Positions 1 through 64,000 of a DNA stretch of 64,000 nucleotides are shown in pieces. The notes under the pieces are model-generated. The model was given only the letters and a program-made list of their open reading frames with translations, made no database searches and had not been told where the DNA came from. Numbering within the stretch: position 1 is the first letter of the stretch; every line of letters starts with the position of its first letter. The translations under genes were made by a program, and so were the position numbers. The stretch is taken from positions 1,612,001-1,676,000 of the forward strand of contig NZ_OW659496.1 of assembly GCF_940143175.1 (NCBI RefSeq). Direction: 5' to 3'. Source of the stretch: Erysipelothrix amsterdamensis. GTDB taxonomy: Bacteria; Bacillota_I; Bacilli_A; Erysipelotrichales; Erysipelotrichaceae.

Positions 1-222
1 GGGGATGTGCTTGATGCTAACGTTTTATGCTCACTATTATTATTTGAGAAGGTGTTTTTAATCTATTATGTTGAATTAAACTTCCTTCCCTATCAATATT
101 CTACTTAAATACTTCCGTGTTCAAAGCTATATGTCATGAAATACATAGTTTATGGCACTAATGCACAAAATTAAATAACATGATTGAAATCTTGTGTATG
201 ATGGTGTCAAGGAGGATTGACT

Positions 223-651
223 ATGATCTACGACCGTATCAGTAATGCACATTTATACCTTGGTTTAAGCTCAGAACTGGATGAGGTATTGAAGGATATA
301 CAGACAACGATTTCTGAACCCTCATCAACTTTAATTAAAAACTTCATTAATTTTGAGACCGGTCTTGAAGAAGAAAAGTCTTATGAATTACATCGTGATT
401 ATTTTGATGTACATGTCATTTTAGAGGGTACCGAATATTTTAAAATGACACACAAAGATCAACTCATTCATCAAACTGACTATGATGAAGCAGGTGATAT
501 TTTGTTTGGAGATTGCGAAACACATTGTACTAAAGGTTCTCTACCACCCAAGAGTTTTGTTGTTTTCTTTGAGCATGAAGCCCATAAGGTGGGTTATGAC
601 CTCGTAGGTAATAATCCCATTTCTAAAATTGTCTATAAGGTTCGTGTTTAA
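223..651 (+). CDS. YhcH/YjgK/YiaL family protein (DUF386)
   Basis: A 142-residue protein of the YhcH/YjgK/YiaL (DUF386) family, a small cupin-like beta-barrel often found with sialic-acid or other sugar catabolism genes; its biochemical role is not settled. The family signature is visible as NFETG, then HRDYFDVHVILEG, then a C-terminal FFEHEAHKVG segment with conserved acidic and histidine residues that probably bind metal. The start is the ATG at 223, seven bases after AAGGAGG (209-215); the in-frame TTG at 217 lies almost on that ribosome site and is unlikely. No sugar-catabolism partner lies next to it, and it ends in its own terminator, so it looks monocistronic. Family call is firm, substrate unknown. 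Confidence 0.85.
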   Translation: MIYDRISNAHLYLGLSSELDEVLKDIQTTISEPSSTLIKNFINFETGLEEEKSYELHRDYFDVHVILEGTEYFKMTHKDQLIHQTDYDEAGDILFGDCETHCTKGSLPPKSFVVFFEHEAHKVGYDLVGNNPISKIVYKVRV

Positions 652-669
652 CTGCTTCGGCAGTTTTTC
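650..669 (+). terminator. Rho-independent terminator after the YhcH-family gene
   Basis: Six-base stem AACTGC / GCAGTT with a stable TTCG tetraloop followed by a run of T. The stem begins within the TAA stop codon. Confidence 0.75.
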
Positions 670-724
670 TATTTCATAGACTTGCGGTATGAATCTTGTT
701 ATTATAGAGGAAATCGGAGGCTTT

Positions 725-1735
725 ATGACTACACTTAAACAACGATACCTTTGGATCGATAATTTCAAAGGAATACTTATTATGCTGGTCGTATTTGGAC
801 ATGGATTTGAATTTTTACGTCATGACTTCAAAAGTCTTCAGTTCATCTATAATCTCATCTATATGATTCATATGCCTGCCTTTGTGTTTATTTCAGGGTA
901 TCTTTCTAAAAATATTCAAAAGGGACGTAATGATGCATTTCGCAACTTCTTTATTCCATTCTTTATTTTTAATACACTTTGGGCTTTGTTGAAGATGCTT
1001 CCAATTGGAATGCAAACTTCAGATTCATTACCTATTTTTAGTTTTCTAACACCTGGATGGGCAATGTGGTTTCTTCTTGCTATGTTTATTTGGAAGTTAC
1101 TTTTACCATCATTGCTTCAAGTCAAAGATATCTTTGCTCTAAGCTTATTTATTGGCGTTATCGGAGGTCTTTTCACAGAGTTTGGGGACTATTTAACCTT
1201 GTCTCGTGTTCTTGTCTTCTTGCCCTATTTTCTTGCAGGGTATTTCACCTCACATCAAACTATTGAGGAAATCCAGTCACAACCAAAACGTTATCCTTTC
1301 CTTGTACTTACCCTACTAATCATTGCGGCATATCTCTATACCTTTATCCTCAAACTTCCAGCCGAGTTTCTATGGGGAGATCGTTCGTATCATGAACTCT
1401 TTTCCACAATGGGATATCCAATGCTTTTAGCCTTAGTGCGTTATGGTCTTGGTTTTATGGGTATTTATGTTCTCCTCAATCTTGTGCCAGACCGTAAGAC
1501 ACCTTTTAAACGCTTTGGGAAAAACTCTTTAAATATCTATATGTTTCATACATATCTACTCGTACTAATGGCTCCGATTACATTTAACCTTGATAATCTC
1601 TATCTAAGACTTCTTCTTGTTTTAAGTTGGTGTGGTGTAATTCTTTATACACTCTCAAACAAACGTATTGTATCTTACTATGATCGATTCTTATTCTATA
1701 TTTATCGGCGTCTCTTTAGACCTCAGGACCAATAA
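725..1735 (+). CDS. Membrane acyltransferase, acyltransferase-3 / fucose 4-O-acetylase-like
   Basis: A polytopic membrane protein of 336 residues in the acyltransferase-3 group (fucose 4-O-acetylase / NolL-like). Such enzymes move acetyl or other acyl groups onto surface sugars. The N-terminus YLWIDNFKGILIMLVVFGH carries the conserved early D-x-x-K-G and the catalytic-type His of the family, followed by about nine to ten hydrophobic segments and a basic C-terminus. The start is placed at the ATG at 725 after CGGAGG (715-720); an upstream ATG at 689 has no ribosome site. It may O-acetylate the polysaccharide made by the cluster at 26-38 kb, but this is inference: the two loci are far apart and the acceptor cannot be read from sequence. 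Confidence 0.8.
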   Translation: MTTLKQRYLWIDNFKGILIMLVVFGHGFEFLRHDFKSLQFIYNLIYMIHMPAFVFISGYLSKNIQKGRNDAFRNFFIPFFIFNTLWALLKMLPIGMQTSDSLPIFSFLTPGWAMWFLLAMFIWKLLLPSLLQVKDIFALSLFIGVIGGLFTEFGDYLTLSRVLVFLPYFLAGYFTSHQTIEEIQSQPKRYPFLVLTLLIIAAYLYTFILKLPAEFLWGDRSYHELFSTMGYPMLLALVRYGLGFMGIYVLLNLVPDRKTPFKRFGKNSLNIYMFHTYLLVLMAPITFNLDNLYLRLLLVLSWCGVILYTLSNKRIVSYYDRFLFYIYRRLFRPQDQ

Positions 1736-1741
1736 AAAAAG

Positions 1742-1769
1742 AACACCTACAGAAGTAGGTGTTTTATTT
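1742..1769. terminator. Bidirectional terminator between acyltransferase and tRNA-Arg
   Basis: Nine-base perfect stem AACACCTAC / GTAGGTGTT with an AGAA loop. T-rich tracts lie on both sides, so it can stop the plus-strand acyltransferase gene and the minus-strand tRNA transcript. Confidence 0.85.
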
Positions 1770-1775
1770 AATATT

Positions 1776-1852
1776 TGGCGCGCCCGACAGAAGTCGAATC
1801 CATAACCTCTTGAGCCGTAATCAAGTGCTCTATCCAGTTGAGCTACGGGCGC
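1776..1852 (-). tRNA. tRNA-Arg, anticodon ACG, CCA encoded
   Basis: On the minus strand this 77-nt stretch folds into a full cloverleaf: acceptor GCGCCCG/CGGGCGC, D stem GCTC/GAGC, anticodon stem CTTGA/TCAAG around loop TTACGGC (anticodon ACG), five-base variable loop, T loop TTCGACT, discriminator G and encoded CCA. The T stem is ATGGA/TCTGT, which closes the T loop with A53:T61 in place of the almost universal G53:C61 and includes two G-T wobbles. Pairing is kept, so it is probably functional. It reads into the terminator at 1742-1769 and is the only tRNA in the window. Confidence 0.95.
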
Positions 1853-2029
1853 ATTGTGTTTTTCAACATAATCCCTGTTGATGTTTCCTATTATACGCTA
1901 GGTTTTGGGAATATGCAATGCTCAAATATAAAAAACACCAAATTAGCAAATATACAAATTATCAGCATGCAAATATCGTGATTATTATGGGTCAAATAGC
2001 AAGAAAGTGCTAAATCAGATTCTTGTTTG

Positions 2030-2467
2030 CTAAGCACAATATTCCATATCAATGTGTTCAATTCCATCTTCAACGACGATGGGTCCAATGGCTTTAAACC
2101 CTCTTTTCTCATAAAAGTTTTTAAGGGATGCGATTGCATGAATTTGTATCGGTTTATCTTTGAGGGTTGTCTTGATGGTATCAATTAGCGTTTGAACGAG
2201 AATTGAGCCCAGAGCTTGATTACGCAGTTTAGGCAAGATTAAAACACGTCCGAAGGTATTGAAGTCACCCGCGTCATAAACACGCCCATAGCCGACTAAA
2301 ACGCCTGCATCATCCCGAGCAAAAACATGAAGTGCCGTTAAATCAAAATCATCGATCTCTTGATAAGCACATTCTTGTTCAACCACAAAAACATCAATAC
2401 GTAAGCGATACATCTCAAACAACTCTTCTTTCGTTAAATCTTGAAACCATTTCTTCTCAATATTCAT
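2030..2467 (-). CDS. GNAT acetyltransferase, ElaA-like
   Basis: A 145-residue GNAT-fold N-acetyltransferase closest in layout to the ElaA family. Visible are the N-terminal LYRLRIDVFVVEQ-type segment typical of ElaA (here MYRLRIDVFVVEQ), the beta4-alpha3 acetyl-CoA site around RNQALGSIL, and the late NFYEKRGF segment where the GNAT Tyr sits. It transfers acetyl from acetyl-CoA to an unknown amine substrate, in the cytoplasm. The start is the ATG at 2467, six bases downstream of AAGGAGG; an in-frame ATG 36 bases further upstream lacks a ribosome site. It appears to be a single-gene unit. Family call is strong, substrate unknown. Confidence 0.85.
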   Translation of the reverse strand: MNIEKKWFQDLTKEELFEMYRLRIDVFVVEQECAYQEIDDFDLTALHVFARDDAGVLVGYGRVYDAGDFNTFGRVLILPKLRNQALGSILVQTLIDTIKTTLKDKPIQIHAIASLKNFYEKRGFKAIGPIVVEDGIEHIDMEYCA

Positions 2468-2544
2468 AGAATCCCTCCTTCTTATCTTAATCTTACATGA
2501 CAATCGTGAAATCTAGATTAAAATCATCAACCCATTCCATAAAA

Positions 2545-2568
2545 AAACACCCTTTATAAAGGGTGTTT
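2545..2568 (-). terminator. Terminator of the interrupted LPXTG adhesin gene
   Basis: Perfect 24-bp palindrome with arms AAACACCC / GGGTGTTT and an AT-rich centre. A T run follows on the minus strand, 20 bases after the adhesin stop codon. Confidence 0.85.
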
Positions 2569-2587
2569 TAAAATTACGCTAATCATT

Positions 2588-5500
2588 TTATTGATCTTCG
2601 TTTTTTTTCTTTTTATTCATAAGCATTAAGACAAATCCTAGAACAACAAGACCACTTGCAAGAAGTACTGGTGTACTATCTACTGCAATACCTGTTGAAG
2701 GAAGTGATGATGCATTTTTATCTGTGTTAGTTCCATTTCCTGAACCATTTTGAGATCCATTTGTAGAACCGTTGTTTGAACCGTTGTTTGAACCGTTATT
2801 CGATCCATTTCCAGAATTACTATCATCAGTAATATTTAAGTTAACATGTTTACTGATTGTTTTATTCATGCCAAATGTTGAAGGTGTTTCTTCATCAATA
2901 AAGTCACCATCGATTGTGTAGTTCAAGACCACATCATATTTACCAGGAGCAAGTTTTGTAATATCTGCTGTATGGTAATCAACACTTGCAAGTTCTGCAA
3001 TTTCGCCTGTATCCAAGTTAATTACTTTACCTTCTGCACGTTTGATAATTTCTTTTTCAATCGTACCATTAGCTTTGAATGCCTTGAATTCAGCCATTGT
3101 CATATTTAAGTCATGTCCAACAACTTGATAACGTGCTGTAACATGTCCTAAAACAGTAACTTGAACACCATTTGCTTCAAAGATGAAGTTATGGAATCCA
3201 GCTGTTGTAGGAAGTGCACTTACGAGTTTGATGTCTTTAACATCAACTGCATTACCGTTTGCGTCAAATGCTGTTACACCTGCTGCTGCGATAACACTTG
3301 CGTTGTTCATGTTTTTCATCTTCATGTCAAAGTTGTTTGCAAAGATTGATCCTTGACCTGGAGTAATTGTTCCATGATCAAAGAGTGATGCATCTACCTC
3401 AATGTTTTCTGTATTACCAGCTGCATTAGTTGCTTCGAATTTAACTTTATGTTTACCAACTGTTGTAGGTAATTGTGAAATCACTTTGATGTCTGTAATT
3501 GGCGTAATGTTATTAACATCTGATACATCAAATGCTTCAACGCCTGAATTTTCGATAAATTTAGCTTCGTTTACATCATCAATAAGCATTGAGAAATCGT
3601 TAGCATTAATAGCAATTTTATTTACATTATCCACGATATCAAACACATGTGCTTTAACTGTGATTGATGAGCCTTTAGCTGTTGTGAATGTAATGTTGTG
3701 AACACCTGAAGTTGTTGGTAATGCTGATACGTTAATATCATCATTGTTTAATTGAACTGCAGGATCAACACTTAGGTCAAATGCTTTTAGACCTGATAAT
3801 TGTTTTACGTTTGCTTCGTTTACATATGATAATTGAATTACAAAATCATGTGCATTAATTGCTTCATTATTTATAGGATTAATTTCATCGTATACATGCG
3901 CTGTTACTTCTTTTGAAGTTCCGGCTGCTGTTTCGAATTTAACAGGGTAATCTCCCACACTTGTAATTGAATGTGTCACTGTTGCGATTGCTACAGATAC
4001 TGGAGTATTTGTCGTTACATCGAATGCTGCTGCGTCTGCACCAGCGATTAAGTTTGCATCATTTACATCACTTAACTTAATGTTGAAGTCATGTCCGTTG
4101 ATTGCTTCTTTTGTTCCTGAATCGATATCATCGAATACATGGGCTTTTACTTCTTTTGAAGTTCCTTTTTCCGTTTCGAATTTTACTGTGTGATCACCAA
4201 CTGTTGTTGGTAATGGCGATACTACCGTCAAACCTACTGGATTTTTAGGTGATACACTAATGTCATATGCTTTTGCATCTGCACCAATGATTAAGTTTGC
4301 ATCATTTACATCACTTAACTTAATGTTGAAGTCATGTGCATTGATTGCTTCATTATTATTATCATCAATTTCATCAAACATTTCTACATTTACAGTAATT
4401 GATACTTCATTTGATTTATTCTTAGCTACTGCGCTATCAACAACATAAACTTTGAATGTGTTAGTTCCGTTATTAGCGAAATCTACACTATAATCATCTG
4501 ATTGAAGTTTGATGCCTGTTTGGCTTCCAGCTTCGACCATTGTCATTGTTAAGTGATTTTCAACAAATTCATCAAATGTTAATGCATTTGCTTTACCTTT
4601 TTTAAGGTTTAGATTAATTGTTGTAGGAGTAACGGTTAATACTGGAGCTGTTGTATCAACTACAGTTACAGTTACTTCTTTATTAGCTTTAAGACCTGTT
4701 GTTGGATCTGTTACTTCGAGCTTAACTTTATAACTTCCCTCTGTTGTTACATTTCCACTTGAGTCTACAGGAATTGAATCAATTTCGGTTGCAGTTATTT
4801 GAGCATCTGCAATTGCACCACCTAATTTATCAGTAGCAGTTACGCCGAATGCTGTTTTTAGGTTTGGTTTTGCAGAACCTAATTCTACTGTTTTACTTGT
4901 TCCTGTAACATTTAATACTGGTTCATTTCCAGCTGTCTTAGGAATGAATTTGAATGTTGTAGTTCCTTTGGCTTCATTTTTAGCTGCATCAGTTGCAACG
5001 ATTTCAAATGTATATTCACCAGCTGCATCAATTGCTGCGATCGCTGCTTTTACATCTGCTTGTTTTGTACCGGAAGCAATAGTTGCTCCAGATGCATTTT
5101 TAATTGTCCAAGCCTCAGTTACATCTGTTGTAGCATCTGTAACACTATATGAAATATCTGTTGGTTGTAATGCTTTGTCTGCTGTCAGATTTTTAATTTC
5201 AGGTGTATCAGTATCTGTAATGTAGAGAATTCCATTTGTATATGTATGTCCCATGATTACACGTTCAGTTGCAGTCCCATCATGTAAGTCGTTTAGAACT
5301 GAACTATACTTGAAATCTTTTGAATTTGCAGTATTCGTAAATTTAAGTACATAATTGTCATTTTGTGGAAGGACTTCATCTACCATCGAGAATGAACCAT
5401 TAGTTCCTGTTTGCATAGTTTTAATAACTAAACCATTGAGCATTAATTCTACTTTCCAATTTTTACCATAATTCGAAGTTACGATATTATCATCTTTATC

Positions 5501-8500
5501 AACGAATACGACGCCACCAGAAATATTAGTCATTAATGTCAATGCACCATTTATATCTTTTATTTCTTCAGTTCCAAAAATATCAGATACTTTAAATACT
5601 TTTGATCCCGATTTCTTTAACCACCCGAATTTTCCGGAAGAATCAATTTCTACTTGATCTGTTCCAAATGATTCAGCTTTAACATCACTGTCAAATACAA
5701 CCTTGATTTGGTAATCACCGTTTGGTTTGTCAATAAACCCAAACATACCATCTACACCATTACCTACAGAAGTAGTTGTTGACTCTAAAGCGGTATTTAG
5801 GTCGTTTGCATCGTATAGTTCTACTGTAATACCGTTCATACCTGCTTCACTATTATTTTGGCCGTTCTTATTTAAATCATAGTATAACTGGCCTTCTAGA
5901 ACACCTTTTTCTGTTGGTTTTGAAGCTTTAACGCCTGTTTTTGTAAGCTCTAAAGCATCAACATTTGTAATTGAACCGCTTGTAGTTTCACCACGGTATG
6001 CAATACTGTTGTAAGCCATCGAATCATCTCGAGGGGTTTCTGCTGGGAGAACACCTTCAAATTCAATATAGAGTTTATCCGTAGGCATTAATTTATCAAT
6101 CATTTCAACTTTTATTGCTCGTATTGTAGTATCATCAACTGGTTTACTTGTTGTCCAAGCTGCACCTGCGATAATATTACCTGATGCATCAAATCTTTCT
6201 GGATTCTCACTTGTTGAGTAACTAATCAAATAACGATTTGATTCAGCACCATTTATGAGTACTTTAATACTACCTGTTGCATTAACTTTAAAATTAGAAC
6301 CGCGACCAATTCCTGTAGTAATTGTAGAATCTCCCAAATTAGGTAAAGTATCGATTATTGTAAAGCGATCAATTGGTAGTGTTCCTTCATTTTCTAATGT
6401 ATATCCAAAATAAACATTGCTATAAGGTTTTGATGTACCAATTACGCCGTCACCGTTAAGCCAGTTAGCATCAAGTCCACCCTTAACCCCTGAATTCGTT
6501 TTAACGCCATTTGCTCGTGTTATTTCAAATGATTTTGTACGTCCTTGATAAGTTTCCGCACTAGTGCCAATCAAGTCTTTTTCTTCTTGGCTGAGGTTCT
6601 TAGAACTATATTTTGGTGAGTTAACCGTTTCTATTTCACTATCGAAACTACCTGCACCAAACTCAACATCATATTTCCCAGCGATTAGTTTGGAACTATC
6701 CACATTAAATTGAACTTGTAATAGTTCTCCAAAATCACGTGTTCCAACTAGCTCATCATTTTTCAACTTATATAGATAGATTACTTTTCCATTACTCAAT
6801 GGAATCTTTTCAAGTTCTGGTTGTTCATTTCGAATAAATACATCACGCCCAACATATGAGTGATCTAACGGTCTTGTATTCAAACGGATACCATGGCGAC
6901 TTATATTGGTATTGACCTCTAATCCTTCCGGGGCAATCATAAATACATATGGATTGGTAATTGTTGGTCCACCACCATTTTGTATAGTTAATAAAGTAGA
7001 GAAGCGCGCTTTCATAGTCGGTGCTGTTGGAATCACTCCATACCCAGTACCTGGGTATCCACCATCTACGTCACCAACTTGCAACTGAGTAGTTCCTAAA
7101 TTATTTGAACTACTTTGAATCTCAACGGATACAGTTTTTGGGTTAGTTCCACCTTCGGAAAAATACTCATGTTGAACCCCTACTGTATCAATATAGTTAA
7201 CCTTTTCAATTTCGAAATCTACACTTTGACCTGGAGTCGTATTTTGTAGAATACCTTCAATATATTGATGATTATCAGTTTGATTTGAAATAGTTACAGA
7301 TCGAGACAGCTTTATTCGTGTTATGTTACTAATTGATGAAATGTCTTCTCCGTCTGTAATTTGTGTGTAAACACCAGAATTATTAGTTTCATATGAATGA
7401 ACCATTGCGTTCCCACCAACTCTAATTGGTTTAAACTCTGATGGTATTAAAATAATTTCTTCAAGGTTTTTAGTAGGATATGGACCACTTCCATCGACTC
7501 CTACAGCTGTTCGATATATAACGCGATCACCTTCTCCTGCGGTAGTAGGTGAGACCATATGAACAGGTCTAAGCATCGTGCCATCTGGAAGAACAGTTGT
7601 TTTTTGATTTAGAGTTCCAATTAAATTATTACCATTATATATTTCGTATTCGAAGTTATAAGATCCACTTGCAGTTCCAGATGGAACCTTAGTATTTTGT
7701 CGAAGATCAAATCTTGAAAGCGATACTTCGCCATAACTTACTATTGTTTCATCACCATCATTTTTCACCAAATAACGACGTGTTTGCAACTTAGAATCAT
7801 CAATATGAGGATTAACTCCATCACATAAATCAAAATTTAAATTATGATTTTTTCTCACAATTTTCAAATCTGAGAAGTGTAATTCTTGACCTGAAAAACT
7901 ATTCACAAACCATCCTATTACTCCACCTGCATATACAGATCCGTTCCAGTTTCTTGCATAACTCCAAGAAGCGAAATTTGTACTGTCAGCTTCAACAAAA
8001 GACCCAGGATTACCTGTTATATTTATTGTTCCACTTTGTGCAGCAGCTTCTTCAAATTCCGCCCCAGTGTTATCTTTACCATTCATTTTTGCGGAAACTA
8101 CTGAAGTTGTTGATGGTACTGCAGCCACACTTACATCTGCAGGGAATTGGATGCTAAACGATCCGGAAAAGCCATCTTCAATTTTAAACTTCATAATTTT
8201 ACTTTGTGTATCGTATGATTGCAATTTGACTGAACTATTTGTAGATTTAACTTTACTCTTATCCACCACTAATGGTGCAGATGATAAATCAATTTCTAGA
8301 CTTCCACTATACAAAGCTGTATTGGCATTAGTTTGAGCACCATTAAAGAGAATATTTACTGGTCTTGTATCTCCTGGATCACGGCTTATTACTGTTCCAT
8401 CACTAACGATTGACAACCCTTGTATACCTAATCCATCAACAGAAACTTTTTGTCCATCCACTACATCTTCATCAGCTTCAGGTTCTTCCACTTTAGGTTC

Positions 8501-8842
8501 TTCTGCCTTAGGTTCCTCTGCCTTAGGTTCTTCAACTTTGGGCTCTTCTGCTTTAGCTTCTTCGATTTCAGTTACATTAACTTTAAAGCTATGTTTTTCA
8601 TCGCGGTTAATCGCTTCAGCTTCACCTTCTGCTGCTTTGACCTCTTTTGAATAGTTTAGTTCAAATTCAACTTCACCATTCTCAGATACAACCATTTCGT
8701 ACTCGTCGGTTTTATCTTTTACAAGATCAAGTTTCTCTTTCTCCTTTCCCTCGTCTTTGAATACTTGTGATAAGTCATTAACTACTTTAGGCGTAGTCGG
8801 ATCTTTATCTTCAAGTTTGATTTTTAAATCTAATGTAAGATC
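2588..8842 (-). pseudogene. LPXTG surface adhesin, C-terminal part (interrupted by IS3 element)
   Basis: The remaining 2,084 codons of a giant wall-anchored protein cut off from its start and signal peptide by the IS at 8843-10122. In the restored 2,133-residue protein the order is: charged N-terminal region, EEPK-type acidic repeats (DNA about 8450-8570), a large adhesin-like region, an SdrD B-like segment (YYDLNKNGQNNSEAGMNG, DNA about 5750-5900), Ig-like domains, five tandem repeats (3160-4390), a GSNNGSNN spacer, then LPSTG, a hydrophobic span and the tail MNKKKKNEDQ. No stop or frameshift occurs in 6.2 kb, so the insertion is probably recent. The first internal ATG (8695) lacks a ribosome site and a signal peptide, so surface export of this fragment is unlikely. 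Confidence 0.9.
3160..4390 (-). repeat. Five tandem ~80-residue repeats inside the LPXTG adhesin
   Basis: Five diverged copies of a unit containing EAINAHDFNIKLSDVNDANLI, then AFDV, then LPTTVGDHTVKFET and K-V-x-A-H-V-F-D. They recur at about 245-bp spacing, with recognisable starts near 4385, 4140, 3895, 3650 and 3385 (reading down the minus strand). The first two copies are the most alike at DNA level and the later ones are more diverged, which suggests ongoing duplication at one end. Such units usually act as stalk modules that push a binding head away from the wall. Confidence 0.85.
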
Positions 8843-8928
8843 GGAACTGACCTAGTTCCGTGGGACTAAAGAAAAAAACCTCTTGTATGAGAATTATTGT
8901 AAAATAGTTCAATATAGGAGGTTTTTAT

Positions 8929-9246
8929 ATGGGAACACGAACTATGCATAGCTATGAGACAAAGATGAAAGTTATAGAAATGAAATTGGCAGGATACTCA
9001 AGCAGGTTTATTCAGACTGAACTTGGAATAAAAAATGTAACACAAGTCAAAACATGGTGGAGATGGTATCGAAATGGTGAACACTATCGATTTTCTCAAC
9101 CTGTAGGCAAGCAATATACTTTTGGAAAAGGGCCTGAAGGAGACACGGTCGAAGAAACACAAAGACTTAGAATTAAATCTTTGGAGCAACAAATTGAACT
9201 ATTAAAAAAGTATTTGGAAAGAGAAAGGATGTGGTTCCTGAAATAA
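8929..9246 (+). CDS. IS3-family OrfA (helix-turn-helix DNA-binding subunit)
   Basis: A 105-residue protein with an N-terminal helix-turn-helix (residues about 8-45: KMKVIEMKLAGYSSRFIQTELGI followed by a QVKTWWRWYR recognition region) and a C-terminal leucine-rich coiled coil (LRIKSLEQQIELLKKYLERE) typical of IS3 OrfA multimerisation segments. It binds the terminal repeats and, alone, usually represses transposition. The start ATG follows TAGGAGG. An in-frame heptamer A-AAA-AAG at 9204-9210 near the 3' end would shift ribosomes by -1 into orfB, giving a 384-residue OrfAB transposase. Confidence 0.92.
   Translation: MGTRTMHSYETKMKVIEMKLAGYSSRFIQTELGIKNVTQVKTWWRWYRNGEHYRFSQPVGKQYTFGKGPEGDTVEETQRLRIKSLEQQIELLKKYLERERMWFLK
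9204..9210 (+). promoter_or_regulatory. Programmed -1 ribosomal frameshift site (A-AAA-AAG)
   Basis: The heptamer AAAAAAG is read in the OrfA frame as TTA AAA AAG, the correct phase for tandem -1 slippage. After slipping, the frame continues without a stop (VFGKRKDVVPE) into OrfB. This is the classical control of IS3-family transposase production. Confidence 0.8.
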
Positions 9247-10082
9247 TCATCAAGCTCGTTGAAGAGTATCGCAACACTGTATCAATTAAAGATATCTTGA
9301 ATCTTTTTGGGGTACCTAAGTCAACGTATTACCGTTGGACTAAAAAAGAGCAACTAGATTCTAATAATTATTCTGTCAATGAAGCATTAGTAATTGAACT
9401 TTGTAAAGAAAATAAATTTCGTTATGGATATCGAAAAATAACTGCATTAATTCGAAAAGAAAGAATTATCAATAAGAATACTGTTCAAAAGATAATGCAG
9501 AAACACCAATGTCAATGCCGTGTTAAGGTCAAACGGTATCGAAAAAACAAAAATCCGAAGATCATTATGCCCAATATCATTAATCGCGACTTTAAATCAC
9601 TACGTCCTCTAGAGAAATTGGTGACAGATATCACTTACATCCCTTATGGCCATAAAATGCTCTATTTATCTACGATCATGGATTTATATAATGGTGAGAT
9701 TATTGCGTCTACATTGAGTGACAGACAAAACCTAGAATGTGTGGTTGATACATTAAATCAACTTCCGGATATCGTTCAGCCATGTATTCTTCATTCTGAT
9801 CAAGGAAGTGTCTATACATCAAAAGAGTATCAACTTAGAGTAAAAAATAAAAGCATTACCATGAGTATGTCCCGTAAGGGGACACCCGCTGATAATGCTC
9901 CTATCGAATCGTTTCATGCCTCTCTAAAGTGTGAAACATTCGAATTAAACCCAGAACTAAAGGGTTCTACTGAAATTGTATCACAAACTGTGATAAACTA
10001 TTTAAAATATTACAATGAAAATCGAATACAAGAAAAGCTAGGATATCAATCGCCCGTAAATTATCGGTTAACTTCATCCTAA
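9231..10082 (+). CDS. IS3-family OrfB (DDE transposase catalytic domain)
   Basis: The catalytic part of the IS3 transposase, 283 residues if started at the GTG at 9231, though it is probably made mainly as the OrfAB frameshift fusion. An HTH_21-type segment (FRYGYRKITALIRKE, residues about 65-80) precedes the rve integrase core. The DDE triad is visible as D in VTDITYIP, D in LHSDQGSVY and E in GTPADNAPIESFHASLK, spaced as in IS3 elements. It cuts and joins the IS ends, normally through a circular intermediate. There is no sign of decay. It is transcribed toward the 5' fragment of the adhesin, so transcripts leaving the IS would be antisense to that fragment. Confidence 0.93.
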   Translation: MVPEIIIKLVEEYRNTVSIKDILNLFGVPKSTYYRWTKKEQLDSNNYSVNEALVIELCKENKFRYGYRKITALIRKERIINKNTVQKIMQKHQCQCRVKVKRYRKNKNPKIIMPNIINRDFKSLRPLEKLVTDITYIPYGHKMLYLSTIMDLYNGEIIASTLSDRQNLECVVDTLNQLPDIVQPCILHSDQGSVYTSKEYQLRVKNKSITMSMSRKGTPADNAPIESFHASLKCETFELNPELKGSTEIVSQTVINYLKYYNENRIQEKLGYQSPVNYRLTSS

Positions 10083-10122
10083 CTTGGTTTTTTCTTTAGT
10101 CCCACGGAACTAGGTCAGTTCC

Positions 10123-10272
10123 ATCTTTGGGGTTTAGTTTTTTATTCACTACGATATTGAAGTCATCGTTTCCAAGTGGCGCATCATCAGCGAGTGCTGG
10201 TGCGATACCGAGTGATGTCATCATCAATACTGTAGATAATAAAGCAACTAAATGTTTTTTAATACCCTTCAT
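10123..10272 (-). pseudogene. LPXTG surface adhesin, N-terminal part (signal peptide fragment)
   Basis: The 5' end of the adhesin gene cut by the IS. A strong ribosome site AAGGAGG is followed seven bases later by ATG at 10272. The 50 codons up to the junction encode a signal peptide (basic MKGIKKH, hydrophobic LVALLSTVLMM, cleavage region PALADDA) and the mature start DDAPLGNDDFNIVVNKK. Reading into the IS adds eight codons and stops at TAA (10096-10098), so only a short secreted peptide of about 58 residues could be made. Joining codon 50 (GAT, part of the target duplication) to position 8839 continues in the same frame as the downstream fragment with no stop. Confidence 0.9.
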
Positions 10273-10288
10273 ATCTCATCCTCCTTCT

Positions 10289-10307
10289 AACACACGTCGC
10301 GTGTGTT
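10289..10307 (-). repeat. Inverted repeat in the adhesin 5' leader
   Basis: Arms AACACACG / CGTGTGTT with a three-base loop, placed just upstream of the ribosome site of the interrupted adhesin. It could form an mRNA hairpin or be an operator. Confidence 0.5.
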
Positions 10308-10321
10308 TACGAAATTATCTT

Positions 10322-10339
10322 AAAGTCCGACGTGACTTT
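10322..10339 (-). repeat. Second inverted repeat upstream of the adhesin
   Basis: Arms AAAGTC / GACTTT around the self-complementary centre CGACGT. It lies 14 bp beyond the first repeat. GC content is higher here than in the surrounding AT-rich DNA. Confidence 0.4.
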
Positions 10340-11138
10340 TGTGCGCAATTTGTCATAAACAAAAGCTTAAATGTTATAAAAAAAATAGATGAAATATGTA
10401 GTTAATTAAGTGCATAATTTGAATATTAAATTTTTGTAAAAATTGATAATATCTACTTATAAATGGATATTACAACATTTTTGTTATTATAAAGGGATAC
10501 GAAAAACGAATTTCCGTCTTCATAGTTCACTTAAATAACGAGTTCTTCACTCAAAATTCTAATACTAAATTCAAACAGCAAAACAAACAAACTTTTTTTG
10601 TTATTTTACATACAAAAACAAACCTGTATGTTGACTTATAAAAATATTGATTTCACCGTTTACTATTGTATTTTTCATCCAGGTTTAGATACTAATCATT
10701 CCATAAAAACATGTGTACTTTCAGTTGTTAATACATTCTGTTTTTTATCAGTTTCAATCCTCCTAATACTCATAATTAATTTAAAAAAAGAATGTTTCTT
10801 TAACACGCTCTATTTTTGCAATTTCAATAATTCATTAAGTGAAAGACTTATACTCTACATTTCTCTTCCTAATGATCAGAGCTAATGTAAAAAATTATAA
10901 ATGATTAATATAATTACAACCTTTTGATGTAATCTTGGATTAGGCTTAATTACCATTAGAAAATCATATGATATTAAATAAACAGTTCCTTATTTTGAAT
11001 TTATTTGTTTATTCCATATTGTGAACCTTATACTTCCCATTTTTGATTTTTATTACATTTTTCAATGTTTATATAGCATTTTGAGGTCTTGTGTAGAAAA
11101 TAAAGATAAAATATGAGTAATTTAAAAGAGGTAAATTT

Positions 11139-11816
11139 ATGAAAAAAATATTATTTGTTGAAGATGATGTTGAATATTCTGATTTTCTAAAAGAAAAGCT
11201 TGAGAAAGTTCCTTATGATGTGGATTGTGTCTACAGTGGAATTGATGCAATGGAAAGTTTAGCTTTAAATCATTATGATTTATTACTAACTGACCTTGAA
11301 TTAGATGTGATTAATGGTTTACGTCTTGTTGAGGCATCACGAAAAATGTCGCCAGGTACACGTTCAATTATTTTAACTGGAAAACCAAGCAACAGTACCG
11401 AACTCGAATCACTCAGACTTCATACAGATTTATATATTGAAAAATCAAAAAGCTTAAAGGTAATTCTTCAGTATATTGCGAATATTTTAGATCGTGAAGA
11501 AGTCCCTATCACACACATCAAGTTTTTAGCATCAAGCATTGAAAATATCATGATGGATTTGCGTCTTAGAAGTGTCTACAAAGACAATGTAGAACATCAT
11601 TTAACCCCTACTGAATTCGGTCTTCTTGAATACTTTTTAAGTCATAAGTCTGAATTAATCACGCGCGAAGATTTACTTAGAGCTGTATGGGCTGAGGAGC
11701 CTACTCCTGAAAACATTCGTAAGGTTGATGTACATTTGAAGAACTTGCGAACCAAAATGAATATTTTTTCAATTGTCACAGTCCGAGGATGTGGCTATAA
11801 GTGGAATGAAGCATAG
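11139..11816 (+). CDS. OmpR-family response regulator
   Basis: A 225-residue two-component response regulator. The receiver domain (about 1-115) has the acidic pocket E8/D9/D10, phospho-acceptor Asp52 in LLLTDLELD, Thr80 in IILTGKPS and Lys102 in YIEKSKS. A winged-helix output domain (about 145-223) follows, with TPTEFGLLEYFLSHKSELITREDLL and the recognition-helix region ENIRKVDVHLKNLRTKM and wing GCGYKW. It should bind promoter DNA as a phosphorylated dimer. The ATG follows AAGAGGT. It is the first gene of a three-gene overlapping unit; the kinase gene starts inside its 3' end. Target genes are unknown; surface-protein genes nearby are a reasonable guess only. Confidence 0.92.
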   Translation: MKKILFVEDDVEYSDFLKEKLEKVPYDVDCVYSGIDAMESLALNHYDLLLTDLELDVINGLRLVEASRKMSPGTRSIILTGKPSNSTELESLRLHTDLYIEKSKSLKVILQYIANILDREEVPITHIKFLASSIENIMMDLRLRSVYKDNVEHHLTPTEFGLLEYFLSHKSELITREDLLRAVWAEEPTPENIRKVDVHLKNLRTKMNIFSIVTVRGCGYKWNEA

Positions 11817-13194
11817 TAAAAGTAGCTTTCTTTTCGGAATCGCGCTCTCTGTAGGCTATGTCGTTATAATAGCCTATTATGTTATAAATCTCAGCAACCT
11901 CCCTGCTCAATACCGGCTAGAGGAGTCTAAAGCTGTCGAAAAAATTGAAGCTGAAGTCAGCAAATCTGTTGATGATTATGCATTAACGAAAGAGAATCAA
12001 TTTGGGACTCTTGCAGCACGGTATCCTCTTGATCTTCTTGTAATTGAGAATCAGAAAACCATCTATCAATCTTCAATAGCACTTGATGATAGAAATTTCT
12101 TCGACATTGTTTCTTCAAAAGCAGTATTATACGAAGCGAAAGGCAACTTGAATTCTCACGAAGATGATTATCAATTTTTTATACGTTTGTATAATTTCCC
12201 TGACGATATATATTTAATGCCTTTTCTAGCAAAACAAATAATTATTCTAAGCTTCTCGTTCATCATAATTACATTAGCATTTTTCTTTATTATGAATTCG
12301 CTTATACAACCATTAAAGAAAGCAAAAGTATCGCTAGAACATCTTCAAAATTACGAATTTGATCAAATCAAAGCCAGTGATGATGTGATCAATCAACGTC
12401 TTTCTAATGTCTCATCTCAAATTGATAATGCAATGATACAAGCATCACACCGTTATACTGACTTTGAAAAAGATTTAGAAATTAGTCGTCAACGTTTAAA
12501 CAACGCTTTAGTTGTTTCACGTTCTTTCGTTCACGATTTAAAAACACCGGTGCACCAACAGTTGATGATTAATGAACTGGTAATTGATAACACTAATCCG
12601 TCAGATACTCCATCATCTGTTGCGTCTATGAACATAAAACATAGCACCAAACTCATGGAACGCATTAATGAAATTCTAAAAGTATTAAACCAAGATAATC
12701 TAACACTGGAAAAAAATATTTCAAATTTTGATTTAATCGCATTAACTTATACAACCTTACGTTCTTTCGGACAAAGTTTTTCAAAGAAAGCTTTAATGAT
12801 TGACATTGATGGGCCCGAATCATTAAATATTGAATCCAATAAAGTTATTTTACAATTGTTGATTCATAATTTAATGTCGAATATCGGACATTACGCACTC
12901 CCTGAATCAACCGTTTTCATTTCTATTCGCGAACTTTCTAACTCTGTCGAAATGATTTATGAAAATGAAAGCAGTCTTAAGAATCTCGATCGCATGAAAA
13001 AATCCGAATTTCTATTTAACGTTCTAAATGAAGATAAAGAGCATCAACACAGTAGTGGAAATGGTCTCTTCCTAATTAAAGATCTCGCAAATTTAGCTCA
13101 TGGATCATACAACCTCAAAACTAATAATAAGAATGTATTTATTACAATTACACTTCCAAAAGAACGTGGAGAAGATGATGAAGAAACTCACTAG
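11806..13194 (+). CDS. Sensor histidine kinase
   Basis: A 462-residue membrane histidine kinase paired with the upstream response regulator. It has TM1 at about 8-28, an extracytoplasmic sensor of about 110 residues, TM2 at about 143-164, a linker, and a phospho-acceptor helix SFVHDLKTPVH with His243. The ATP-binding domain is divergent: an N-box-like HNLMSNIGHYA and a glycine-rich SSGNGLFLI lid are visible. The start is taken as the ATG at 11806 (MKHSKSSF), overlapping the regulator gene by 11 bp and so translationally coupled. The stimulus is unknown; the sensor domain shows no family I recognise. The next gene overlaps its end by 20 bp and may supply an accessory sensor protein. Confidence 0.88.
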   Translation: MKHSKSSFLFGIALSVGYVVIIAYYVINLSNLPAQYRLEESKAVEKIEAEVSKSVDDYALTKENQFGTLAARYPLDLLVIENQKTIYQSSIALDDRNFFDIVSSKAVLYEAKGNLNSHEDDYQFFIRLYNFPDDIYLMPFLAKQIIILSFSFIIITLAFFFIMNSLIQPLKKAKVSLEHLQNYEFDQIKASDDVINQRLSNVSSQIDNAMIQASHRYTDFEKDLEISRQRLNNALVVSRSFVHDLKTPVHQQLMINELVIDNTNPSDTPSSVASMNIKHSTKLMERINEILKVLNQDNLTLEKNISNFDLIALTYTTLRSFGQSFSKKALMIDIDGPESLNIESNKVILQLLIHNLMSNIGHYALPESTVFISIRELSNSVEMIYENESSLKNLDRMKKSEFLFNVLNEDKEHQHSSGNGLFLIKDLANLAHGSYNLKTNNKNVFITITLPKERGEDDEETH

Positions 13195-13903
13195 GTTATT
13201 TACTATAATATTTTTATTCGAAATTATTTTAGTACCTGTTTATTCATTCGAAGATGAAAAGATTTACGATTCAGTTGAACATATTACCGAAGCTGGTCGA
13301 TATCGTATTCGTATCTATTATATCGATGATGACGGGCTCGAACAATATGATATTATTACTCTAACAATAACTGAAGACGATTCAAAAAACACACCCAATC
13401 CAATCATAAAGTCTGTGTCAGAACCACAAACCGAAAATAAAAAACTTACCGATAGTACTGAGGTTATTGTTGCTTCTAACATAGAAATTACAATAGGAAC
13501 CTTTAGTCGCCTAACAGATCAACGGTTAATCGACCTCGCGCACGTAAGAGCTTGGATTCAGGAAACCGGCGAAACAATTCCAATTACTGAAGTATTAAGA
13601 AAAGAAAGCGCGGATGGGATAACGGTCACTTTCAAGACGAGCAATCAGACTATGATTCAGATTAAAGTGTTTGAGGTCCCCGCAAAAAATGTAACATGGA
13701 ATTCTATAAATCGTGATGCATCAGACGCTAGTCAAGTTGGGACATTTGAAACGATAAATCCAAGATCAATCACGATTACTGTAATGGTTTTGTTATTAAT
13801 TCCGCTACTTGTTATTATAGTAATATATCTCTATATTCAAAGACAGTTTAAGAAAGTTGATGAACTTTTATACCATGCATCAAAAAAAGATCGGGACTCT
13901 TAG
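13175..13903 (+). CDS. Unknown single-pass membrane protein coupled to the two-component system
   Basis: A 242-residue protein with no family I recognise. A signal peptide or N-terminal anchor (MMKKLTRLFTIIFLFEIILVPVYS) is followed by an outside domain of about 170 residues rich in beta-type and charged sequence, a C-terminal TM segment (about 198-222, ITVMVLLLIPLLVIIVIYLYI) and a short basic cytoplasmic tail. The start at 13175 lies within the kinase gene after GTGGAG, so the two are co-translated. The topology (outer domain plus one anchor) and coupling suggest an accessory sensor or regulator of the kinase; that is inference. It ends inside the bidirectional terminator at 13883-13918. Confidence 0.7.
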   Translation: MMKKLTRLFTIIFLFEIILVPVYSFEDEKIYDSVEHITEAGRYRIRIYYIDDDGLEQYDIITLTITEDDSKNTPNPIIKSVSEPQTENKKLTDSTEVIVASNIEITIGTFSRLTDQRLIDLAHVRAWIQETGETIPITEVLRKESADGITVTFKTSNQTMIQIKVFEVPAKNVTWNSINRDASDASQVGTFETINPRSITITVMVLLLIPLLVIIVIYLYIQRQFKKVDELLYHASKKDRDS

Positions 13904-13918
13904 GTTCTGATCTTTTTT
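13883..13918. terminator. Bidirectional terminator shared by convergent genes
   Basis: Arms AAAAAAGATC / GATCTTTTTT flank a 16-base loop. The plus-strand stop codon (13901-13903) lies in the loop and the minus-strand stop begins at 13918, so a single hairpin serves both transcripts. Confidence 0.8.
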
Positions 13919-15477
13919 TAATACAACAAATGATTTATCTTTATTAATTTTTGATAGGAATCCGTACTTATCCAATCTAAATGATTCTTATCAAAAGCAT
14001 AAATAACCCCTTTTTCTAAACTATATAATTTTTTCGTAGACCGATCAATGATTACAAGCTTCTGTCCACTTTCAACACGCATCCATCCAACCAACATACG
14101 CTCATTATAGACAAGTGGGATGACATCATCAAATTCGAGGGGACACATTTTATGACTTTCAAAATCGAAGCAATTCAACCAGACGTGAAGTCCTTCTCTC
14201 AAACCAAAAATGCCTTCTTTTCCATGGATAGAAACTTCATTGTAAAATATGTTTGAATTGTGGGTAATAATTTGCTCGCGCTCGATTGAAAATTCATAGA
14301 TACCACGAACAAAGTGAACTTTGTCCGAAGCATTTATTTTTCCGAATATAAATGTATCCTCATACCGAGTCAACATCCCTGCATTTAAAATCATTTTAAA
14401 TGTTGTGTGTGTTAACGTACTGTATCGATAAATATCATATGACTTTGGATCATTGGTTTTAGCAGAAAAATATAAATCTTTTTCAATCAAAATTGCCTTA
14501 TTCAGTAATGTCATTGGCTCACTTAACTGTGGTTTTACCCGATTAATCGTATTGGCATTTATATTGTAAATCAAATACATATCTTCACAGCTTTGATTCT
14601 CATAGCCATGATCAACAAAAAAAACAAGAAACTCTTGGTTGCGGTCGACGTAAGTGACTTTTGTAATACATGTCGATTTATAAATATCATTTTTTTTCTT
14701 GGTATCGATATTAAAACGAACGATTCTACTTGTATGGGTAAATGGATTAACTGCACAGTAAAACAAGTGGTGCGCTTGAATCGTCAAAAGTTCCACAATT
14801 TCATGGAGCGATTCTTGGATATCAAAATATTCAGTACATACATTCCTAGCTATCTCAGTAAACTTTGATGCTTCCTTACTATTTTTATATTCTGCAAATA
14901 AATTACTATTAACACCCCATTTTTTAAGTAACTTCTCTACATCTTCCGAGGATAAATTTTTCATACCATAAAGTTCCACCGCAGCATTCATACGTGGAAG
15001 GACATTTGAAATATCCAGTAACGCATGTTCTGTGTTTTTGTAGTTTCCCCATTTTAGATTACGATAATAGTTTGGTGTCTCAACCCTTATGTCACCATAT
15101 CCTTTTTCACCCACAACATCAATTAACTGTGGGAATTGTGCATTTTTATATGGAATATATGTTACCACATCTCCCAACATATCTGGATTATCTAAGGCAG
15201 TACAATAAGCACCGTAGCCTTGACTTAAAACCCATAAGTTAAAGTTTCGAACGGTATCATACTCAATTGAGTCATTCACGACTTGACAGAGCATGATGGG
15301 CCAAACACTCTCATTTAAGGCTTCGAGATACCCATAAAAATATAAGTTAAAATTTTCTAAATCTTGGGGAGCCATGTTTTTAATATTTTTTTGGAAAAGG
15401 AAATAAAACAACGCATCATCATTCTGACTTTGATTTCGAATGGATGCAATAATTGCCCAAAAATTATTATGATTCAT
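13918..15477 (-). CDS. DUF4240-domain protein with a long unknown C-terminal region
   Basis: A 519-residue, apparently soluble protein. The first about 125 residues match the DUF4240 pattern: MNHNNFWAIIASIRNQ, an LFYGYLEALN-like helix (LYFYGYLEALNES) and the FNLWVLSQGYGAYCTALDNPDML block. The function of DUF4240 is unknown. Residues about 170-519 have short alternating beta-type segments with repeated aromatic and DxxxxI patterns, perhaps a beta-propeller-like fold; no catalytic motif is evident. The start ATG follows GGAG eight bases upstream. It is a single gene convergent with the two-component unit. Domain call is moderate and function is not assigned. Confidence 0.65.
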   Translation of the reverse strand: MNHNNFWAIIASIRNQSQNDDALFYFLFQKNIKNMAPQDLENFNLYFYGYLEALNESVWPIMLCQVVNDSIEYDTVRNFNLWVLSQGYGAYCTALDNPDMLGDVVTYIPYKNAQFPQLIDVVGEKGYGDIRVETPNYYRNLKWGNYKNTEHALLDISNVLPRMNAAVELYGMKNLSSEDVEKLLKKWGVNSNLFAEYKNSKEASKFTEIARNVCTEYFDIQESLHEIVELLTIQAHHLFYCAVNPFTHTSRIVRFNIDTKKKNDIYKSTCITKVTYVDRNQEFLVFFVDHGYENQSCEDMYLIYNINANTINRVKPQLSEPMTLLNKAILIEKDLYFSAKTNDPKSYDIYRYSTLTHTTFKMILNAGMLTRYEDTFIFGKINASDKVHFVRGIYEFSIEREQIITHNSNIFYNEVSIHGKEGIFGLREGLHVWLNCFDFESHKMCPLEFDDVIPLVYNERMLVGWMRVESGQKLVIIDRSTKKLYSLEKGVIYAFDKNHLDWISTDSYQKLIKINHLLY

Positions 15478-15592
15478 AAACGTCTCCTATTTTCACGACT
15501 TCATCACGATTAATATATAAGATATTAAATCATTGGAATGAAGAATGTTATATAAGTTATAGGTAATGTAATCAAAATGGTACTATTACAAA

Positions 15593-15616
15593 AAAATAGT
15601 CTTGAGAGACTATTTT
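15593..15616 (-). terminator. Terminator of the alpha/beta hydrolase gene
   Basis: Ten-base stem AAAATAGTCT / AGACTATTTT with loop TGAG and a T run on the minus strand. The stem contains the TAG stop codon of the hydrolase (15610-15612). Confidence 0.85.
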
Positions 15617-16464
15617 AGAGAGGTTGTGCGATTGTTAAGCCAATCAATCGTATCTTGAATGACTTCCATCCCATTTGGCTCATCATATAGGACATGCCGC
15701 ATGCCGGGATAGATTTTTAAAGTTTTATCCTTTGATTGAATTAATTCATAAAAAGACTCCGAAACATCTTTAGGAACGGTTGGATCTTCTTCTCCTTGCG
15801 CAATAAAGGTTGGATAGCGATAAAATTCACGTCGACTCATTAGATCTTCAGCCCCATCAATAAATACTGATCGTGCAAAACGAACGGTAAAGTACGATAA
15901 ACGCATCGGATTTTTGCTGGTATACATATAATCTTTTTCCAGCGTTTCTTTTTTGATTGGATTATTAATTTCCAACGAGTCCTCCGTGAATTTCACAAGC
16001 ATATCATCAGCTAATTTACTTGCCAGTTTGATTCCCAGTCGATTGGGACCTCGAACACCACTGACATAACCGACCGCAGGCCCAAGGAATACCTGTCCAC
16101 TTAAGCTGTTTGGGTACTCAATACCATAGAGCGCTGAAACAAGACCACCCATACTAAATCCCAGGGTAAATAAAGGGATATGAATGTTTTCACGAGTTGC
16201 CATACGAACCATAGTGTGTAGGTCCGTAATATAGGTCTTATACGTGTCAATATCACCTTTTTCTGAAATGGTCTTGCCGTGACCACGCATATCGTAACGG
16301 TATACAGAGTAGTTGTTTTTATTCAGTTCACGTGCATATACATCATAGTCGCCCGAATGATTGGTGAATCCATGACACATGAGCACTACACCACGGGGAT
16401 TTGGTACGATATCTTTAATATAAAAAAGAGAATCTGTATTGCTTACTTTTAAATAATCATACAT
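15610..16464 (-). CDS. Alpha/beta hydrolase, monoacylglycerol lipase / lysophospholipase-like
   Basis: A 284-residue cytoplasmic hydrolase of the Hydrolase_4 (PldB / monoacylglycerol lipase) family. Visible elements are the oxyanion-side HGFTNHSGDYD (31-41), the DMRGHGKT block, the nucleophile elbow GFSMGG with Ser104, the acid Asp227 in QGEEDPTVP and His257 in GMRHVLYDE. Length and spacing match the family, so it should be an active esterase or lipase. The natural lipid substrate cannot be told from sequence. The ATG has only a weak ribosome site (AAAGTGAG). It lies 81 bp downstream of the TtcA-like gene and may share its transcript. Confidence 0.88.
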   Translation of the reverse strand: MYDYLKVSNTDSLFYIKDIVPNPRGVVLMCHGFTNHSGDYDVYARELNKNNYSVYRYDMRGHGKTISEKGDIDTYKTYITDLHTMVRMATRENIHIPLFTLGFSMGGLVSALYGIEYPNSLSGQVFLGPAVGYVSGVRGPNRLGIKLASKLADDMLVKFTEDSLEINNPIKKETLEKDYMYTSKNPMRLSYFTVRFARSVFIDGAEDLMSRREFYRYPTFIAQGEEDPTVPKDVSESFYELIQSKDKTLKIYPGMRHVLYDEPNGMEVIQDTIDWLNNRTTSLK

Positions 16465-16545
16465 GGTTTATCACTCACTTTCTTGATGTTCCTATCATAT
16501 CACGAAATAAATGATTCGACTTCTATCTCACGGACCTTTCAATTT

Positions 16546-17376
16546 TTACTGTATATTTGGTTCATTGAAATCATCTAAAAAATGATGTTGGGTTTCATCA
16601 TCAAAATAAGAAATGACTTTATTAAGGTTCACGTTCTCAGTACTCCTGAAAATATTCGATTCAATAAATGGGTTAATGGCTTTGTATGTTTGGATAAACT
16701 GTTTTATTTCTTTACGTTTACTTTCTGTTTCATGATGCAGTTTTTCATCGCGTTCGGTGAAACGACACGCACATTGCAAGAATTCAAGACCCGTACAGTT
16801 GACCCACTTGATAATTGACGACTCACGAACTAAATACAAGGGACGAATAAGTTCGATATCTGGATGGCTTGTGGATTTAAGACGTGGCATCATGGTCCCA
16901 AATTGGCCCCCATAAAACAGATTCATGACAGTCGTTTCAATAACATCATCATAATGATGTCCCAAAGCAATTTTATTACAACCTAATTGTTCTGCAAATT
17001 GGTACAAGTGACCCCTACGCATTCGAGCACACAAATAACACGGACTCTTTTCTATGTGATCTACATAGTCAAATATTTTCGCATCAAACATCTCAATATC
17101 GAGTTCCAGTTCATGTGCATTTTGGTAGATGCGTTGACGATTAACTTCATTATATCCAGGATCCATAACAATGTATTTAACGGTAAAAGGAACCTCTGAA
17201 TGTTGGACAAGAATTTTGAAACACAGTGCCATGAGCATACTGTCTTTGCCACCTGATATGCAAACTCCTATGCAATCATTGGCTTGAATCAGTTGATAAT
17301 GTGTAATACCTTTCATAAATTTTGACCAAATATCTTTACGGTAGGTCTTGAGTATTATATTTTGATGTGTTGCCAT
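16546..17376 (-). CDS. TtcA-like tRNA thiolation PP-loop ATPase
   Basis: A 276-residue member of the TtcA group of N-type ATP pyrophosphatases, which adenylate a tRNA base and replace its oxygen with sulfur (2-thiocytidine-32 in the prototype). The PP-loop SGGKDS is at 41-46, the CxxC pair Cys112/Cys115 is in CYLCARMRR, the GHHYDD block is at 138-143, and further cysteines 201 and 203 lie in the region that supplies the third Fe-S ligand. The ATG follows AAGGAG. The gene lies downstream of rlmN, from which it is now separated by an IS30 element. The exact tRNA position modified is inferred by family only. Confidence 0.85.
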   Translation of the reverse strand: MATHQNIILKTYRKDIWSKFMKGITHYQLIQANDCIGVCISGGKDSMLMALCFKILVQHSEVPFTVKYIVMDPGYNEVNRQRIYQNAHELELDIEMFDAKIFDYVDHIEKSPCYLCARMRRGHLYQFAEQLGCNKIALGHHYDDVIETTVMNLFYGGQFGTMMPRLKSTSHPDIELIRPLYLVRESSIIKWVNCTGLEFLQCACRFTERDEKLHHETESKRKEIKQFIQTYKAINPFIESNIFRSTENVNLNKVISYFDDETQHHFLDDFNEPNIQ

Positions 17377-17436
17377 AAGTAACTCCTTATTTTTGTATCA
17401 AAATTCTAACATAATCGTACTCAAAGAACCAAATAA

Positions 17437-17459
17437 AAACCGAGTTTTTTAACTCGGTT
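17437..17459. repeat. Distal copy of the 23-bp IS30 target duplication (terminator stem plus T tract)
   Basis: A 23-bp inverted repeat with arms AACCGAGTT / AACTCGGTT, identical to 18492-18514 on the other side of the IS30 element. On the minus strand this copy is followed by the T-rich tract (TTTTTATTT) of the original rlmN terminator. Confidence 0.88.
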
Positions 17460-17465
17460 CTTTTA

Positions 17466-18404
17466 TCAAATCTCAACCGCACCACTTTTACTTTTATTAA
17501 AGTCTATCTCATAGGCCGTTTTGAAGTCAAATATTTTTCGCGGCATTGAGTTAATTTTGAAGCAAATATCATCAAGATATTGTTGCGCTATATCATACAT
17601 TGATTTTCCTTTTGGTATAAACCTTCTAACGATTGCATTCGCTCGTTCATTGGTTCCACGTTGAAAAGAACAGTATGGATCACACTTATATAGTTTCACA
17701 CCCAACCGCTTGGCTGTAATTCCTAGTGTTTTAAATTCAAGTCCGTTATCTACTGTTATTGATTTGGTTGTTATATTATTCTCTTCAATAAATTTTCGAA
17801 TTAAGTTTGATGTGTAATAGTCATATCGATATTCTGCTTTAATAAGCCAGGTCATTCTTGAGCAGCGGTCTACAATGGATATAATTGCTGCAGATTCATG
17901 TTTCTTACCGATTATAGAGTCGATTTCGAGATGACCAATCTCGTTACGTTCCTCAATGTATTTAGGTCTAAGGCTAATTGGAAGCACCGTTTTCTCTTCC
18001 AAGTTCCATCTTAAATGATTCATCATTCCACTAATTCTTTTTTTGCGTTTTCGACGTTTATAGCACATTCTATTTGGTTTTATATCAAGTTTACCTTGGT
18101 TAATCCAGTTATAGACTTGCTGCGATGTAACACACGGTTTATATGGATGATATCGTTTATAGTTACTCAAACATACTTCTACCGAATGAACTTTAGGATC
18201 ATAGTGAGAATGCAGATATTCGATTAAGTGGGAATATTTGTCTCGGATATCAATCGTTCGTTTCTTATAGACATTATTTTTATATCTAGAAATCGTAGAA
18301 TGAGATATATTGAGTTTACGTGCTGCCTTGCGCATAGAATAGCCGATGCTTAATAGAATATCAATTTGGTCTTTCATTTTTTTATCTAATTGTTTATACT
18401 TCAT
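17466..18404 (-). CDS. IS30-family transposase
   Basis: A 312-residue DDE transposase. An N-terminal HTH_38-type helix-turn-helix (residues about 1-45, YSMRKAARKLNISHSTISRYKN) is followed by a second DNA-binding region and an rve integrase core. Asp in HLEIDSIIGKK, Asp in SITVDNGLEFK and Glu in FQRGTNERANAIVRRF form the DDE triad. The C-terminal codons and the TGA stop lie inside the left terminal inverted repeat, so the end sequence is constrained twice. The start ATG follows AGGAGCTCC and, slightly upstream, AAAAGGAG. No decay is visible; it is probably active. Confidence 0.92.
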   Translation of the reverse strand: MKYKQLDKKMKDQIDILLSIGYSMRKAARKLNISHSTISRYKNNVYKKRTIDIRDKYSHLIEYLHSHYDPKVHSVEVCLSNYKRYHPYKPCVTSQQVYNWINQGKLDIKPNRMCYKRRKRKKRISGMMNHLRWNLEEKTVLPISLRPKYIEERNEIGHLEIDSIIGKKHESAAIISIVDRCSRMTWLIKAEYRYDYYTSNLIRKFIEENNITTKSITVDNGLEFKTLGITAKRLGVKLYKCDPYCSFQRGTNERANAIVRRFIPKGKSMYDIAQQYLDDICFKINSMPRKIFDFKTAYEIDFNKSKSGAVEI

Positions 18405-18450
18405 ATGGGAGCTCCTTTTAGTCGGGTGGGCTCCTTTTATTATACAAAAA

Positions 18451-18475
18451 CAACCGCACCTTGGGTGGTGCGGTT
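18451..18475 (-). terminator. Terminator-like hairpin at the right end of the IS30 element
   Basis: On the minus strand, CAACCGCACC / GGTGCGGTTG forms a ten-base stem followed by TTTTTG and, right after, TATAAT. One arm is part of the terminal inverted repeat. It lies between the element edge and the transposase start, so it can stop read-in transcription from rlmN. Confidence 0.65.
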
Positions 18476-18491
18476 GAGATTTGAATTTAGG

Positions 18492-18514
18492 AAACCGAGT
18501 TTTTTAACTCGGTT
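18492..18514 (-). repeat. Proximal copy of the IS30 target duplication (rlmN hairpin without T tract)
   Basis: Same 23-bp inverted repeat as at 17437-17459, directly after the rlmN stop codon. Here it is followed by CCTAAATTC in place of a T tract, so as a terminator it has lost its second half to the other side of the IS. Confidence 0.88.
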
Positions 18515-18515
18515 T

Positions 18516-19559
18516 TTATTGTTTACGTTGTTTTTCCACATTCGCCCGTAATTGTCCACATGCTGCATCAATTTCGCTTCCTTTTTCACGACGAATGGTA
18601 CATTGAATTCCATTACGTTTTAAGTAATCATAAAACTTAGCCGCTTGTTCCGGTTTTGTTTGACGGAACGGATTTTCATCGACTTCATTATAAGGAATAA
18701 GATTTACATAGGCATTCATTCCACGAATAAGGGCTACTAATTCTTTTGCTTGAGCGATTTGGTCGTTAACGTTATCAATTAGAATATATTCAAACGTCAA
18801 TCGACGGTTGCTTTTTGATTGATAGTATTTCAAGGCATCAAAGAGTTTTTCAAGATTGAACATTTTATTCACCGGCATGATTTCTGAACGGAGCGTATCA
18901 TTTGGTGCATGGAGTGAAATCGCAAGATTCACTTGGGTTTGTTCATCTGCAAATTTTTTAATCACCGGCGCAACGCCTGATGTTGAAATTGTAATATGGC
19001 GCGCACCAATTCCTAACCCATGGTCATGATTCACAATACGTATAAAACGCATGATGTTATCATAATTATCAAATGGTTCACCAATTCCCATCACAACAAT
19101 ATGGCTTACCCGTTTATCTTGTTCATCCAAATGACGTTGCACAAACATAATCTGATTAACTACTTCAGCAGATGTAAGATTACGTTTTTTCTTCAAAAGT
19201 CCTGAAGCACAGAATTTACACCCCATCGCACATCCAACTTGAGATGTAACACATACACTGTATCCGTAATCATGCTTCATCATGACTGTTTCAATGAGTG
19301 CGCCATCACTACACTCTAATAAGAATTTTGTCGTTTCATCGGAAGCTACTTGTTTCATAACAACTTTAAGCGTATCCAATTCAAAGTCTTGTTTTAATTT
19401 TTCACGTAAAGAGATGCTTAAATCACTCATATCATCAAACGAGGTAACTCGTTTTTGATAGAGCCATTGGAAGAGTTGTTTTGCACGAAAACGCTTCTCA
19501 CCATAAGATTCAAATAAATCTCCCATTTCATTTAGATCGTATCCATATATGGATTTCAT
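18516..19559 (-). CDS. rlmN: 23S rRNA (adenine-2503-C2)-methyltransferase RlmN
   Basis: A 347-residue radical-SAM enzyme that methylates C2 of A2503 in 23S rRNA and A37 in some tRNAs. The radical-SAM cluster is CAMGCKFC (Cys110, Cys114, Cys117). GIGEPFDNYDNIMRFI and HITISTSGV are standard RlmN blocks, and the C-terminal catalytic Cys334 is present in AACGQL. The N-terminus MKSIYGYDLNEM and RAKQLFQWLY match RlmN, not the Cfr resistance enzyme. The start is the ATG at 19559, preceded by GGTGA; a GTG 36 bases upstream would add residues that RlmN lacks. Its terminator has been split by the IS30 insertion. Confidence 0.95.
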   Translation of the reverse strand: MKSIYGYDLNEMGDLFESYGEKRFRAKQLFQWLYQKRVTSFDDMSDLSISLREKLKQDFELDTLKVVMKQVASDETTKFLLECSDGALIETVMMKHDYGYSVCVTSQVGCAMGCKFCASGLLKKKRNLTSAEVVNQIMFVQRHLDEQDKRVSHIVVMGIGEPFDNYDNIMRFIRIVNHDHGLGIGARHITISTSGVAPVIKKFADEQTQVNLAISLHAPNDTLRSEIMPVNKMFNLEKLFDALKYYQSKSNRRLTFEYILIDNVNDQIAQAKELVALIRGMNAYVNLIPYNEVDENPFRQTKPEQAAKFYDYLKRNGIQCTIRREKGSEIDAACGQLRANVEKQRKQ

Positions 19560-19641
19560 ATTTATCACCGTATCAAGTCTAGCATGATTAAACACTTTGT
19601 CATAGTTCCATCTTGCATAATTAGTGCTTTTTTTCTCAAAA

Positions 19642-19673
19642 AAGATGGATTCACCCTAAAGTAAATCCATCTT
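19642..19673 (-). terminator. Terminator of the LPAAG Cna-B adhesin gene
   Basis: Ten-base perfect stem AAGATGGATT / AATCCATCTT with a 12-base loop, followed on the minus strand by a T run. Confidence 0.85.
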
Positions 19674-19713
19674 GTGATAATTGTTAAGGTTCTTCTCAAA
19701 ATCACAAGTGAAA

Positions 19714-22700
19714 TTATTTAAAATTTCGCTTCTTTTTTTGTTTCCGATTGATCCACAACAACAAGCCGCCCACGATACTTGGAACAATACCATAGTGCCA
19801 AATTCCTTTTGGTGTGATACCGGCAGCAGGAAGTTTTTCACTTGGTACCGATATCTCCGGTTTTTGCGGTTTGTGAGGTGTTTGAGGAACCTCTGAGGTT
19901 GCTTTTGTGTTTAAGACATCCATACTCATCGAACGTGTTAATGTTACCTCCACAGGGTCTGTTAAGCGCTGATACCCTTGTGGTGCTTCTAATTCTTCTA
20001 ACCAGTAGGTGTCTTGTACTAATTTTTTAAATTGAATGAAACCGGATGCATCACTAACCCAAGTTGCGACATCTTTGGACCATGAGCCATCCTGTTGATA
20101 ATACTCTTTTTGTCCCGATTGGATACGATAGAGTCCAAACTCAGCACCAACAAGTGTTTTATGTGTCTGTGCATCCCGTTTCACTAAAAGTAAATCATAA
20201 CGTTGTGTAGGATCTGTTTGTTTGACATTTTTTAATACAAATGATGTCGATCCGGGTGTTATGTCAGTTTTAACCGTAATAGCTACAGGTTTTTCTAGTA
20301 ATTCGTAACCTTGTGGTGCTTTGAGTTCTTCAAGTTCATACAGGCCCGCTTCAAGTTGATTAAACTGTGCAAATCCATCAGCATCCGTTTCTAAAACAGT
20401 CGCTTCTGAAGAATCTTTTCGCCATGTAATAAACCCATAATCATCTTCATGATAATAACGTTTGACCCCATACACTATACGGCTTAAACGTAGACCAGCA
20501 CCTTGAAGCATTTTTGTGTCATCGGTTGCATCAACTTTGTATATGTTAAGCTCATGGTATGGAGTTCCCGGTGTAACTGGGTCTGTTTCTTTTTGATTTA
20601 GAACTTGTTTGGAGATTACTGAATCGTCCGTATCCGTTATCGTTATTATTTCCTTATAGGTCGTCAATTCATAACCCAAGGGTGCTTGAACTTCTTCAAG
20701 AGTATATGTACCTGTTTCAAGTTTATCAAAATATAGATGTCCGTAACGATCACTTCGATGGCGAACCTCTGATGCTTCCCATGATGTGACACCATTTTCT
20801 GAGTTATAATACTCCTTTTGTCCACCTCGTTCTCGATACAGCACGAATTCTGCGTCACGTAAAGTGACTCGAGGATTATCAGCATCGAGCTTTGTTATTT
20901 CTAAGCGGTGTACTCGTGGCAATTTAATATTTTTAAAATGTAATGGAGTCGCAGTCGCTTTTGTCACTTGAATGGATATCGGTTGTTTTTTAACTTGATA
21001 CCCTTGAGGTGCTTCAATTTCCTGAATAAAGTAATTTCCCAATGGGACATCTTTAAACGTTACCATTCCCGATGATGTGGACACCACAACATCTGCTTGA
21101 TTGCGGTCTTCAGTCCAGGTACCATCACCACGATAATAGGTTCTCGTTCCATTAATCATATTATACATAAGAAATGATGCACCGGATAACGGCTGATCGT
21201 TTTCATCAACTTTTATAAAACTATAATCACGTGATGTGTGAATTTTCGTATTCGTGACGGTTTTACGTACAACAAGAGGTACAGTTGCTAGCTGTTCATC
21301 AAAATCAACTTTTGTAATATCCACCGTCGCATTCCCCTCATAACCGTCCGGTGCTTTTACTTCTTGAACTTGATAATCTTGGTTTGGTTCAACTCCAATA
21401 AAAACAGCCTTACCCTTCTCGTTTGTTTCCACAATTGCATCAGCTGGAGGCGTTGTACTTTTTACCCATTTTACAGCCTGGTTCGAAATCGTGTAGTAGT
21501 AGGTATCGCCGTGTTCATCGTTTTTTGTTAGAACAAACTGTGCGCTTTGGAGTTTAATTAAAGGATTTGATGCATCAACTTTTTCAATTGCGATTATACC
21601 ATAAATAGTACGTACGTTTTTATAGTTTTCAAATTGGTATTCAACCGGTGTCACCGCAGCATTTTCGACATGGATGATGCGAGGTTGGGTATCCACCACG
21701 TAACCTTTAGATGTCTCTACCTCAAGCAAAACATAATCCCCCTTCGGTAATTCTTTAAAAAGAATATCTCCAGTTAACCCGTCCGTTTCAATTACCGCCT
21801 TGGGATCCGTTCCAACAGTCCATACAACGTTCTGATCTTTCACAGCATAATATCGACCTGTTTGCATGTTATATAGCTTAAAGCGAGCCCAAAGTGGTGC
21901 TATGAACGGTGTGATGCTGCCATCATCTTCAACCCCTACTTTGGAAAGATGTAACTGATTGTCTGCATCCATTTGTTGATTAAGAATTGTTTCCATATGA
22001 GGGTTATCCTGCTCACTCAAAGTAATCTCACGGATTGTAGAGTTCAACACATGACCCTCTGGTGCGATAATTTCTTGAAGGTAATACGTTCCAACTTCTA
22101 AATTTAAGTCAGTATTAAATCGACCTTGTTCCGTAAAAAGCACATTCTTTTCATCAGCTTCTTGTGTCCACACAGTCTCAGACGATGATGAACTTGTGCT
22201 GTAGTAAAAACGATGATTCTTATCTATTTTGAAAAGTAAGAAACCTGCATGATTCAATAAATCCCCCTGTTGATTGTGTTTATTGATGTTGAAAAGGACT
22301 TTTGGCTTGGGTGTCTTCTTATTATAAACGTGAGTTTCAATAACTCGACCTGAAGATTGTGTAATGGTCACTGGCACTCCCTTACGTTGAATGCCCTTAT
22401 GATCAGGGGCAGCAATCACTTCTTCATCGATAAAGCCTAGGTCATAACCCGTGGGAGCTTCCATTTCAATCACATAGTAAGGACGCGGGCTCGGAATTAA
22501 TCTGGGAAAGGCAACCAACCCATCCGTTCCTGTTTCTAGCACTGCCGCATCTTCTACATCTTCAACCCAATCAACAACGTTGTTGCGAATACGATAATAC
22601 TTGAGCTTGTTACCGAAAACCATCCCTAAAGTTATCCTAGAACCAGCCAAAACATGGTTTGGATCATCTTGATCAACTTTTTGAATTTGAATGGTGTGTA

Positions 22701-23952
22701 GATTGTCTGTTTGTGGTGGAATCATGGTGGATAACCACGTATTGGGAATAAAAACATGAGTGTTATTACCACGTTGGTGGTAATCAACAGCAAAGATTTG
22801 ACCATAAACATTCGCACCACTTAATACAACACTTGCCTTCGGTGCAAAGATTGTTCCGAATACATCGTCATAGGAAATGATGTTATTTTCTTTGCTAATT
22901 TCATCGCTGTCTAAGCGCAAGCTTCCATCATCGTCGAGACCATTATGCATTACCGTAATTCCCTGTGGTGCAACGAAATTACCATTTTGATTTTTATCAT
23001 TATAAAAATCTGTAATTTGGGTCGCCTCGGGCATATAATTAATAATTTTTGCGGCGTGTTCAGCAATCTCCGAACTCCCACTTGGAAGGGTATGTTCCGC
23101 CCCACCTTTATTTGACATAAAATTACTGTGATGGATTACCTTTTTCGCATATTCCGGTTTCCCTTGAACCATACGGTACGATGTAATAATCACCTGTTCG
23201 ATATTTTTATTATTAATTACGGATTCATAATCAAAGCCTAAATCAGAAATTAAAACCTCACCCTTCTCATTGGGTTCAATATTAACGACCAGAATTTTAG
23301 CGTTTTTTTGTGAAGGTTGAATATCATACTTAACTTGCTTACCATTGACCCACTTTCCACCCAGCGTTTTCCCATTTGATTGACCCAATGATTCCACCAA
23401 CGGTTTCATCGTATCAGAGGTAAGTTTAACTTGCTTATCAAAGCCTAAAAACAATTCCGTTGTTCGAGATGTCGGCAAATATGATTTTTGCTCTTCACCT
23501 AAACTTGGTGTACCATCGACATTTTTAAAAACTTGATCAGGCCATGTGAAATCATCCGTAACTAATTTCGAGTTAATCAGTTTCCCGGAAATATTCGTTT
23601 TTTGAATTTGGGGCTGTACGTGTTCATTTAGATTTCGTACCCGACCGCCAATAAGTAATGCGAGTGGTTTCGCATTTTCAACCAAAGAAAGTGATGCTTC
23701 GGCACCATAAGTAAAAGACATCAAATTAGTCGGTAAACTCGAATCACGACGAACCGCAACAGGTCCCGTTACAAATGATTGTCGCGCTGAATGATACCCC
23801 GACAAAACAATACTGTAATCAAAAGCATCTTTCATCTCATTATATTCTGCTTCTGTAGTTTCTGGCGGATTGTCTGCATAAACGGGAGCTATGAATCCCG
23901 ATGATATAAATACTAAAAACGCCATTAATGCTACGCTTAAATTTTTCCCCAT
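19714..23952 (-). CDS. Cna-B/SpaA-repeat surface adhesin with LPAAG sorting signal
   Basis: A 1,412-residue wall-anchored protein. A signal peptide (cleavage near PVYA-DNPP) is followed by a choice-of-anchor-A type domain (about 60-480; FGTIFAPKASVVLSGANVYG). Then come eight tandem Cna-B/SpaA-type modules, each opening with an I-x-K-V-D strand and closing with an E-x-x-A-P-x-G-Y block, residues used in this family for Lys-Asn isopeptide bonds with a catalytic Glu. The end is a proline/lysine linker, LPAAGI, a hydrophobic span and RKQKKKRNFK. LPAAG departs from LPXTG at the Thr. The start at 23952 follows GGAGG. It is monocistronic between two terminators. The ligand is unknown; collagen or matrix binding is a family-based guess. 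Confidence 0.88.
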   Translation of the reverse strand: MGKNLSVALMAFLVFISSGFIAPVYADNPPETTEAEYNEMKDAFDYSIVLSGYHSARQSFVTGPVAVRRDSSLPTNLMSFTYGAEASLSLVENAKPLALLIGGRVRNLNEHVQPQIQKTNISGKLINSKLVTDDFTWPDQVFKNVDGTPSLGEEQKSYLPTSRTTELFLGFDKQVKLTSDTMKPLVESLGQSNGKTLGGKWVNGKQVKYDIQPSQKNAKILVVNIEPNEKGEVLISDLGFDYESVINNKNIEQVIITSYRMVQGKPEYAKKVIHHSNFMSNKGGAEHTLPSGSSEIAEHAAKIINYMPEATQITDFYNDKNQNGNFVAPQGITVMHNGLDDDGSLRLDSDEISKENNIISYDDVFGTIFAPKASVVLSGANVYGQIFAVDYHQRGNNTHVFIPNTWLSTMIPPQTDNLHTIQIQKVDQDDPNHVLAGSRITLGMVFGNKLKYYRIRNNVVDWVEDVEDAAVLETGTDGLVAFPRLIPSPRPYYVIEMEAPTGYDLGFIDEEVIAAPDHKGIQRKGVPVTITQSSGRVIETHVYNKKTPKPKVLFNINKHNQQGDLLNHAGFLLFKIDKNHRFYYSTSSSSSETVWTQEADEKNVLFTEQGRFNTDLNLEVGTYYLQEIIAPEGHVLNSTIREITLSEQDNPHMETILNQQMDADNQLHLSKVGVEDDGSITPFIAPLWARFKLYNMQTGRYYAVKDQNVVWTVGTDPKAVIETDGLTGDILFKELPKGDYVLLEVETSKGYVVDTQPRIIHVENAAVTPVEYQFENYKNVRTIYGIIAIEKVDASNPLIKLQSAQFVLTKNDEHGDTYYYTISNQAVKWVKSTTPPADAIVETNEKGKAVFIGVEPNQDYQVQEVKAPDGYEGNATVDITKVDFDEQLATVPLVVRKTVTNTKIHTSRDYSFIKVDENDQPLSGASFLMYNMINGTRTYYRGDGTWTEDRNQADVVVSTSSGMVTFKDVPLGNYFIQEIEAPQGYQVKKQPISIQVTKATATPLHFKNIKLPRVHRLEITKLDADNPRVTLRDAEFVLYRERGGQKEYYNSENGVTSWEASEVRHRSDRYGHLYFDKLETGTYTLEEVQAPLGYELTTYKEIITITDTDDSVISKQVLNQKETDPVTPGTPYHELNIYKVDATDDTKMLQGAGLRLSRIVYGVKRYYHEDDYGFITWRKDSSEATVLETDADGFAQFNQLEAGLYELEELKAPQGYELLEKPVAITVKTDITPGSTSFVLKNVKQTDPTQRYDLLLVKRDAQTHKTLVGAEFGLYRIQSGQKEYYQQDGSWSKDVATWVSDASGFIQFKKLVQDTYWLEELEAPQGYQRLTDPVEVTLTRSMSMDVLNTKATSEVPQTPHKPQKPEISVPSEKLPAAGITPKGIWHYGIVPSIVGGLLLWINRKQKKKRNFK

Positions 23953-23977
23953 AAAATCCTCCAATATTTAAGAACAT

Positions 23978-23991
23978 GGTATCACGATACC
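23978..23991. promoter_or_regulatory. Palindrome upstream of the Cna-B adhesin
   Basis: Perfect 14-bp palindromic arrangement GGTATC-AC-GATACC, 26 bp before the adhesin start codon. It is a possible operator or leader hairpin; no regulator is known for it. Confidence 0.4.
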
Positions 23992-24043
23992 TTGAACTTT
24001 AAATGATAATTGCATTTAATCGTTATCGTTAGTGGATAAAAAA

Positions 24044-24063
24044 AAACCGTCTTGCGACGGTTT
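24044..24063 (-). terminator. Terminator of the dehydrogenase / AEC transporter unit
   Basis: Stem AAACCGTC / GACGGTTT with loop TTGC, followed on the minus strand by nine T. Confidence 0.88.
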
Positions 24064-24071
24064 TAGTAAAT

Positions 24072-25064
24072 TTAAGCTAATTGATTCTTTGATTCACCTT
24101 TGTCGATAAACTCTTGAAGGTTTTCATATGAGTATTCGACCATATTACTTACAGCTTCATCAGTATATGAACCAACATGTGGGGTTACAAGAACGCGTGG
24201 ATAAAGATTATTCAAACGTGTTTGTAGTTCATCAAACGCTTCTCCTGATAAATCCTTATTAAAGTATTTTGTTTCATTTGCAAGAACATCTGCCGCGAAA
24301 CCCTGGATTTTTCCAGATTCAACAGCATCAAGAATATCATTAATGTTTTGAAGTTCTCCACGTGAAGTATTCACAACAATAACGCCATCTTTCATTTGAG
24401 CAATTTTCTCTGCATTCAAGAATTCATCATTTGACCCCTTGAAGTAAGGCATATGCATCGAGATGATGTCTGACTCTTTTAAAAGTGTTTCAAGATCTAC
24501 TTGAGTACATGTATCTCCAAGATAGTCTTTTTCAACAACATCATAACCAATAACATTGGCACCAACACCTTTGAAGATTGTAGCTGCGGTAAATCCGATT
24601 TTACCTAAACCAATAATCCCAACTGTTGATTTACGAATTTCTTTACTAAACATAAAGTCATCAATTTTGAAGTTTCCTTTATGTGTATTGTTTGCAGTGT
24701 ATTGAGTATGACGTGCAAGTGTTAATGAAAGTGTTAATGCTAATTCAGCAATTGCATTAGGCGAGTAGAATGGTACATAAGCAACTTTTAAACCAAATTC
24801 TTTAGCAGCTTCTAAATCGATATGGTTATATCCTACAGTACGTGTTAAGACATACTTAACGCCATAATTTTTGTAAATCTCTAAATTTTGGCGATTTCCT
24901 GGGCAATTCCCGCGAAGCATTACTGCCTCACAACCTTCTGCCATATGAACTGTTTCGTCATTTAGCATTTTTTCTGTTAAGACTAAGTCAAAATTAAATT
25001 TTTCATTTAACTCTACAAAGAATTGTTTTTCTACTGGTCGAACACCGTAGCATAATAGTTTCAT
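24072..25064 (-). CDS. D-lactate / D-2-hydroxyacid dehydrogenase
   Basis: A 330-residue NAD-dependent D-2-hydroxyacid dehydrogenase, reducing a 2-oxoacid (pyruvate or a branched-chain oxoacid) to its D-hydroxyacid. The Rossmann motif GLGKIG is at 152-157. Catalytic Arg235 (NTSRGE), Glu264 (LANE) and His296 (TPHVGS) sit at the same numbering as in Lactobacillus D-lactate dehydrogenases. Substrate choice among D-lactate, D-hydroxyisocaproate and VanH-like use cannot be decided from sequence; no D-Ala-D-Lac ligase is nearby, which argues against a resistance role. The ATG follows AAGGAG. It lies 22 bp after an AEC permease gene and ends at a strong terminator, so the two form one unit. Confidence 0.87.
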   Translation of the reverse strand: MKLLCYGVRPVEKQFFVELNEKFNFDLVLTEKMLNDETVHMAEGCEAVMLRGNCPGNRQNLEIYKNYGVKYVLTRTVGYNHIDLEAAKEFGLKVAYVPFYSPNAIAELALTLSLTLARHTQYTANNTHKGNFKIDDFMFSKEIRKSTVGIIGLGKIGFTAATIFKGVGANVIGYDVVEKDYLGDTCTQVDLETLLKESDIISMHMPYFKGSNDEFLNAEKIAQMKDGVIVVNTSRGELQNINDILDAVESGKIQGFAADVLANETKYFNKDLSGEAFDELQTRLNNLYPRVLVTPHVGSYTDEAVSNMVEYSYENLQEFIDKGESKNQLA

Positions 25065-25086
25065 TTTAAATCTCCTTTTTTGATTC

Positions 25087-26130
25087 TTAGATAATTCCTA
25101 CGCCATGTAATGCTGTAAGAATAACTAACCATAAAATGATTGCAACAATCGATAATACTGTAGCAACAAGTGATGCATTTGACGAGAATAATGCTTCTTT
25201 ATCAAAATTAATTGCATAACTTACGGCAACGGTTGCAGGTGGTGTTGCAAGCATGATGATTACACCAGTAATCGCAACGTAGTCTAAAGGTAAGAATCCG
25301 ATTTTCTTGTAGAAAATCATGATAAGTAGCATAATTGCTGGAACAACAACCAGTTTTCCAAATGAGTAGATCCAAACATTAACGTCTTTAGTTGCATCTT
25401 TAAGTGAAATTTTTGCTAATGTCATACCGATTGCTAACCATGCAAGTGGTGATGATAATGATGCTAAGTAACCAACAGCTTTCATGAACCATGGAAGTGT
25501 CACATCTAAACGTAAGAATGCAACTGTCTTAGCAGTTTCACCAGCGCCTACAGTTACTTGTGGCAGGCTTGCTTGGAACATCCAAATCAAGAATCCTAAG
25601 AATGTAGCAATAATGATTGGGTTAAGAATAATTTGTTTTAAGTTTTTCTTCTCAAATTTTAAACCTGAGAATAAGATATAGCCATATGAGTATAGGAATA
25701 CACGGTATGCTACATTAAATAAGTTTGCGTAAAGTGCTCCTTCATTTCCTAAGAAAGCTGAAATGATAGGAATACCGAAGAATGTTGTGGATCCAAAGAT
25801 TGTAAGTCCACGCATTGCATCAAGTTTATCACCTTTATATTTAGCTGTATAAGCTAATGTGATAAGAATTAAAAGTACATATGCAACAAAACCAAAGATG
25901 AATGAGTTTAAACCTACAGTAAATGTTTCAGGTTTAATATCTGTCATAAATGCTTTAAATGCTAATGCTGGTAACGCAACATTAAGTAATACTGCAGTTA
26001 ATGCTTTTGATGCATCATCTGTAACTTTATTTGTTTTCTTTAGGTAGTAACCTAAAAGGATGATTGATATTGTTGAGAATATCGCTCCTAGAAACGCCTG
26101 ATCAGACAGGACTTGTTTTATAATATCCAT
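25087..26130 (-). CDS. AEC (auxin efflux carrier) family permease
   Basis: A 347-residue membrane protein with about ten TM segments in the two five-helix bundles of the AEC family. Bacterial members often carry malate, lactate or other organic acids. The start at 26130 (MDIIKQVLSDQAF) follows GGAGGAG; an in-frame upstream start has no ribosome site. Its partner gene encodes a D-2-hydroxyacid dehydrogenase, so a monocarboxylate such as D-lactate or a 2-oxoacid is the likely cargo; this is inference from context. Base composition is like its neighbours. Confidence 0.85.
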   Translation of the reverse strand: MDIIKQVLSDQAFLGAIFSTISIILLGYYLKKTNKVTDDASKALTAVLLNVALPALAFKAFMTDIKPETFTVGLNSFIFGFVAYVLLILITLAYTAKYKGDKLDAMRGLTIFGSTTFFGIPIISAFLGNEGALYANLFNVAYRVFLYSYGYILFSGLKFEKKNLKQIILNPIIIATFLGFLIWMFQASLPQVTVGAGETAKTVAFLRLDVTLPWFMKAVGYLASLSSPLAWLAIGMTLAKISLKDATKDVNVWIYSFGKLVVVPAIMLLIMIFYKKIGFLPLDYVAITGVIIMLATPPATVAVSYAINFDKEALFSSNASLVATVLSIVAIILWLVILTALHGVGII

Positions 26131-26553
26131 TAAATTCTCCTCCGTTAATTGATATATCAAAAAGCACATTTGCTTCCCCTATGCTTCTTGGTATAAACAT
26201 AATACTCCCATAACGTTGACTTATGGTGCGATAACGAAAAGTATTATAGACTTTTTACAATAAAAATCACATATTACGCACATATTTGAACTATTATGTG
26301 AAATTTGTTGTGTTTTTTAACAAGGTTTGCTTCATTACCTAAATATTCTTATCATTTTATTTCAATTATTATTAAAACTGTACTAAAAATCGAACTAAGT
26401 AAAGTATTGAAATGATATCACTTCAATATAAACATGTGATGACATAAGTTTTTCTTATATCAACTTTGGTCATTCTATTTAGTTAAGTGCAAATAAAAAC
26501 ACTATAGCTTCAGCCCTACTATTAAGAGAGAGATACAGTGTTAATATGTGGTT
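26131..26553. other. Intergenic region upstream of the AEC transporter
   Basis: About 420 bp of AT-rich DNA. It contains the probable tagD terminator (26498-26542) and presumably the AEC promoter. TATAAT-like sequence occurs on the minus strand near 26240, but without a convincing -35. TCACATA and TATGTGA occur about 20 bp apart near 26270-26300. No gene is seen. Confidence 0.4.
26498..26542 (-). terminator. Probable terminator of the polysaccharide operon (after tagD)
   Basis: Nine-pair stem AACACTGTA / TATAGTGTT (one G-U pair) on the minus strand with a long loop, followed by TTTATTT. Confidence 0.6.
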
Positions 26554-26946
26554 TTATTTGGAATTATTTAATTCTTCTTTAATCAGTGTGGTAGAGATAT
26601 GAGGTGTTCTGGGTAAGTATACAACTTCGCAATACTCTTTCAGATCGTCAAATTTCCCTTCCCAATCATCACCCATCACAAAGACATCAACTTCATTATT
26701 TAAAACATCAGTAACCTTTTGATCCCATGTCTCTTCAGGAATGACTTCATCTACATACTTTATCGCTTCAAGTATATATTTTCGTGTTTCAAAAGAATGG
26801 AATGAATCCTTCTTCTTGAGCGCATTGAATTCATCCGTAGAAATTCCTACAATTAAATAATCTCCTAACGCTTTAGCACGCTTTAGAATATTAATATGAC
26901 CTTGATGTAATAAATCAAACGTACCGTATGTTATAACTTTTTTCAT
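26554..26946 (-). CDS. tagD: Glycerol-3-phosphate cytidylyltransferase (TagD/TarD)
   Basis: A 130-residue cytidylyltransferase that makes CDP-glycerol from CTP and sn-glycerol-3-phosphate. The HxGH motif is HQGH (14-17), and the second signature RTPHISTT (113-120) corresponds to the family's RTEGISTT with two changes. Length matches the enzyme. The ATG follows GAGGGGG. It sits four bp downstream of a TagB/TagF-like glycerophosphotransferase, which would use its product. It is the last gene of the operon starting at 35205. Glycerol phosphate is therefore a likely part of, or decoration on, the polymer. Confidence 0.92.
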   Translation of the reverse strand: MKKVITYGTFDLLHQGHINILKRAKALGDYLIVGISTDEFNALKKKDSFHSFETRKYILEAIKYVDEVIPEETWDQKVTDVLNNEVDVFVMGDDWEGKFDDLKEYCEVVYLPRTPHISTTLIKEELNNSK

Positions 26947-26950
26947 TTGT

Positions 26951-28135
26951 TTACCCCCTCATTAGTGTCTTTATCAATTCGATAGCTTTATGAGTTGCAC
27001 ATCCACACTCATCAATAAATTTCTCGTGAATTACAGATGTATTCATATAACCATATTGGTGATCACTTGTCTCATTCAAATAATTTGTAAGATGATCAAA
27101 TGAAGTGAAGTTTCCTACATTAAACAATTCATCATAATTAATATATAAACCTCTTTTATCTTGATACTCTTCAAAATCAGGAGTTACAAAATAAATTGGT
27201 CTATCTAGGATTGCGAAATCAACACATAAACTAGAATAATCTGTTATTACAATATCACTCACTTTAAATAAATCATTCAAGTTTGGGTAAGTACTGACAT
27301 TGAGAAAATTCGGATTATCAATGTTATCATATTTTCTTGAATCACTTGCAGCATGGTGACCTCGATATAAAATATAGTATTTATCTGAAAGTTTATCAAT
27401 CATCGCTTTTTTCTCTTCAAAGTAATCATAAGTTTTATATTCTTTAAAAGTAGGTGCAAATAATATTACCTTTTTCTCTGTATTAATATTCAGAGCCTCT
27501 TTTATTAAAACAACTTGGTTTTGATCAATATTTTTGAGTTCATCGTTTCGTGGTAATCCCGTTAGATAAATAGATTCTTCAAGTGTTCCGAATGCGTTAA
27601 TAAATATTTGTTTTTCATAATTTGATTGGACTAAGTAACAAGGATCATTTAATAAAGCAATACTCTTACTTTTTCCTGAGAAAACACCTGTTCCATCAAC
27701 ATCATTACCAATTTTTTTAAATGGTGTCCCATGCCATGTATTTATATATACAACATTACTTGGCTTTTTAATTTTTAAACCTCTAGAAACTGTCGTATTT
27801 GTAATCCAAATTTCGGACTGAAATAAATACTTAAAATAAGATGGCTTATCTGTTGAAATGTACTTTGTACGCGGATAATCAAATACGGACGTATCAACAG
27901 ATTTATCAACTGCCCAAATAAATTTATGGTCTTCAAAGTCAGGATCTTCCAACATTAATTTAAATATTGCAAAAGGACTATCCGAGAGGCCTTTACCTCC
28001 AAAAGAAAGAAATAATACTTGTTTTTTTCTGTTTCTAAAAAATATTCCATTTATTTTTATAAATGTATTACCAACGAGGTTGTAAAGTTTGAATAAAAAA
28101 GTACTATTTTTGATTGCTGTCTTTAGTTTACTCAT
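26951..28135 (-). CDS. CDP-glycerol glycerophosphotransferase family protein (TagB/TagF-like)
   Basis: A 394-residue peripheral membrane transferase that moves glycerol phosphate from CDP-glycerol to a lipid-linked sugar or growing chain. Visible blocks are INTWHGTPFKKIG, with the catalytic-type His, FAPTFKEYKTYDYFEEKK, YRGHH and SDIVITDYSSLCVDFAIL, all typical of the TagB/TagF catalytic domain. At this length it is a single-domain, TagB-like enzyme, not a long TagF polymerase. The start at 28135 overlaps the previous stop by eight bases (ATGAGTAA). With tagD next door, it probably adds one or a few glycerol phosphates to the repeat unit; this is inference. Confidence 0.88.
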   Translation of the reverse strand: MSKLKTAIKNSTFLFKLYNLVGNTFIKINGIFFRNRKKQVLFLSFGGKGLSDSPFAIFKLMLEDPDFEDHKFIWAVDKSVDTSVFDYPRTKYISTDKPSYFKYLFQSEIWITNTTVSRGLKIKKPSNVVYINTWHGTPFKKIGNDVDGTGVFSGKSKSIALLNDPCYLVQSNYEKQIFINAFGTLEESIYLTGLPRNDELKNIDQNQVVLIKEALNINTEKKVILFAPTFKEYKTYDYFEEKKAMIDKLSDKYYILYRGHHAASDSRKYDNIDNPNFLNVSTYPNLNDLFKVSDIVITDYSSLCVDFAILDRPIYFVTPDFEEYQDKRGLYINYDELFNVGNFTSFDHLTNYLNETSDHQYGYMNTSVIHEKFIDECGCATHKAIELIKTLMRG

Positions 28136-29471
28136 CCTTTTTAATCTCCCATTTATTTTCATTGCCTACCATAATAAGCATAATAATAACAAGTAGGAAC
28201 CTTGAGTCGACAATATTACCAATTAACTGTGAACCAACTAAAATAATCATCAAGGCATATTTTAAATCAATATTGCTTCTCTGACCAAATAGAACAAAGT
28301 ACGATTGATAAATATAGTAGAGTAATGGCAATATTAGGAACAAGCCGCCTTGAGCTAAGTATTGGAAGAAAATGTTATGTGGAATGACACCAGGATACTG
28401 TTTCATACCAAAACCGATCCCTAAAAGTACATTGCTCTTAAACAATGTTACTGCTTTATACATTAGATCAAATCGTCCACTATCATCAAACAACTTATTT
28501 CCACGCCATAATGTCAACAATCCCACTAATGTAATCCCAACAGCAACGAGAATTAAACTGAAGCGTATTTTTTGCTTTCTTGATATTTTATTTCCTTTAA
28601 GTATTTCAACATAAAAGATTACTGCAAGGACTACAACGAAGCAAAATAAACCTGTACGAGCAGAAGTTAAAAAACTTGCAATTAATAAAATTACCGCACT
28701 CGAGATTCTGTATGTTATTGACTTATTATGTTTCCAAACAAGAGGAATTGCTGAAGATAGAAATAACGATAAGAAACTAAAATCTGCAAACACAACTGCG
28801 AAAGCATCCCTGTAATCAGTTGCAGATCGAATAAATCTTAAATGAAAACCTACTTCTGTATTGAAAACATAAAATAAGAAAACTTGCATAACCAAAAAAC
28901 ACGCAGTAGATAAAGCCGTAATTCTATAACTTTTTTTTAAGGAATCAATCTTAAAGGATAGAAAAGGCGTATTTAGGACGAGTAGCGTTAGTAATACAAC
29001 AAACAGCACGAGATAGTAAGCTTGTGATGCAGCGCTAATAAAATTAGGGGAACTCAATATTACGCAAGAAATTCCAATTAAAAAGATGATACTTGAAATT
29101 AAGAATCCCTTTTGATTTTTTGGATATTTCTTAAAATCTATCGAATTAATTTTTAAAGCAAATGATACGAATAGATACAGAATTAAAACGAGCAACAAAA
29201 TATTAAACCATGTTAGGAATAATGGTTTAGATCTCATACCCATGACATTCACAAATGATAGCGGTACAGAATAGATAAGGAGATGGAAAATAATGTTTTC
29301 TACCCCTCCCTCTTGCTTATAACTGAATGTTGCATAACTAAAAAATGCAATTCCAAGTAGAAACACGAGATAACTATAATTCTGATTAAATCCTAAAATC
29401 GTAAAAAAGTATGTGACTGAATAAATCAGTGCGATTTTACTTTCTTTACTGCTTAATAATTTTTCTAACAT
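28128..29471 (-). CDS. O-antigen ligase / polymerase-like membrane protein (Wzy_C)
   Basis: A 447-residue protein with about twelve TM segments. The Wzy_C-type signature is a large loop with GRFDLMYKAVTLFKSNVLLGIGFGMKQYPGVIPHNIFFQYLAQGG, where G-x-G and the H-N-x-x pair are the hallmark of O-antigen ligases and polymerases; only the parts GIGFGM and PHNIFFQYLAQGG are well conserved. In a Gram-positive cluster it most likely polymerises repeat units outside the membrane. The start ATG follows GAGGAG. A different, EpsG-type candidate polymerase lies at 36484-38289, so the cluster region has two candidates. Confidence 0.82.
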   Translation of the reverse strand: MLEKLLSSKESKIALIYSVTYFFTILGFNQNYSYLVFLLGIAFFSYATFSYKQEGGVENIIFHLLIYSVPLSFVNVMGMRSKPLFLTWFNILLLVLILYLFVSFALKINSIDFKKYPKNQKGFLISSIIFLIGISCVILSSPNFISAASQAYYLVLFVVLLTLLVLNTPFLSFKIDSLKKSYRITALSTACFLVMQVFLFYVFNTEVGFHLRFIRSATDYRDAFAVVFADFSFLSLFLSSAIPLVWKHNKSITYRISSAVILLIASFLTSARTGLFCFVVVLAVIFYVEILKGNKISRKQKIRFSLILVAVGITLVGLLTLWRGNKLFDDSGRFDLMYKAVTLFKSNVLLGIGFGMKQYPGVIPHNIFFQYLAQGGLFLILPLLYYIYQSYFVLFGQRSNIDLKYALMIILVGSQLIGNIVDSRFLLVIIMLIMVGNENKWEIKKDE

Positions 29472-29496
29472 AATAACTCCTCTAAAACTTCCTTAA

Positions 29497-30630
29497 TCAA
29501 TCTTCATTTTGGCAATACACATCATTTAAAGCTATAAACACATTATCTAATTGATATTTTGAACTCATATTATAATTTCTTATTCCTTCTTCTTCTAACT
29601 CGTGCTTATCTGAAATAAGATTTTCGATATGATTTGCCAAACCCTCAGGACTGATTGATTTTATATCATAAATAAACTTATCATTCTTAATCAAATCAAC
29701 ATGGCCGCGAATATTTGATAGAAGAACTGGTTTTTTTGTTGCCATTGCCTCAAGAACACTAACAGGGAGCCCTTCACGATACGAACAGCTCAAAAATAAA
29801 TCAGTACGTTCTAAGAAAGTCACCACATTGCTTTGATATCCTCCAAAAAAGATATTATTTTCAAGATTGTTTTCCGCAATATACTCCTGATATTCGTTCA
29901 AACGATCACCAGTACCAAGTATAATATACTTGACCTTCTTATTCTTCTCAATTAAGTTTTTCATAGCCTTAATCGCTAAAATATGATTTTTATTTTCATT
30001 TAGTTCACCAATACTTAGCACTAACAAATCATCAGCATGAATTCCAAAAGATTCATCAAGTGAATCTTGATTTTGTTCTAACTTAATCATAAATGACTTG
30101 CTAAGACCTATACCCGGTATTTTACAAAGATTTACACGATCAGGTTTTACACGCATAAAATAGTCATAGTCCTCTTGATTAATAGTAACCACATTGTCCG
30201 TCCATTTTAACGCAACCTTTTCAATGGTTTCAAATATTAACCAATTGTGCATCGGTGCTCCATTATAAAAATGAAGTCCATGAGCGAAATAGGTGACTTC
30301 AGCACCAGATCTATATGCCGCTTTACGAGTTAAAAATGCGGCAATTGGCGTATGTACAAAAATTTTATTATATTTTTCAGAATTTATTAATGAGGCTATT
30401 TGCTTATAGCTCTTAAAATGACTTGGAATTGACTTTGGACTTCTAGTAAAGTCAATTTGATGCATTACGACATTCGTACCCTCTATAAGTTTATAAGCCT
30501 CATCACGGATGTCGTCAAAATTTGATGCAACTTCTACGGAATACCCTTGTTTCTTCAAATACTCGATGTGTGGAAGCAAAAATGCTTTAATAGTTACGCC
30601 TACTGTAGTAACAATTAAACACTTATTCAT
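29497..30630 (-). CDS. GT4-family glycosyltransferase
   Basis: A 377-residue retaining glycosyltransferase with the GT-B fold. The N-terminal domain has the flexible-loop start TTVGVTIKAFLLPHIEYLKKQGYSV. The C-terminal nucleotide-sugar domain has LSIGELNENKNH and the EX7E-type motif REGLPVSVLEAM. It resembles EpsD / capsular GT4 enzymes that add the second sugar to the lipid-linked primer made by the PglC-like enzyme. Donor and linkage cannot be read out. ATG follows AAGGAG and overlaps the ATP-grasp gene by eight bases. It is the only GT4-type transferase in the operon, so the repeat unit is probably short. Confidence 0.88.
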   Translation of the reverse strand: MNKCLIVTTVGVTIKAFLLPHIEYLKKQGYSVEVASNFDDIRDEAYKLIEGTNVVMHQIDFTRSPKSIPSHFKSYKQIASLINSEKYNKIFVHTPIAAFLTRKAAYRSGAEVTYFAHGLHFYNGAPMHNWLIFETIEKVALKWTDNVVTINQEDYDYFMRVKPDRVNLCKIPGIGLSKSFMIKLEQNQDSLDESFGIHADDLLVLSIGELNENKNHILAIKAMKNLIEKNKKVKYIILGTGDRLNEYQEYIAENNLENNIFFGGYQSNVVTFLERTDLFLSCSYREGLPVSVLEAMATKKPVLLSNIRGHVDLIKNDKFIYDIKSISPEGLANHIENLISDKHELEEEGIRNYNMSSKYQLDNVFIALNDVYCQNED

Positions 30631-31597
30631 TATCTATTTCTCCTTTTCTCTTAATTACTACACTATCATACATCATCATTAAAACACCTTCATCATATTG
30701 GTAAAAAGATTTGGAGTTCTCTTTCCCTTCGAGATTATTCATAATAAATTCTACAAAATCCACACCGGCACCATAAGCATGTAAATATGCGCCACCAAAA
30801 CGCGGATTAATTTCAGATATGAAATATTGGCCATTTTTATAGAATAAATCAACATCCATCGGCCCATAAAAATCTAAACAATTTACTAATTCTTCAAGTA
30901 ATGGCTCTATGTTTTTATCAATAAATGAAATTGTTTTGCTTGCACCACCGATTCTCGTTTCAATTTTACGCTTTGAAAAGAAACTCACAAGTTCTCGACT
31001 ATGAGTATCAACGTAAACATCTACATCTACATCTTCTTCGTCCATTAATTCTTGAATAATTAGGGACTTGTCATCCGAGAAGGCAACTTCAAGCTCATCA
31101 ATATTATTTATTTTACGAGCACCAACACTACCACTACCAGTTCTTGGTTTTACAAAAACAGGAAAATCAACACCATCTTTATTTTCTAAAAATTCTTTAA
31201 TATCGCCATAAGTTTTAACTGTAGAAATACTGTTCGCTTCAAGATGTTTCGCAAATTTATATTTATCAAAACAAATTTTGGCTGTTTCGTATTCAGGATG
31301 TAAAACTTCTACGCCTATTTCTTTAAATAATTCTCTATTTTTAGTAAGAATTTCAATTTCAGGATCTATAAATGTCATAATAGCCTTAATATCTTCTTTC
31401 TTACAAATATCTATTAATTCTGAAATGTAATTCTCATCATCGATTCTCGATGTAATATAATATTTATCAGCTAAATAAATAGCTGGTGCATACTCGCTAC
31501 AATCTGTAGCGATAATATTCCCATGATTTTTCATTGTTTTTTTAAAATCTTTGACTAATTCTCCACGTCTTCCAACACTACAAAATAATATGTTCAT
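30623..31597 (-). CDS. ATP-grasp enzyme of the polysaccharide operon
   Basis: A 324-residue ATP-grasp ligase related to carbamoyl-phosphate-synthase-like ATP-grasp proteins. It has an N-terminal Rossmann-like pre-grasp domain (NILFCSVGRRGELVKDFKK), the ATP-grasp lysine region FPVFVKPRTGSGSVGARK with a glycine-rich loop, LIIQELMDEEDVDVDVYVD, and the metal-binding FISEINPRFGG near the end. These enzymes join a carboxylate to an amine or thiol through an acyl phosphate. It overlaps both neighbours and lies right after the aminotransferase and PglC-like genes, where bacillosamine clusters have the PglD acetyltransferase. It may acylate the 4-amino sugar with an amino acid or other acid; this is inference. 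Confidence 0.83.
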   Translation of the reverse strand: MNILFCSVGRRGELVKDFKKTMKNHGNIIATDCSEYAPAIYLADKYYITSRIDDENYISELIDICKKEDIKAIMTFIDPEIEILTKNRELFKEIGVEVLHPEYETAKICFDKYKFAKHLEANSISTVKTYGDIKEFLENKDGVDFPVFVKPRTGSGSVGARKINNIDELEVAFSDDKSLIIQELMDEEDVDVDVYVDTHSRELVSFFSKRKIETRIGGASKTISFIDKNIEPLLEELVNCLDFYGPMDVDLFYKNGQYFISEINPRFGGAYLHAYGAGVDFVEFIMNNLEGKENSKSFYQYDEGVLMMMYDSVVIKRKGEIDNE

Positions 31598-32225
31598 TTT
31601 TATCCCCCATAAATTCTTCCATTGTTGAAGTTCCTTCTGAACTTATACCTTCTCTTACTAATACAGTCTTAATTGTCATAAAAAAAATTTTTAAATCGTA
31701 AAAAAACGATACTTTTTCAGTATATTCTACATCGAATTCAAATCGCTTTTCCCAACTTATAGCATTACGACCATTTACCTGAGCTAACCCAGTCAATCCA
31801 GGCTTTACATCATGTCTCTTATACTGTTCTTTAGAATACCGTGGAAGATACTTTGGAAGCAAAGGACGAGGTCCGATCACGGACATATCGCCTTTTAAGA
31901 TGTTAAACAATTCAGGAAGTTCATCTAAACTCAGACTTCTAAGTTTAGACCCAAAAGTCGTCATTCGTTCGTCATCACTTAGAAATTCACCGCTCTCATC
32001 AAAAGAATTTCTCATGGTGCGAAATTTATACATTGTAAATATTTTACCATTTTTACCGGTTCTTTCTTGCTTGAAAAGTATTGGTTTCCCTAGTTTTTTA
32101 CCAATTAAGAAGAACAGAATAATATACAACCAGCTAAAAATAATGATACCAGATAGTGATAAAACAATGTCTAATATCCGCTTGAGAACGACAGTATAAA
32201 ATGATTGACTATTTTTCATCTTCAT
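31578..32225 (-). CDS. Initiating sugar-phosphate transferase (PglC/EpsL-like)
   Basis: A 215-residue polyprenol-phosphate phosphoglycosyl transferase of the small monotopic class. It has a re-entrant membrane helix (KRILDIVLSLSGIIIFSWL), then KFRTMR, the catalytic Asp-Glu pair in LSLDELPELFNIL, MSVIGPRPL and KPGLTGLAQVNGR, and it ends EGISSEGTSTMEEF as in PglC/EpsL enzymes. It puts the first sugar-1-phosphate on undecaprenyl phosphate at the inner membrane face. PglC relatives prefer diacetamido-type sugars, which fits the dehydratase and aminotransferase upstream. The start at 32225 follows AAAGG; it overlaps the aminotransferase gene by 17 bases. Confidence 0.9.
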   Translation of the reverse strand: MKMKNSQSFYTVVLKRILDIVLSLSGIIIFSWLYIILFFLIGKKLGKPILFKQERTGKNGKIFTMYKFRTMRNSFDESGEFLSDDERMTTFGSKLRSLSLDELPELFNILKGDMSVIGPRPLLPKYLPRYSKEQYKRHDVKPGLTGLAQVNGRNAISWEKRFEFDVEYTEKVSFFYDLKIFFMTIKTVLVREGISSEGTSTMEEFMGDKNEHIIL

Positions 32226-33345
32226 TAAACACCTTTCTAATAATTTCAATTACTGTCTCTTGATCTAACTCTGTCATTTTTGTATCACTTGGTAAGCAGA
32301 CACCATGTTCAAATAAATCTTTAGAGACATCATGATTATCAACACTGATAAAATCATACTCTGAGAAAACAGGTTGTAAATGCATTGGTTTCCAAACAGG
32401 TCTTGATTCAATGTTTTCATTCTCTAATGCGACAATAACATCAAAAGCTGTGATGTGTGAATTCTTAACAATCATTGAACTCAACCAATAATTATTCTCT
32501 GACCATTCATTTTCTGGCATAAATGTGATTCCATCTAAATGTCCTAGACTTTCTTTATACTTTTTGAAAATTTCTTTTTTTCGAGCAACGCGTTGATCGA
32601 GCACGCGCATTTGACCTCTACCTATCCCAGCAAGTACGTTACTTAAACGATAATTATAACCCACTTCATTATGTTGATAGTGTCGAGCCTGTTCACGCGC
32701 TTGTGTAGCCCAAAAACGCGCTTTATCAATCATATCTTTGTTTGACGAAACAAGCATTCCCCCACCTGAAGTTGTGATAATTTTATTCCCATTAAACGAA
32801 AAGATCCCAAAATCACCGATAGTTCCAGATGCTTTATCTTTGTAAGAACTACCAAGGGATTCCGCAGCATCTTCAATAAGTATCGCATTATTATCATCAC
32901 AAATTTGACGTATCTCATCCATACGAGCATTAATACCATACAGATGTACAACGATAACCACTTTTGTACCAGGATACTTTTCAAACGCACGTTCTAGTGC
33001 TTCAGGGCTCATATTCCATGTCAAATATTCACTATCGATGAAAATAGGATTAGCTTTTTCATACATAATTGGATTTGCAGTTGCTGCGAAAGTAAGAGAT
33101 TGACAAAAAACATTATCTCCAGGTTTAATATTAGATAATTTAAGTGCTAAATGAATTGCAGCTGTACCACTACTTAATGCAAGTGCTTCAGTTGATTTCG
33201 TATAGTCTCTAATATCTTGTTCAAATCCATCAACATTAGGTCCTAAAGGCGCAATCCAGTTGGATTCGAATGCTTTGTTTATATATTCTTGTTCAAAACC
33301 TTCTTCACTCATGTGAGGAGAAGCTAATAATATTCTTTTACTCAT
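32209..33345 (-). CDS. DegT/DnrJ/EryC1/StrS aminotransferase (PglE-like)
   Basis: A 378-residue PLP-dependent nucleotide-sugar aminotransferase. The PLP lysine is in FSFNGNKIITTSGGGM; the conserved SSGTAAIHLAL (phosphate binding) and LIEDAAESLGS (PLP-ring Asp) are present, as is NYRLSNVLAGIG near the active site. It should transaminate a 4-keto-6-deoxy sugar, here probably the product of the adjacent dehydratase, giving a UDP-4-amino-4,6-dideoxy-HexNAc. It belongs to the PglE-like branch common with PglC and PglF homologs. ATG follows AAGGGG. Stereochemistry (gluco or galacto) is unresolved. Confidence 0.9.
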   Translation of the reverse strand: MSKRILLASPHMSEEGFEQEYINKAFESNWIAPLGPNVDGFEQDIRDYTKSTEALALSSGTAAIHLALKLSNIKPGDNVFCQSLTFAATANPIMYEKANPIFIDSEYLTWNMSPEALERAFEKYPGTKVVIVVHLYGINARMDEIRQICDDNNAILIEDAAESLGSSYKDKASGTIGDFGIFSFNGNKIITTSGGGMLVSSNKDMIDKARFWATQAREQARHYQHNEVGYNYRLSNVLAGIGRGQMRVLDQRVARKKEIFKKYKESLGHLDGITFMPENEWSENNYWLSSMIVKNSHITAFDVIVALENENIESRPVWKPMHLQPVFSEYDFISVDNHDVSKDLFEHGVCLPSDTKMTELDQETVIEIIRKVFNEDEK

Positions 33346-33357
33346 ATTTACCCCTTT

Positions 33358-35205
33358 TTATTTCTCGTTATTCTTAGAATAAGTTGGAACTGTTTCTTTA
33401 ATCGCATCATAGACATCGATTTCTCCATCAACTGCTTGTTTTAATGTTAGTAGTGAGGTTTTAATCGCATCAATCTCATAATTTATTGGATTTGCAATGT
33501 GTATTAAATCATTTGGTGTCTTTTGCAATCCTTCTTCTGCCATTAATAATTCTTCATAAAGCTTTTCACCAGGTCTTAGTCCTGTAAATTTAATTTCTAT
33601 ATCTTTGTATGGTACATAGCCACTTAATTCGATTACTTTCTCTGCTAAACTTAGAATTTTAACAGGTTCTCCCATATCTAATACAAAAATTTCTCCACCA
33701 TCTGCATAGGTAGCCGCTTGTAATACTAAACTCACGGCTTCGGGTATTGTCATAAAATATCGAATTATTTCTGGATGCGTTACCGTAACTGGTCCGCCTT
33801 GTTCGATTTGTTTTCTAAATAGTGGTACCACCGATCCATTTGATCCCAATACGTTTCCAAATCTTACAGCAACAAATTTCGTACTTGAACATTTATCAAA
33901 TGCTTGAAGCATCATTTCATTAAATCGTTTGGTAGCCCCCATTATATTTGTTGGGTTCACCGCTTTATCCGTTGAAATATTTATGACTTTTTCTACTTTG
34001 TACTTTATAGATGTTTGAATGATATTGAATGTTCCAAAAATATTATTTTTAATTGCCTCTTCTGGAGCATCTTCCATTAGAGGAACATGCTTATGAGCCG
34101 CAGCATGGAAGACAATTGTTGGTTTTGTAGACTCAAAAACTTTTTCAAGAGAAGACTGATCACGAACAGATGTAATAATTGCCGAGACTTTTATTTTCGG
34201 AATGACGCCTTCACGTTCCATAATTCTAAGTTCTTGCTGAATATCGTACAATCCATTTTCATTAATATCTACTAAAGTTAAGGACATTGGTGAATACTTA
34301 ACTACTTGCCGCACTAACTCTGAACCAATAGAACCACCAGCTCCCGTTATGAGCACACGCTGACTATCTAAGTTTCTGAAAATTTCTACATCATCGATTA
34401 TAATCTCCGGTCTATTGAGTAAATCACTAATTTCAATTTTACGAAGACTATTTTTTAGGTTTTTATTTTGAATTAATTTTTGAGCAGACTCTACAGTTTT
34501 AACATCCACCCCAATTTTCACGAGTTTATTAATAATTTCCTTTTGGGTATTTAATGGTTGAGATGGCATCGCAACAAAAACACACTCTACAGCATATTTC
34601 TTTACAACTTTTTCGATGTCATCAATACTACCTAGAACTGGTACTGAATAAATAATACTATTTTTCAAGTTTGGATTATCATCAATAAATCCAATAACTT
34701 TATATCCATATTCATTATTTCGACTGATTTCATTTAGAATCATTTGTCCAGCACTACCTGCACCGTAAATTAGAATTGATTGGAGTTTTTTACCTTTTAC
34801 GGCTACGCGTTCTTTTTTATCGTAATAGTAACGAACAACAAAACGTACTGCTAGTTGCAAGAGTACATTCAATCCCGTAATCACAATCATAGCACGCGTT
34901 CCAATGAGCTCGTCATTACGAATGATTATGATCACCATACAGGATAAGAACGCCATGATATTAGCTAAACCAATTCGTATTGTTTCATGGACAGATATTT
35001 TTCTCCAAATCATTTTATCAAGTGAAAATATCTTATAGAAAATGAGATACATTACAAGGATTAATCCCACTTCAAAAAGACCAACCCGCTGATACAATAA
35101 CTCCATTGCATAATGCGAATTATTAAGGATTGCTAAACCACCGATAATTGAAAGAATTAAAACTAAAATATCAAAAAACACCATGACAACTTTATTCTTT
35201 TTCAT
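33358..35205 (-). CDS. UDP-GlcNAc 4,6-dehydratase, membrane type (PglF/WbpM/CapD-like)
   Basis: A 615-residue protein. Four N-terminal TM segments (about 1-125) are followed by a CoA-binding-like Rossmann fold (IYGAGSAGQMI) and a C-terminal SDR domain with ITGAGGSIGSELVRQ. The catalytic site has the Ser-Met-Lys arrangement (ISTDKAVNPTNIMGATKR) of PglF/WbpM/FlaA1 in place of the usual Tyr-x-x-x-Lys. It converts UDP-GlcNAc to a UDP-4-keto-6-deoxy-hexose for the aminotransferase 12 bp downstream. It is the first gene of the operon; the ATG at 35205 follows GGGGA, and an upstream TTG is less likely. Confidence 0.9.
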   Translation of the reverse strand: MKKNKVVMVFFDILVLILSIIGGLAILNNSHYAMELLYQRVGLFEVGLILVMYLIFYKIFSLDKMIWRKISVHETIRIGLANIMAFLSCMVIIIIRNDELIGTRAMIVITGLNVLLQLAVRFVVRYYYDKKERVAVKGKKLQSILIYGAGSAGQMILNEISRNNEYGYKVIGFIDDNPNLKNSIIYSVPVLGSIDDIEKVVKKYAVECVFVAMPSQPLNTQKEIINKLVKIGVDVKTVESAQKLIQNKNLKNSLRKIEISDLLNRPEIIIDDVEIFRNLDSQRVLITGAGGSIGSELVRQVVKYSPMSLTLVDINENGLYDIQQELRIMEREGVIPKIKVSAIITSVRDQSSLEKVFESTKPTIVFHAAAHKHVPLMEDAPEEAIKNNIFGTFNIIQTSIKYKVEKVINISTDKAVNPTNIMGATKRFNEMMLQAFDKCSSTKFVAVRFGNVLGSNGSVVPLFRKQIEQGGPVTVTHPEIIRYFMTIPEAVSLVLQAATYADGGEIFVLDMGEPVKILSLAEKVIELSGYVPYKDIEIKFTGLRPGEKLYEELLMAEEGLQKTPNDLIHIANPINYEIDAIKTSLLTLKQAVDGEIDVYDAIKETVPTYSKNNEK

Positions 35206-35381
35206 TAATTTCCCCAAACCTTCCCCTATTACTTTTTATATGTATATACAACGGAAATATTATATCACATAATATCATTAAATATCGTTTTATCAGTGTG
35301 ACATTATATTTCATAATCTTCATACCGATTACATATAAGGCTCTTTTATAAGCTCTTTTGATTACCCTTTGATAAAAAAAC

Positions 35382-35419
35382 AAAAAATGAGCTTTGATTT
35401 TCTCGAAAGCCCATTTTTT
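35382..35419 (-). terminator. Terminator after the Stealth gene
   Basis: Imperfect 14-base stem AAAAAATGAGCTTT / AAAGCCCATTTTTT (one A-C mismatch) with a ten-base loop and T tracts. It separates the Stealth/EpsG unit from the polysaccharide operon. Confidence 0.75.
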
Positions 35420-35434
35420 CTCTTTTTGATTGTA

Positions 35435-36445
35435 TTAATTATTATTTTTCTCAAATCCACTTATGTTTGATAGTTTAGAATTAAAAGCATTCGTAAGTGT
35501 TTCAATGATTTCATCAAGATCTTCACCATCATAATGATCATTAAGACACAACATCTTATACTTGTTAGATTTTATAGCAGCCGCACCTTTTTCAGCTTCT
35601 TCAAGGCTGTCAATAAGGAAACGATCTCCGATTTTGTGGCTTCTTGGCATGAAGTTTCCTTCGCACATTTGCCATTCTTTAATCACCCATTGATTCACAT
35701 CATATTTGTAGTCACGAATTTGATGTAAGCATGTTTGATGCAATACATCGTATTCTTTTTCCCAAATTGTCTCAAATGTAGACTTTAAAAATGAAGTAGG
35801 CAAATGCTGTTGATACAGGCCTGGAAACCGTGACCATGGTGTAAAGATGAGGTTTAACGCGTTAAGCACACCATAACGATAGTTATACCATTTCAATGGA
35901 TTTTTTTTAATCACTTGTCGTTTGTTGAAATTTTGATTGATTATTCCGATATCGTTAATCATGATATTCGAGATCGTATCATAACGCGCAGGAACTATTG
36001 GGTTGATAACTGCAGTATCACAAGGAAGACCCTCTTTAAAGAAGTCTTCTGGCGTAACAGGTTTGTTTAGAAACATATCATCATTGAAATATACAAAGTG
36101 TTCACTTAAACCTTCAATACGATGCATATTCAATTCAATTGCATGAGATGAAAATGTTGGTAAGTATTCCTTTGGAATATAATCTGTATGATTAATAATT
36201 TTTAACTTAGGATGATCAACATTTAAAAATTCTGGTAAATGCCCATACGTAATTAAATAGACATTATTAACCCATGGTGCATACATCTCAACTGCACGAA
36301 ACCAATATTTAAAGATATCCCAATCTCGATAATCACTGTCTGTAATTTCTACGTCTTTACCTTCGAGTTGGAGTCGATCACGAATCCAATCTTTATCACT
36401 TCCGTCCACCCACGGGACAACAAAATCAATTTTTAACGATTCCAT
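35435..36445 (-). CDS. Stealth-family hexose-1-phosphate transferase
   Basis: A 336-residue Stealth protein, the family of D-hexose-1-phosphoryltransferases making phosphodiester-linked capsules. CR1 is visible as KIDFVVPWVDGSDKDW. CR2 is the long block around YWFRAVEMYAPWVNNVYLITYG and HAIELNMHRIEGLSEHFVYFNDDMFL. A CR3-like region with H-Q-x-C-L-H-Q and a CR4-like LCLNDHYDGED follow. It would add sugar-1-phosphate to a growing polymer. ATG follows GGGAGG. It is co-directional with, and 38 bp after, an EpsG-like polymerase gene. Confidence 0.9.
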   Translation of the reverse strand: MESLKIDFVVPWVDGSDKDWIRDRLQLEGKDVEITDSDYRDWDIFKYWFRAVEMYAPWVNNVYLITYGHLPEFLNVDHPKLKIINHTDYIPKEYLPTFSSHAIELNMHRIEGLSEHFVYFNDDMFLNKPVTPEDFFKEGLPCDTAVINPIVPARYDTISNIMINDIGIINQNFNKRQVIKKNPLKWYNYRYGVLNALNLIFTPWSRFPGLYQQHLPTSFLKSTFETIWEKEYDVLHQTCLHQIRDYKYDVNQWVIKEWQMCEGNFMPRSHKIGDRFLIDSLEEAEKGAAAIKSNKYKMLCLNDHYDGEDLDEIIETLTNAFNSKLSNISGFEKNNN

Positions 36446-36483
36446 GGCTATACCTCCCTAGCAACTGGCAGTGAAAGCCAGAT

Positions 36484-38289
36484 TTATTCGTACAATTCCA
36501 TCCAAATTACATTTCCATTATAGTCTAAGTATTCACGAGAATATTTTGTCGTTCCTACAGCTATACCATCTGCATCAAATGGACTGATTGAGGAATAGAA
36601 CTTATCTGTAAGAATCGCTCCCTCTTCGTCAATTATTGAGAAATAATTAGAATGTTCTGTTTGAATCATAAAATATGATCGATCTGTAAACGTTAAGTCT
36701 TTGTATATGGACCCTCTCCAAACAGTATTTTTGTTATATGCATTCAGTTCATCGTACTCAATGACTTTATGTTTTGGAACCATAGTCATTGGGAACGGTT
36801 TTGAATCACGTGCATCGTTAAACTCATTTCGTGCATCAATTGTTGGTTTTACAGTTTCATAATCCACAACTAATGGATTTCCGATTTTACGATACAATTT
36901 ACTTGAATATGATCTTTCGCCGATAGTTTCTTCAACAAACGGTCCATATATCTTAAATCGACTCTTAGCAGTCGGTAATTCAACAATTTGTCCTTTTTCA
37001 TTCACGATACCATAAGTTAAGAAGTCTTCACCTTTTTTAACTTTTTCGCTATCTGGGAACTTCACAGATAAATGAACTAGATTTGGATCATATAGTGCTT
37101 CTTGGGCGTAAACAGTGCGCATCTTGTTTTGTTGATAATCTTTAACTTGGGCTTTAACTAATTCACCATTTTGAACTTCAAATGCGTACATGTTATTAAA
37201 ACTTGCATAGTTCTTTTGGAAAATTGTCTCGAGGTTTAGTCGCGTCGGTGAATATTCATAACCCGTACGTTTTACCTGTTTTGCTAATTCATTATAGAAC
37301 TGAGTTCCATTAAAACCTAATAAGACTACAAACGCTAATTTATAGATTTTTTTATCTTCATATAGACTTAAAATCATCGGCAGAGTGATTACAGTAGCAT
37401 AATAGCCAAATACTGTAATACGTGTTCCCAATACTTTTGAGAATGGAAGATAGAAGTAGAGCAACATATTCAACAACACAAAATCGATAAGATTTTTTTG
37501 TTTTGAATATTTTTCAGTTAATTTATTGTAGTGTAAAATTGTAACCGCAAAAATTGAAAATCTCAATAAAAAGGGTACACTCAATATTTTTATATGATCT
37601 GCATCTGAGTACAGAAGCAGTTTCGATAACACGGGGATGTTTTGAAAAATGGATAAAACAGCAGGTGTAAAAATCAATCGAGTTAATGGGAATAATACGA
37701 AAATTAACACAAACCATTTAAACGACCACTTGATTTTGGTAGCCAAGTACAGAACAGGAACAACAAGTGCAGTTCCATGAATAAAGAACAAAATAAACGT
37801 GGTCAAACCTTTGATTTTCCAATCGAAATCTCGATCACGGTTAAAGTAAACATACATTGAGCCAACAATAACAATAACTTGTCGCAACGCTCCAAGATTC
37901 CAATATAAGAAAAATGTAGAGAAGTAGAGTAAGGTCGCCATCTCAAAATTATCAGAACTGTCTTTAATCCATAATAAGGCTACGAGTAAAATACCCGTAC
38001 AGAGTAACCCTGAAAAAATGTGATAGTTCATACCTAATGCACGACCACCCAGCATCAATACCTTAAACAAGGTTTCAATTTTGGGAAGACTTGCGAAAGA
38101 ATCGTTAATCCGATGCGGATCAATGGATTCGTAAATCGTCTGATATGAAAAATAATCTGCCCCAACTCCAAATCTTAAGAAAATAATCAAGATAAACGGA
38201 ACTGCAGCAACAATAAATTTTTTCTTTGTTTCTAAGTGCTTTCCAAAATACAAAAACGCACATAAGTATATAAAACTAAAATAATACAC
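36484..38289 (-). CDS. EpsG-like polysaccharide polymerase with C-terminal extension
   Basis: A 601-residue membrane protein. About ten to eleven TM segments (1-340) include FGVGADYFSYQTIYESI, the EpsG/Wzy-type motif after the second helix, and GALRQVIVIVGSMYVYF. The last about 250 residues form a hydrophilic domain (FQKNYASFNNMYAFEV to NGNVIWMELYE) not usual in EpsG, ending in WG-repeat-like strands (IIDEEGAILTDKFYSSISPF; YLDYNGNVIWM). The start is taken as GTG at 38289 because GAGGAG lies six bases before it; an ATG 30 bases upstream lacks a ribosome site. It probably polymerises a surface glycan with the Stealth protein downstream. Confidence 0.75.
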   Translation of the reverse strand: MYYFSFIYLCAFLYFGKHLETKKKFIVAAVPFILIIFLRFGVGADYFSYQTIYESIDPHRINDSFASLPKIETLFKVLMLGGRALGMNYHIFSGLLCTGILLVALLWIKDSSDNFEMATLLYFSTFFLYWNLGALRQVIVIVGSMYVYFNRDRDFDWKIKGLTTFILFFIHGTALVVPVLYLATKIKWSFKWFVLIFVLFPLTRLIFTPAVLSIFQNIPVLSKLLLYSDADHIKILSVPFLLRFSIFAVTILHYNKLTEKYSKQKNLIDFVLLNMLLYFYLPFSKVLGTRITVFGYYATVITLPMILSLYEDKKIYKLAFVVLLGFNGTQFYNELAKQVKRTGYEYSPTRLNLETIFQKNYASFNNMYAFEVQNGELVKAQVKDYQQNKMRTVYAQEALYDPNLVHLSVKFPDSEKVKKGEDFLTYGIVNEKGQIVELPTAKSRFKIYGPFVEETIGERSYSSKLYRKIGNPLVVDYETVKPTIDARNEFNDARDSKPFPMTMVPKHKVIEYDELNAYNKNTVWRGSIYKDLTFTDRSYFMIQTEHSNYFSIIDEEGAILTDKFYSSISPFDADGIAVGTTKYSREYLDYNGNVIWMELYE

Positions 38290-38388
38290 AATAAGCTCCT
38301 CACATTCATTAAACTTCATACATAAATATCAATTAATCATTCATGTCATTTTTAAAAATACATATCTGTATTCTCGTTAAATACCAAT

Positions 38389-38415
38389 ATTATAATACCA
38401 TATTATTAAAGGCAA
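38389..38415 (-). promoter_or_regulatory. Possible promoter of the EpsG/Stealth unit
   Basis: A perfect TATAAT (38389-38394 on the minus strand) with TTGCCT as a -35 candidate at 38410-38415. The spacer of 15 bp is short, so this is only a candidate. Confidence 0.35.
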
Positions 38416-38483
38416 TACTTTTAATGTATCTTTGATTTACTCATTACCTCTATGTCCTATCCTGAATGTGAGGGCAATTGCTG

Positions 38484-39305
38484 CTATTGTTTTCGATATG
38501 CGGCTTCAATCATGTCATATTCATCAGTGATTGCCGCCAATATTCCATATGCATCATCGATTTCTATTCCTTGTTTTTCAAAATATGCCATCATTGCGGA
38601 AAAATACTTATATTCATCGCTTTGTGGATAAAAGAGACGATCAAGATTTAAGGTATAGTTTTCTAGATATTCAGTTGTAAGAATAAGACTAAACGTTTCT
38701 CTTCCCACAACTGTTTGTCTTCTTCGATAATTTAACCCTTCCTGTGTCGCTGGATCATACCCTTTATTATTAAAGTATATTTTCATTGACTCAATTGAAG
38801 CATAAGGAATTTGTTTCGTTTTTCGTTTACCAATAAAACTGAGTATTGTTGCTGTGAGTTTTAAGTTGGTTCCTACATATACCTCAATCCCTTGATTCCA
38901 AATGATAAAGAAATCATAGTAGTCTTTAAAATTTCGAAAACCTATGAGACTTACCATTCCATAACAATATCCAAATGCAAGAAGCACCACAATCAAATGT
39001 GGCTTCATTGTATAGGTCACAAAGCACACCAATGTCGTAATGAGTACAAATATCACGAAGAAGACTTTCGTCGTATTTTGACCAAAACTAAAGGGAATTG
39101 GGAAGCTTTCTTTTCCTTTCACCAATTCATCTAATGGAATTCCAAGTATCTCACCCAATCGAACGAGATTATCGATCGATGGAAGACTTTCGCCTCGTTC
39201 CCATTTAGAAATTGATTGACGAGAAATATTTAGCTTTTCTGCCAACATATCCTGACTCATCTTTTGCTCTGTTCGATAAAATTTAATTTGTTGGTTTATA
39301 ATCAT
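38484..39305 (-). CDS. XRE-family regulator with membrane segments
   Basis: A 273-residue protein. An N-terminal helix-turn-helix of the XRE/Cro type (residues about 5-62: QKMSQDMLAEKLNISRQSISKWERGESLPSIDNLVRLGEIL) is joined to two TM segments (about 78-120, TKVFFVIFVLITTLVCFVTY and LIVVLLAFGYCYGMVSLIGF) and a cytoplasmic PH-like region of about 120 residues. Membrane-tethered XRE regulators of this layout are common in Bacillota; their signals are mostly unknown. The ATG at 39305 follows GGAG with eight-base spacing. It follows a 105-residue membrane protein gene, but a terminator separates them. Confidence 0.8.
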   Translation of the reverse strand: MIINQQIKFYRTEQKMSQDMLAEKLNISRQSISKWERGESLPSIDNLVRLGEILGIPLDELVKGKESFPIPFSFGQNTTKVFFVIFVLITTLVCFVTYTMKPHLIVVLLAFGYCYGMVSLIGFRNFKDYYDFFIIWNQGIEVYVGTNLKLTATILSFIGKRKTKQIPYASIESMKIYFNNKGYDPATQEGLNYRRRQTVVGRETFSLILTTEYLENYTLNLDRLFYPQSDEYKYFSAMMAYFEKQGIEIDDAYGILAAITDEYDMIEAAYRKQ

Positions 39306-39385
39306 ATTCACCACTCCTTCTATCCAAATCCTAGCATAGAGCTCTTTTCTAACCTAGAACCGTCTGGTTGCGGCAAAGAAAAAAA

Positions 39386-39399
39386 CTACTTATGAGTAG
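39386..39399 (-). terminator. Terminator overlapping the end of the small membrane protein gene
   Basis: Short stem CTACT / AGTAG with a four-base centre and a T run on the minus strand. The stem includes the last codons of the gene. Confidence 0.65.
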
Positions 39400-39707
39400 C
39401 TTTCTCTTAAATTATAGTGTTTGACATAAAAATAAAGTGAAATACCGTTGAGGATAAAAGCCACCAGACAACAGCCCATAATAATCGTGAACATTGTTGG
39501 TGCTATATCTCCAATTGTACCGAAATCATCGCGATTCACAAGGCGGACAATAAGATAATATTCGCTCAATAAAAACAAGATTGGAAAGATAAACGATAAA
39601 GAATAGTAAAGATACCAATGTTTCATACGTCCCGTTAAACTCCTAAATAGATTCAACAATACGATTACAACAGAACAAATACCTGTAATTGGCCATAGAT
39701 ATTCCAT
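39390..39707 (-). CDS. Small integral membrane protein, unknown
   Basis: A 105-residue protein with three clear hydrophobic spans (EYLWPITGICSVVIVLLNLF; YLYYSLSFIFPILFLLSEYYLIV; PTMFTIIMGCCLVAFILNGISLYFYV). No family is recognised. The ATG at 39707 follows GGAGGTGA; an earlier in-frame start overlaps that ribosome site. It sits just upstream of, and co-directional with, the membrane-tethered XRE regulator, so it may be regulated by it or sense with it, but a terminator hairpin lies between them. Function unknown. Confidence 0.6.
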   Translation of the reverse strand: MEYLWPITGICSVVIVLLNLFRSLTGRMKHWYLYYSLSFIFPILFLLSEYYLIVRLVNRDDFGTIGDIAPTMFTIIMGCCLVAFILNGISLYFYVKHYNLRESYS

Positions 39708-39757
39708 TAGAATCACCTCCATTATATTAACTTCATTCTATCATGTAACCAAAAGTA

Positions 39758-39786
39758 AAAACAAACAGTTTCATACTGTTTGTTTT
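39758..39786 (-). terminator. Terminator of the LPNTG surface protein gene
   Basis: Twelve-base perfect stem AAAACAAACAGT / ACTGTTTGTTTT with loop TTCAT and T tracts. Confidence 0.88.
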
Positions 39787-39799
39787 TATACATGTTTAT

Positions 39800-42700
39800 C
39801 TATTTACGGCGCTTTTTAGAACCTTTTAATACAAACAGACTGCCAAGTCCTATTACGAGATAAGGCGTCTTCAACGCGGCTATACCCGTGTTTGGTAAGG
39901 TTGGAGTTGGCTTATCAGATTCTTTTGGGGTTTCCCTTGGATTATCTTTTGGTGTTTCTTTTGGTGTTTCTTTTGGATCTTCTTCATATGGTTTATTCGG
40001 CTTATCTTCTGGAGGTATAACGCCGGTACGAACTGCTACTTTTAGCGGTTCAATGGCTGGATGACCATTAATTGCGACCGCAAATGAATTCCACGCTGTT
40101 AAGTTTGGTTGATTCATTAGTTCTTGTTTAACCACATCCGGATAGGTCATTTCAGATTGGAATGCGAACTCAAAATCTTGAAGTTCCGAAAGTTCTTTTT
40201 GATCTTTCAATTCAATTTTGAAACTTTTAATCGTCTGCCATTCCATCACATCCGAAGCCGTGATCCAATTTGGATCAGTAGTATCTTTATCCTCTATTGT
40301 GTCAAAGCCTTCAGTTGTGAGGACGCGATTCAGATCTCCACGACTTGGATTGTTAGACGTACTATAAAATACATCAAACAGTGTTTCATCAACCCCTATC
40401 GGACCAGTTAGACTTACATCAAATTCACTATTACGTTGTGTGAAGTCTGTAATGCCACGATCACCAATATTAGGTAGAATATCCATCAATACAAATTCTT
40501 GTATCGCTTTTCCCGTACGATTTGAGAGTTGTAATTTATAATCAATCTTATCGTCTAACTCGATAAATGCTTGCATATCATAGAGTGCATCGTTTTCATT
40601 CTTTACCCATTTCTTAATTTTAAGTTGATAGTCTGAAATCATCTGATAATGATTTTGACTTTGAAGCATTTTTTTAGATTCAAAAGTACTTTGTGTTGTA
40701 TATCCATCATAATCAATTAAAAGGGTATCTTGGATTGTTGGATTTGAAACGGAAAGTGTTTCAAATGTATCATTAGCTTCAAGTAAGGTAAATATTTTAA
40801 GATTAAGGTCTTGATATGTCCCCGAGATATCCACATCAAAAACTTGGCTTGTGGATTCATAAGGTGCAAGTTGTGCTAGGTCCCACACGATATGATAGAC
40901 ATCATGATTTCCACGACGCTGATCAAGTCGTTCGATCGATTTAATATTACCTTGTGGGCTAAGATCTTTAAATTGAACACTTCTGGGTACATAAATAATC
41001 GAATGCACATTATCTTTAACTGCACCAACTGAAGAGGGTTCATTCACAATTTCAACTTTTAGTTTATTTGAACCTTTGTATATTTGACCTTTATATTGAT
41101 CAATAAGTTCAATGGAATTGGTTACAGTTGGATGGTATGCTTCTTGATTTTTAGTTACATTGGCCCAACGTGGTGCAGCAAGAAAGTGAAATCCTTCAAA
41201 CCAGGCATTTACACGACCATCTGGGAAAGTAATGGTATAATCATTTTCTGCATTTTCCTTAAAATCATAGAGTTCACGAACGACATCATTACTGATTCCA
41301 TAACGAAACGCTGTATCAATATCCATCTCATTTTTAAGCTCTGTAATGTTGTCTTTCGAATCCTGCCGCCATGTGTCCTTAATCGTAAAGGTATAGGTAG
41401 GCATGCGTGAAAGTCCATTATGTTCTTGAGGTAAAGGTTCATCAATCATCATTCCAGGAACTGTTGTTTGGAAATCATATTGTACTTTAGAGATTTGAGT
41501 TGTTTCGGATAAATTCTTTTGTTTTAATATTTCTTCACGTGAAATGATTTGATCATGTTCTAAATCTTTAAATGTTGCGATAATTTGATTGTTATCATCA
41601 TAAACATGAGCATGGAGAATGGGTTGTTCATGAAGAGGTGTTGCATCCCCATAATCTGTAGTTGGACGATAATCAAAGCGTCCTGGGGCTTTAAACGACT
41701 CAAGACGTAAATGCTTATTAATGTAGTAGTTCCACTTATATTCCACATAACGATCGTCTGCACCATGTTCTAATGCAGTCATTTGATGTGCATAGGTTAA
41801 TGTTGCCCAAGGATAGACGGTTGGACGTTTATTTAGTGCTTCAAAATCAGTAGAATGGTTGCCGAACGGATCAATAGGACTAAAATGTCCTGGAACGTAC
41901 CAGTTACCGTCAACTTCTGGTGTTTCACTCTCAGAAGGATAGAGCGTCGTTCCCGCATAACCTTGATCTTCTAGCACAACACCATCTACATTAATAAATT
42001 TAAGACGTGATGTAACTCCAACTCCAGAAACAGGGTCATCTAAAGATCCTGGTTTTGCTTGATAGTTCACTTTAAATTCTTGATGGAATAGGGTCGAATC
42101 AAATTGATCTTGTTGATCGTAACTTGGAGCATCAAAATACCATGTAAGTGTACGGGCATCGTAGTCAACGAAATCAGGATTCGGGCCCGAAATCATACCC
42201 TTATAATCCAAGGATTCGTGATACGTTTCAGAAATCGAAATCTGTGTTCCTTCTTTAATATATAGTTGGCCTTGAGATTGACGATCAATTTGCGCTTTAG
42301 TAACCCAGACACTTTCCATTCCAGGACTTAAGCCGAGGGATCCTTGATGTTTAGAATTTTTTAAACCATCATACGCCTTTGATATTTTTAATGGGCTGCT
42401 AGCTTGGACTTTCGTATTTAAGTTAAGCGTTGGGTTCGATCGCTGATCTGTAGATACTTTGATATCAAAATAAAGATTTTCCGTTGTTTTCGTAATACCA
42501 TTAGGTACTGTGAAAACGAGAGGAAGCTCTAGATACGTTCCAGATTCAAATACATCACGTGTAATTAGAAGCCCCTGTTTATCACGTGTAACGTTATATG
42601 GTTCACCCAATATATTTTTTATTGAGGTTATGTCTATTTGTACAAATTGAGGCATCAATACTTCTACCTTTAAGTTGGTAAACGTTGTATGGGCGCCGGT

Positions 42701-42868
42701 TGCTTTGAGTTTTAATTCAATACTATTCTTTGCCCCAGTATTGAATGAATCATAAGTCATCTGTGCATAACTTTCTAAATTAAATGCTTCATAACTTGCA
42801 TTTAACGGAATTATAGATAGAATAAATAAAAAACTAGACAATGCAATCATCAATTTCTTTTTCATCAT
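39800..42868 (-). CDS. LPNTG wall-anchored surface protein
   Basis: A 1,022-residue secreted protein: signal peptide (MMKKKLMIALSSFLFILSIIPLNAS), a long adhesin region, a proline/charge-rich wall-spanning linker built of KETPKETPKDNPRETPKE-type repeats, LPNTGIAAL, a hydrophobic span and the tail KGSKKRRK. Residues about 800-960 share a domain with the IS-interrupted adhesin: LPNIGDRGIT matches LPNLGDSTIT, FYSTSNNPSRGDL matches SYSTSENPERFDA, and AWNSFAVAING matches AYNSIAYRG. Two adjacent ATGs (42868, 42865) follow AAAGGAG; the choice is open. A Mga-like regulator is encoded directly upstream and a palindromic site lies between them. The ligand is unknown. Confidence 0.87.
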   Translation of the reverse strand: MMKKKLMIALSSFLFILSIIPLNASYEAFNLESYAQMTYDSFNTGAKNSIELKLKATGAHTTFTNLKVEVLMPQFVQIDITSIKNILGEPYNVTRDKQGLLITRDVFESGTYLELPLVFTVPNGITKTTENLYFDIKVSTDQRSNPTLNLNTKVQASSPLKISKAYDGLKNSKHQGSLGLSPGMESVWVTKAQIDRQSQGQLYIKEGTQISISETYHESLDYKGMISGPNPDFVDYDARTLTWYFDAPSYDQQDQFDSTLFHQEFKVNYQAKPGSLDDPVSGVGVTSRLKFINVDGVVLEDQGYAGTTLYPSESETPEVDGNWYVPGHFSPIDPFGNHSTDFEALNKRPTVYPWATLTYAHQMTALEHGADDRYVEYKWNYYINKHLRLESFKAPGRFDYRPTTDYGDATPLHEQPILHAHVYDDNNQIIATFKDLEHDQIISREEILKQKNLSETTQISKVQYDFQTTVPGMMIDEPLPQEHNGLSRMPTYTFTIKDTWRQDSKDNITELKNEMDIDTAFRYGISNDVVRELYDFKENAENDYTITFPDGRVNAWFEGFHFLAAPRWANVTKNQEAYHPTVTNSIELIDQYKGQIYKGSNKLKVEIVNEPSSVGAVKDNVHSIIYVPRSVQFKDLSPQGNIKSIERLDQRRGNHDVYHIVWDLAQLAPYESTSQVFDVDISGTYQDLNLKIFTLLEANDTFETLSVSNPTIQDTLLIDYDGYTTQSTFESKKMLQSQNHYQMISDYQLKIKKWVKNENDALYDMQAFIELDDKIDYKLQLSNRTGKAIQEFVLMDILPNIGDRGITDFTQRNSEFDVSLTGPIGVDETLFDVFYSTSNNPSRGDLNRVLTTEGFDTIEDKDTTDPNWITASDVMEWQTIKSFKIELKDQKELSELQDFEFAFQSEMTYPDVVKQELMNQPNLTAWNSFAVAINGHPAIEPLKVAVRTGVIPPEDKPNKPYEEDPKETPKETPKDNPRETPKESDKPTPTLPNTGIAALKTPYLVIGLGSLFVLKGSKKRRK

Positions 42869-42887
42869 AACACTCCTTTGTTGTATC

Positions 42888-42893
42888 ATTATA
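42888..42893 (-). promoter_or_regulatory. Candidate -10 box of the LPNTG surface protein
   Basis: A perfect TATAAT on the minus strand, 20 bp before the start codon. No match to TTGACA is found at the right distance, so the promoter may depend on an activator. Confidence 0.45.
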
Positions 42894-42960
42894 ACGGAAC
42901 AGTGGACGTGTCTGACATTCACGATTTACAGTGGTTTTGTAGATCTTGGGTGTCGGCAAT

Positions 42961-42976
42961 TGTGATGCAAATCACA
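42961..42976. promoter_or_regulatory. CRP/ArcR-type palindrome TGTGATGCAAATCACA
   Basis: A perfect 16-bp palindrome fitting TGTGA-N6-TCACA, the site recognised by CRP and by Gram-positive Crp/Fnr regulators such as ArcR. It begins one base after the Mga-like gene's stop codon and is centred about 100 bp upstream of the LPNTG protein start. No T tract follows it, so it is unlikely to be a terminator. Confidence 0.6.
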
Positions 42977-44371
42977 TTAAAAAAACAATTTTTCAAGAAT
43001 CCCTAAGTATTGTTTTTGTGTCGGGTAATCATCAATGAGGATTGCATCAGTCACAGTAGGAATATTGCCAATACATAGGTCATAGTCCAGCGAACTTAAC
43101 TCAAAATAACTCATACAGTCAATTATTATTTGCTTCGGGTCCAGTTTAAATCGCGTCATAATCTCATTACGAATGTAAACGGCATGTTGATATCCCAAAT
43201 CTGAATAGATTAAAACATGTTGAGTTCGTGCTTCATAACTTAATATTTCCGGACAATTCATAATTGTCCAATACAAAAAATCATCGATATATAATTGAGG
43301 GTCAAGAGGCATTAGGTCGTTTGTTATCATGAGTGATTGATACACATCGGCACGTAATTGGGGATGATCCGTATTAAATGCATTCATAAAATCCGATATC
43401 CGATCAATAAATAAAGATGTTTTAAAAGGATAGAGGGTATAATTATTTAATAGCGTTCGATGAATTAAGCTCATGAATGCTTGCGTATCCGAGCTTAATT
43501 CATAATCATATGTATGCATTAATTTCGAAATAAAAGCATCCGTGAACCGTTTGGTAGCTAAAGTGTCCAAGATTTGTGTGTGATAATACATGACTTCATT
43601 CAAACTTTGCTTACTACGTGTAATATCATAATTTCGATAACCCCGAAAAACACCTGAGAAGTCCATCGTATTAGCTTGATACTCTGGAATCATCGATAGA
43701 TTGCTATGAAAACCTTGCTGTTCTCTTAGGTCCGATATAGCAAATAAAATAACACTGAAGACAAGAGTCAAGCTATCATGATAAATCCCTTTTTGATCGA
43801 AAGCCTTGCGAATTAATGCCTTCGCAACTTCCGTGTTAATTTGTAAGATATCGTCTAAATTTTCTGTACCGTAAAGTTCTAAAACCAAACACGTTACAAA
43901 TTTACGTACATAATGTTCTTGATCTGAAACGATACTTACAGGCCTACTTCCATTACGTTGAAACTGTATGGCACTTGACGCAAATTCTTGATTCATGATT
44001 CGTAAAGTACGATAGAACGTCGATTCACTGATGTAGAACTGAGTCATGCGTTCTTCATTAGGAGTCATCGGATTCTTTACAATATCAATAAAAAGAGAAA
44101 TCGCCAGCGATCGCATTAAAAAAACACGCAATATCCGTTCATTCATCTTTTGATTGTATTCTCTAACAAAATAACGACCATTATCTTTTTCTATCGTGAG
44201 CAAAGGTTCCCATTCTTGTGCAATTTGGTCAAGATACGTGTAAATCGTTTTTTCAGAACATCTACAGTGTTTGGATAAGTCCACAACTGAAGCGTGTGGC
44301 TGAATATCACTGTTGAGGTAAGTAATGAGTTGATAATGATTGCGGTCTATAGTATTCAAAAGTTTTAACAT
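42977..44371 (-). CDS. Mga-like virulence-type transcriptional regulator
   Basis: A 464-residue regulator of the Mga/AtxA type. The N-terminus has two helix-turn-helix segments (about 25-50, ASVVDLSKHCRCSEKTIYTYLDQIA; about 110-135, MTQFYISESTFYRTLRIMNQEF). The middle resembles PTS-regulated domains, and the C-terminal about 85 residues (HVLIYSDLGYQHAVYIRNEI) look like the EIIB-like end of Mga proteins. In streptococci Mga activates adjacent surface-protein genes and responds to sugar supply through the PTS. Here the next gene, 108 bp downstream, encodes an LPNTG protein, a likely target by context. ATG follows GGAGAAG; an extended -10 promoter lies just upstream. Confidence 0.83.
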   Translation of the reverse strand: MLKLLNTIDRNHYQLITYLNSDIQPHASVVDLSKHCRCSEKTIYTYLDQIAQEWEPLLTIEKDNGRYFVREYNQKMNERILRVFLMRSLAISLFIDIVKNPMTPNEERMTQFYISESTFYRTLRIMNQEFASSAIQFQRNGSRPVSIVSDQEHYVRKFVTCLVLELYGTENLDDILQINTEVAKALIRKAFDQKGIYHDSLTLVFSVILFAISDLREQQGFHSNLSMIPEYQANTMDFSGVFRGYRNYDITRSKQSLNEVMYYHTQILDTLATKRFTDAFISKLMHTYDYELSSDTQAFMSLIHRTLLNNYTLYPFKTSLFIDRISDFMNAFNTDHPQLRADVYQSLMITNDLMPLDPQLYIDDFLYWTIMNCPEILSYEARTQHVLIYSDLGYQHAVYIRNEIMTRFKLDPKQIIIDCMSYFELSSLDYDLCIGNIPTVTDAILIDDYPTQKQYLGILEKLFF

Positions 44372-44408
44372 ATTGCTTCTCCATTCTTAAAGCGATTTAA
44401 GTTCTTAA

Positions 44409-44417
44409 ATTATAGCA
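44409..44417 (-). promoter_or_regulatory. Extended -10 promoter of the Mga-like gene
   Basis: On the minus strand TGCTATAAT is an exact TGnTATAAT extended -10 element, 38 bp before the start codon. The -35 is weak, as is common for such promoters. Confidence 0.55.
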
Positions 44418-44452
44418 TTCTAGTCAAAGAATTAAATTCATGATATTAAAAA

Positions 44453-44472
44453 AAACAACCCTAGGGTTGTTT
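44453..44472 (-). terminator. Terminator of the exporter operon
   Basis: A perfect palindrome with arms AAACAACCCT / AGGGTTGTTT followed by eight T on the minus strand. Confidence 0.85.
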
Positions 44473-44528
44473 ACACATCTATCTATTAAAAATTATATTG
44501 CAAACTATTGTTGATAAATAAACTTTGT

Positions 44529-45251
44529 TTAAGGTGTTCTAAAAAAAATATAAGCATTATTAAGCCCTAATAGATTGTAAATAAGCAACAAAAATATAAG
44601 ATGAAAAACTACAAAATAGAGAAAATTTTTCCATCTTCCTCTAAGACTAAAATGCTCTCGAAGTTTTATGAAAAACATCTTTGGATGGAGTAAGTCCCAT
44701 GAATTAAACCGGACTTCACGTCCAAGATAGATTCCGATAACCACTCCCAGAATTATCAGCACCGCAGAGAGTTGGATTAGGACTTGATCGCGCGTTTGAA
44801 TAATAATTGGATCAATGATAACCAAATAGCCCAATTGCACAATCATTATATTAAGCATCGTATTTAGAATACCTGATAACGCAAATGATGTTACAGAAAT
44901 AATATCGTACCAGATTGGCACTTCATACTCGTCCATGTCCCTATGTGTCAAATTCAACTCCGTGAGCAAGTAAGTCGCATTTGGTAGTAATGCAATCCAA
45001 ATGATCGAGCCAAATACAAAAGTAATATTTGATAAAAATAATATTATCCGCATCTGAGTGATCGCGAAAACATAACGCATTCCCAATGTAAAACTAATGG
45101 TAATCAAGAGAACTACAAATGGTATAAGTGATAATTTTAAATTACGAATCATAGGTTTAAAGAGCGTTACACGGTAGATTTTTGGGCGTATAATTATTGT
45201 AAAATAGGCGAATACATTAAAGAGCAAAGTACTTACTAATAAGGATTTCAT
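44529..45251 (-). CDS. DUF1361 membrane protein
   Basis: A 240-residue polytopic protein with six to seven TM segments. The DUF1361 hallmark is clear: LPNATYLLTELNLTHR followed by VPIWYDIISVTSFALSG. The family's function is unknown. Its gene overlaps the stop of the ABC ATPase gene by four bases (ATGA), so it is translationally coupled to the exporter and ends the operon. A role in the export process, or in protection against the same toxic compound, is an inference. Start ATG after AAAGGA. Confidence 0.82.
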   Translation of the reverse strand: MKSLLVSTLLFNVFAYFTIIIRPKIYRVTLFKPMIRNLKLSLIPFVVLLITISFTLGMRYVFAITQMRIILFLSNITFVFGSIIWIALLPNATYLLTELNLTHRDMDEYEVPIWYDIISVTSFALSGILNTMLNIMIVQLGYLVIIDPIIIQTRDQVLIQLSAVLIILGVVIGIYLGREVRFNSWDLLHPKMFFIKLREHFSLRGRWKNFLYFVVFHLIFLLLIYNLLGLNNAYIFFRTP

Positions 45252-45931
45252 AGAGTTCCTTTCTTACTTGAAATACGTTTGAGGTTCCCATCAATCATCT
45301 CGTAGGTCTCATCACAATCTTTAATCATACGATGATCATGGGTCACCATAATTACCGAAGTATTATATTCTTTAGTGATGTGCTTCAAAAGCTTAATGAC
45401 ATCAAAAGCACGTTCGGTGTCTAAACTTGCGGTTGGTTCATCAGCGAGAATAATGCTTGGCTTTAAGACCAAAGCTAGACCAATTGCGACCCGTTGGCGC
45501 TCACCACCCGAGAGACTTTCTGGGTATTGATCCCGTAGCTTATCAATATCAAGTGATTCTAGAAGAGCTTGAATTTCACTCGCAGAAATAGCTTGATCTG
45601 ATTGTTTAACTTTAAACTCAAAATGTTCATATACAGTGAAAAACGGTATTAAATTGGATGTCTGTAGAATAAATCCAAGTGTATTAAACCGCAGGGCTGA
45701 TCGTTCGTTTTCTGTTAATTGCGCGAGTTGGTGCTCGTCAATCGTCACAGTTCCTTGTGACGGTTTTTGGAGTGCACCCATAATCGTTAAGAGGGTCGAT
45801 TTACCGGAACCACTGGGTCCGACAAGGGCAATAAACGCCCCTCGAGGAACATGTAAAGTTACTGGATGAAGGACCTCAACTTGATTTTTTCCATCGGTAA
45901 ATGTCTTTGTAATAGATTGTAAATAGATCAT
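45248..45931 (-). CDS. ABC transporter ATPase, HrtA/MacB/LolD-like
   Basis: A 227-residue ATPase of the LolD/MacB/HrtA group that powers FtsX-type permeases. Walker A is GPSGSGKST (about 38-46), the signature is LSGGERQRV, Walker B is IILADEPTASLD, and the switch His is in VTHDHR. Start ATG follows GGAGGTG. It lies ten bp downstream of its permease and overlaps the DUF1361 gene. Together with a TetR-family regulator divergent to the operon, the layout is that of the heme-efflux hrtRBA loci known from lactic acid bacteria; the actual substrate is not proven. Confidence 0.9.
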   Translation of the reverse strand: MIYLQSITKTFTDGKNQVEVLHPVTLHVPRGAFIALVGPSGSGKSTLLTIMGALQKPSQGTVTIDEHQLAQLTENERSALRFNTLGFILQTSNLIPFFTVYEHFEFKVKQSDQAISASEIQALLESLDIDKLRDQYPESLSGGERQRVAIGLALVLKPSIILADEPTASLDTERAFDVIKLLKHITKEYNTSVIMVTHDHRMIKDCDETYEMIDGNLKRISSKKGTL

Positions 45932-45941
45932 AAAACACCTC

Positions 45942-46961
45942 CTATAATGACTTCAGTGGATCAATCTTAAGAATAATCCGTGTCGAAAATAAAGATCCTA
46001 ACATCGAAAAACCAAGCATCGCAATCGTTACACCGAGTGAAAGCGGTACATACGTAGCAACTGGAACCATATTTTTTAAAACCATGCAAGTCAGTTCGGA
46101 TGCAATCAAACCAAGACCAAGTCCAAGAGACATTAAGATCAATGTTTGAATTATAATGGAACCCATTATTGTTTTGTTTTTAAATCCTTGGACTTTTAAG
46201 ATACCAAAAATAGGTTTTTTTTGCATCGTCAAAATATACATAAACACTCCAATTATTAGTGCTGAAATTATAGATAACGCCCCTATCATCAAACCAAATG
46301 TTAGAATTTGTGCTTTATACCCTGGTAAATTATCGATAAGTTCGGGTTTAGTCACCACTTCATGTTCATCATCTGGTCTTGTACTTATTATCATATTATA
46401 TGGATCTCCTGATTCCAACTGAGAACCGTCTAAAGTTGTATAAAGAACGGGTCGTGTATTATAATTTGAAGACGGTGTAATCCCACTGATTTGGTAATCG
46501 CCATACTTAGGAATCGATAACCTGTCGCCCACATTCAATTGGTTTGCAACACCAATGTCCTCAGTTATTAAAATCTCTTTACCGCTTTGTGGATAATGAC
46601 CTTCTTTCAAGGTTACAATTTTAGAATAACGGGATGGAGCCGCACCTAATAATATTACATCACTTTGTTCATCACTAAGATCCAGGGTAATACCACGAAT
46701 TCTCAATGCATCTTCAACATCACTATCCATCTTCTCAATTTGCTGATTTGAAATAGAGGAAGCTAGCGCATTTTTATTTGCTTCTTTATTTAATATTACT
46801 GTATCAAATTGCCAATGATCAATTGCAGTTCGATTGATTGACGCCAAACCATATGCAAGGCTCGACAAGAAGAATACAAGATAAGCAATGAATGTCATGA
46901 CAAGAACAATCATTGCGAAACGTCCTTTTTCTTTTTTTATTTCTTTAATCGCTAAATACAT
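45942..46961 (-). CDS. FtsX-type ABC permease, HrtB-like
   Basis: A 339-residue permease with the FtsX/MacB layout: one N-terminal TM (about 17-38), an extracytoplasmic domain of about 190 residues, and three C-terminal TM segments (about 230-330) ending near RIILKIDPLKSL. Length and the N-terminal pattern (LAIKEIKKEKGRFAMIVLVMTFIAYLVFFLSSLAYGLA) resemble HrtB heme exporters. Such pumps take toxic lipophilic compounds from the membrane without full transport through a channel. The ATG follows GGAGG, which overlaps operator 1 at 46970-46985. First gene of the exporter operon. Confidence 0.83.
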   Translation of the reverse strand: MYLAIKEIKKEKGRFAMIVLVMTFIAYLVFFLSSLAYGLASINRTAIDHWQFDTVILNKEANKNALASSISNQQIEKMDSDVEDALRIRGITLDLSDEQSDVILLGAAPSRYSKIVTLKEGHYPQSGKEILITEDIGVANQLNVGDRLSIPKYGDYQISGITPSSNYNTRPVLYTTLDGSQLESGDPYNMIISTRPDDEHEVVTKPELIDNLPGYKAQILTFGLMIGALSIISALIIGVFMYILTMQKKPIFGILKVQGFKNKTIMGSIIIQTLILMSLGLGLGLIASELTCMVLKNMVPVATYVPLSLGVTIAMLGFSMLGSLFSTRIILKIDPLKSL

Positions 46962-46969
46962 GGTGCCTC

Positions 46970-46985
46970 CTTATCAGGTGATAAG
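46970..46985. promoter_or_regulatory. TetR-type operator 1
   Basis: Palindrome CTTATCA-GG-TGATAAG, nine bp before the permease start codon. It overlaps the permease ribosome site and the likely transcription start. Matching site at 47003-47018. Confidence 0.8.
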
Positions 46986-46988
46986 TTA

Positions 46989-47017
46989 ATTCTAACAAAT
47001 CTCTTATCACTTGATAA
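46989..47017 (-). promoter_or_regulatory. Probable exporter promoter between the operators
   Basis: On the minus strand TTATCA (47012-47017, inside operator 2) and TAGAAT (46989-46994) are separated by 17 bp. One operator covers the -35 and the other the start site, a repressor layout. Confidence 0.55.
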
Positions 47018-47018
47018 G
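47003..47018. promoter_or_regulatory. TetR-type operator 2
   Basis: Palindrome CTTATCA-CT-TGATAAG with the same seven-base arms as operator 1 and a centre-to-centre distance of 33 bp, about three helical turns. Confidence 0.8.
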
Positions 47019-47079
47019 GAATTTGCTTAAAGATTGTAATTAAGACTAATTTTTGTTTTAATTATGTAAAGGTGATTAT

Positions 47080-47637
47080 ATGAAATCAATAAGAACACGT
47101 ATCCTTGAAACTGCACATTGGCACTTCATGAAATACGGCTATGATAAGACCTCTACACGTGATATTGCTCGCGAACTTGGAATTACTCAGCCCGCACTCT
47201 ACCACTATTTTAAAAACAAAGAAGCCCTCTATTTTGATGTTTTGCAAGCATTCGCAACAGAAATTGGTAACGATTTAAAAAACATTGTAATCTCGGATTC
47301 GCTTGATTTAAGTGCTCATTTACAAACCATGAGTTTGTTTATTCAGGAAAAGCACCCAATGAATTTTAATATGTTAATTCACGATATGAATGTTCTAATA
47401 TCAAAACCACTACAAACAACATTATATGTTGTATGGCAAGAAAACTACTTTCAACCGTTTTTTAACTTATTCCAATCTTATGCCGATACGCTTCGTGATG
47501 ATCTCAATATAAACCAAATTGTGTTTCAATTTCTAAGAGTTTTATCCATCTATATCATCCCTACGCCTACGAAAAAAGATCAAGAAAACCTTCGAAATAT
47601 GATAGATATTTTTGTTAGGGGTATTTCTTTGAAATAG
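47080..47637 (+). CDS. TetR/AcrR-family regulator
   Basis: A 185-residue TetR-family repressor. The N-terminal helix-turn-helix (residues about 6-55) reads ILETAHWHFMKYGYDKTSTRDIARELGITQPALYHYFKNKEALYFDVL, with the family's typical T-x-x-x-I-A-x-x-x-G core; the rest is an all-helical ligand/dimer domain. It is divergent from the HrtAB-like exporter, and the shared 118-bp gap holds two matching palindromes, so it most likely represses the exporter until an inducer (heme in the related HrtR systems) binds. ATG follows AAAGGTGA. It ends at a bidirectional terminator. Confidence 0.9.
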   Translation: MKSIRTRILETAHWHFMKYGYDKTSTRDIARELGITQPALYHYFKNKEALYFDVLQAFATEIGNDLKNIVISDSLDLSAHLQTMSLFIQEKHPMNFNMLIHDMNVLISKPLQTTLYVVWQENYFQPFFNLFQSYADTLRDDLNINQIVFQFLRVLSIYIIPTPTKKDQENLRNMIDIFVRGISLK

Positions 47638-47654
47638 ATTTTATCATTTGAGAT

Positions 47655-47697
47655 TATAGAAAACCGCCATCCAAATACGTGATGGCGGTTTTCTATA
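47655..47697. terminator. Bidirectional terminator between tetR and the giant adhesin
   Basis: A 17-base perfect stem with arms TATAGAAAACCGCCATC / GATGGCGGTTTTCTATA and a nine-base loop, T-rich on both sides. Confidence 0.92.
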
Positions 47698-47706
47698 TAT
47701 AAATAA

Positions 47707-50700
47707 CTATTTTTTATTTGATTTCTTTCGACGTTTAAAGCTGTAAATTGATAACAGTGATCCAACTGTGATTACGACTGCAGCGTTCATTAGATTTGTA
47801 GACGAAATTCCAGTTGTAGGAAGCACTTCAATACGCTTATTGACGACGCTAAACTCATAATCATCCGGTTTTCCAGCAAAACTACTTGCAACCTCGAAGT
47901 TATATGAATCATCTGCTCCTTCATAACCCCTTGGTGTCGCAGTTTCAGTTAATGAATACCATCCTGGACCAACATTTTCAAAGTTTGCAATTCCCTCTGC
48001 ATTCGTTAGAGCAGAAGTAAGTTCGTTGTTTTGAGTTAAATCAAATTTAACACCTTCTAGAGGCACATTATGATCATCGGTTTTATGGATTATCACTCGA
48101 GTTTGATAGTTATAATGGATTAGCGGCGATAATTCCACAAAAGGAAAATCTCCACTAGAATTGATTTTAGCATCTTTTAATTCACTTATTCTATTAGGTA
48201 ATGTGAAAAAATTCTTATTCTCTAAATTCAGAATATAATTATCTGCCGCTTCGGTTTGAACGATTTTATGTTCACCAGGACCGATACGACCGATTGTCAC
48301 TGAACCCTCCGATGATACTTCATGTGTCATATCATCAACACGATATTGTCCTGAATCTAAAGGTTGTAATGAGCTACCGTCAACAAGGTAAACTTCGATG
48401 TGCCCATAGATTACACGTACCGTTGCGCTGTGATTTATTCCTATGTCATTATGAGCCTCTACTGGGATTAACGCTTCAACATTCTCATCATACACCACAG
48501 CATTAGCTGTCTCTGTAAATGTTAGAGCATGTTTACCTGGTTTTAGATTATTTAAGATTAAGGTTCCATCTTTAGCTATTACAGGCGTGTTTCCTCCGTA
48601 CGTTCCTTCCACTTCATGACGATAAGGACCAGTTTCATCGACAAATGCTATGGAAAAACTACCTTGGTAGTTTACGAAATCATCCAGCGCAATCACGACA
48701 CGATCGTCTGATTTTGATGATTTAAAGGTTGGAACTTCAAACTCATATTCATATGTATTACGTATAGTTTGTCCCGGTGCCTGTGTCTGAACAAGTTTAT
48801 ACTCGTTTGGCTTAATGCCTTTTATTTCAAATCTTTCCTTACCTGTTTCCACAGTGAAATCAGAATATCCAGGAACAGCCTTCCATCCAGAATCTGTCTT
48901 TTCAAAGAGATTGAAATGTCCGGTTGTATAGTTTTCAAGATGGCTAGGATCTGTGTTCTTAAAGATTACATTCGCATAATAATTTTTAACTCCCACATCT
49001 TTTGTTGCATAAGGACCACCGTTTTCAGATGCAATTTCAAATGCGTAATGTTGGGATGATATGGTATGTTGTCCATCCCCTGAAGTTTCCACGAAGTAAT
49101 AGTTCCCAGGAGCCAATGAATCGACATCAATCACACCTTGATCATTAGTTTTTAAACCTTCAATCAATAATTTATCTTCTTTATAGAGATCAAAAACAAC
49201 ACCTTCTAGTACGGAACCATCCTCACCAGACGTTTTCAACAGTGAAACTCTTCCACGATAATTTTCAAATGTATTTAGATTTTTAATCCAATAGCTTACT
49301 GTTTGGTCTTGTTGGTTTATTACAACTTCACTGGATTTAATACTTTTAGGTACCGTTACGGTTTGTTCAATATCAGTATTCAATCCATACCCTGTTGGTG
49401 CTTTGGTTTGATTCACAACATACGTACCCGGTTCAACCTGTTTAAATCTTTGATCAGTATTGGTCGTAACACTTTGACCCGTGGTATTTGTTAGTGTGAA
49501 ATGTCCATCGATTAGTGGTTCTACAGTCGAATCATCCCCGTCTAGGTTTGTATATATCAGTTCTGCTTGAGTACCGTAAATTTCAACTGATTTATGAAGC
49601 TCCTTAGGATCTTCATAGGATGTTGGAATTTCAAACACGGGTTCGGTATCAACATAAATCCATTTTGAACTGAGTTCAACACCATCAATGGTATAAGTTC
49701 CATGACCAAAATCAGAGCGTTGACCATCAGGAACTCGTCCATTAGGACCTTTAATATTTAAATTTTCAATATCTATCTGTGTATTTATTGGTCCATAAGA
49801 TTCTATATCAACCGATCCTAAGTGATTCATGAACACAAACTCGAATGTTGACTCATCGCCTTGCTCTTCTGCAATCTCAAATACTTCGCTCTTTTTATTT
49901 AACGGACGATTTGAAGTGGTCTTTGTCTGTGTTAGTGTGTATTTACCCGGTCCAAGTTGGAGTTTGTGGCCCAACGTTTCATCAGAAATTGTAAACATTT
50001 CTACATTGCTTCCGTCTTTTTCAAGAATAAATTCCGAACCCTCAATTAACTGATTACCAAGTTTATTTAAAATGGTTACTTCCATAGAAATATTATCAAA
50101 TTGAAGCTTCATCGGTGTTGGCTTACCCTCGTAACTTGTAATTAAATCATCCAGTCCATATGCAAAGAACGTCAATGGCTCAGTATTGAGTAAATACTTC
50201 CCGTCAACTGATACTTGTTTCAACTGATACAAGCCAGTCTCTAAATTATAGAATATCGCCTTACCGTTAGAGACTTCATAAACATCATCCGTCTTGTTTC
50301 CAGAATAAATCGTATCATACGGAACCCATGCTTTGTTTTCATCTTGTTTAAATAACTTAAATGCACTGTTTTCTATTGTCTCTGTAGTATTACGTTTTAC
50401 AACGTTTAATTCTGCAGTCGTTAAATAGTTTTGATAAGTTGCATTCTTTGTCGTTGCATCGACGGTTCCATTAGGATTTGACTTGATAGTATGAGAAACG
50501 GACTCCGAATTATGTAAAAATCCGTTCAAGTTTTGTTTTGGTTGTGTAATTTGGTATGCCCCAAAGTCAATCCCTTGATCTCCAACATTGACAGTTCCAA
50601 CTTTAAAAATCCCATCATCATTAGATGTGAACTGCTGTTCTATGTTTGAATCATTGGTCACCTTCATATCAATATTTTTAAAAGGCACTTCCGTATTTAT

Positions 50701-53700
50701 AAGGTTTTCATCTGTCCTGATTGCATTGTTTTTCACCTCAAAAACGGGTGTCGTATTATAAATTGCGAAATTTCGCTTATCAACTTCCGTATCACCTCGT
50801 AAACGATCCAATAATCCCGTTTTTTTCTCAAGATTTATCGTTACCAATTTTTTCGACTGAATTTGACTGCTACCAATAACTTCAGATAGATCCTTTGTTT
50901 TGTCGCGATTCTTACTTACAAACCCTAATGAATTTGGTACAGAGTATCCCTTCGCTGCCGTATACTGTTTGACGACATAGTCACCTTCCTCTAGGTCTTT
51001 AAACTCGATATATCCATTTTTATTGGGACGCCCCATACGATAAATATGGTTGTTTTCAGGAAGTCCCGCCTGGTAGCGATACAATAAAATAATTACTTCT
51101 TGTACATTTTCTCCGGTAATGGGAATTCCTGCTTCCAACTCTTCTACCGAAGTCAATTGATTGTCATTGTAGCGTAAAGATAAACCTAAGTCCATTCGAT
51201 CCTCATCATAGGACTCACTTTGATTGTTAATATTAAAATTAACTTCAGCTTGTACTTTATGATTAATCGTTTCTCCACTATTAGATCGATATGATACATC
51301 TGCATAATTTATAAGTGGAAGTTCTGTGTCTGAAACTACCTGTCCGTAAGTTGCATAAGTAATACGAATTGGATCAGTGATTGTCTTTGAGAATGACATA
51401 ATGAAGCCACTTTCACCCGTAATCCAATCATCCAAGAGATCTTCTTCTCCTTGTAAATTGGTTAACGTATATCCGTATTCATCTTTATTAATGCTACGCC
51501 AAGATCCCGATTGGAAAATTTCCATTTTAAGTCCGCTGAGTTCTGCTTTACCATGACTTAAATTTTCTAATTCACCATCATTATCAACAAAGGCAAACGT
51601 ATGCATTTTTTCTAGTGTGTCTTTAATTGTGATTTCAGACATCTCTTCATAGGTTTCGTTTAACGTTAAAATCCATTTAATCTGTTGACGATAACCTGAT
51701 TGTGGATCATGAATACCTTGTTTCTTAATTCGTGCTACACGATCAAATTTTGCGTTAGCTTCCGCTTCTCCGACATCTCCTTGTAATGGTCCATCGGGAA
51801 TTAAAGCACGATCATAGGCAACCTTATTTGTGAAATTTCCATCCATTCCTACTTCTGATTTATTTTCAGTTATCGTTTGCGCAGGCGCATCATCAGTATC
51901 GATGAATGTAATTAGTTTAAACTGATAAACATACTTAGGGTTCATTTCTTTTGCGATATGGTATGATATCGTATTCGCATCTTCTGTTATTTTCAATTCT
52001 TCACTTCCCACAATTGCCTCTTTTACGATGGGTTTTCCCTCCACATCTTTGGCTTCTGTGATGTGACCTTCTTTATCCACTTCAAAAGCTTTAAATTCGA
52101 GCTTTTCTATTTCTTCTAATTTCAGTTGAGCATTTTGAAGGTTTTCTTGCGTCGATGATACGAAAGATTTATCAATCGTGTCTTGAACATCCATCTTCAC
52201 CCGATCAATTCGTCGGAAGTCGATATCATAGTTGAAATTTATAGTCCACTCAACCCCTAAACGATTGCGACCTGTATTAGCATCTTTAACTACTTTAACA
52301 ACACCTTCCTTTTTAGGAATAGTATTATACTTCGCGACTTCTCCTAAATCTTGTTTAGCAACATGGCCTCCACCTTTCCAAGTAATTTTATTACCTTCAC
52401 CAGGAACCCAAGAAGCGAAAATTAGTTGACCAAGATTGGATACTTTATCTAACGGTTTATCACTATGTAGTTTAGTTTTATACATTATAAAATAAGTGTT
52501 TGCATCGCCTTCACCATTCCCAATTGCTTTATCCGAAACCACAAAGTCTACACGTAAATCTGCGTCTTTCGTTAAGTCATTCTTGGTAATATCCGATTGA
52601 TGTGCTTCATCGCTATCACCATTAATAACAATCCCTTTTAGTTTTTCAACATAGCTAGGATTTGCCTTTGGACGTGACACAATATAATCTTTATCTCTCA
52701 GTGTTTCTTTATCTTGAGAGGCATAACCCATATCATCTACAGCAATCAGTTCAGCAACTTCTCCATAGGTTTTCTGTGAATTTTCGTCATCACCCATCGG
52801 TTCCCCCAATAGTTTTATTACAGCATCATAAATATGAATTGATTCAAGTTCTGAATCATCCATCAGTTTTTGAACTTCATTACGGAATTGATCATACTCA
52901 CGATACGAATTTTTCTCCGGATCTACTTTAAATAGAAGAATTTTGTGACCGTCATCCATGGGTTCAAACTCTAATCCGTCCCCAAATTTATCCATGTAAG
53001 ATAATCCAGGAAGTCCTACACGGTGAGCTGTAGTTGTGTTTATAGATGCACCCCAAATTACTTCTTTCGTACGGTAATCAATCATAATTGGTTTTTTATC
53101 GAGTAAGATTAAGTAGTTCGATGCTTCTCGTGTTTTCAATTCTTCTTCCGTAGGTTTTGGTGCAGGAATTAGCCCTCCATTGGTGAACGAATCAACTTCA
53201 GCATCACCCTTAAACATTAAACTTGGCGAGGTCATAAGTTCGTCACGAATGCTTTTTCCGGATTGATACTCATGTTTAATATCATTTTCAAAAATGATAC
53301 TAAATACGACTGGCTCAGTTACTTTTTTATCTTTTTTTATTCGTATTTGTGCTTCAGTACCTTCCGCATTCCAAGCAAGATCAAAACGACCATCCTTATC
53401 AATTGCTTTATTGTTAACCAAAACGGTGCGCTTAAATTTCATATTTTCATAAGTCGCTGGAATTTCAACATACTCGTCAGCACTATCTGCACTATAAGCT
53501 TTAATTGTCTTGGCATTGATCCTAAAGTCAAAACCATCGTTTTCAATACGTACCAATTCGTTGTTGTTGTATTTTATGTTCCAAATCAAACTAGTTGGCA
53601 TCGCCTCTTCCCGTTTTTCACCAGTAATGAGAATGGATCTTGGATACATTTTTTCATTATCTGCAGTCCGTATGAGTTGATTTTTTTCAAGGGCGGAAGT

Positions 53701-55494
53701 CATTCTACCAAGTTGACGCCCCTCTATTTCAAGTTGAAGATCCACATTTTCGTACGTTTGTTTCACCGTATACTTGACCACAAGATTTTTTTCAACTAAT
53801 GGAATTTTTATATCATCAATCTTAGTCGTTGATGTATTTTCAAAATGAAGTGATTCAGAAGGATGTTCGACGTACGGTTCCAAAGTACCATCATTTTTAA
53901 CAATAAAATAACTTACTTCAACATCGGTTTGTATTGACCAATTTTTAAAACCTGAATCCTTTACAATCTTTGGACTTACAAATGATAAATTCAGAGGATT
54001 CATCGTATGATTTCGACTTGTGTTTAATATTCCATCCCAAGCCAGTTCGAAGCCACTACTAATTTCATTAAACCCTTTATGTTCAAGTTTGTGATCCACA
54101 CCACCTAAAGGTTGAACAGGAAATATCTCTTCGATATGATTATTGGGTGCAATAAAATCTTCAATAACAAGTGGATAATCTTCAAGTTTTTCTAATTCTT
54201 CTTTTTTCATTTGTTTATACGAATAACCTGTGAATTGATACTCATCGGTTGCGAATTCAAAACCTTCTTTAAGTGTTTCTTTAATGGTTTCTAAGCTCGT
54301 CCCTTTTTTGATTTCCGTTGTAATATAATCATTAAGCTTGTACGCAATCAAATCTTGAAAGCGATATTGATCTTCAATTCCAGCTTCTTCATTCGAAATA
54401 AAAAGTTCGTCTACAACGAGTTTAAAAGTACCATCATTTGATAATGGATCAACACGAACAATTTTTGAAGAACTGTAATCTTTCAATTTATCGCTAATAA
54501 CAAATTGCTCTTGTGTTGCTGTGAAAAGCGTCATTTCTTTAGGGAAGTCATATTCATATTGATAAACAGATCGTTTTCCATCTTTCATATAATAGAAATC
54601 ATAGATTGGATTACCTTCGGTAATTTTATTGAGTGATTCCTCGTCTAATATAAGTTTGTAGCTTATTTCTACAAACTCGTTATCATCTGTGAACACGTCA
54701 ACACTAAATTGAGTCGAGTCATCTGAATATTGATCCATTTTAACAGGATTGCTAGCATCAATTAATTTATTTTGATATCTTAGTTTTGCATGAGGTTTTC
54801 CTTTAAGATTCAATTCTATTGATCCTGTTAGGTGTTTGTTTGTTGTCTCAGGTAAACCTGAGTTTTCCCCATTTTCAATTTCTTCAGGAATATTTTCATC
54901 CTGTTCCACATCTACTTTAGGTACAACTTCGGTTTCTGATTGAGATTCAAGTTCTTTGATATTATCGAGGAGATTAGGTAATACAATTCCAATAGCTGGG
55001 AATTCCCTAACATCAACTTCCTGCAATTCCCCAACGATATCTACTTCATAGATTAGTTTAAATGATACCGGGTTCTCTACGACATTTTTAAAATCCAAAC
55101 TAAACCCATCATTGTCAGTTTTTGTTTTAATTTGAGTTAAATCTTGAATTGCTTTAGACTCTAAACTTTTTTCGGTATGAGTCGGGGAATCGAGTTTTGT
55201 CAACGAAACTTGCTTTGGTAATTTAAACAAAAGTGGATTAAAATCCTGTTTGATTTGATACCACATATCGTCACTTATATTAAACGATAACTCTACCCGA
55301 GATTTATATGGTTTAACCAACGATTCTACTGTAACTTTTGACTGTTTGGAGTCAATAACAAGTGGCAAAACTTCGTCATTTGATAACTCTTTTTCAGACA
55401 AATTTGCAGAAATAGATAATTGTGAAACGATTAATACGAGTACTAACGCGACAATGCTTAGGGGTCGCATTTTATGGCTTCTTGAAAATAACAT
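47707..55494 (-). CDS. Giant LPTTG surface protein with Cna-B-type repeats
   Basis: A 2,595-residue wall-anchored protein, the largest gene here. It has a signal peptide (MRPLSIVALVLVLIVSQLSISA), a long N-terminal adhesin part to about residue 1450 with isopeptide-type domains (DTLEKMHTFAF; DVQDTIDKSFVSS), then about ten Cna-B/SpaA-like modules. The better ones have Y-x-x-x-V-x-x-x-K-T and T-P-x-G-Y ends (VIIHKTDDHNVPLEGVKFDL; ETATPRGYEG). The C-terminus is LPTTGISSTN, a hydrophobic span and KRRKKSNKK. ATG follows GAGGAG. It is monocistronic. The repeats are diverged from each other, unlike the near-identical ones in some adhesins. Ligand unknown. Confidence 0.9.
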   Translation of the reverse strand: MLFSRSHKMRPLSIVALVLVLIVSQLSISANLSEKELSNDEVLPLVIDSKQSKVTVESLVKPYKSRVELSFNISDDMWYQIKQDFNPLLFKLPKQVSLTKLDSPTHTEKSLESKAIQDLTQIKTKTDNDGFSLDFKNVVENPVSFKLIYEVDIVGELQEVDVREFPAIGIVLPNLLDNIKELESQSETEVVPKVDVEQDENIPEEIENGENSGLPETTNKHLTGSIELNLKGKPHAKLRYQNKLIDASNPVKMDQYSDDSTQFSVDVFTDDNEFVEISYKLILDEESLNKITEGNPIYDFYYMKDGKRSVYQYEYDFPKEMTLFTATQEQFVISDKLKDYSSSKIVRVDPLSNDGTFKLVVDELFISNEEAGIEDQYRFQDLIAYKLNDYITTEIKKGTSLETIKETLKEGFEFATDEYQFTGYSYKQMKKEELEKLEDYPLVIEDFIAPNNHIEEIFPVQPLGGVDHKLEHKGFNEISSGFELAWDGILNTSRNHTMNPLNLSFVSPKIVKDSGFKNWSIQTDVEVSYFIVKNDGTLEPYVEHPSESLHFENTSTTKIDDIKIPLVEKNLVVKYTVKQTYENVDLQLEIEGRQLGRMTSALEKNQLIRTADNEKMYPRSILITGEKREEAMPTSLIWNIKYNNNELVRIENDGFDFRINAKTIKAYSADSADEYVEIPATYENMKFKRTVLVNNKAIDKDGRFDLAWNAEGTEAQIRIKKDKKVTEPVVFSIIFENDIKHEYQSGKSIRDELMTSPSLMFKGDAEVDSFTNGGLIPAPKPTEEELKTREASNYLILLDKKPIMIDYRTKEVIWGASINTTTAHRVGLPGLSYMDKFGDGLEFEPMDDGHKILLFKVDPEKNSYREYDQFRNEVQKLMDDSELESIHIYDAVIKLLGEPMGDDENSQKTYGEVAELIAVDDMGYASQDKETLRDKDYIVSRPKANPSYVEKLKGIVINGDSDEAHQSDITKNDLTKDADLRVDFVVSDKAIGNGEGDANTYFIMYKTKLHSDKPLDKVSNLGQLIFASWVPGEGNKITWKGGGHVAKQDLGEVAKYNTIPKKEGVVKVVKDANTGRNRLGVEWTINFNYDIDFRRIDRVKMDVQDTIDKSFVSSTQENLQNAQLKLEEIEKLEFKAFEVDKEGHITEAKDVEGKPIVKEAIVGSEELKITEDANTISYHIAKEMNPKYVYQFKLITFIDTDDAPAQTITENKSEVGMDGNFTNKVAYDRALIPDGPLQGDVGEAEANAKFDRVARIKKQGIHDPQSGYRQQIKWILTLNETYEEMSEITIKDTLEKMHTFAFVDNDGELENLSHGKAELSGLKMEIFQSGSWRSINKDEYGYTLTNLQGEEDLLDDWITGESGFIMSFSKTITDPIRITYATYGQVVSDTELPLINYADVSYRSNSGETINHKVQAEVNFNINNQSESYDEDRMDLGLSLRYNDNQLTSVEELEAGIPITGENVQEVIILLYRYQAGLPENNHIYRMGRPNKNGYIEFKDLEEGDYVVKQYTAAKGYSVPNSLGFVSKNRDKTKDLSEVIGSSQIQSKKLVTINLEKKTGLLDRLRGDTEVDKRNFAIYNTTPVFEVKNNAIRTDENLINTEVPFKNIDMKVTNDSNIEQQFTSNDDGIFKVGTVNVGDQGIDFGAYQITQPKQNLNGFLHNSESVSHTIKSNPNGTVDATTKNATYQNYLTTAELNVVKRNTTETIENSAFKLFKQDENKAWVPYDTIYSGNKTDDVYEVSNGKAIFYNLETGLYQLKQVSVDGKYLLNTEPLTFFAYGLDDLITSYEGKPTPMKLQFDNISMEVTILNKLGNQLIEGSEFILEKDGSNVEMFTISDETLGHKLQLGPGKYTLTQTKTTSNRPLNKKSEVFEIAEEQGDESTFEFVFMNHLGSVDIESYGPINTQIDIENLNIKGPNGRVPDGQRSDFGHGTYTIDGVELSSKWIYVDTEPVFEIPTSYEDPKELHKSVEIYGTQAELIYTNLDGDDSTVEPLIDGHFTLTNTTGQSVTTNTDQRFKQVEPGTYVVNQTKAPTGYGLNTDIEQTVTVPKSIKSSEVVINQQDQTVSYWIKNLNTFENYRGRVSLLKTSGEDGSVLEGVVFDLYKEDKLLIEGLKTNDQGVIDVDSLAPGNYYFVETSGDGQHTISSQHYAFEIASENGGPYATKDVGVKNYYANVIFKNTDPSHLENYTTGHFNLFEKTDSGWKAVPGYSDFTVETGKERFEIKGIKPNEYKLVQTQAPGQTIRNTYEYEFEVPTFKSSKSDDRVVIALDDFVNYQGSFSIAFVDETGPYRHEVEGTYGGNTPVIAKDGTLILNNLKPGKHALTFTETANAVVYDENVEALIPVEAHNDIGINHSATVRVIYGHIEVYLVDGSSLQPLDSGQYRVDDMTHEVSSEGSVTIGRIGPGEHKIVQTEAADNYILNLENKNFFTLPNRISELKDAKINSSGDFPFVELSPLIHYNYQTRVIIHKTDDHNVPLEGVKFDLTQNNELTSALTNAEGIANFENVGPGWYSLTETATPRGYEGADDSYNFEVASSFAGKPDDYEFSVVNKRIEVLPTTGISSTNLMNAAVVITVGSLLSIYSFKRRKKSNKK

Positions 55495-55907
55495 AATGTC
55501 TCCTCTTTTCTCGGTTTAATAAAAGGTGATTTATGTCAAATTCACCTTAAAATTGTGTCACTAAAAAGTACAGATAGAATCTCCACTTTCTCGTATCCTA
55601 CCATTATCAACAGACACTTATGTGATTAATATTTCACAAAGGGATTTAAAATCACACAAACAAGCGTCTTATAGCCACTGTCTAGTCATTAAATTGATTT
55701 TCGTTAGCATCGAGGTGAAACATTCGTGATAAACACTGAAAATACCTTTTTACCATCACTAATATGATGATAATTCAATCGTTTTTTGTATTTGTTCATT
55801 CAATAATGGGTGACAAAATGCTCTAAGTACTTCTATAGATTATATTTAGAACAATTGCTATGATTATATTAAAGAAATTCTCTTGGTCTAGGAGGTGATT
55901 GCCAGGT
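55495..55907. other. Intergenic region between divergent surface-protein genes
   Basis: About 410 bp of AT-rich DNA between the giant adhesin and the small 59-residue gene. It holds a leader hairpin candidate (55523-55548) and a TGTGA-N8-TCACA repeat (55621-55638). No gene and no clear -35/-10 pair are seen on either strand. Confidence 0.45.
55523..55548 (-). repeat. Inverted repeat in the giant adhesin leader
   Basis: Arms AAGGTGA / TCACCTT around a 12-base centre, about 30 bp upstream of the start codon. It could fold in the mRNA leader and sequester part of an AAGGTGA pseudo ribosome site. Confidence 0.4.
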
Positions 55908-56087
55908 ATGTACTTATGGAACTTAAATCTCAATGTTGCTTTTGAATTTGATTCGATAACTACCTTAGCTCCCTACGGTATTCCAAACATAAATCAATAT
56001 ATAGCAATTGGTCTTTTAGTATTAGGAATGCTTATCGTTTCCAATCAAAACCGTTTAAATAAATGTATAAAATCAAGAAAAAGATAG
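55908..56087 (+). CDS. Small membrane protein with a sorting-signal-like tail
   Basis: A 59-residue protein of unknown function with unusually good expression signals: AGGAGGTGAT (55890-55899) eight bases before the ATG, and a strong terminator overlapping its stop codon. The sequence has a polar N-terminus, then TLAPYGIPN, a single TM (QYIAIGLLVLGMLIVS) and a basic tail (NRLNKCIKSRKR). LAPYGI plus hydrophobic span plus basic tail resembles a degenerate LPXTG sorting signal (compare LPAAGI and LPTTGI in this window), but there is no signal peptide in front. It may be an independent small membrane protein or a relic promoted to a gene. Confidence 0.6.
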   Translation: MYLWNLNLNVAFEFDSITTLAPYGIPNINQYIAIGLLVLGMLIVSNQNRLNKCIKSRKR

Positions 56088-56109
56088 AATCATTGCGATC
56101 TATCTTTTT
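56078..56109. terminator. Bidirectional terminator after the small gene and the decayed surface gene
   Basis: Eleven-base stem AAAAAGATAGA / TCTATCTTTTT with a ten-base loop. It contains the small gene's TAG stop and also lies just past the end of the minus-strand relic. Confidence 0.85.
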
Positions 56110-56113
56110 TTAT

Positions 56114-56526
56114 CAGTTCTTAAATCTTTTTCTTACTAGAACAAGTCCAATAACTAAAGTAAAGCCACCATTTAGACGCGATCATAAATTTGAAAGCACC
56201 TCATCATCAATCGTAAGAGATACCGCAACTTCATGTGTAATTGTCGATATAGGATTAAGATTTCCTGAAGGATTTCTACTTTCCTTAAGTTTTCAAACGG
56301 TTTCCTCTAAATCATTGGTAACTTGCCCTAAATTCGGTTCATCTGGATTTTGGGGTTCCCTAGGTTTAACCGGTAGATCATAATGATTATCAGCAGGTTG
56401 ATTGGGTGATTTATCCTCCCAATGCGCATACAACGTGAGATCTTTCTCAATAGTATCTATATCAAAATTCCGCAATTCTAAGCGATATTTTGATGTTGAC
56501 CAACCCATAAAAATTGAATTATCTTT
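56114..56526 (-). pseudogene. Decayed C-terminus of an InlB-B-repeat surface protein
   Basis: Minus-strand remnant in one frame with two internal TGA stops. It begins in the second half of a Listeria-Bacteroides / InlB B-type repeat (IFMGWSTSKYR, then FDIDTIEKDLTLYAHWE), goes on to a proline-rich wall linker (PVKPREPQNPDEPNLG) and, after the stops, ends in a hydrophobic span and basic tail (GGFTLVIGLVLVRKRFKN, stop). No LPXTG is left. There is no start codon with a ribosome site and a stop lies just upstream, so the 5' part is gone. It is the rear end of a lost LPXTG protein. Confidence 0.75.
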
Positions 56527-56650
56527 TACACTCCTTTTTGTGAAACTTTATTAACATAATTTCTTAGATTCACATTGAAGCCAATTACTTTTAATATCTT
56601 GTGAATTTTTAAAGAATTGAGTTTTTATTTCTTTTGTTCGTTGTGTGAAA

Positions 56651-56680
56651 AAAAAAGACTGTTTAGCATCAGTCTTTTTT
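56651..56680 (-). terminator. Terminator of the nucleoside operon
   Basis: Eleven-base stem AAAAAAGACTG / CAGTCTTTTTT with an eight-base loop and a T run on the minus strand. Confidence 0.85.
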
Positions 56681-56707
56681 GAGAATCATTCTATTTTTAA
56701 AGATTTA

Positions 56708-57721
56708 TTATATGTATGAGTCAGCAATGATGGTATCAACAAACAGTTTCATGAAGGATCTTCCTTTGACGGACTGTGCAATACGTACATTTCGATGCTC
56801 TTTTAACGGGTTATGCATAATTTGTTTACCAAAGTAAGCTACGGTTGCACCTCGTGCCAATGTTCCTTCTACTTCAACATCCACATGAACTGGTTCAGAA
56901 AATGTACACAAGTGTGGGTGTGCAACCAATGCTAGCGTAATAATATCATCCATTGGGAATCCCGATAAATCAAAAAACTCACGCCATATATCTATATATA
57001 CAGGAAATTTATGCGTGATATACTCGATGACATCATTACTTTTACCGTATGTCTTAAGGTCGTATAAATCATCTCGGGAAAGCATAGAAGCTGCGAAATC
57101 ATTGTTCTCACAAATATCTAATGGAACCAAGATAATATCTTTAACATCAGAGTTAAAAACAATCTTAGCGGCTTCTGGATCTGCCCAAATATTGTATTCG
57201 GATAAAGGCGTAATGTTTCCAGCAATTTCAAAATTACCACCAAGTGCAATTACTTGTTTGATATCCGATGCAATATCAGGGCACTTCTGTATAGCCTCCC
57301 CGAGATTTGTCATTGGTCCTGTTGTTACAATTGTAATCTCATTGGGATTATTTTTTACCGTTTCGATGATGTAATCGACAGCATCAGTTGTTTCTGCTGC
57401 CTGCGAAGGCATTGACTGTGCTTCATTAAATCGATCCAAACGATCCCCTAGTTTACCACGAAGTAATTCATGGAAGTTTACAGGATCACCATGTTCAAGA
57501 GAAATAGGTTTCATCGGTTGTGCCTTGCCGGCATATACCGGTATGTGTCTATGTGTTAATGCAACTGTGTTGAGGGCAACCCAGGTAGCTTGCTCAATGT
57601 CACCACTTGCTCCACAAACGGTTGTTATTGCCTCAAGTGACGTATGGGGGTCTAAGATCCCAAAGATTACCGCTAAAATATCATCTCCAACGGAGTCTAT
57701 ATCTAAGATTACTCTATTCAT
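56708..57721 (-). CDS. Nucleoside hydrolase (inosine-uridine type), second copy
   Basis: A 337-residue ribonucleoside N-glycosidase that would split nucleosides to base and ribose. The Ca-binding N-terminus is LDIDSVGDD: the key aspartates are kept but the usual DPG is replaced by DSV. VTTGPMTNLGEA and YNIWADPEAA are conserved, and late VPLDICEN takes the place of the LDVT block of the other copy. The two nucleoside hydrolases of the operon differ clearly, so they may have different base preferences. The start is taken as ATG 57721 after AGGTG; ATG 57724 and GTG 57730 are also possible, all overlapping the YczE-like gene. Last gene of the operon. Confidence 0.86.
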   Translation of the reverse strand: MNRVILDIDSVGDDILAVIFGILDPHTSLEAITTVCGASGDIEQATWVALNTVALTHRHIPVYAGKAQPMKPISLEHGDPVNFHELLRGKLGDRLDRFNEAQSMPSQAAETTDAVDYIIETVKNNPNEITIVTTGPMTNLGEAIQKCPDIASDIKQVIALGGNFEIAGNITPLSEYNIWADPEAAKIVFNSDVKDIILVPLDICENNDFAASMLSRDDLYDLKTYGKSNDVIEYITHKFPVYIDIWREFFDLSGFPMDDIITLALVAHPHLCTFSEPVHVDVEVEGTLARGATVAYFGKQIMHNPLKEHRNVRIAQSVKGRSFMKLFVDTIIADSYI

Positions 57722-58346
57722 CATATTCACCTATTATCCTATCTACCATCTTATTGGTATGGGGTCTTAAGAATTGTACAATCGGGCCCGTCATAACAAC
57801 TGCCACGATGGTACCAACGCCTGCTGTCCCGCCCAAAAAATAACCTACAATAACCAAGGTTAAATCGCCAATAATGCGAACCATACGATAAGCGACACCA
57901 CTTTTATCCGAAATAATTTCGGAAATCAAATCAACTGCACCGACACCTAAATTAGCACGAATGTATATGGGGATTCCCGATGCCATAATCCCACATCCGA
58001 TAATCATCAACACCATCCGAATACCAACTGAAAAATCTGATGGTAAAATCCCCATTAAGATTGTGTTGGTAAAATCTGCTGTGTATCCGATTAAAAAAAT
58101 CGCTAAAAAAGATGAAATGTTAATAAACTTGCGATCAATGATGAAAACGATGGTTAGAATAACCAGATTCATCAAAGCGGATGCATCTCCATAACGGATC
58201 CCAAGTTGTTTGGCGAGACCCAGTTGAAAAACACTTGCTGGGTCAACACCTAATTGACTAAAAATAAAGATTCCGACACCGATTCCTGAAATCATTAATC
58301 CAATTGCCGCAATCAAGATACGTATCGGTAGTTTTTTATGTTTCAT
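57714..58346 (-). CDS. YczE/YitT-like integral membrane protein
   Basis: A 210-residue membrane protein with five to six TM segments, of the YczE/YyaS/YitT-type group (COG2364). Typical are the N-terminal LMISGIGVGIFIFSQLGVDP and the internal repeat-like GCGIMASGIPIYIRANLGVGAVD, both with the G-x-D-P/G-A-x-D loop of this group. Function is unknown. It is translationally coupled to the upstream nucleoside hydrolase (ATGA overlap) and overlaps the next hydrolase start, so it belongs to the salvage operon. Export or uptake of a base or ribose is possible but only inferred. Confidence 0.8.
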   Translation of the reverse strand: MKHKKLPIRILIAAIGLMISGIGVGIFIFSQLGVDPASVFQLGLAKQLGIRYGDASALMNLVILTIVFIIDRKFINISSFLAIFLIGYTADFTNTILMGILPSDFSVGIRMVLMIIGCGIMASGIPIYIRANLGVGAVDLISEIISDKSGVAYRMVRIIGDLTLVIVGYFLGGTAGVGTIVAVVMTGPIVQFLRPHTNKMVDRIIGEYDE

Positions 58347-59290
58347 AATCGACTCATTGCCTTAAAGAAGTTTTCAACGTAGACTTCTCGGTTGACACCC
58401 TTTAAGAATTTGACATTTTGGGGGCGTTTTACGCCAAAGATTTTTTCTTGATAGTTAATCGTATCCACTACAGTCATTCCGTAGGTTAGCGTTCCTTGTG
58501 TTTCAACATCTACATTGCATTGAATGGATTCAAACATTTCAGGGTGAACAAGTGCACCAATTACAGTCGGATCATGTAGTGTACAGCCCGGGAACCCTTC
58601 AACCTCATAATGATATTTACTGAAGTAATCAATTAACTCTGCAGCAAATATAGATCCTTTATTTCCTTGTTTTCTCAAAATTTCATTTTCTTCGCGTGTT
58701 ATGTAAGCTTTTTGAGTAACATCTAAACCCGCCATTAGAATCTCAATTTCACTGTTGAATACGACCTTTGCAGCTTCCGCATCAGCCCAGATATTATATT
58801 CGGCAGCTGGCGTATAGTTTCCAACCGTTCCACCACCCATCAACGCGATCAATTCTATCTTGTCCATTAAATCAGGTCTCATTCGTAAAACCAATGCGAT
58901 ATTCGTTAAAGGTCCTAGAGGTACCAATGTAATTGGCTCCTTGCTTGCTTCAAGAGTACGAATTATAAATGAAACAGCATCCTCTTTAATTGGATCAAAA
59001 CCACGTTCAGGAAGTTCGGGTCCTTCAAGTCCCGAATCCCCATGTACTAATTCACCACCAATTTCCAAATTACGTACAAGGGGTTGGCTCATACCGACCG
59101 CAACCGGAATCTCATGATGTCCTAATAAGGTTAGAATACGAAGTGTGTTTTCTGTAACCTTACTTAACGTTTGATTTCCTGCTACCGTAGTAATACCTAA
59201 TATATCTAGTTCAGGTGATGCAAGTGCCCACATAATGGCCATTGCATCATCGTGACCTGGATCACAGTCAATAATTATTTTGCGTTTCAT
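58343..59290 (-). CDS. Nucleoside hydrolase (inosine-uridine type), first copy
   Basis: A 315-residue nucleoside hydrolase with the canonical metal site IDCDPGHDDAMA at the N-terminus, VPLGPLTNIALVL, MGGGTVGNYTPAAEYNIWADAEAA and GLDVTQKA. It should hydrolyse purine and/or pyrimidine ribonucleosides in the cytoplasm. Start taken at 59290 (MKRKIIIDCD) after GGGAG with eight-base spacing; a longer in-frame start at 59308 is less well placed. It overlaps the end of the ABC permease gene by 23 bases, which ties hydrolysis to uptake. Confidence 0.92.
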   Translation of the reverse strand: MKRKIIIDCDPGHDDAMAIMWALASPELDILGITTVAGNQTLSKVTENTLRILTLLGHHEIPVAVGMSQPLVRNLEIGGELVHGDSGLEGPELPERGFDPIKEDAVSFIIRTLEASKEPITLVPLGPLTNIALVLRMRPDLMDKIELIALMGGGTVGNYTPAAEYNIWADAEAAKVVFNSEIEILMAGLDVTQKAYITREENEILRKQGNKGSIFAAELIDYFSKYHYEVEGFPGCTLHDPTVIGALVHPEMFESIQCNVDVETQGTLTYGMTVVDTINYQEKIFGVKRPQNVKFLKGVNREVYVENFFKAMSRL

Positions 59291-60236
59291 GCTTAATGCT
59301 CCCTTCAAGTGCTAATCTCATTTTTTTCTTTTCATTTTCGCGTTTAACACGAATACTAAATACTACCAGTCCAACAACAGACACAACATAAGGAATCATT
59401 TGAACCAATTCCGTCGGAATGGAGGTTAATTGTAAAGCGTAAGACCATGCTTCTGCGAAAGCAAAGAGAATTGCCGCTAAGCTTGCGCCAAGAGGTGTTG
59501 ATTTCCCCATTGCATCAGCTGCCATCGCAATAAATCCACGACCTGCTAGCATGTCTTTCGAAAACCAACTTACATAGCCCATTGACATGTAAGCACCGGC
59601 GATTCCACCTAAAATTCCACTAATGGCAAGTGCAATCATTTTTGTTTTAAAAACACTTTGACCTACAGACTCCAAAGATTGCGGTGCCTCTCCTGCTGCA
59701 CGTATTCGAAGTCCCATTGGTGTTTTATAAAGCAAAATCCATACTGCAATAATAGCAATCACCGCAATATACGCAACCACATTATGTCCCGAAAATATCG
59801 TATTCAATATAGGGATATCCTTAATGATGGGGATAGTTATATTTGGTAGTACCCCTGAATTTAAGGAGCTGGTTGTGCCCTTATCGCCTGTGATCGAATA
59901 CATAAAGAAGATGGTTCCACCGGAAGCCATGGCATTAAAAGTAATAAACGTCAATGCACTGTCCGTTTTGAGTTTCAGTGAAACATATCCAATAAATAGT
60001 GATGCTAAGATTCCCGTAATGACAGCAATCAGGAGACCAAACCAAGGTCCAAACCCAAATGCACTGGATAATACAGCGACAAGTGCAGATGTAAGCATTA
60101 CTCCTTCAAGTCCAATATTTGTAATTCCAGCATTTGAAGTGATAACCGCTCCCATAGTCGCAAGCAATAACGGAGTCGCAACACGAATAATGGTATCGTA
60201 AAATGAAGTGGTAAAGATCATTTGAATGTATTCCAT
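59268..60236 (-). CDS. Nucleoside ABC transporter permease, NupQ/YufQ-like
   Basis: A 322-residue inner-membrane permease of the BPD_transp_2 (RbsC/BmpC-like) family with about nine TM segments. ATMGAVITSNAGITNIGLEGVML is the family's N-terminal block and GEAPQSLESVGQS the coupling region contacting the ATPase. It is one half of a heterodimeric channel with the upstream permease gene. Together with the BMP lipoprotein and two-domain ATPase this is the NupNOPQ-type guanosine/nucleoside importer described in Bacillus and related bacteria. ATG follows AAGGAGG and touches the stop of the previous gene. Confidence 0.9.
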   Translation of the reverse strand: MEYIQMIFTTSFYDTIIRVATPLLLATMGAVITSNAGITNIGLEGVMLTSALVAVLSSAFGFGPWFGLLIAVITGILASLFIGYVSLKLKTDSALTFITFNAMASGGTIFFMYSITGDKGTTSSLNSGVLPNITIPIIKDIPILNTIFSGHNVVAYIAVIAIIAVWILLYKTPMGLRIRAAGEAPQSLESVGQSVFKTKMIALAISGILGGIAGAYMSMGYVSWFSKDMLAGRGFIAMAADAMGKSTPLGASLAAILFAFAEAWSYALQLTSIPTELVQMIPYVVSVVGLVVFSIRVKRENEKKKMRLALEGSIKHETQNNY

Positions 60237-61333
60237 TATGCAACCTCCTTATTTAATTCGCGTGTAGAAATATCAACGGTCATCTTATGACGCCATTTAG
60301 CAAGGAATGCGTTTGCGGCAATAAGGATGATTAAAATTCCTTCAATAATTGCGACAATTTCAGGTGCTACACCGGATTGACGATACATATAGTCAGCACC
60401 AATACGGATGTAGGAAACAAAGATTGCTGCTAGTGGAATGAATTTCGGATTGCCTTTAGCAATAATATTTAAAACAACACCATCGAAACCAAATCCAGGC
60501 AACGCCATCCATTGAAAACGCGTATACAAACCAAGCATTTCAACGCCACCACCAATACCTGCAACAAATCCTCCAACAAGTTGAGCTAACATGATAATTC
60601 GTGGTGTATTCATTCCTACACTTTTCGCAAATTCTTCATTATTACCAGTAACTGTAATTTTATAGCCCCATTTTGTTTTATTAATAAAGAAGTTAACCGC
60701 AATCACGAAGATTGCGACAATCACGATTCCTAGATGAAGGCGTGTGTTTTTTAAGAGTACGGGCAAACCGACGCCGTCACGGAATGGATAGGATGCTGCA
60801 TAGGCAGAATTAATATCTCGAATATAATGGTTGAAGAGATACGTTCCAAAATATAAAATAATCGTATTTAACATGATGGATACCACCAATTCACTGACAT
60901 TCCACTTAACTTTTAGATATCCTGGAATTGCGGTTATAATACTGCCGACCACCCCAGCACTTAATATTGCTACGATCGTTACAAAGATAGGATGACCACC
61001 CATAAATATTGCAATCGTTGCTGCAACCAAAGAACCAAAATAAAGTGCGCCTTCAGCTGCCAAGTTAAACTGATTTGCTCTAAACATAACACTCACTGCT
61101 AATCCTGCAAATGTAAGCGGAATTGCTTTTTCAATAACCGTACTAAAGCGACGTACAGATGTTAGTGGACCAATAATTAAATCAACAATTGCTTGCACCG
61201 GATGGGGTGTAAACATTGCTAGAATTCCAAACGAGACACCAAATGCAATAACAACAGCAATCAAAAGTCTTACAATTTCAAACTTATACAGAAATTTATC
61301 CATTTTTGTTCTTTTCATTTTAACTTTCTGCAT
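60236..61333 (-). CDS. Nucleoside ABC transporter permease, NupP/YufP-like
   Basis: A 365-residue permease with about ten TM segments, partner of the NupQ-like protein. Recognisable are ERKAIPLTFAGLAVSVMFRANQFNLAAEGALYFGS (written here with the first residues VIEKAIPLTF), the coupling loop TGNNEEFAKSVGMNT and LGLYTRFQWMALPGFGFDGV, which is typical of YufP-type permeases. The start at 61333 follows GGAGGG with eight-base spacing; a longer start at 61348 overlaps that ribosome site. It overlaps the ATPase gene by 14 bases. Confidence 0.9.
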   Translation of the reverse strand: MQKVKMKRTKMDKFLYKFEIVRLLIAVVIAFGVSFGILAMFTPHPVQAIVDLIIGPLTSVRRFSTVIEKAIPLTFAGLAVSVMFRANQFNLAAEGALYFGSLVAATIAIFMGGHPIFVTIVAILSAGVVGSIITAIPGYLKVKWNVSELVVSIMLNTIILYFGTYLFNHYIRDINSAYAASYPFRDGVGLPVLLKNTRLHLGIVIVAIFVIAVNFFINKTKWGYKITVTGNNEEFAKSVGMNTPRIIMLAQLVGGFVAGIGGGVEMLGLYTRFQWMALPGFGFDGVVLNIIAKGNPKFIPLAAIFVSYIRIGADYMYRQSGVAPEIVAIIEGILIILIAANAFLAKWRHKMTVDISTRELNKEVA

Positions 61334-62873
61334 AGTTTTTCCCTCCATGGTTTTGTTGTGTTTTTACCCCTAACATATAATAACCGAGTTCTTCTTCAGT
61401 TAGTGTTTTTGTATCCTCAAAATATGCATTGAGTTTTCCCGAATACATAACTGCGACACTATCACTCAGCTCTAATATTTCATTTAAATCCGCAGAGATA
61501 AGAATAATCGCTTTTCCTTGATCCCTTAATTCAATAATCTTACGACGTAAAAGTTCAGAGGCTCCCGCGTCAATTCCACGCGTTGGCTGGTTAGCAATAA
61601 TAACCTTGGATTCATTTAACAATTCACGTGCTGCTACAACTTTTTGCATATTTCCACCCGATAACATTAAAATTGAACGATTGATTGAGTCAGTGACAAT
61701 TTCAAACTCTTTAACCAATTTTTGAGCGTGATGGTTCATTTTATGACGATCAAGAATAATATTCCCTTTTTTGGTAAACGACTCAATTCGATTGGTAAAC
61801 ATATTATCTACAATCGACATGTGGGGTGCGGTTCCTGTCTTGAGACGGTCTTCTGAGATAATACTTAATCCACAATCGCGAATTGCTTTGGGTGTATAGT
61901 TTTCAGGTTCTTTACCATTAACTGTAAAGGAACCCTCTTGCATCGTTGTCATTCCACTCAAGATATCCGACAATTCAGATTGACCATTGCCTTCAACACC
62001 AGCAACTCCCAGAATTTGTCCGGCGTAAACATCCAGTGAGACATGATCCACAACGCGTTTCCCGATATCATTGATTGCAACTAAATTTCGTGCAGATAAA
62101 CAGACATCACCACGTTCCATTGGTTTTTTTTCAATTTTCAATACAACATCACGTCCAACCATATTTCTCGAAATATCTTCAACACTCGTATCACAGATAT
62201 TTTTTGATACAACTGTACGTCCGTGACGCATAATAGTTACACGATCACATAATTCTATAATTTCATTCAATTTATGCGAGATAAATACTATGGTGTGTCC
62301 TTGTTTTTTTAACATCTTTAATTGTTGGAATAACTCCGTTGTTTCCTGTGGGGTTAACACTGCAGTTGGTTCATCAAGAATTAAAATCTTGGCACCACGA
62401 ACCAACGCTTTTAGGATTTCTGTTTTTTGTTTAACACCCACGGATACATCCTGGACTTTTTTTGTAATATCGATATTAAACTGATATTTTTCGTTATATT
62501 CACGTGCAAGGCTAAGCATTTCTTTTTCATCGAGAAATAATTTTCCACGTGTTGGCTCATCGCCAAGGACAATATTTTCAGCAATCGTGAGTGATTCAAC
62601 CAACATAAAATGTTGGTGAACCATCCCGATCCCTAAATCGATTGCTTTCTTAGAGTTTTCAATCGTAACTGCTTCTCCATTAAGTGTTATCGTACCACTA
62701 TCTGGACGTTCCATCCCAAACAGAATCTTCATCAACGTTGATTTACCCGCGCCATTTTCTCCAATTAAGGCATGAATTTCGTTGGTCATCAATTTCAAAT
62801 TTACATCTTTATTTGCGACAACACCATTGGGGTAAACTTTCAATACATTCTCTACATTTAGTAATTCTTGCAT
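61320..62873 (-). CDS. Nucleoside ABC transporter ATPase, two-domain, NupO/YufO-like
   Basis: A 517-residue protein with two ABC ATPase domains in tandem. Domain 1 has Walker A GENGAGKST (38-46), Walker B ILILDEPTAVLTP and switch His in ISHKL. Domain 2 has a degenerate Walker A (GVEGNGQSEL), signature LSGGNMQKV and a Walker B variant IIANQPTRGID, the usual asymmetry of RbsA/YufO-type ATPases. It powers uptake through the two permeases. The start at 62873 follows GGAGG; the longer in-frame start overlaps the ribosome site. It lies 38 bp downstream of the lipoprotein gene. Confidence 0.92.
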   Translation of the reverse strand: MQELLNVENVLKVYPNGVVANKDVNLKLMTNEIHALIGENGAGKSTLMKILFGMERPDSGTITLNGEAVTIENSKKAIDLGIGMVHQHFMLVESLTIAENIVLGDEPTRGKLFLDEKEMLSLAREYNEKYQFNIDITKKVQDVSVGVKQKTEILKALVRGAKILILDEPTAVLTPQETTELFQQLKMLKKQGHTIVFISHKLNEIIELCDRVTIMRHGRTVVSKNICDTSVEDISRNMVGRDVVLKIEKKPMERGDVCLSARNLVAINDIGKRVVDHVSLDVYAGQILGVAGVEGNGQSELSDILSGMTTMQEGSFTVNGKEPENYTPKAIRDCGLSIISEDRLKTGTAPHMSIVDNMFTNRIESFTKKGNIILDRHKMNHHAQKLVKEFEIVTDSINRSILMLSGGNMQKVVAARELLNESKVIIANQPTRGIDAGASELLRRKIIELRDQGKAIILISADLNEILELSDSVAVMYSGKLNAYFEDTKTLTEEELGYYMLGVKTQQNHGGKNYAES

Positions 62874-62911
62874 AATAACCTCCATACCTAAGAATTGAGT
62901 TGCATCAATTC

Positions 62912-64000
62912 TTAAGGTGCAACACTTGTTTTAATGCTATTTAAAATTTCTGTAGACATACCGATTGCAGTACTTACTTCGATTTCACCTGCAACAATTT
63001 TTTGTTCAATTTCTTCAAGGGCAGCAATCGTTTCCGGCTTCATGCTTGATGTGAAGACATCATTTTTAGCCAATCCCACAGCTCCCTCTTTAACACCTAA
63101 TTGTTCAGCTGTTCCTAGTGGTAGTTTATCTTCTTGATGAAGTTTCACTGAGTTAAATAGAACATCTCCGACACGTTTAACCATCGAGGAAATAATGATA
63201 TCCGCAATATCTTGTTTATTGTTATTGCTATACATTGCAGATTGGTCACTATCCACACCAATGATATATTTGTTTGTTTCACGAGCAGCTTCAATGGTAC
63301 CCAATCCTGTAGGACCTGCTGCTGGGAATATAACATCAACACCTTTATTAGCTAATGCAATTCCTAACTCTTTTCCTTTAGCAGGGTCGTAGTAGTCACC
63401 CGCATATGTTGCGACAACTTTAATGTCTTCATTTACATATTTAGCACCTTCAATGTAACCAACTAAGAAGTCGTTAATTGGAGGAATATCCATTCCACCC
63501 AGGAAACCAATCATGGAATTTTCATCAGCATTTGGTAGTTCAGTAGTCATATAAGCACCTAAAGCACCTGCTAAGAACGAACCTTCATTTTGTTTAAAGG
63601 TTGCAGAATATACATTGTCTAAGTTTCCTTTACTGTAATCGACCGCATTATCAATTAAGATAAATGTTTTGTCTGGATATTGTGGTGCAATTTGTTGAAT
63701 TGGATCAACCATTGAAGGTGATACCGCAATAATAATTTTTGCTTTTTCTTCAGCTGCATCCGCTAGAGCGGGTTCCCATTTTGATTCGTCAGAACCAGTT
63801 TCAATAACTTGAATTGGTAATCCCAAATCTTTTTCAACACGTTTCATTCCTTCATTAGCGGAGTCAAAGAAACCAAGGTCACCCAAGTTTCCATTAACAA
63901 TCAAGATCACGCCATCTTCTGAAGCGGAATCCGTTGTGGAACTACATCCCACAGTCACAAGTAATAACACAGCTGCAAACAAAATTAATTTAAACTTTTT
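62912..64000 (-). CDS. BMP-family nucleoside-binding lipoprotein (N-terminus at window edge)
   Basis: A substrate-binding lipoprotein of the BmpA/Med/NupN family that captures nucleosides outside the membrane for the ABC importer downstream. The frame stays open to the window edge: KKFKLILFAAVLLLVTVGCSS is a lipoprotein signal with lipobox VTVGC, and probably only the initiator Met codon is outside. Family blocks include VNGNLGDLGFFDSANEGMKRV, PQYPDKTFILIDNAVD, FKQNEGSFLAGALGAYM, GFLGGMDIPPINDFLVGYIEGA, DVIFPAAGPTGLG and IIGVDSDQSAMY. It is likely the first gene of the operon; its promoter is beyond the window. Confidence 0.9.
   Translation of the reverse strand, partial: KKFKLILFAAVLLLVTVGCSSTTDSASEDGVILIVNGNLGDLGFFDSANEGMKRVEKDLGLPIQVIETGSDESKWEPALADAAEEKAKIIIAVSPSMVDPIQQIAPQYPDKTFILIDNAVDYSKGNLDNVYSATFKQNEGSFLAGALGAYMTTELPNADENSMIGFLGGMDIPPINDFLVGYIEGAKYVNEDIKVVATYAGDYYDPAKGKELGIALANKGVDVIFPAAGPTGLGTIEAARETNKYIIGVDSDQSAMYSNNNKQDIADIIISSMVKRVGDVLFNSVKLHQEDKLPLGTAEQLGVKEGAVGLAKNDVFTSSMKPETIAALEEIEQKIVAGEIEVSTAIGMSTEILNSIKTSVAP

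Follow-up and report, generated by a model that had tools for sequence, protein, structure and literature searches.

The gap between a Mga-like regulator gene and an LPXTG surface protein gene in Erysipelothrix amsterdamensis, both encoded on the minus strand, contains a palindrome, TGTGATGCAAATCACA (42961-42976, not assigned to a strand), that matches TGTGA-N6-TCACA perfectly and that appears, from sequence comparison, to be a conserved regulatory element of an ordinary kind. The explanation that we favour, at roughly even confidence, is that of an operator under purifying selection, most likely a modest site for the redox sensor Rex. The original prediction had read the palindrome as a CRP/ArcR-type site that channels metabolic or redox signals into adhesin expression. 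A regulatory site with a redox input remains plausible, but the class of regulator that was named is not supported and Rex had not been considered; the protein that binds the palindrome is probably Rex or a different regulator, not one of the CRP/ArcR class. The analysis covered a stretch of 64,000 nucleotides (the window) and was extended to 13 Erysipelothrix species, designated G000 (the window genome, 1.91 Mb) and onwards.

The regulator gene (42977-44371, minus strand) encodes a protein of 464 amino acids that resembles the AcpB/EbpR/MafR subfamily. Its Pfam Mga domain scores above the cut-off (6.6e-6), and the NCBIfam model AcpB_EbpR_MafR matches residues 9-454 with an E-value of 8.9e-37 and 127.5 bits (cut-off 130). 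The neighboring gene for an LPNTG-anchored surface protein of about 1021 amino acids (39800-42868, minus strand) starts with the ATG at 42868 or 42865, and the C-terminus of its product shows a weak match to the EF2685/EF0750 sortase-dependent surface proteins. It is preceded by a ribosome-binding site, AAAGGAG, read from the sequence (42873-42879, minus strand) and by the -10 element TATAAT (42888-42893, minus strand), which is invariant in four species and has no good -35 element 16-18 nt upstream. Relative to a transcription start placed 7 nt past the -10 element, at ~42881, the palindrome spans -80 to -95 with its centre at ~-87. The main observations behind the original prediction were thereby confirmed, namely an exact TGTGA-N6-TCACA between the Mga-like and LPNTG genes, at about -85 to -90 of a promoter that has a TATAAT but no good -35. 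A promoter search around the site revealed no promoter closer to it.

On its other side the palindrome directly adjoins the stop codon of the regulator gene (42979-42977, minus strand), and the same palindrome taken as an 18-mer, TTGTGATGCAAATCACAT, occupies 42960-42977. The regulator gene itself is probably a separate transcription unit, since a terminator-like hairpin followed by a T-run lies upstream of it (44453-44472, minus strand; also visible in G011 and G005). A shared operator 5' of the regulator gene was considered and rejected, as the only conserved dyad found there is this terminator-like hairpin.

By base match alone, the palindrome is no more than what chance provides. The window genome contains a single perfect copy of TGTGA-N6-TCACA as compared to one for the reversed control pattern, and 48 copies with one mismatch as compared to 73. 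Summed over the 13 species, the CRP motif yielded 21 perfect copies against 29 for the control, and the other perfect copies that were examined lay mostly inside long open frames. The search for the site elsewhere that was proposed originally has thus been carried out, with one perfect copy in 1.9 Mb and no enrichment as the outcome. Given this lack of enrichment there is no sign of a CRP regulon, and the single copy led us to reject the possibility of a repeat element.

The case for function comes from conservation. The Mga-like gene is present in four of the 13 species (54-100% identity), and in three of these (the window species, G011 and G005) 15 of the 16 palindrome bases are unchanged in the alignment, the sole change being TTGC to TTTC within the spacer; the flanking ATT is kept as well. 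Only 19 of the 80 fourfold-degenerate sites (24%) in the adjacent Mga-like gene are invariant among the same three species (binomial P ~5e-9), and for this reason the palindrome is very probably functional. With the remainder of the intergenic gap as the reference, the P value is only 0.025; this reference itself includes a second block of strong conservation (70% invariant). G004 is the most divergent among the four species with the Mga-like gene. It lacks the palindrome, its regulator gene has a longer 3' end, and the encoded regulator shows 54% identity.

Rex is a sensor of NADH/NAD+, TGTGA-N6-TCACA is the core of Rex operators, and adhE and gap are classical Rex targets. The protein (PF06971) was found in all 13 genomes. 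That of the window genome can be aligned to Rex proteins of known structure, the recognition helix TIRRDFS included, and this helix is identical in the two other carriers of the palindrome. The few intergenic CRP-like sites with one mismatch in the window genome include two that are located upstream of adhE and gap, and across most of the 13 species Rex-type sites are found again at nearly constant positions, two upstream of adhE and one upstream of gap (e.g. TTGTTAATTATTTCACAA and TTGTTAGTTGGCTCACAA). The two adhE sites are separated by 119 bp in the window genome and its nearest relatives with both sites, four species in all. Rex is the genus-wide candidate for recognition of this half-site.

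A genus Rex matrix was built from 21 distinct adhE and gap sites. The palindrome scored 13.8 bits (14.0 for the versions of G011 and G005) and was the top match in the 64-kb window, at the weak end of the range of the training sites (12.4-22.1 bits, not left-one-out); it likewise conforms, at the weak end, to a TTGTGAA-N4-TTCACAA-like dyad with a fixed spacer length. By chance alone, about 27 sites of equal quality would be expected per 1.9 Mb, and the CRP consensus also reaches 13.8 bits, so that the matrix cannot separate a Rex site from a CRP site. Considering that the relaxed Rex pattern was not enriched genome-wide (48 versus 69 for the control), it is only the conserved sites at adhE and gap that point to Rex. 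The sequence TGTGATATGATTTACA upstream of rex, of which the first part (TTGTGATAT) is conserved, was left out of the training set because it overlaps a likely extended -10 element and scores just 8.8 bits. A limited literature search retrieved no paper on the Rex regulon in Erysipelothrix.

Some further Rex-type sites were encountered on the way. The perfect site TTGTTAGTTGATTCACAA (G000:C1:855527-855544) is situated 5' of a gene for a PTS EIIC-like membrane protein, and the same 18-mer is found in G004 (C1:1286406), which marks a possible new Rex target. The distal Rex-type adhE site is missing in G004, and adhE of this species (G004:C1:94701) has an open frame of 252 amino acids versus about 885 in near relatives, making it a possible pseudogene.

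Binding of Rex at the palindrome is something that we infer, and a mode of action is suggested by the location of the site, which adjoins the stop codon of the regulator gene and lies at -80 to -95, a long way 5' of the adhesin promoter. In its NAD+-bound form, Rex would either be a roadblock to transcription that continues from the regulator gene towards the adhesin gene, or exert repression from its upstream position; at higher NADH, as under low oxygen, it would dissociate. Activation of the adhesin promoter would be the task of the Mga-like protein, bound at a conserved block at about -28 to -61 (see below), with the palindrome serving as an additional operator. Other observations also count against Rex. 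With its centre at ~-87, the site neither overlaps nor lies close to the regulated promoter, which is uncommon among repressor sites, and G004 possesses Rex and the homologous gene pair, yet no palindrome. The fuller proposal, in which Rex couples NADH/NAD+ to a MafR/EbpR-like regulator-adhesin pair via a stop-codon operator that acts as a redox-controlled roadblock and so couples or uncouples transcription of the two genes, in a conserved and Erysipelothrix-specific arrangement, we regard as unlikely. If true, it would tie surface-protein expression in a zoonotic genus to redox via the sensor that runs the fermentation genes, from an operator placed where repressors seldom bind.

The palindrome could also belong to a different dimeric regulator, for which the AcpB/EbpR/MafR-like protein encoded next to it is the most likely candidate, and be either its operator or part of an extended binding region. 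The palindrome occurs only beside the Mga-like gene, with no further perfect copy in G000 and G005, and the regulator has been kept in the same three species as the palindrome. Moreover, members of the Mga family bind upstream of promoters, as reported for MgaSpn (-99 to -60) and PclR (-169 to -68) (PMC10773906). However, G004 keeps the 54% identical regulator together with the core of the promoter-near block, without the palindrome, and proteins of the Mga/AtxA family reportedly read DNA shape and not precise palindromes (PMC6467988). We consider this possibility doubtful.

A better candidate for recognition by the Mga-like protein is the second conserved block, CTACAAAACCACTGTAAATCGTGAATGTCAGACAC (42908-42942, minus strand; about -28 to -61), which reads CTACAA...TGTAAATCGTGAATGTCAGACAC from 42942 to 42908 and equals the palindrome in conservation. 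Its core, TACA..TGTAAATC..GAATGT, is common to four species, including G004, which lacks the palindrome. The element TGTAAATC fits seven of the eight positions of the motif TG(T/A)AA(A/T)(A/T)A that is shared by MafR sites, and MafR binds its target promoters at -70 to -34 in one case (PMC10773906). This block, rather than the palindrome, is the likelier candidate for the Mga-like activator site, which a promoter that lacks a -35 element requires. The earlier impression of an activator-dependent promoter is therefore upheld, with the activator site more likely to be found by the -35 region than at the palindrome. Within this block, G005 and G004 have TACAAT-N3-ATTGTA as a perfect dyad, whereas the dyad of G000 and G011 is degraded (TACAAA-ACC-ACTGTA). 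Elsewhere in the window, a copy of the block with two mismatches, TGTTTATCACGAATGT (55720-55735, minus strand), is present ~230 bp upstream of a large LPXTG gene (start 55494), and a TGTGA-N8-TCACA dyad, TTTGTGAAATATTAATCACAT, is located between the two.

The location directly past the stop codon also permits a reading at the RNA level, in which a hairpin would protect the 3' end of the regulator mRNA or bring about its processing. The inner T-A pair is complementary as well, which results in a 6-bp stem with a 4-nt loop, and folding energies range from -5.4 to -7.0 kcal/mol among the three species. The corresponding z-scores are nevertheless weak (-1.0, -2.4 and -1.4) and, as the stem is invariant, covariation lends it no support; an RNA function of this kind is thus improbable. 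An intrinsic terminator at this position was rejected on the basis that no T-run follows the hairpin. Still less credit can be given to a chance palindrome without function, for although perfect matches are as numerous in the genome as those of the control pattern, the retention of 15 of the 16 bases against 24% of the neutral-like sites (P ~5e-9) makes it very improbable.

With respect to the CRP/ArcR reading, a domain search recovered a cNMP-binding-domain protein in 11 of the 13 species, and no such (Crp/Fnr) protein in G005 or G004. The best HTH_Crp_2 match in G005 was an open reading frame that we take to be replication-initiator-like. Since G005 carries the palindrome, the latter persists without any Crp/Fnr protein. 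The genome check that had been suggested for a Crp/Fnr-family regulator accordingly gave a divided answer: the window genome has one, of 225 amino acids (G000:C1:1444204) and FNR-type, and the carrier G005 none. The recognition helix of the 225-residue protein, PETLSR, aligns to the ETISR of FNR structures, and of the 12 Crp/Fnr proteins that were retrieved for the genus, nine have an E-T-[L/M]-S-R helix and the remaining three have KESFSR (one) or another helix (two). A helix of the FNR type reads TTGAT rather than TGTGA. The gene shares a cluster with genes for a P-type ATPase for heavy metals and for a small protein of the metal-binding type, with split open frames for a tyrosine recombinase nearby. 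Two perfect FNR boxes (TTGAT-N4-ATCAA), TTGATATCTATCAA and TTGATAGGTATCAA, and not TGTGA-N6-TCACA, are positioned just upstream of the genes of this cluster; the whole 64-kb window contains no perfect box of this kind. The cluster (G000:C1:1440000-1448000) has the look of an acquired region. Neither a CRP-type recognition helix nor CRP-type operators could be assigned to the protein.

The exact match to TGTGA-N6-TCACA, the one Crp/Fnr-family protein in the genome and the binding of a similar motif by ArcR of Staphylococcus aureus (PMC2883068) notwithstanding, an operator of the CRP/ArcR type (Crp/Fnr family) is largely refuted and in our view highly improbable, given the absence of such a protein from the carrier G005 and from G004, the FNR-type ETLSR helix of the window protein with FNR boxes in its own cluster, and the lack of enrichment of the CRP motif over the 13 genomes. 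When a perfect CRP-type palindrome is met in a Firmicute, the regulators of the genome should be checked before it is read as a CRP/ArcR site.

The preferred reading, a Rex operator, finds its closest parallel in S. aureus. There, the sequence TGTGAn6TCACA, which resembles the ArcR motif, is bound by Rex at many genes and by ArcR in vitro, and Rex also binds upstream of the leukocidin-family gene lukM; Rex fails to bind some sites of this type that have zero to two mismatches, and weaker Rex sites often deviate at positions 1 and 7 (PMC2883068). The palindrome has the same core and spacing as the Rex operators of Firmicutes (ROP, TTGTGAA-N4-TTCACAA; adhE, ldh1 and lukM in S. aureus; PMC2883068). 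As in S. aureus, Rex is encoded in the genome, and a virulence-type target (lukM) is on record for that species. The 18-mer deviates from the Rex consensus in having T/A instead of A/T at positions 7/12 and a T at position 18, a further point against Rex. Unlike the established operators, this predicted one adjoins a regulator gene at its 3' end and is centred at ~-87 relative to the promoter downstream. CRP/ArcR sites are matched exactly, but a suitable Crp/Fnr protein is lacking, being absent in one carrier and FNR-type in the window genome. Finally, the gene pair resembles ebpR-ebpABC and other regulator-adhesin pairs of the Mga/AtxA family (EbpR, MafR, Mga), with a regulator of similar type beside a sortase-anchored gene and a surface-protein promoter without a good -35. 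It differs from these in the extra conserved palindrome between the genes, in a regulator that scores just under the NCBIfam cut-off, and in that activation is a prediction here.

Follow-up and report, generated by a model that had tools for sequence, protein, structure and literature searches.

The question raised by this locus is what two matching palindromes do between a TetR-family gene and an ABC exporter in Erysipelothrix amsterdamensis. It was addressed in a window of 64,000 nucleotides, by which we mean the whole stretch of DNA analysed, located at 1612001-1676000 of a single 1.9-Mb contig (G000:C1). The preliminary description had reported two palindromes with identical seven-base arms 33 bp apart and had read them as operators of the adjacent TetR protein in front of an HrtAB-like exporter. 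Both palindromes proved to be exact copies of CTTATCA-N2-TGATAAG, with a start-to-start distance of 33 bp and a gap of 17 bp between them, and the flanking genes were as described (Table 1). The comparisons below suggested that the two palindromes are, with high likelihood, the operators of an FhtR-like TetR protein in front of an HrtBA-like pump.

Table 1. Features of the TetR–exporter locus (window coordinates).
Feature	Position	Strand	Remarks
Distal operator CTTATCACTTGATAAG	47003..47018		FhtR-type core 47004-47017; covers the exporter -35
Proximal operator CTTATCAGGTGATAAG	46970..46985		Core 46971-46984; spans the predicted transcription start and overlaps the ribosome site by 3 nt
Predicted exporter promoter	46989..47017	-	-35 TTATCA (47012-47017), 17-nt spacer, TG-extended -10 TAGAAT (46989-46994); consensus match only
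AAGGAGG ribosome site of the permease gene	46966..46972	-	3-nt overlap with the proximal operator
HrtB-like permease, 339 aa	45942..46961	-	FtsX domain (PF02687)
HrtA-like ABC ATPase, 227 aa	45248..45931	-	PF00005
DUF1361 membrane protein, 240 aa	44529..45251	-	PF07099; 4-bp overlap with the ATPase gene; lineage-specific passenger
FhtR-like TetR repressor, 185 aa	47080..47637	+	TetR_N (PF00440)

The positions of the palindromes were compared with the predicted exporter promoter, a call that is weak alone because the scan found three promoter-like sites against 1.4 expected. The -35 hexamer TTATCA falls within the distal operator, and the predicted transcription start lies under the proximal operator, together with the first three bases of the AAGGAGG ribosome site. 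Thus, of the placement proposed earlier (one site over the -35, the other over the start and ribosome site of the exporter), the overlaps with the -35, the predicted transcription start and part of the ribosome site stand, but the proximal site stops short of the start codon. Reading away from the exporter, the TetR gene starts 62 bp beyond the distal site; no promoter-like site on the + strand, from which this gene could be read, was found in the scan.

Two copies of the 14-nt core TTATCRNNYGATAA are present in the window, where 0.09 would be expected, and none of 100 shuffles reached this number. A genome-wide motif search, the check proposed at the outset together with the caution that the palindrome might be scattered in unrelated places, placed the exact 16-mer at only two positions in the whole 1.9-Mb genome, both of them here (approximately 0.024 expected from the base composition of the window). 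The shorter core has 11 more copies: its 13 places comprise these two, seven identical copies of CTTATCAAGCGATAAG and four sites inside open reading frames, the last of which were judged not to be regulatory. The two CTTATCAAGCGATAAG copies examined (L003 and L004) lie between 16S and 23S rRNA, and identity suggests that the remaining five are also of the rRNA-spacer type. This sequence or its complement, found at G000:C1:82355-82370 and six other places, is perhaps part of a processing stem.

A described counterpart of these sites exists in Enterococcus faecalis, where the TetR-family haem sensor FhtR represses hrtBA through two 14-nt TTATCR-N2-YGATAA palindromes, P1 (TTATCAATCGATAA) and P2 (TTATCGATTGATAA). 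According to that report, both sites were demonstrated by gel shift and reporter assays; with both replaced, the shift was lost and the promoter became constitutive, and P1 or P2 alone gave full repression without haem (PMC7858072). The window cores (TTATCAGGTGATAA and TTATCACTTGATAA) keep the TTATCR and YGATAA arms and differ from P1 and P2 in and beside the centre. A protein search with the window TetR, blind to the DNA motif, returned an E. faecalis record (L085) in which a TetR gene is followed by permease and ATPase genes with the exact P1 and P2 in between; the regulators' homology and the operator match are therefore independent findings. Residue 132 of the TetR protein in this record is a tyrosine, in agreement with the published FhtR.

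The two loci share a TetR gene that adjoins HrtB-HrtA and stays outside the exporter operon, a pair of 14-nt P1/P2-type palindromes in the promoter of hrtBA (in the window, at the level of sequence), and an aligned tyrosine, Y123 in the window protein and the haem ligand Y132 in FhtR. They differ in that the window TetR gene is divergent, whereas the E. faecalis gene points the same way as the exporter, in the spacing of the sites (33 bp vs. 26 bp) and in the extra DUF1361 gene of the window. The window TetR is 34% identical to FhtR over residues 5-137 (approximately 135 residues) and is closer to uncharacterised enterococcal TetRs, with 36.9% identity to an E. faecium plasmid protein; by pairwise identity, the protein in the compared set that best matches FhtR is a Listeria TetR encoded next to an MMPL gene (41%). 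The gene of the E. faecium plasmid protein (L086:3998-4567) directly follows a phytoene/squalene synthase gene, with no TTATCR core in the fetched locus.

HrtR-controlled efflux in Lactococcus lactis, the parallel drawn in the preliminary description, likewise consists of a TetR repressor of an HrtBA exporter, with an operator that we take to differ from that of the window. The haem ligands of HrtR are given as His72 and His149 (PMC11442138), whereas the window TetR lacks equivalents of both, with histidines only at residues 13, 15, 42, 80, 92 and 101 and none beyond. Moreover, HrtR is reported to autoregulate from within the hrtRBA operon (PMC7858072), whereas the window TetR gene is transcribed away from the exporter, and FhtR is described as without homology to HrtR (PMC7858072). 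HrtR was accordingly set aside as model or closest parallel on haem ligands, gene order and the FhtR match. The accompanying suggestion of a branch different from HrtR was borne out; since the window operator is that of E. faecalis FhtR, an outline of this branch is already available. The matches listed in the TetR sequence and fold searches included no HrtR structure, which excludes nothing. The HssRS-HrtBA system of Staphylococcus aureus and others has the same type of exporter under two-component control, whereas no such pair is present among the open reading frames listed for 42000-53000 of the window.

The conservation of TetR residues was assessed from an alignment of 12 group members (A1, with the G510 and G507 TetRs left out); a further alignment (A2) held the window protein with 51 of 65 candidate TetR open reading frames, the 14 left out being mostly near-duplicates or long frames. 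Q37-P38 in the DNA-reading (recognition) helix, which the window protein has in common with FhtR, is present in all 12 group members and in 0 of 50 other, more distant TetRs. Y123 is also invariant in the group (12/12) and occurs in 5 of the 50 others. The tyrosine is retained in group members beside genes other than HrtBA, namely an MMPL transporter (Listeria), a phytoene/squalene synthase (E. faecium plasmid) and RNA polymerase beta (L. fermentum), and it aligns with Y123 of QacR, which presumably lines the QacR drug pocket; therefore, it is no haem signature by itself. Its alignment with the FhtR ligand favours, but does not prove, haem as the ligand of the window protein.

An AlphaFold model of the window TetR (pLDDT 91.5) placed drug-bound QacR (3br2_E; Z 18.2, rmsd 2.4 over 177 residues) among the best fold matches, and SmcR and HapR were within 1 Z of it and thus tied. 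QacR is therefore the closest solved fold by Z only jointly with these two; it has a tyrosine at the aligned place, whereas its identity to the window TetR is 15%, and its operator and exporter presumably differ from those of the window. A shared fold does not indicate function.

The conservation of the sites was evaluated in relatives, the nearest named one being Erysipelothrix tonsillarum (TetR 77% identical). Twin cores at the same 33-bp spacing were found in two other genomes of the genus, G108 (L005) and G129. Comparison of the three closest genomes, all with the 33-bp spacing, showed no variation at any of the 20 core positions (TTATC plus GATAA, for both sites), whereas 65 of 99 other intergenic positions were invariant (Fisher P 6e-4). 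Conservation of the whole 16-bp sites, scored over the arms, was weaker (24/28 vs. 61/91), and only the 14-nt core was fully kept. In G129 the C and G at the ends of the 16-mer are only partly conserved, another sign that the conserved unit is the 14-nt core. In a wider set of TetR loci, picked by protein similarity and not by motif, at least one core stood beside the exporter in 10 of 11 TetR–exporter loci, and the remaining one (G082) had a one-mismatch form. L086, L089 and L142 are not among these 11; they lack an adjacent exporter, and the core was not found in their fetched loci, so that it was present in 10 of 14 TetR loci in all. Furthermore, when 395 genomes of the class were searched with a 12-row profile for additional group members, the sole gain outside the genus was a weak partial hit in G169 (profile positions 5-89, E 7.6e-19), and its fetched locus contains no motif.

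The exporter was compared with solved and characterised pumps. The permease matched Corynebacterium diphtheriae HrtB (7W78_B) over its full length (residues 1-336, E 3.9e-17), the only significant PDB match, and is 34.6% identical to E. faecalis HrtB. The haem ligand of the C. diphtheriae protein is given as Glu219 in a review (PMC11442138), and this position is a glutamine in the window permease, in E. faecalis HrtB, the function of which was demonstrated (PMC7858072), and in all 12 permeases aligned. The glutamine therefore does not count against haem export, and Glu219 is not a family-wide criterion. All 12 aligned permeases have the motif LPGY-x2-Q in common. HrtBA-like permease/ATPase pairs also occur on small Lactiplantibacillus and Staphylococcus plasmids near toxin-antitoxin genes (L174 and L175), and the TTATCR motif was absent at both of these plasmid pumps. 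In addition, the catalase family PF00199 had no match in the whole E. amsterdamensis genome, with 5 of 14 control genomes positive; therefore, one haem use known in E. faecalis is missing here.

The DUF1361 gene, which may be co-transcribed with the exporter here, had been proposed as a mark of the branch, a proposal that the relatives do not support. PF07099 matched in 22 of 145 genomes of the family, 20 of them over the cut-off. Only this genome and G129, whose protein is 75% identical over 209 residues, have the gene next to the exporter; it is missing in E. tonsillarum, and in G082, G049 and G131 both DUF1361 and the exporter are present but apart. Absent from E. tonsillarum and mostly unlinked elsewhere, DUF1361 was ruled out as part of the branch, and by this distribution it appears to be a loose passenger and no defining part of the system. 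A DUF2177 gene adjoins the TetR-HrtBA set of G082 (L099:3482-3907), and G510, of the same genus, has an extra TTATCAGGTGATAA (L154:2167-2180; G510:C31) approximately 35 bp in front of the gene for a DUF2177 membrane protein, which is a possible second target of the regulator.

The window also holds an AcpB/EbpR/MafR-like regulator gene (42977-44371; 127.5 bits, under the cut-off of 130). Two surface protein genes lie near it, encoding 1040 aa (39800-42922) and 2595 aa (47707-55494), the latter with SpaA prealbumin-like domains and an LPTTG end. This regulator may control the surface-protein genes rather than the exporter. The G129 counterpart of the large surface protein, by the TetR gene (L098:1829-4677), appears broken into several frames.

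From these comparisons, we consider it quite probable that the palindromes are operators through which the divergent FhtR-like TetR protein represses the HrtBA-like pump until haem or a like compound releases it. TetR dimers on the 14-nt cores would sit on the -35 and the transcription start and keep the exporter operon off. Once free haem (or a similar amphipathic compound) had accumulated in the cytoplasm, it would bind the pocket around Y123, the ligand-bound repressor would let go of the operators, and the permease/ATPase pair would be made and would expel the compound from the membrane. The sequences themselves give the sites and their conservation, the operator and recognition-helix residues in common with FhtR, the HrtB homology and the aligned tyrosine; binding and repression by the TetR protein, and haem as ligand and cargo, are what we infer, and the haem step, although the likeliest reading, rests on homology.

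The same operators and repressor could instead answer to an inducer, and serve a cargo, other than haem, with a QacR-like multidrug or envelope-stress sensor and a MacB-type pump. Drug-bound QacR is among the best fold matches of the TetR model, the invariant tyrosine has its QacR counterpart, and group members adjoin an MMPL pump and other genes; the QacR-like fold together with these sister regulators therefore leaves room for a non-haem inducer. On the other hand, the only significant solved relative of the permease is a haem exporter, and these operators have one characterised regulator, which is reported to sense haem via the aligned tyrosine (PMC7858072). We regard this alternative as rather unlikely, though of appreciable weight. 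Two further readings concern the sites themselves. Many divergent TetR genes are autoregulated, and palindromes in a shared intergenic region might mainly serve the TetR gene. However, their location, 62 to 110 bp ahead of the TetR start codon, overlaps the promoter predicted for the exporter, the scan gave the TetR gene no promoter-like site of its own, and FhtR expression is described as constitutive (PMC7858072), which makes such a role highly improbable. Chance or structural repeats, e.g. a transcript stem, would fit the recurrence of the core in the rRNA spacers of this genome, but the shuffles, the conservation of position, spacing and cores in two other genomes, and the match to a proven operator of a homologous regulator argue so strongly against this origin that we give it hardly any credence.

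No paper mentioning both Erysipelothrix and heme efflux was found in the literature collection searched. Control of an HrtBA-like pump by an FhtR-like TetR protein would give a probable haem-detoxification pump of Erysipelothrix a concrete operator and regulator, and would extend FhtR-type control beyond the groups named in the FhtR paper (PMC7858072). More speculatively, and in our view doubtful at present, a TetR subfamily marked by Q37-P38 and the pocket tyrosine may have retained TTATCR-N2-YGATAA as its one operator in Erysipelotrichales, Enterococcus and Listeria, even as the membrane protein under its control was exchanged (HrtBA, MMPL or, in one relative of the same genus, DUF2177). If the operator were subfamily-wide, it could be used as a tag in searches for further genes under the control of such sensors. 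If this subfamily reading were true, haem sensing would be a property of the whole subfamily and would bring to light so far unrecognised haem-handling genes, including DUF1361 and DUF2177.
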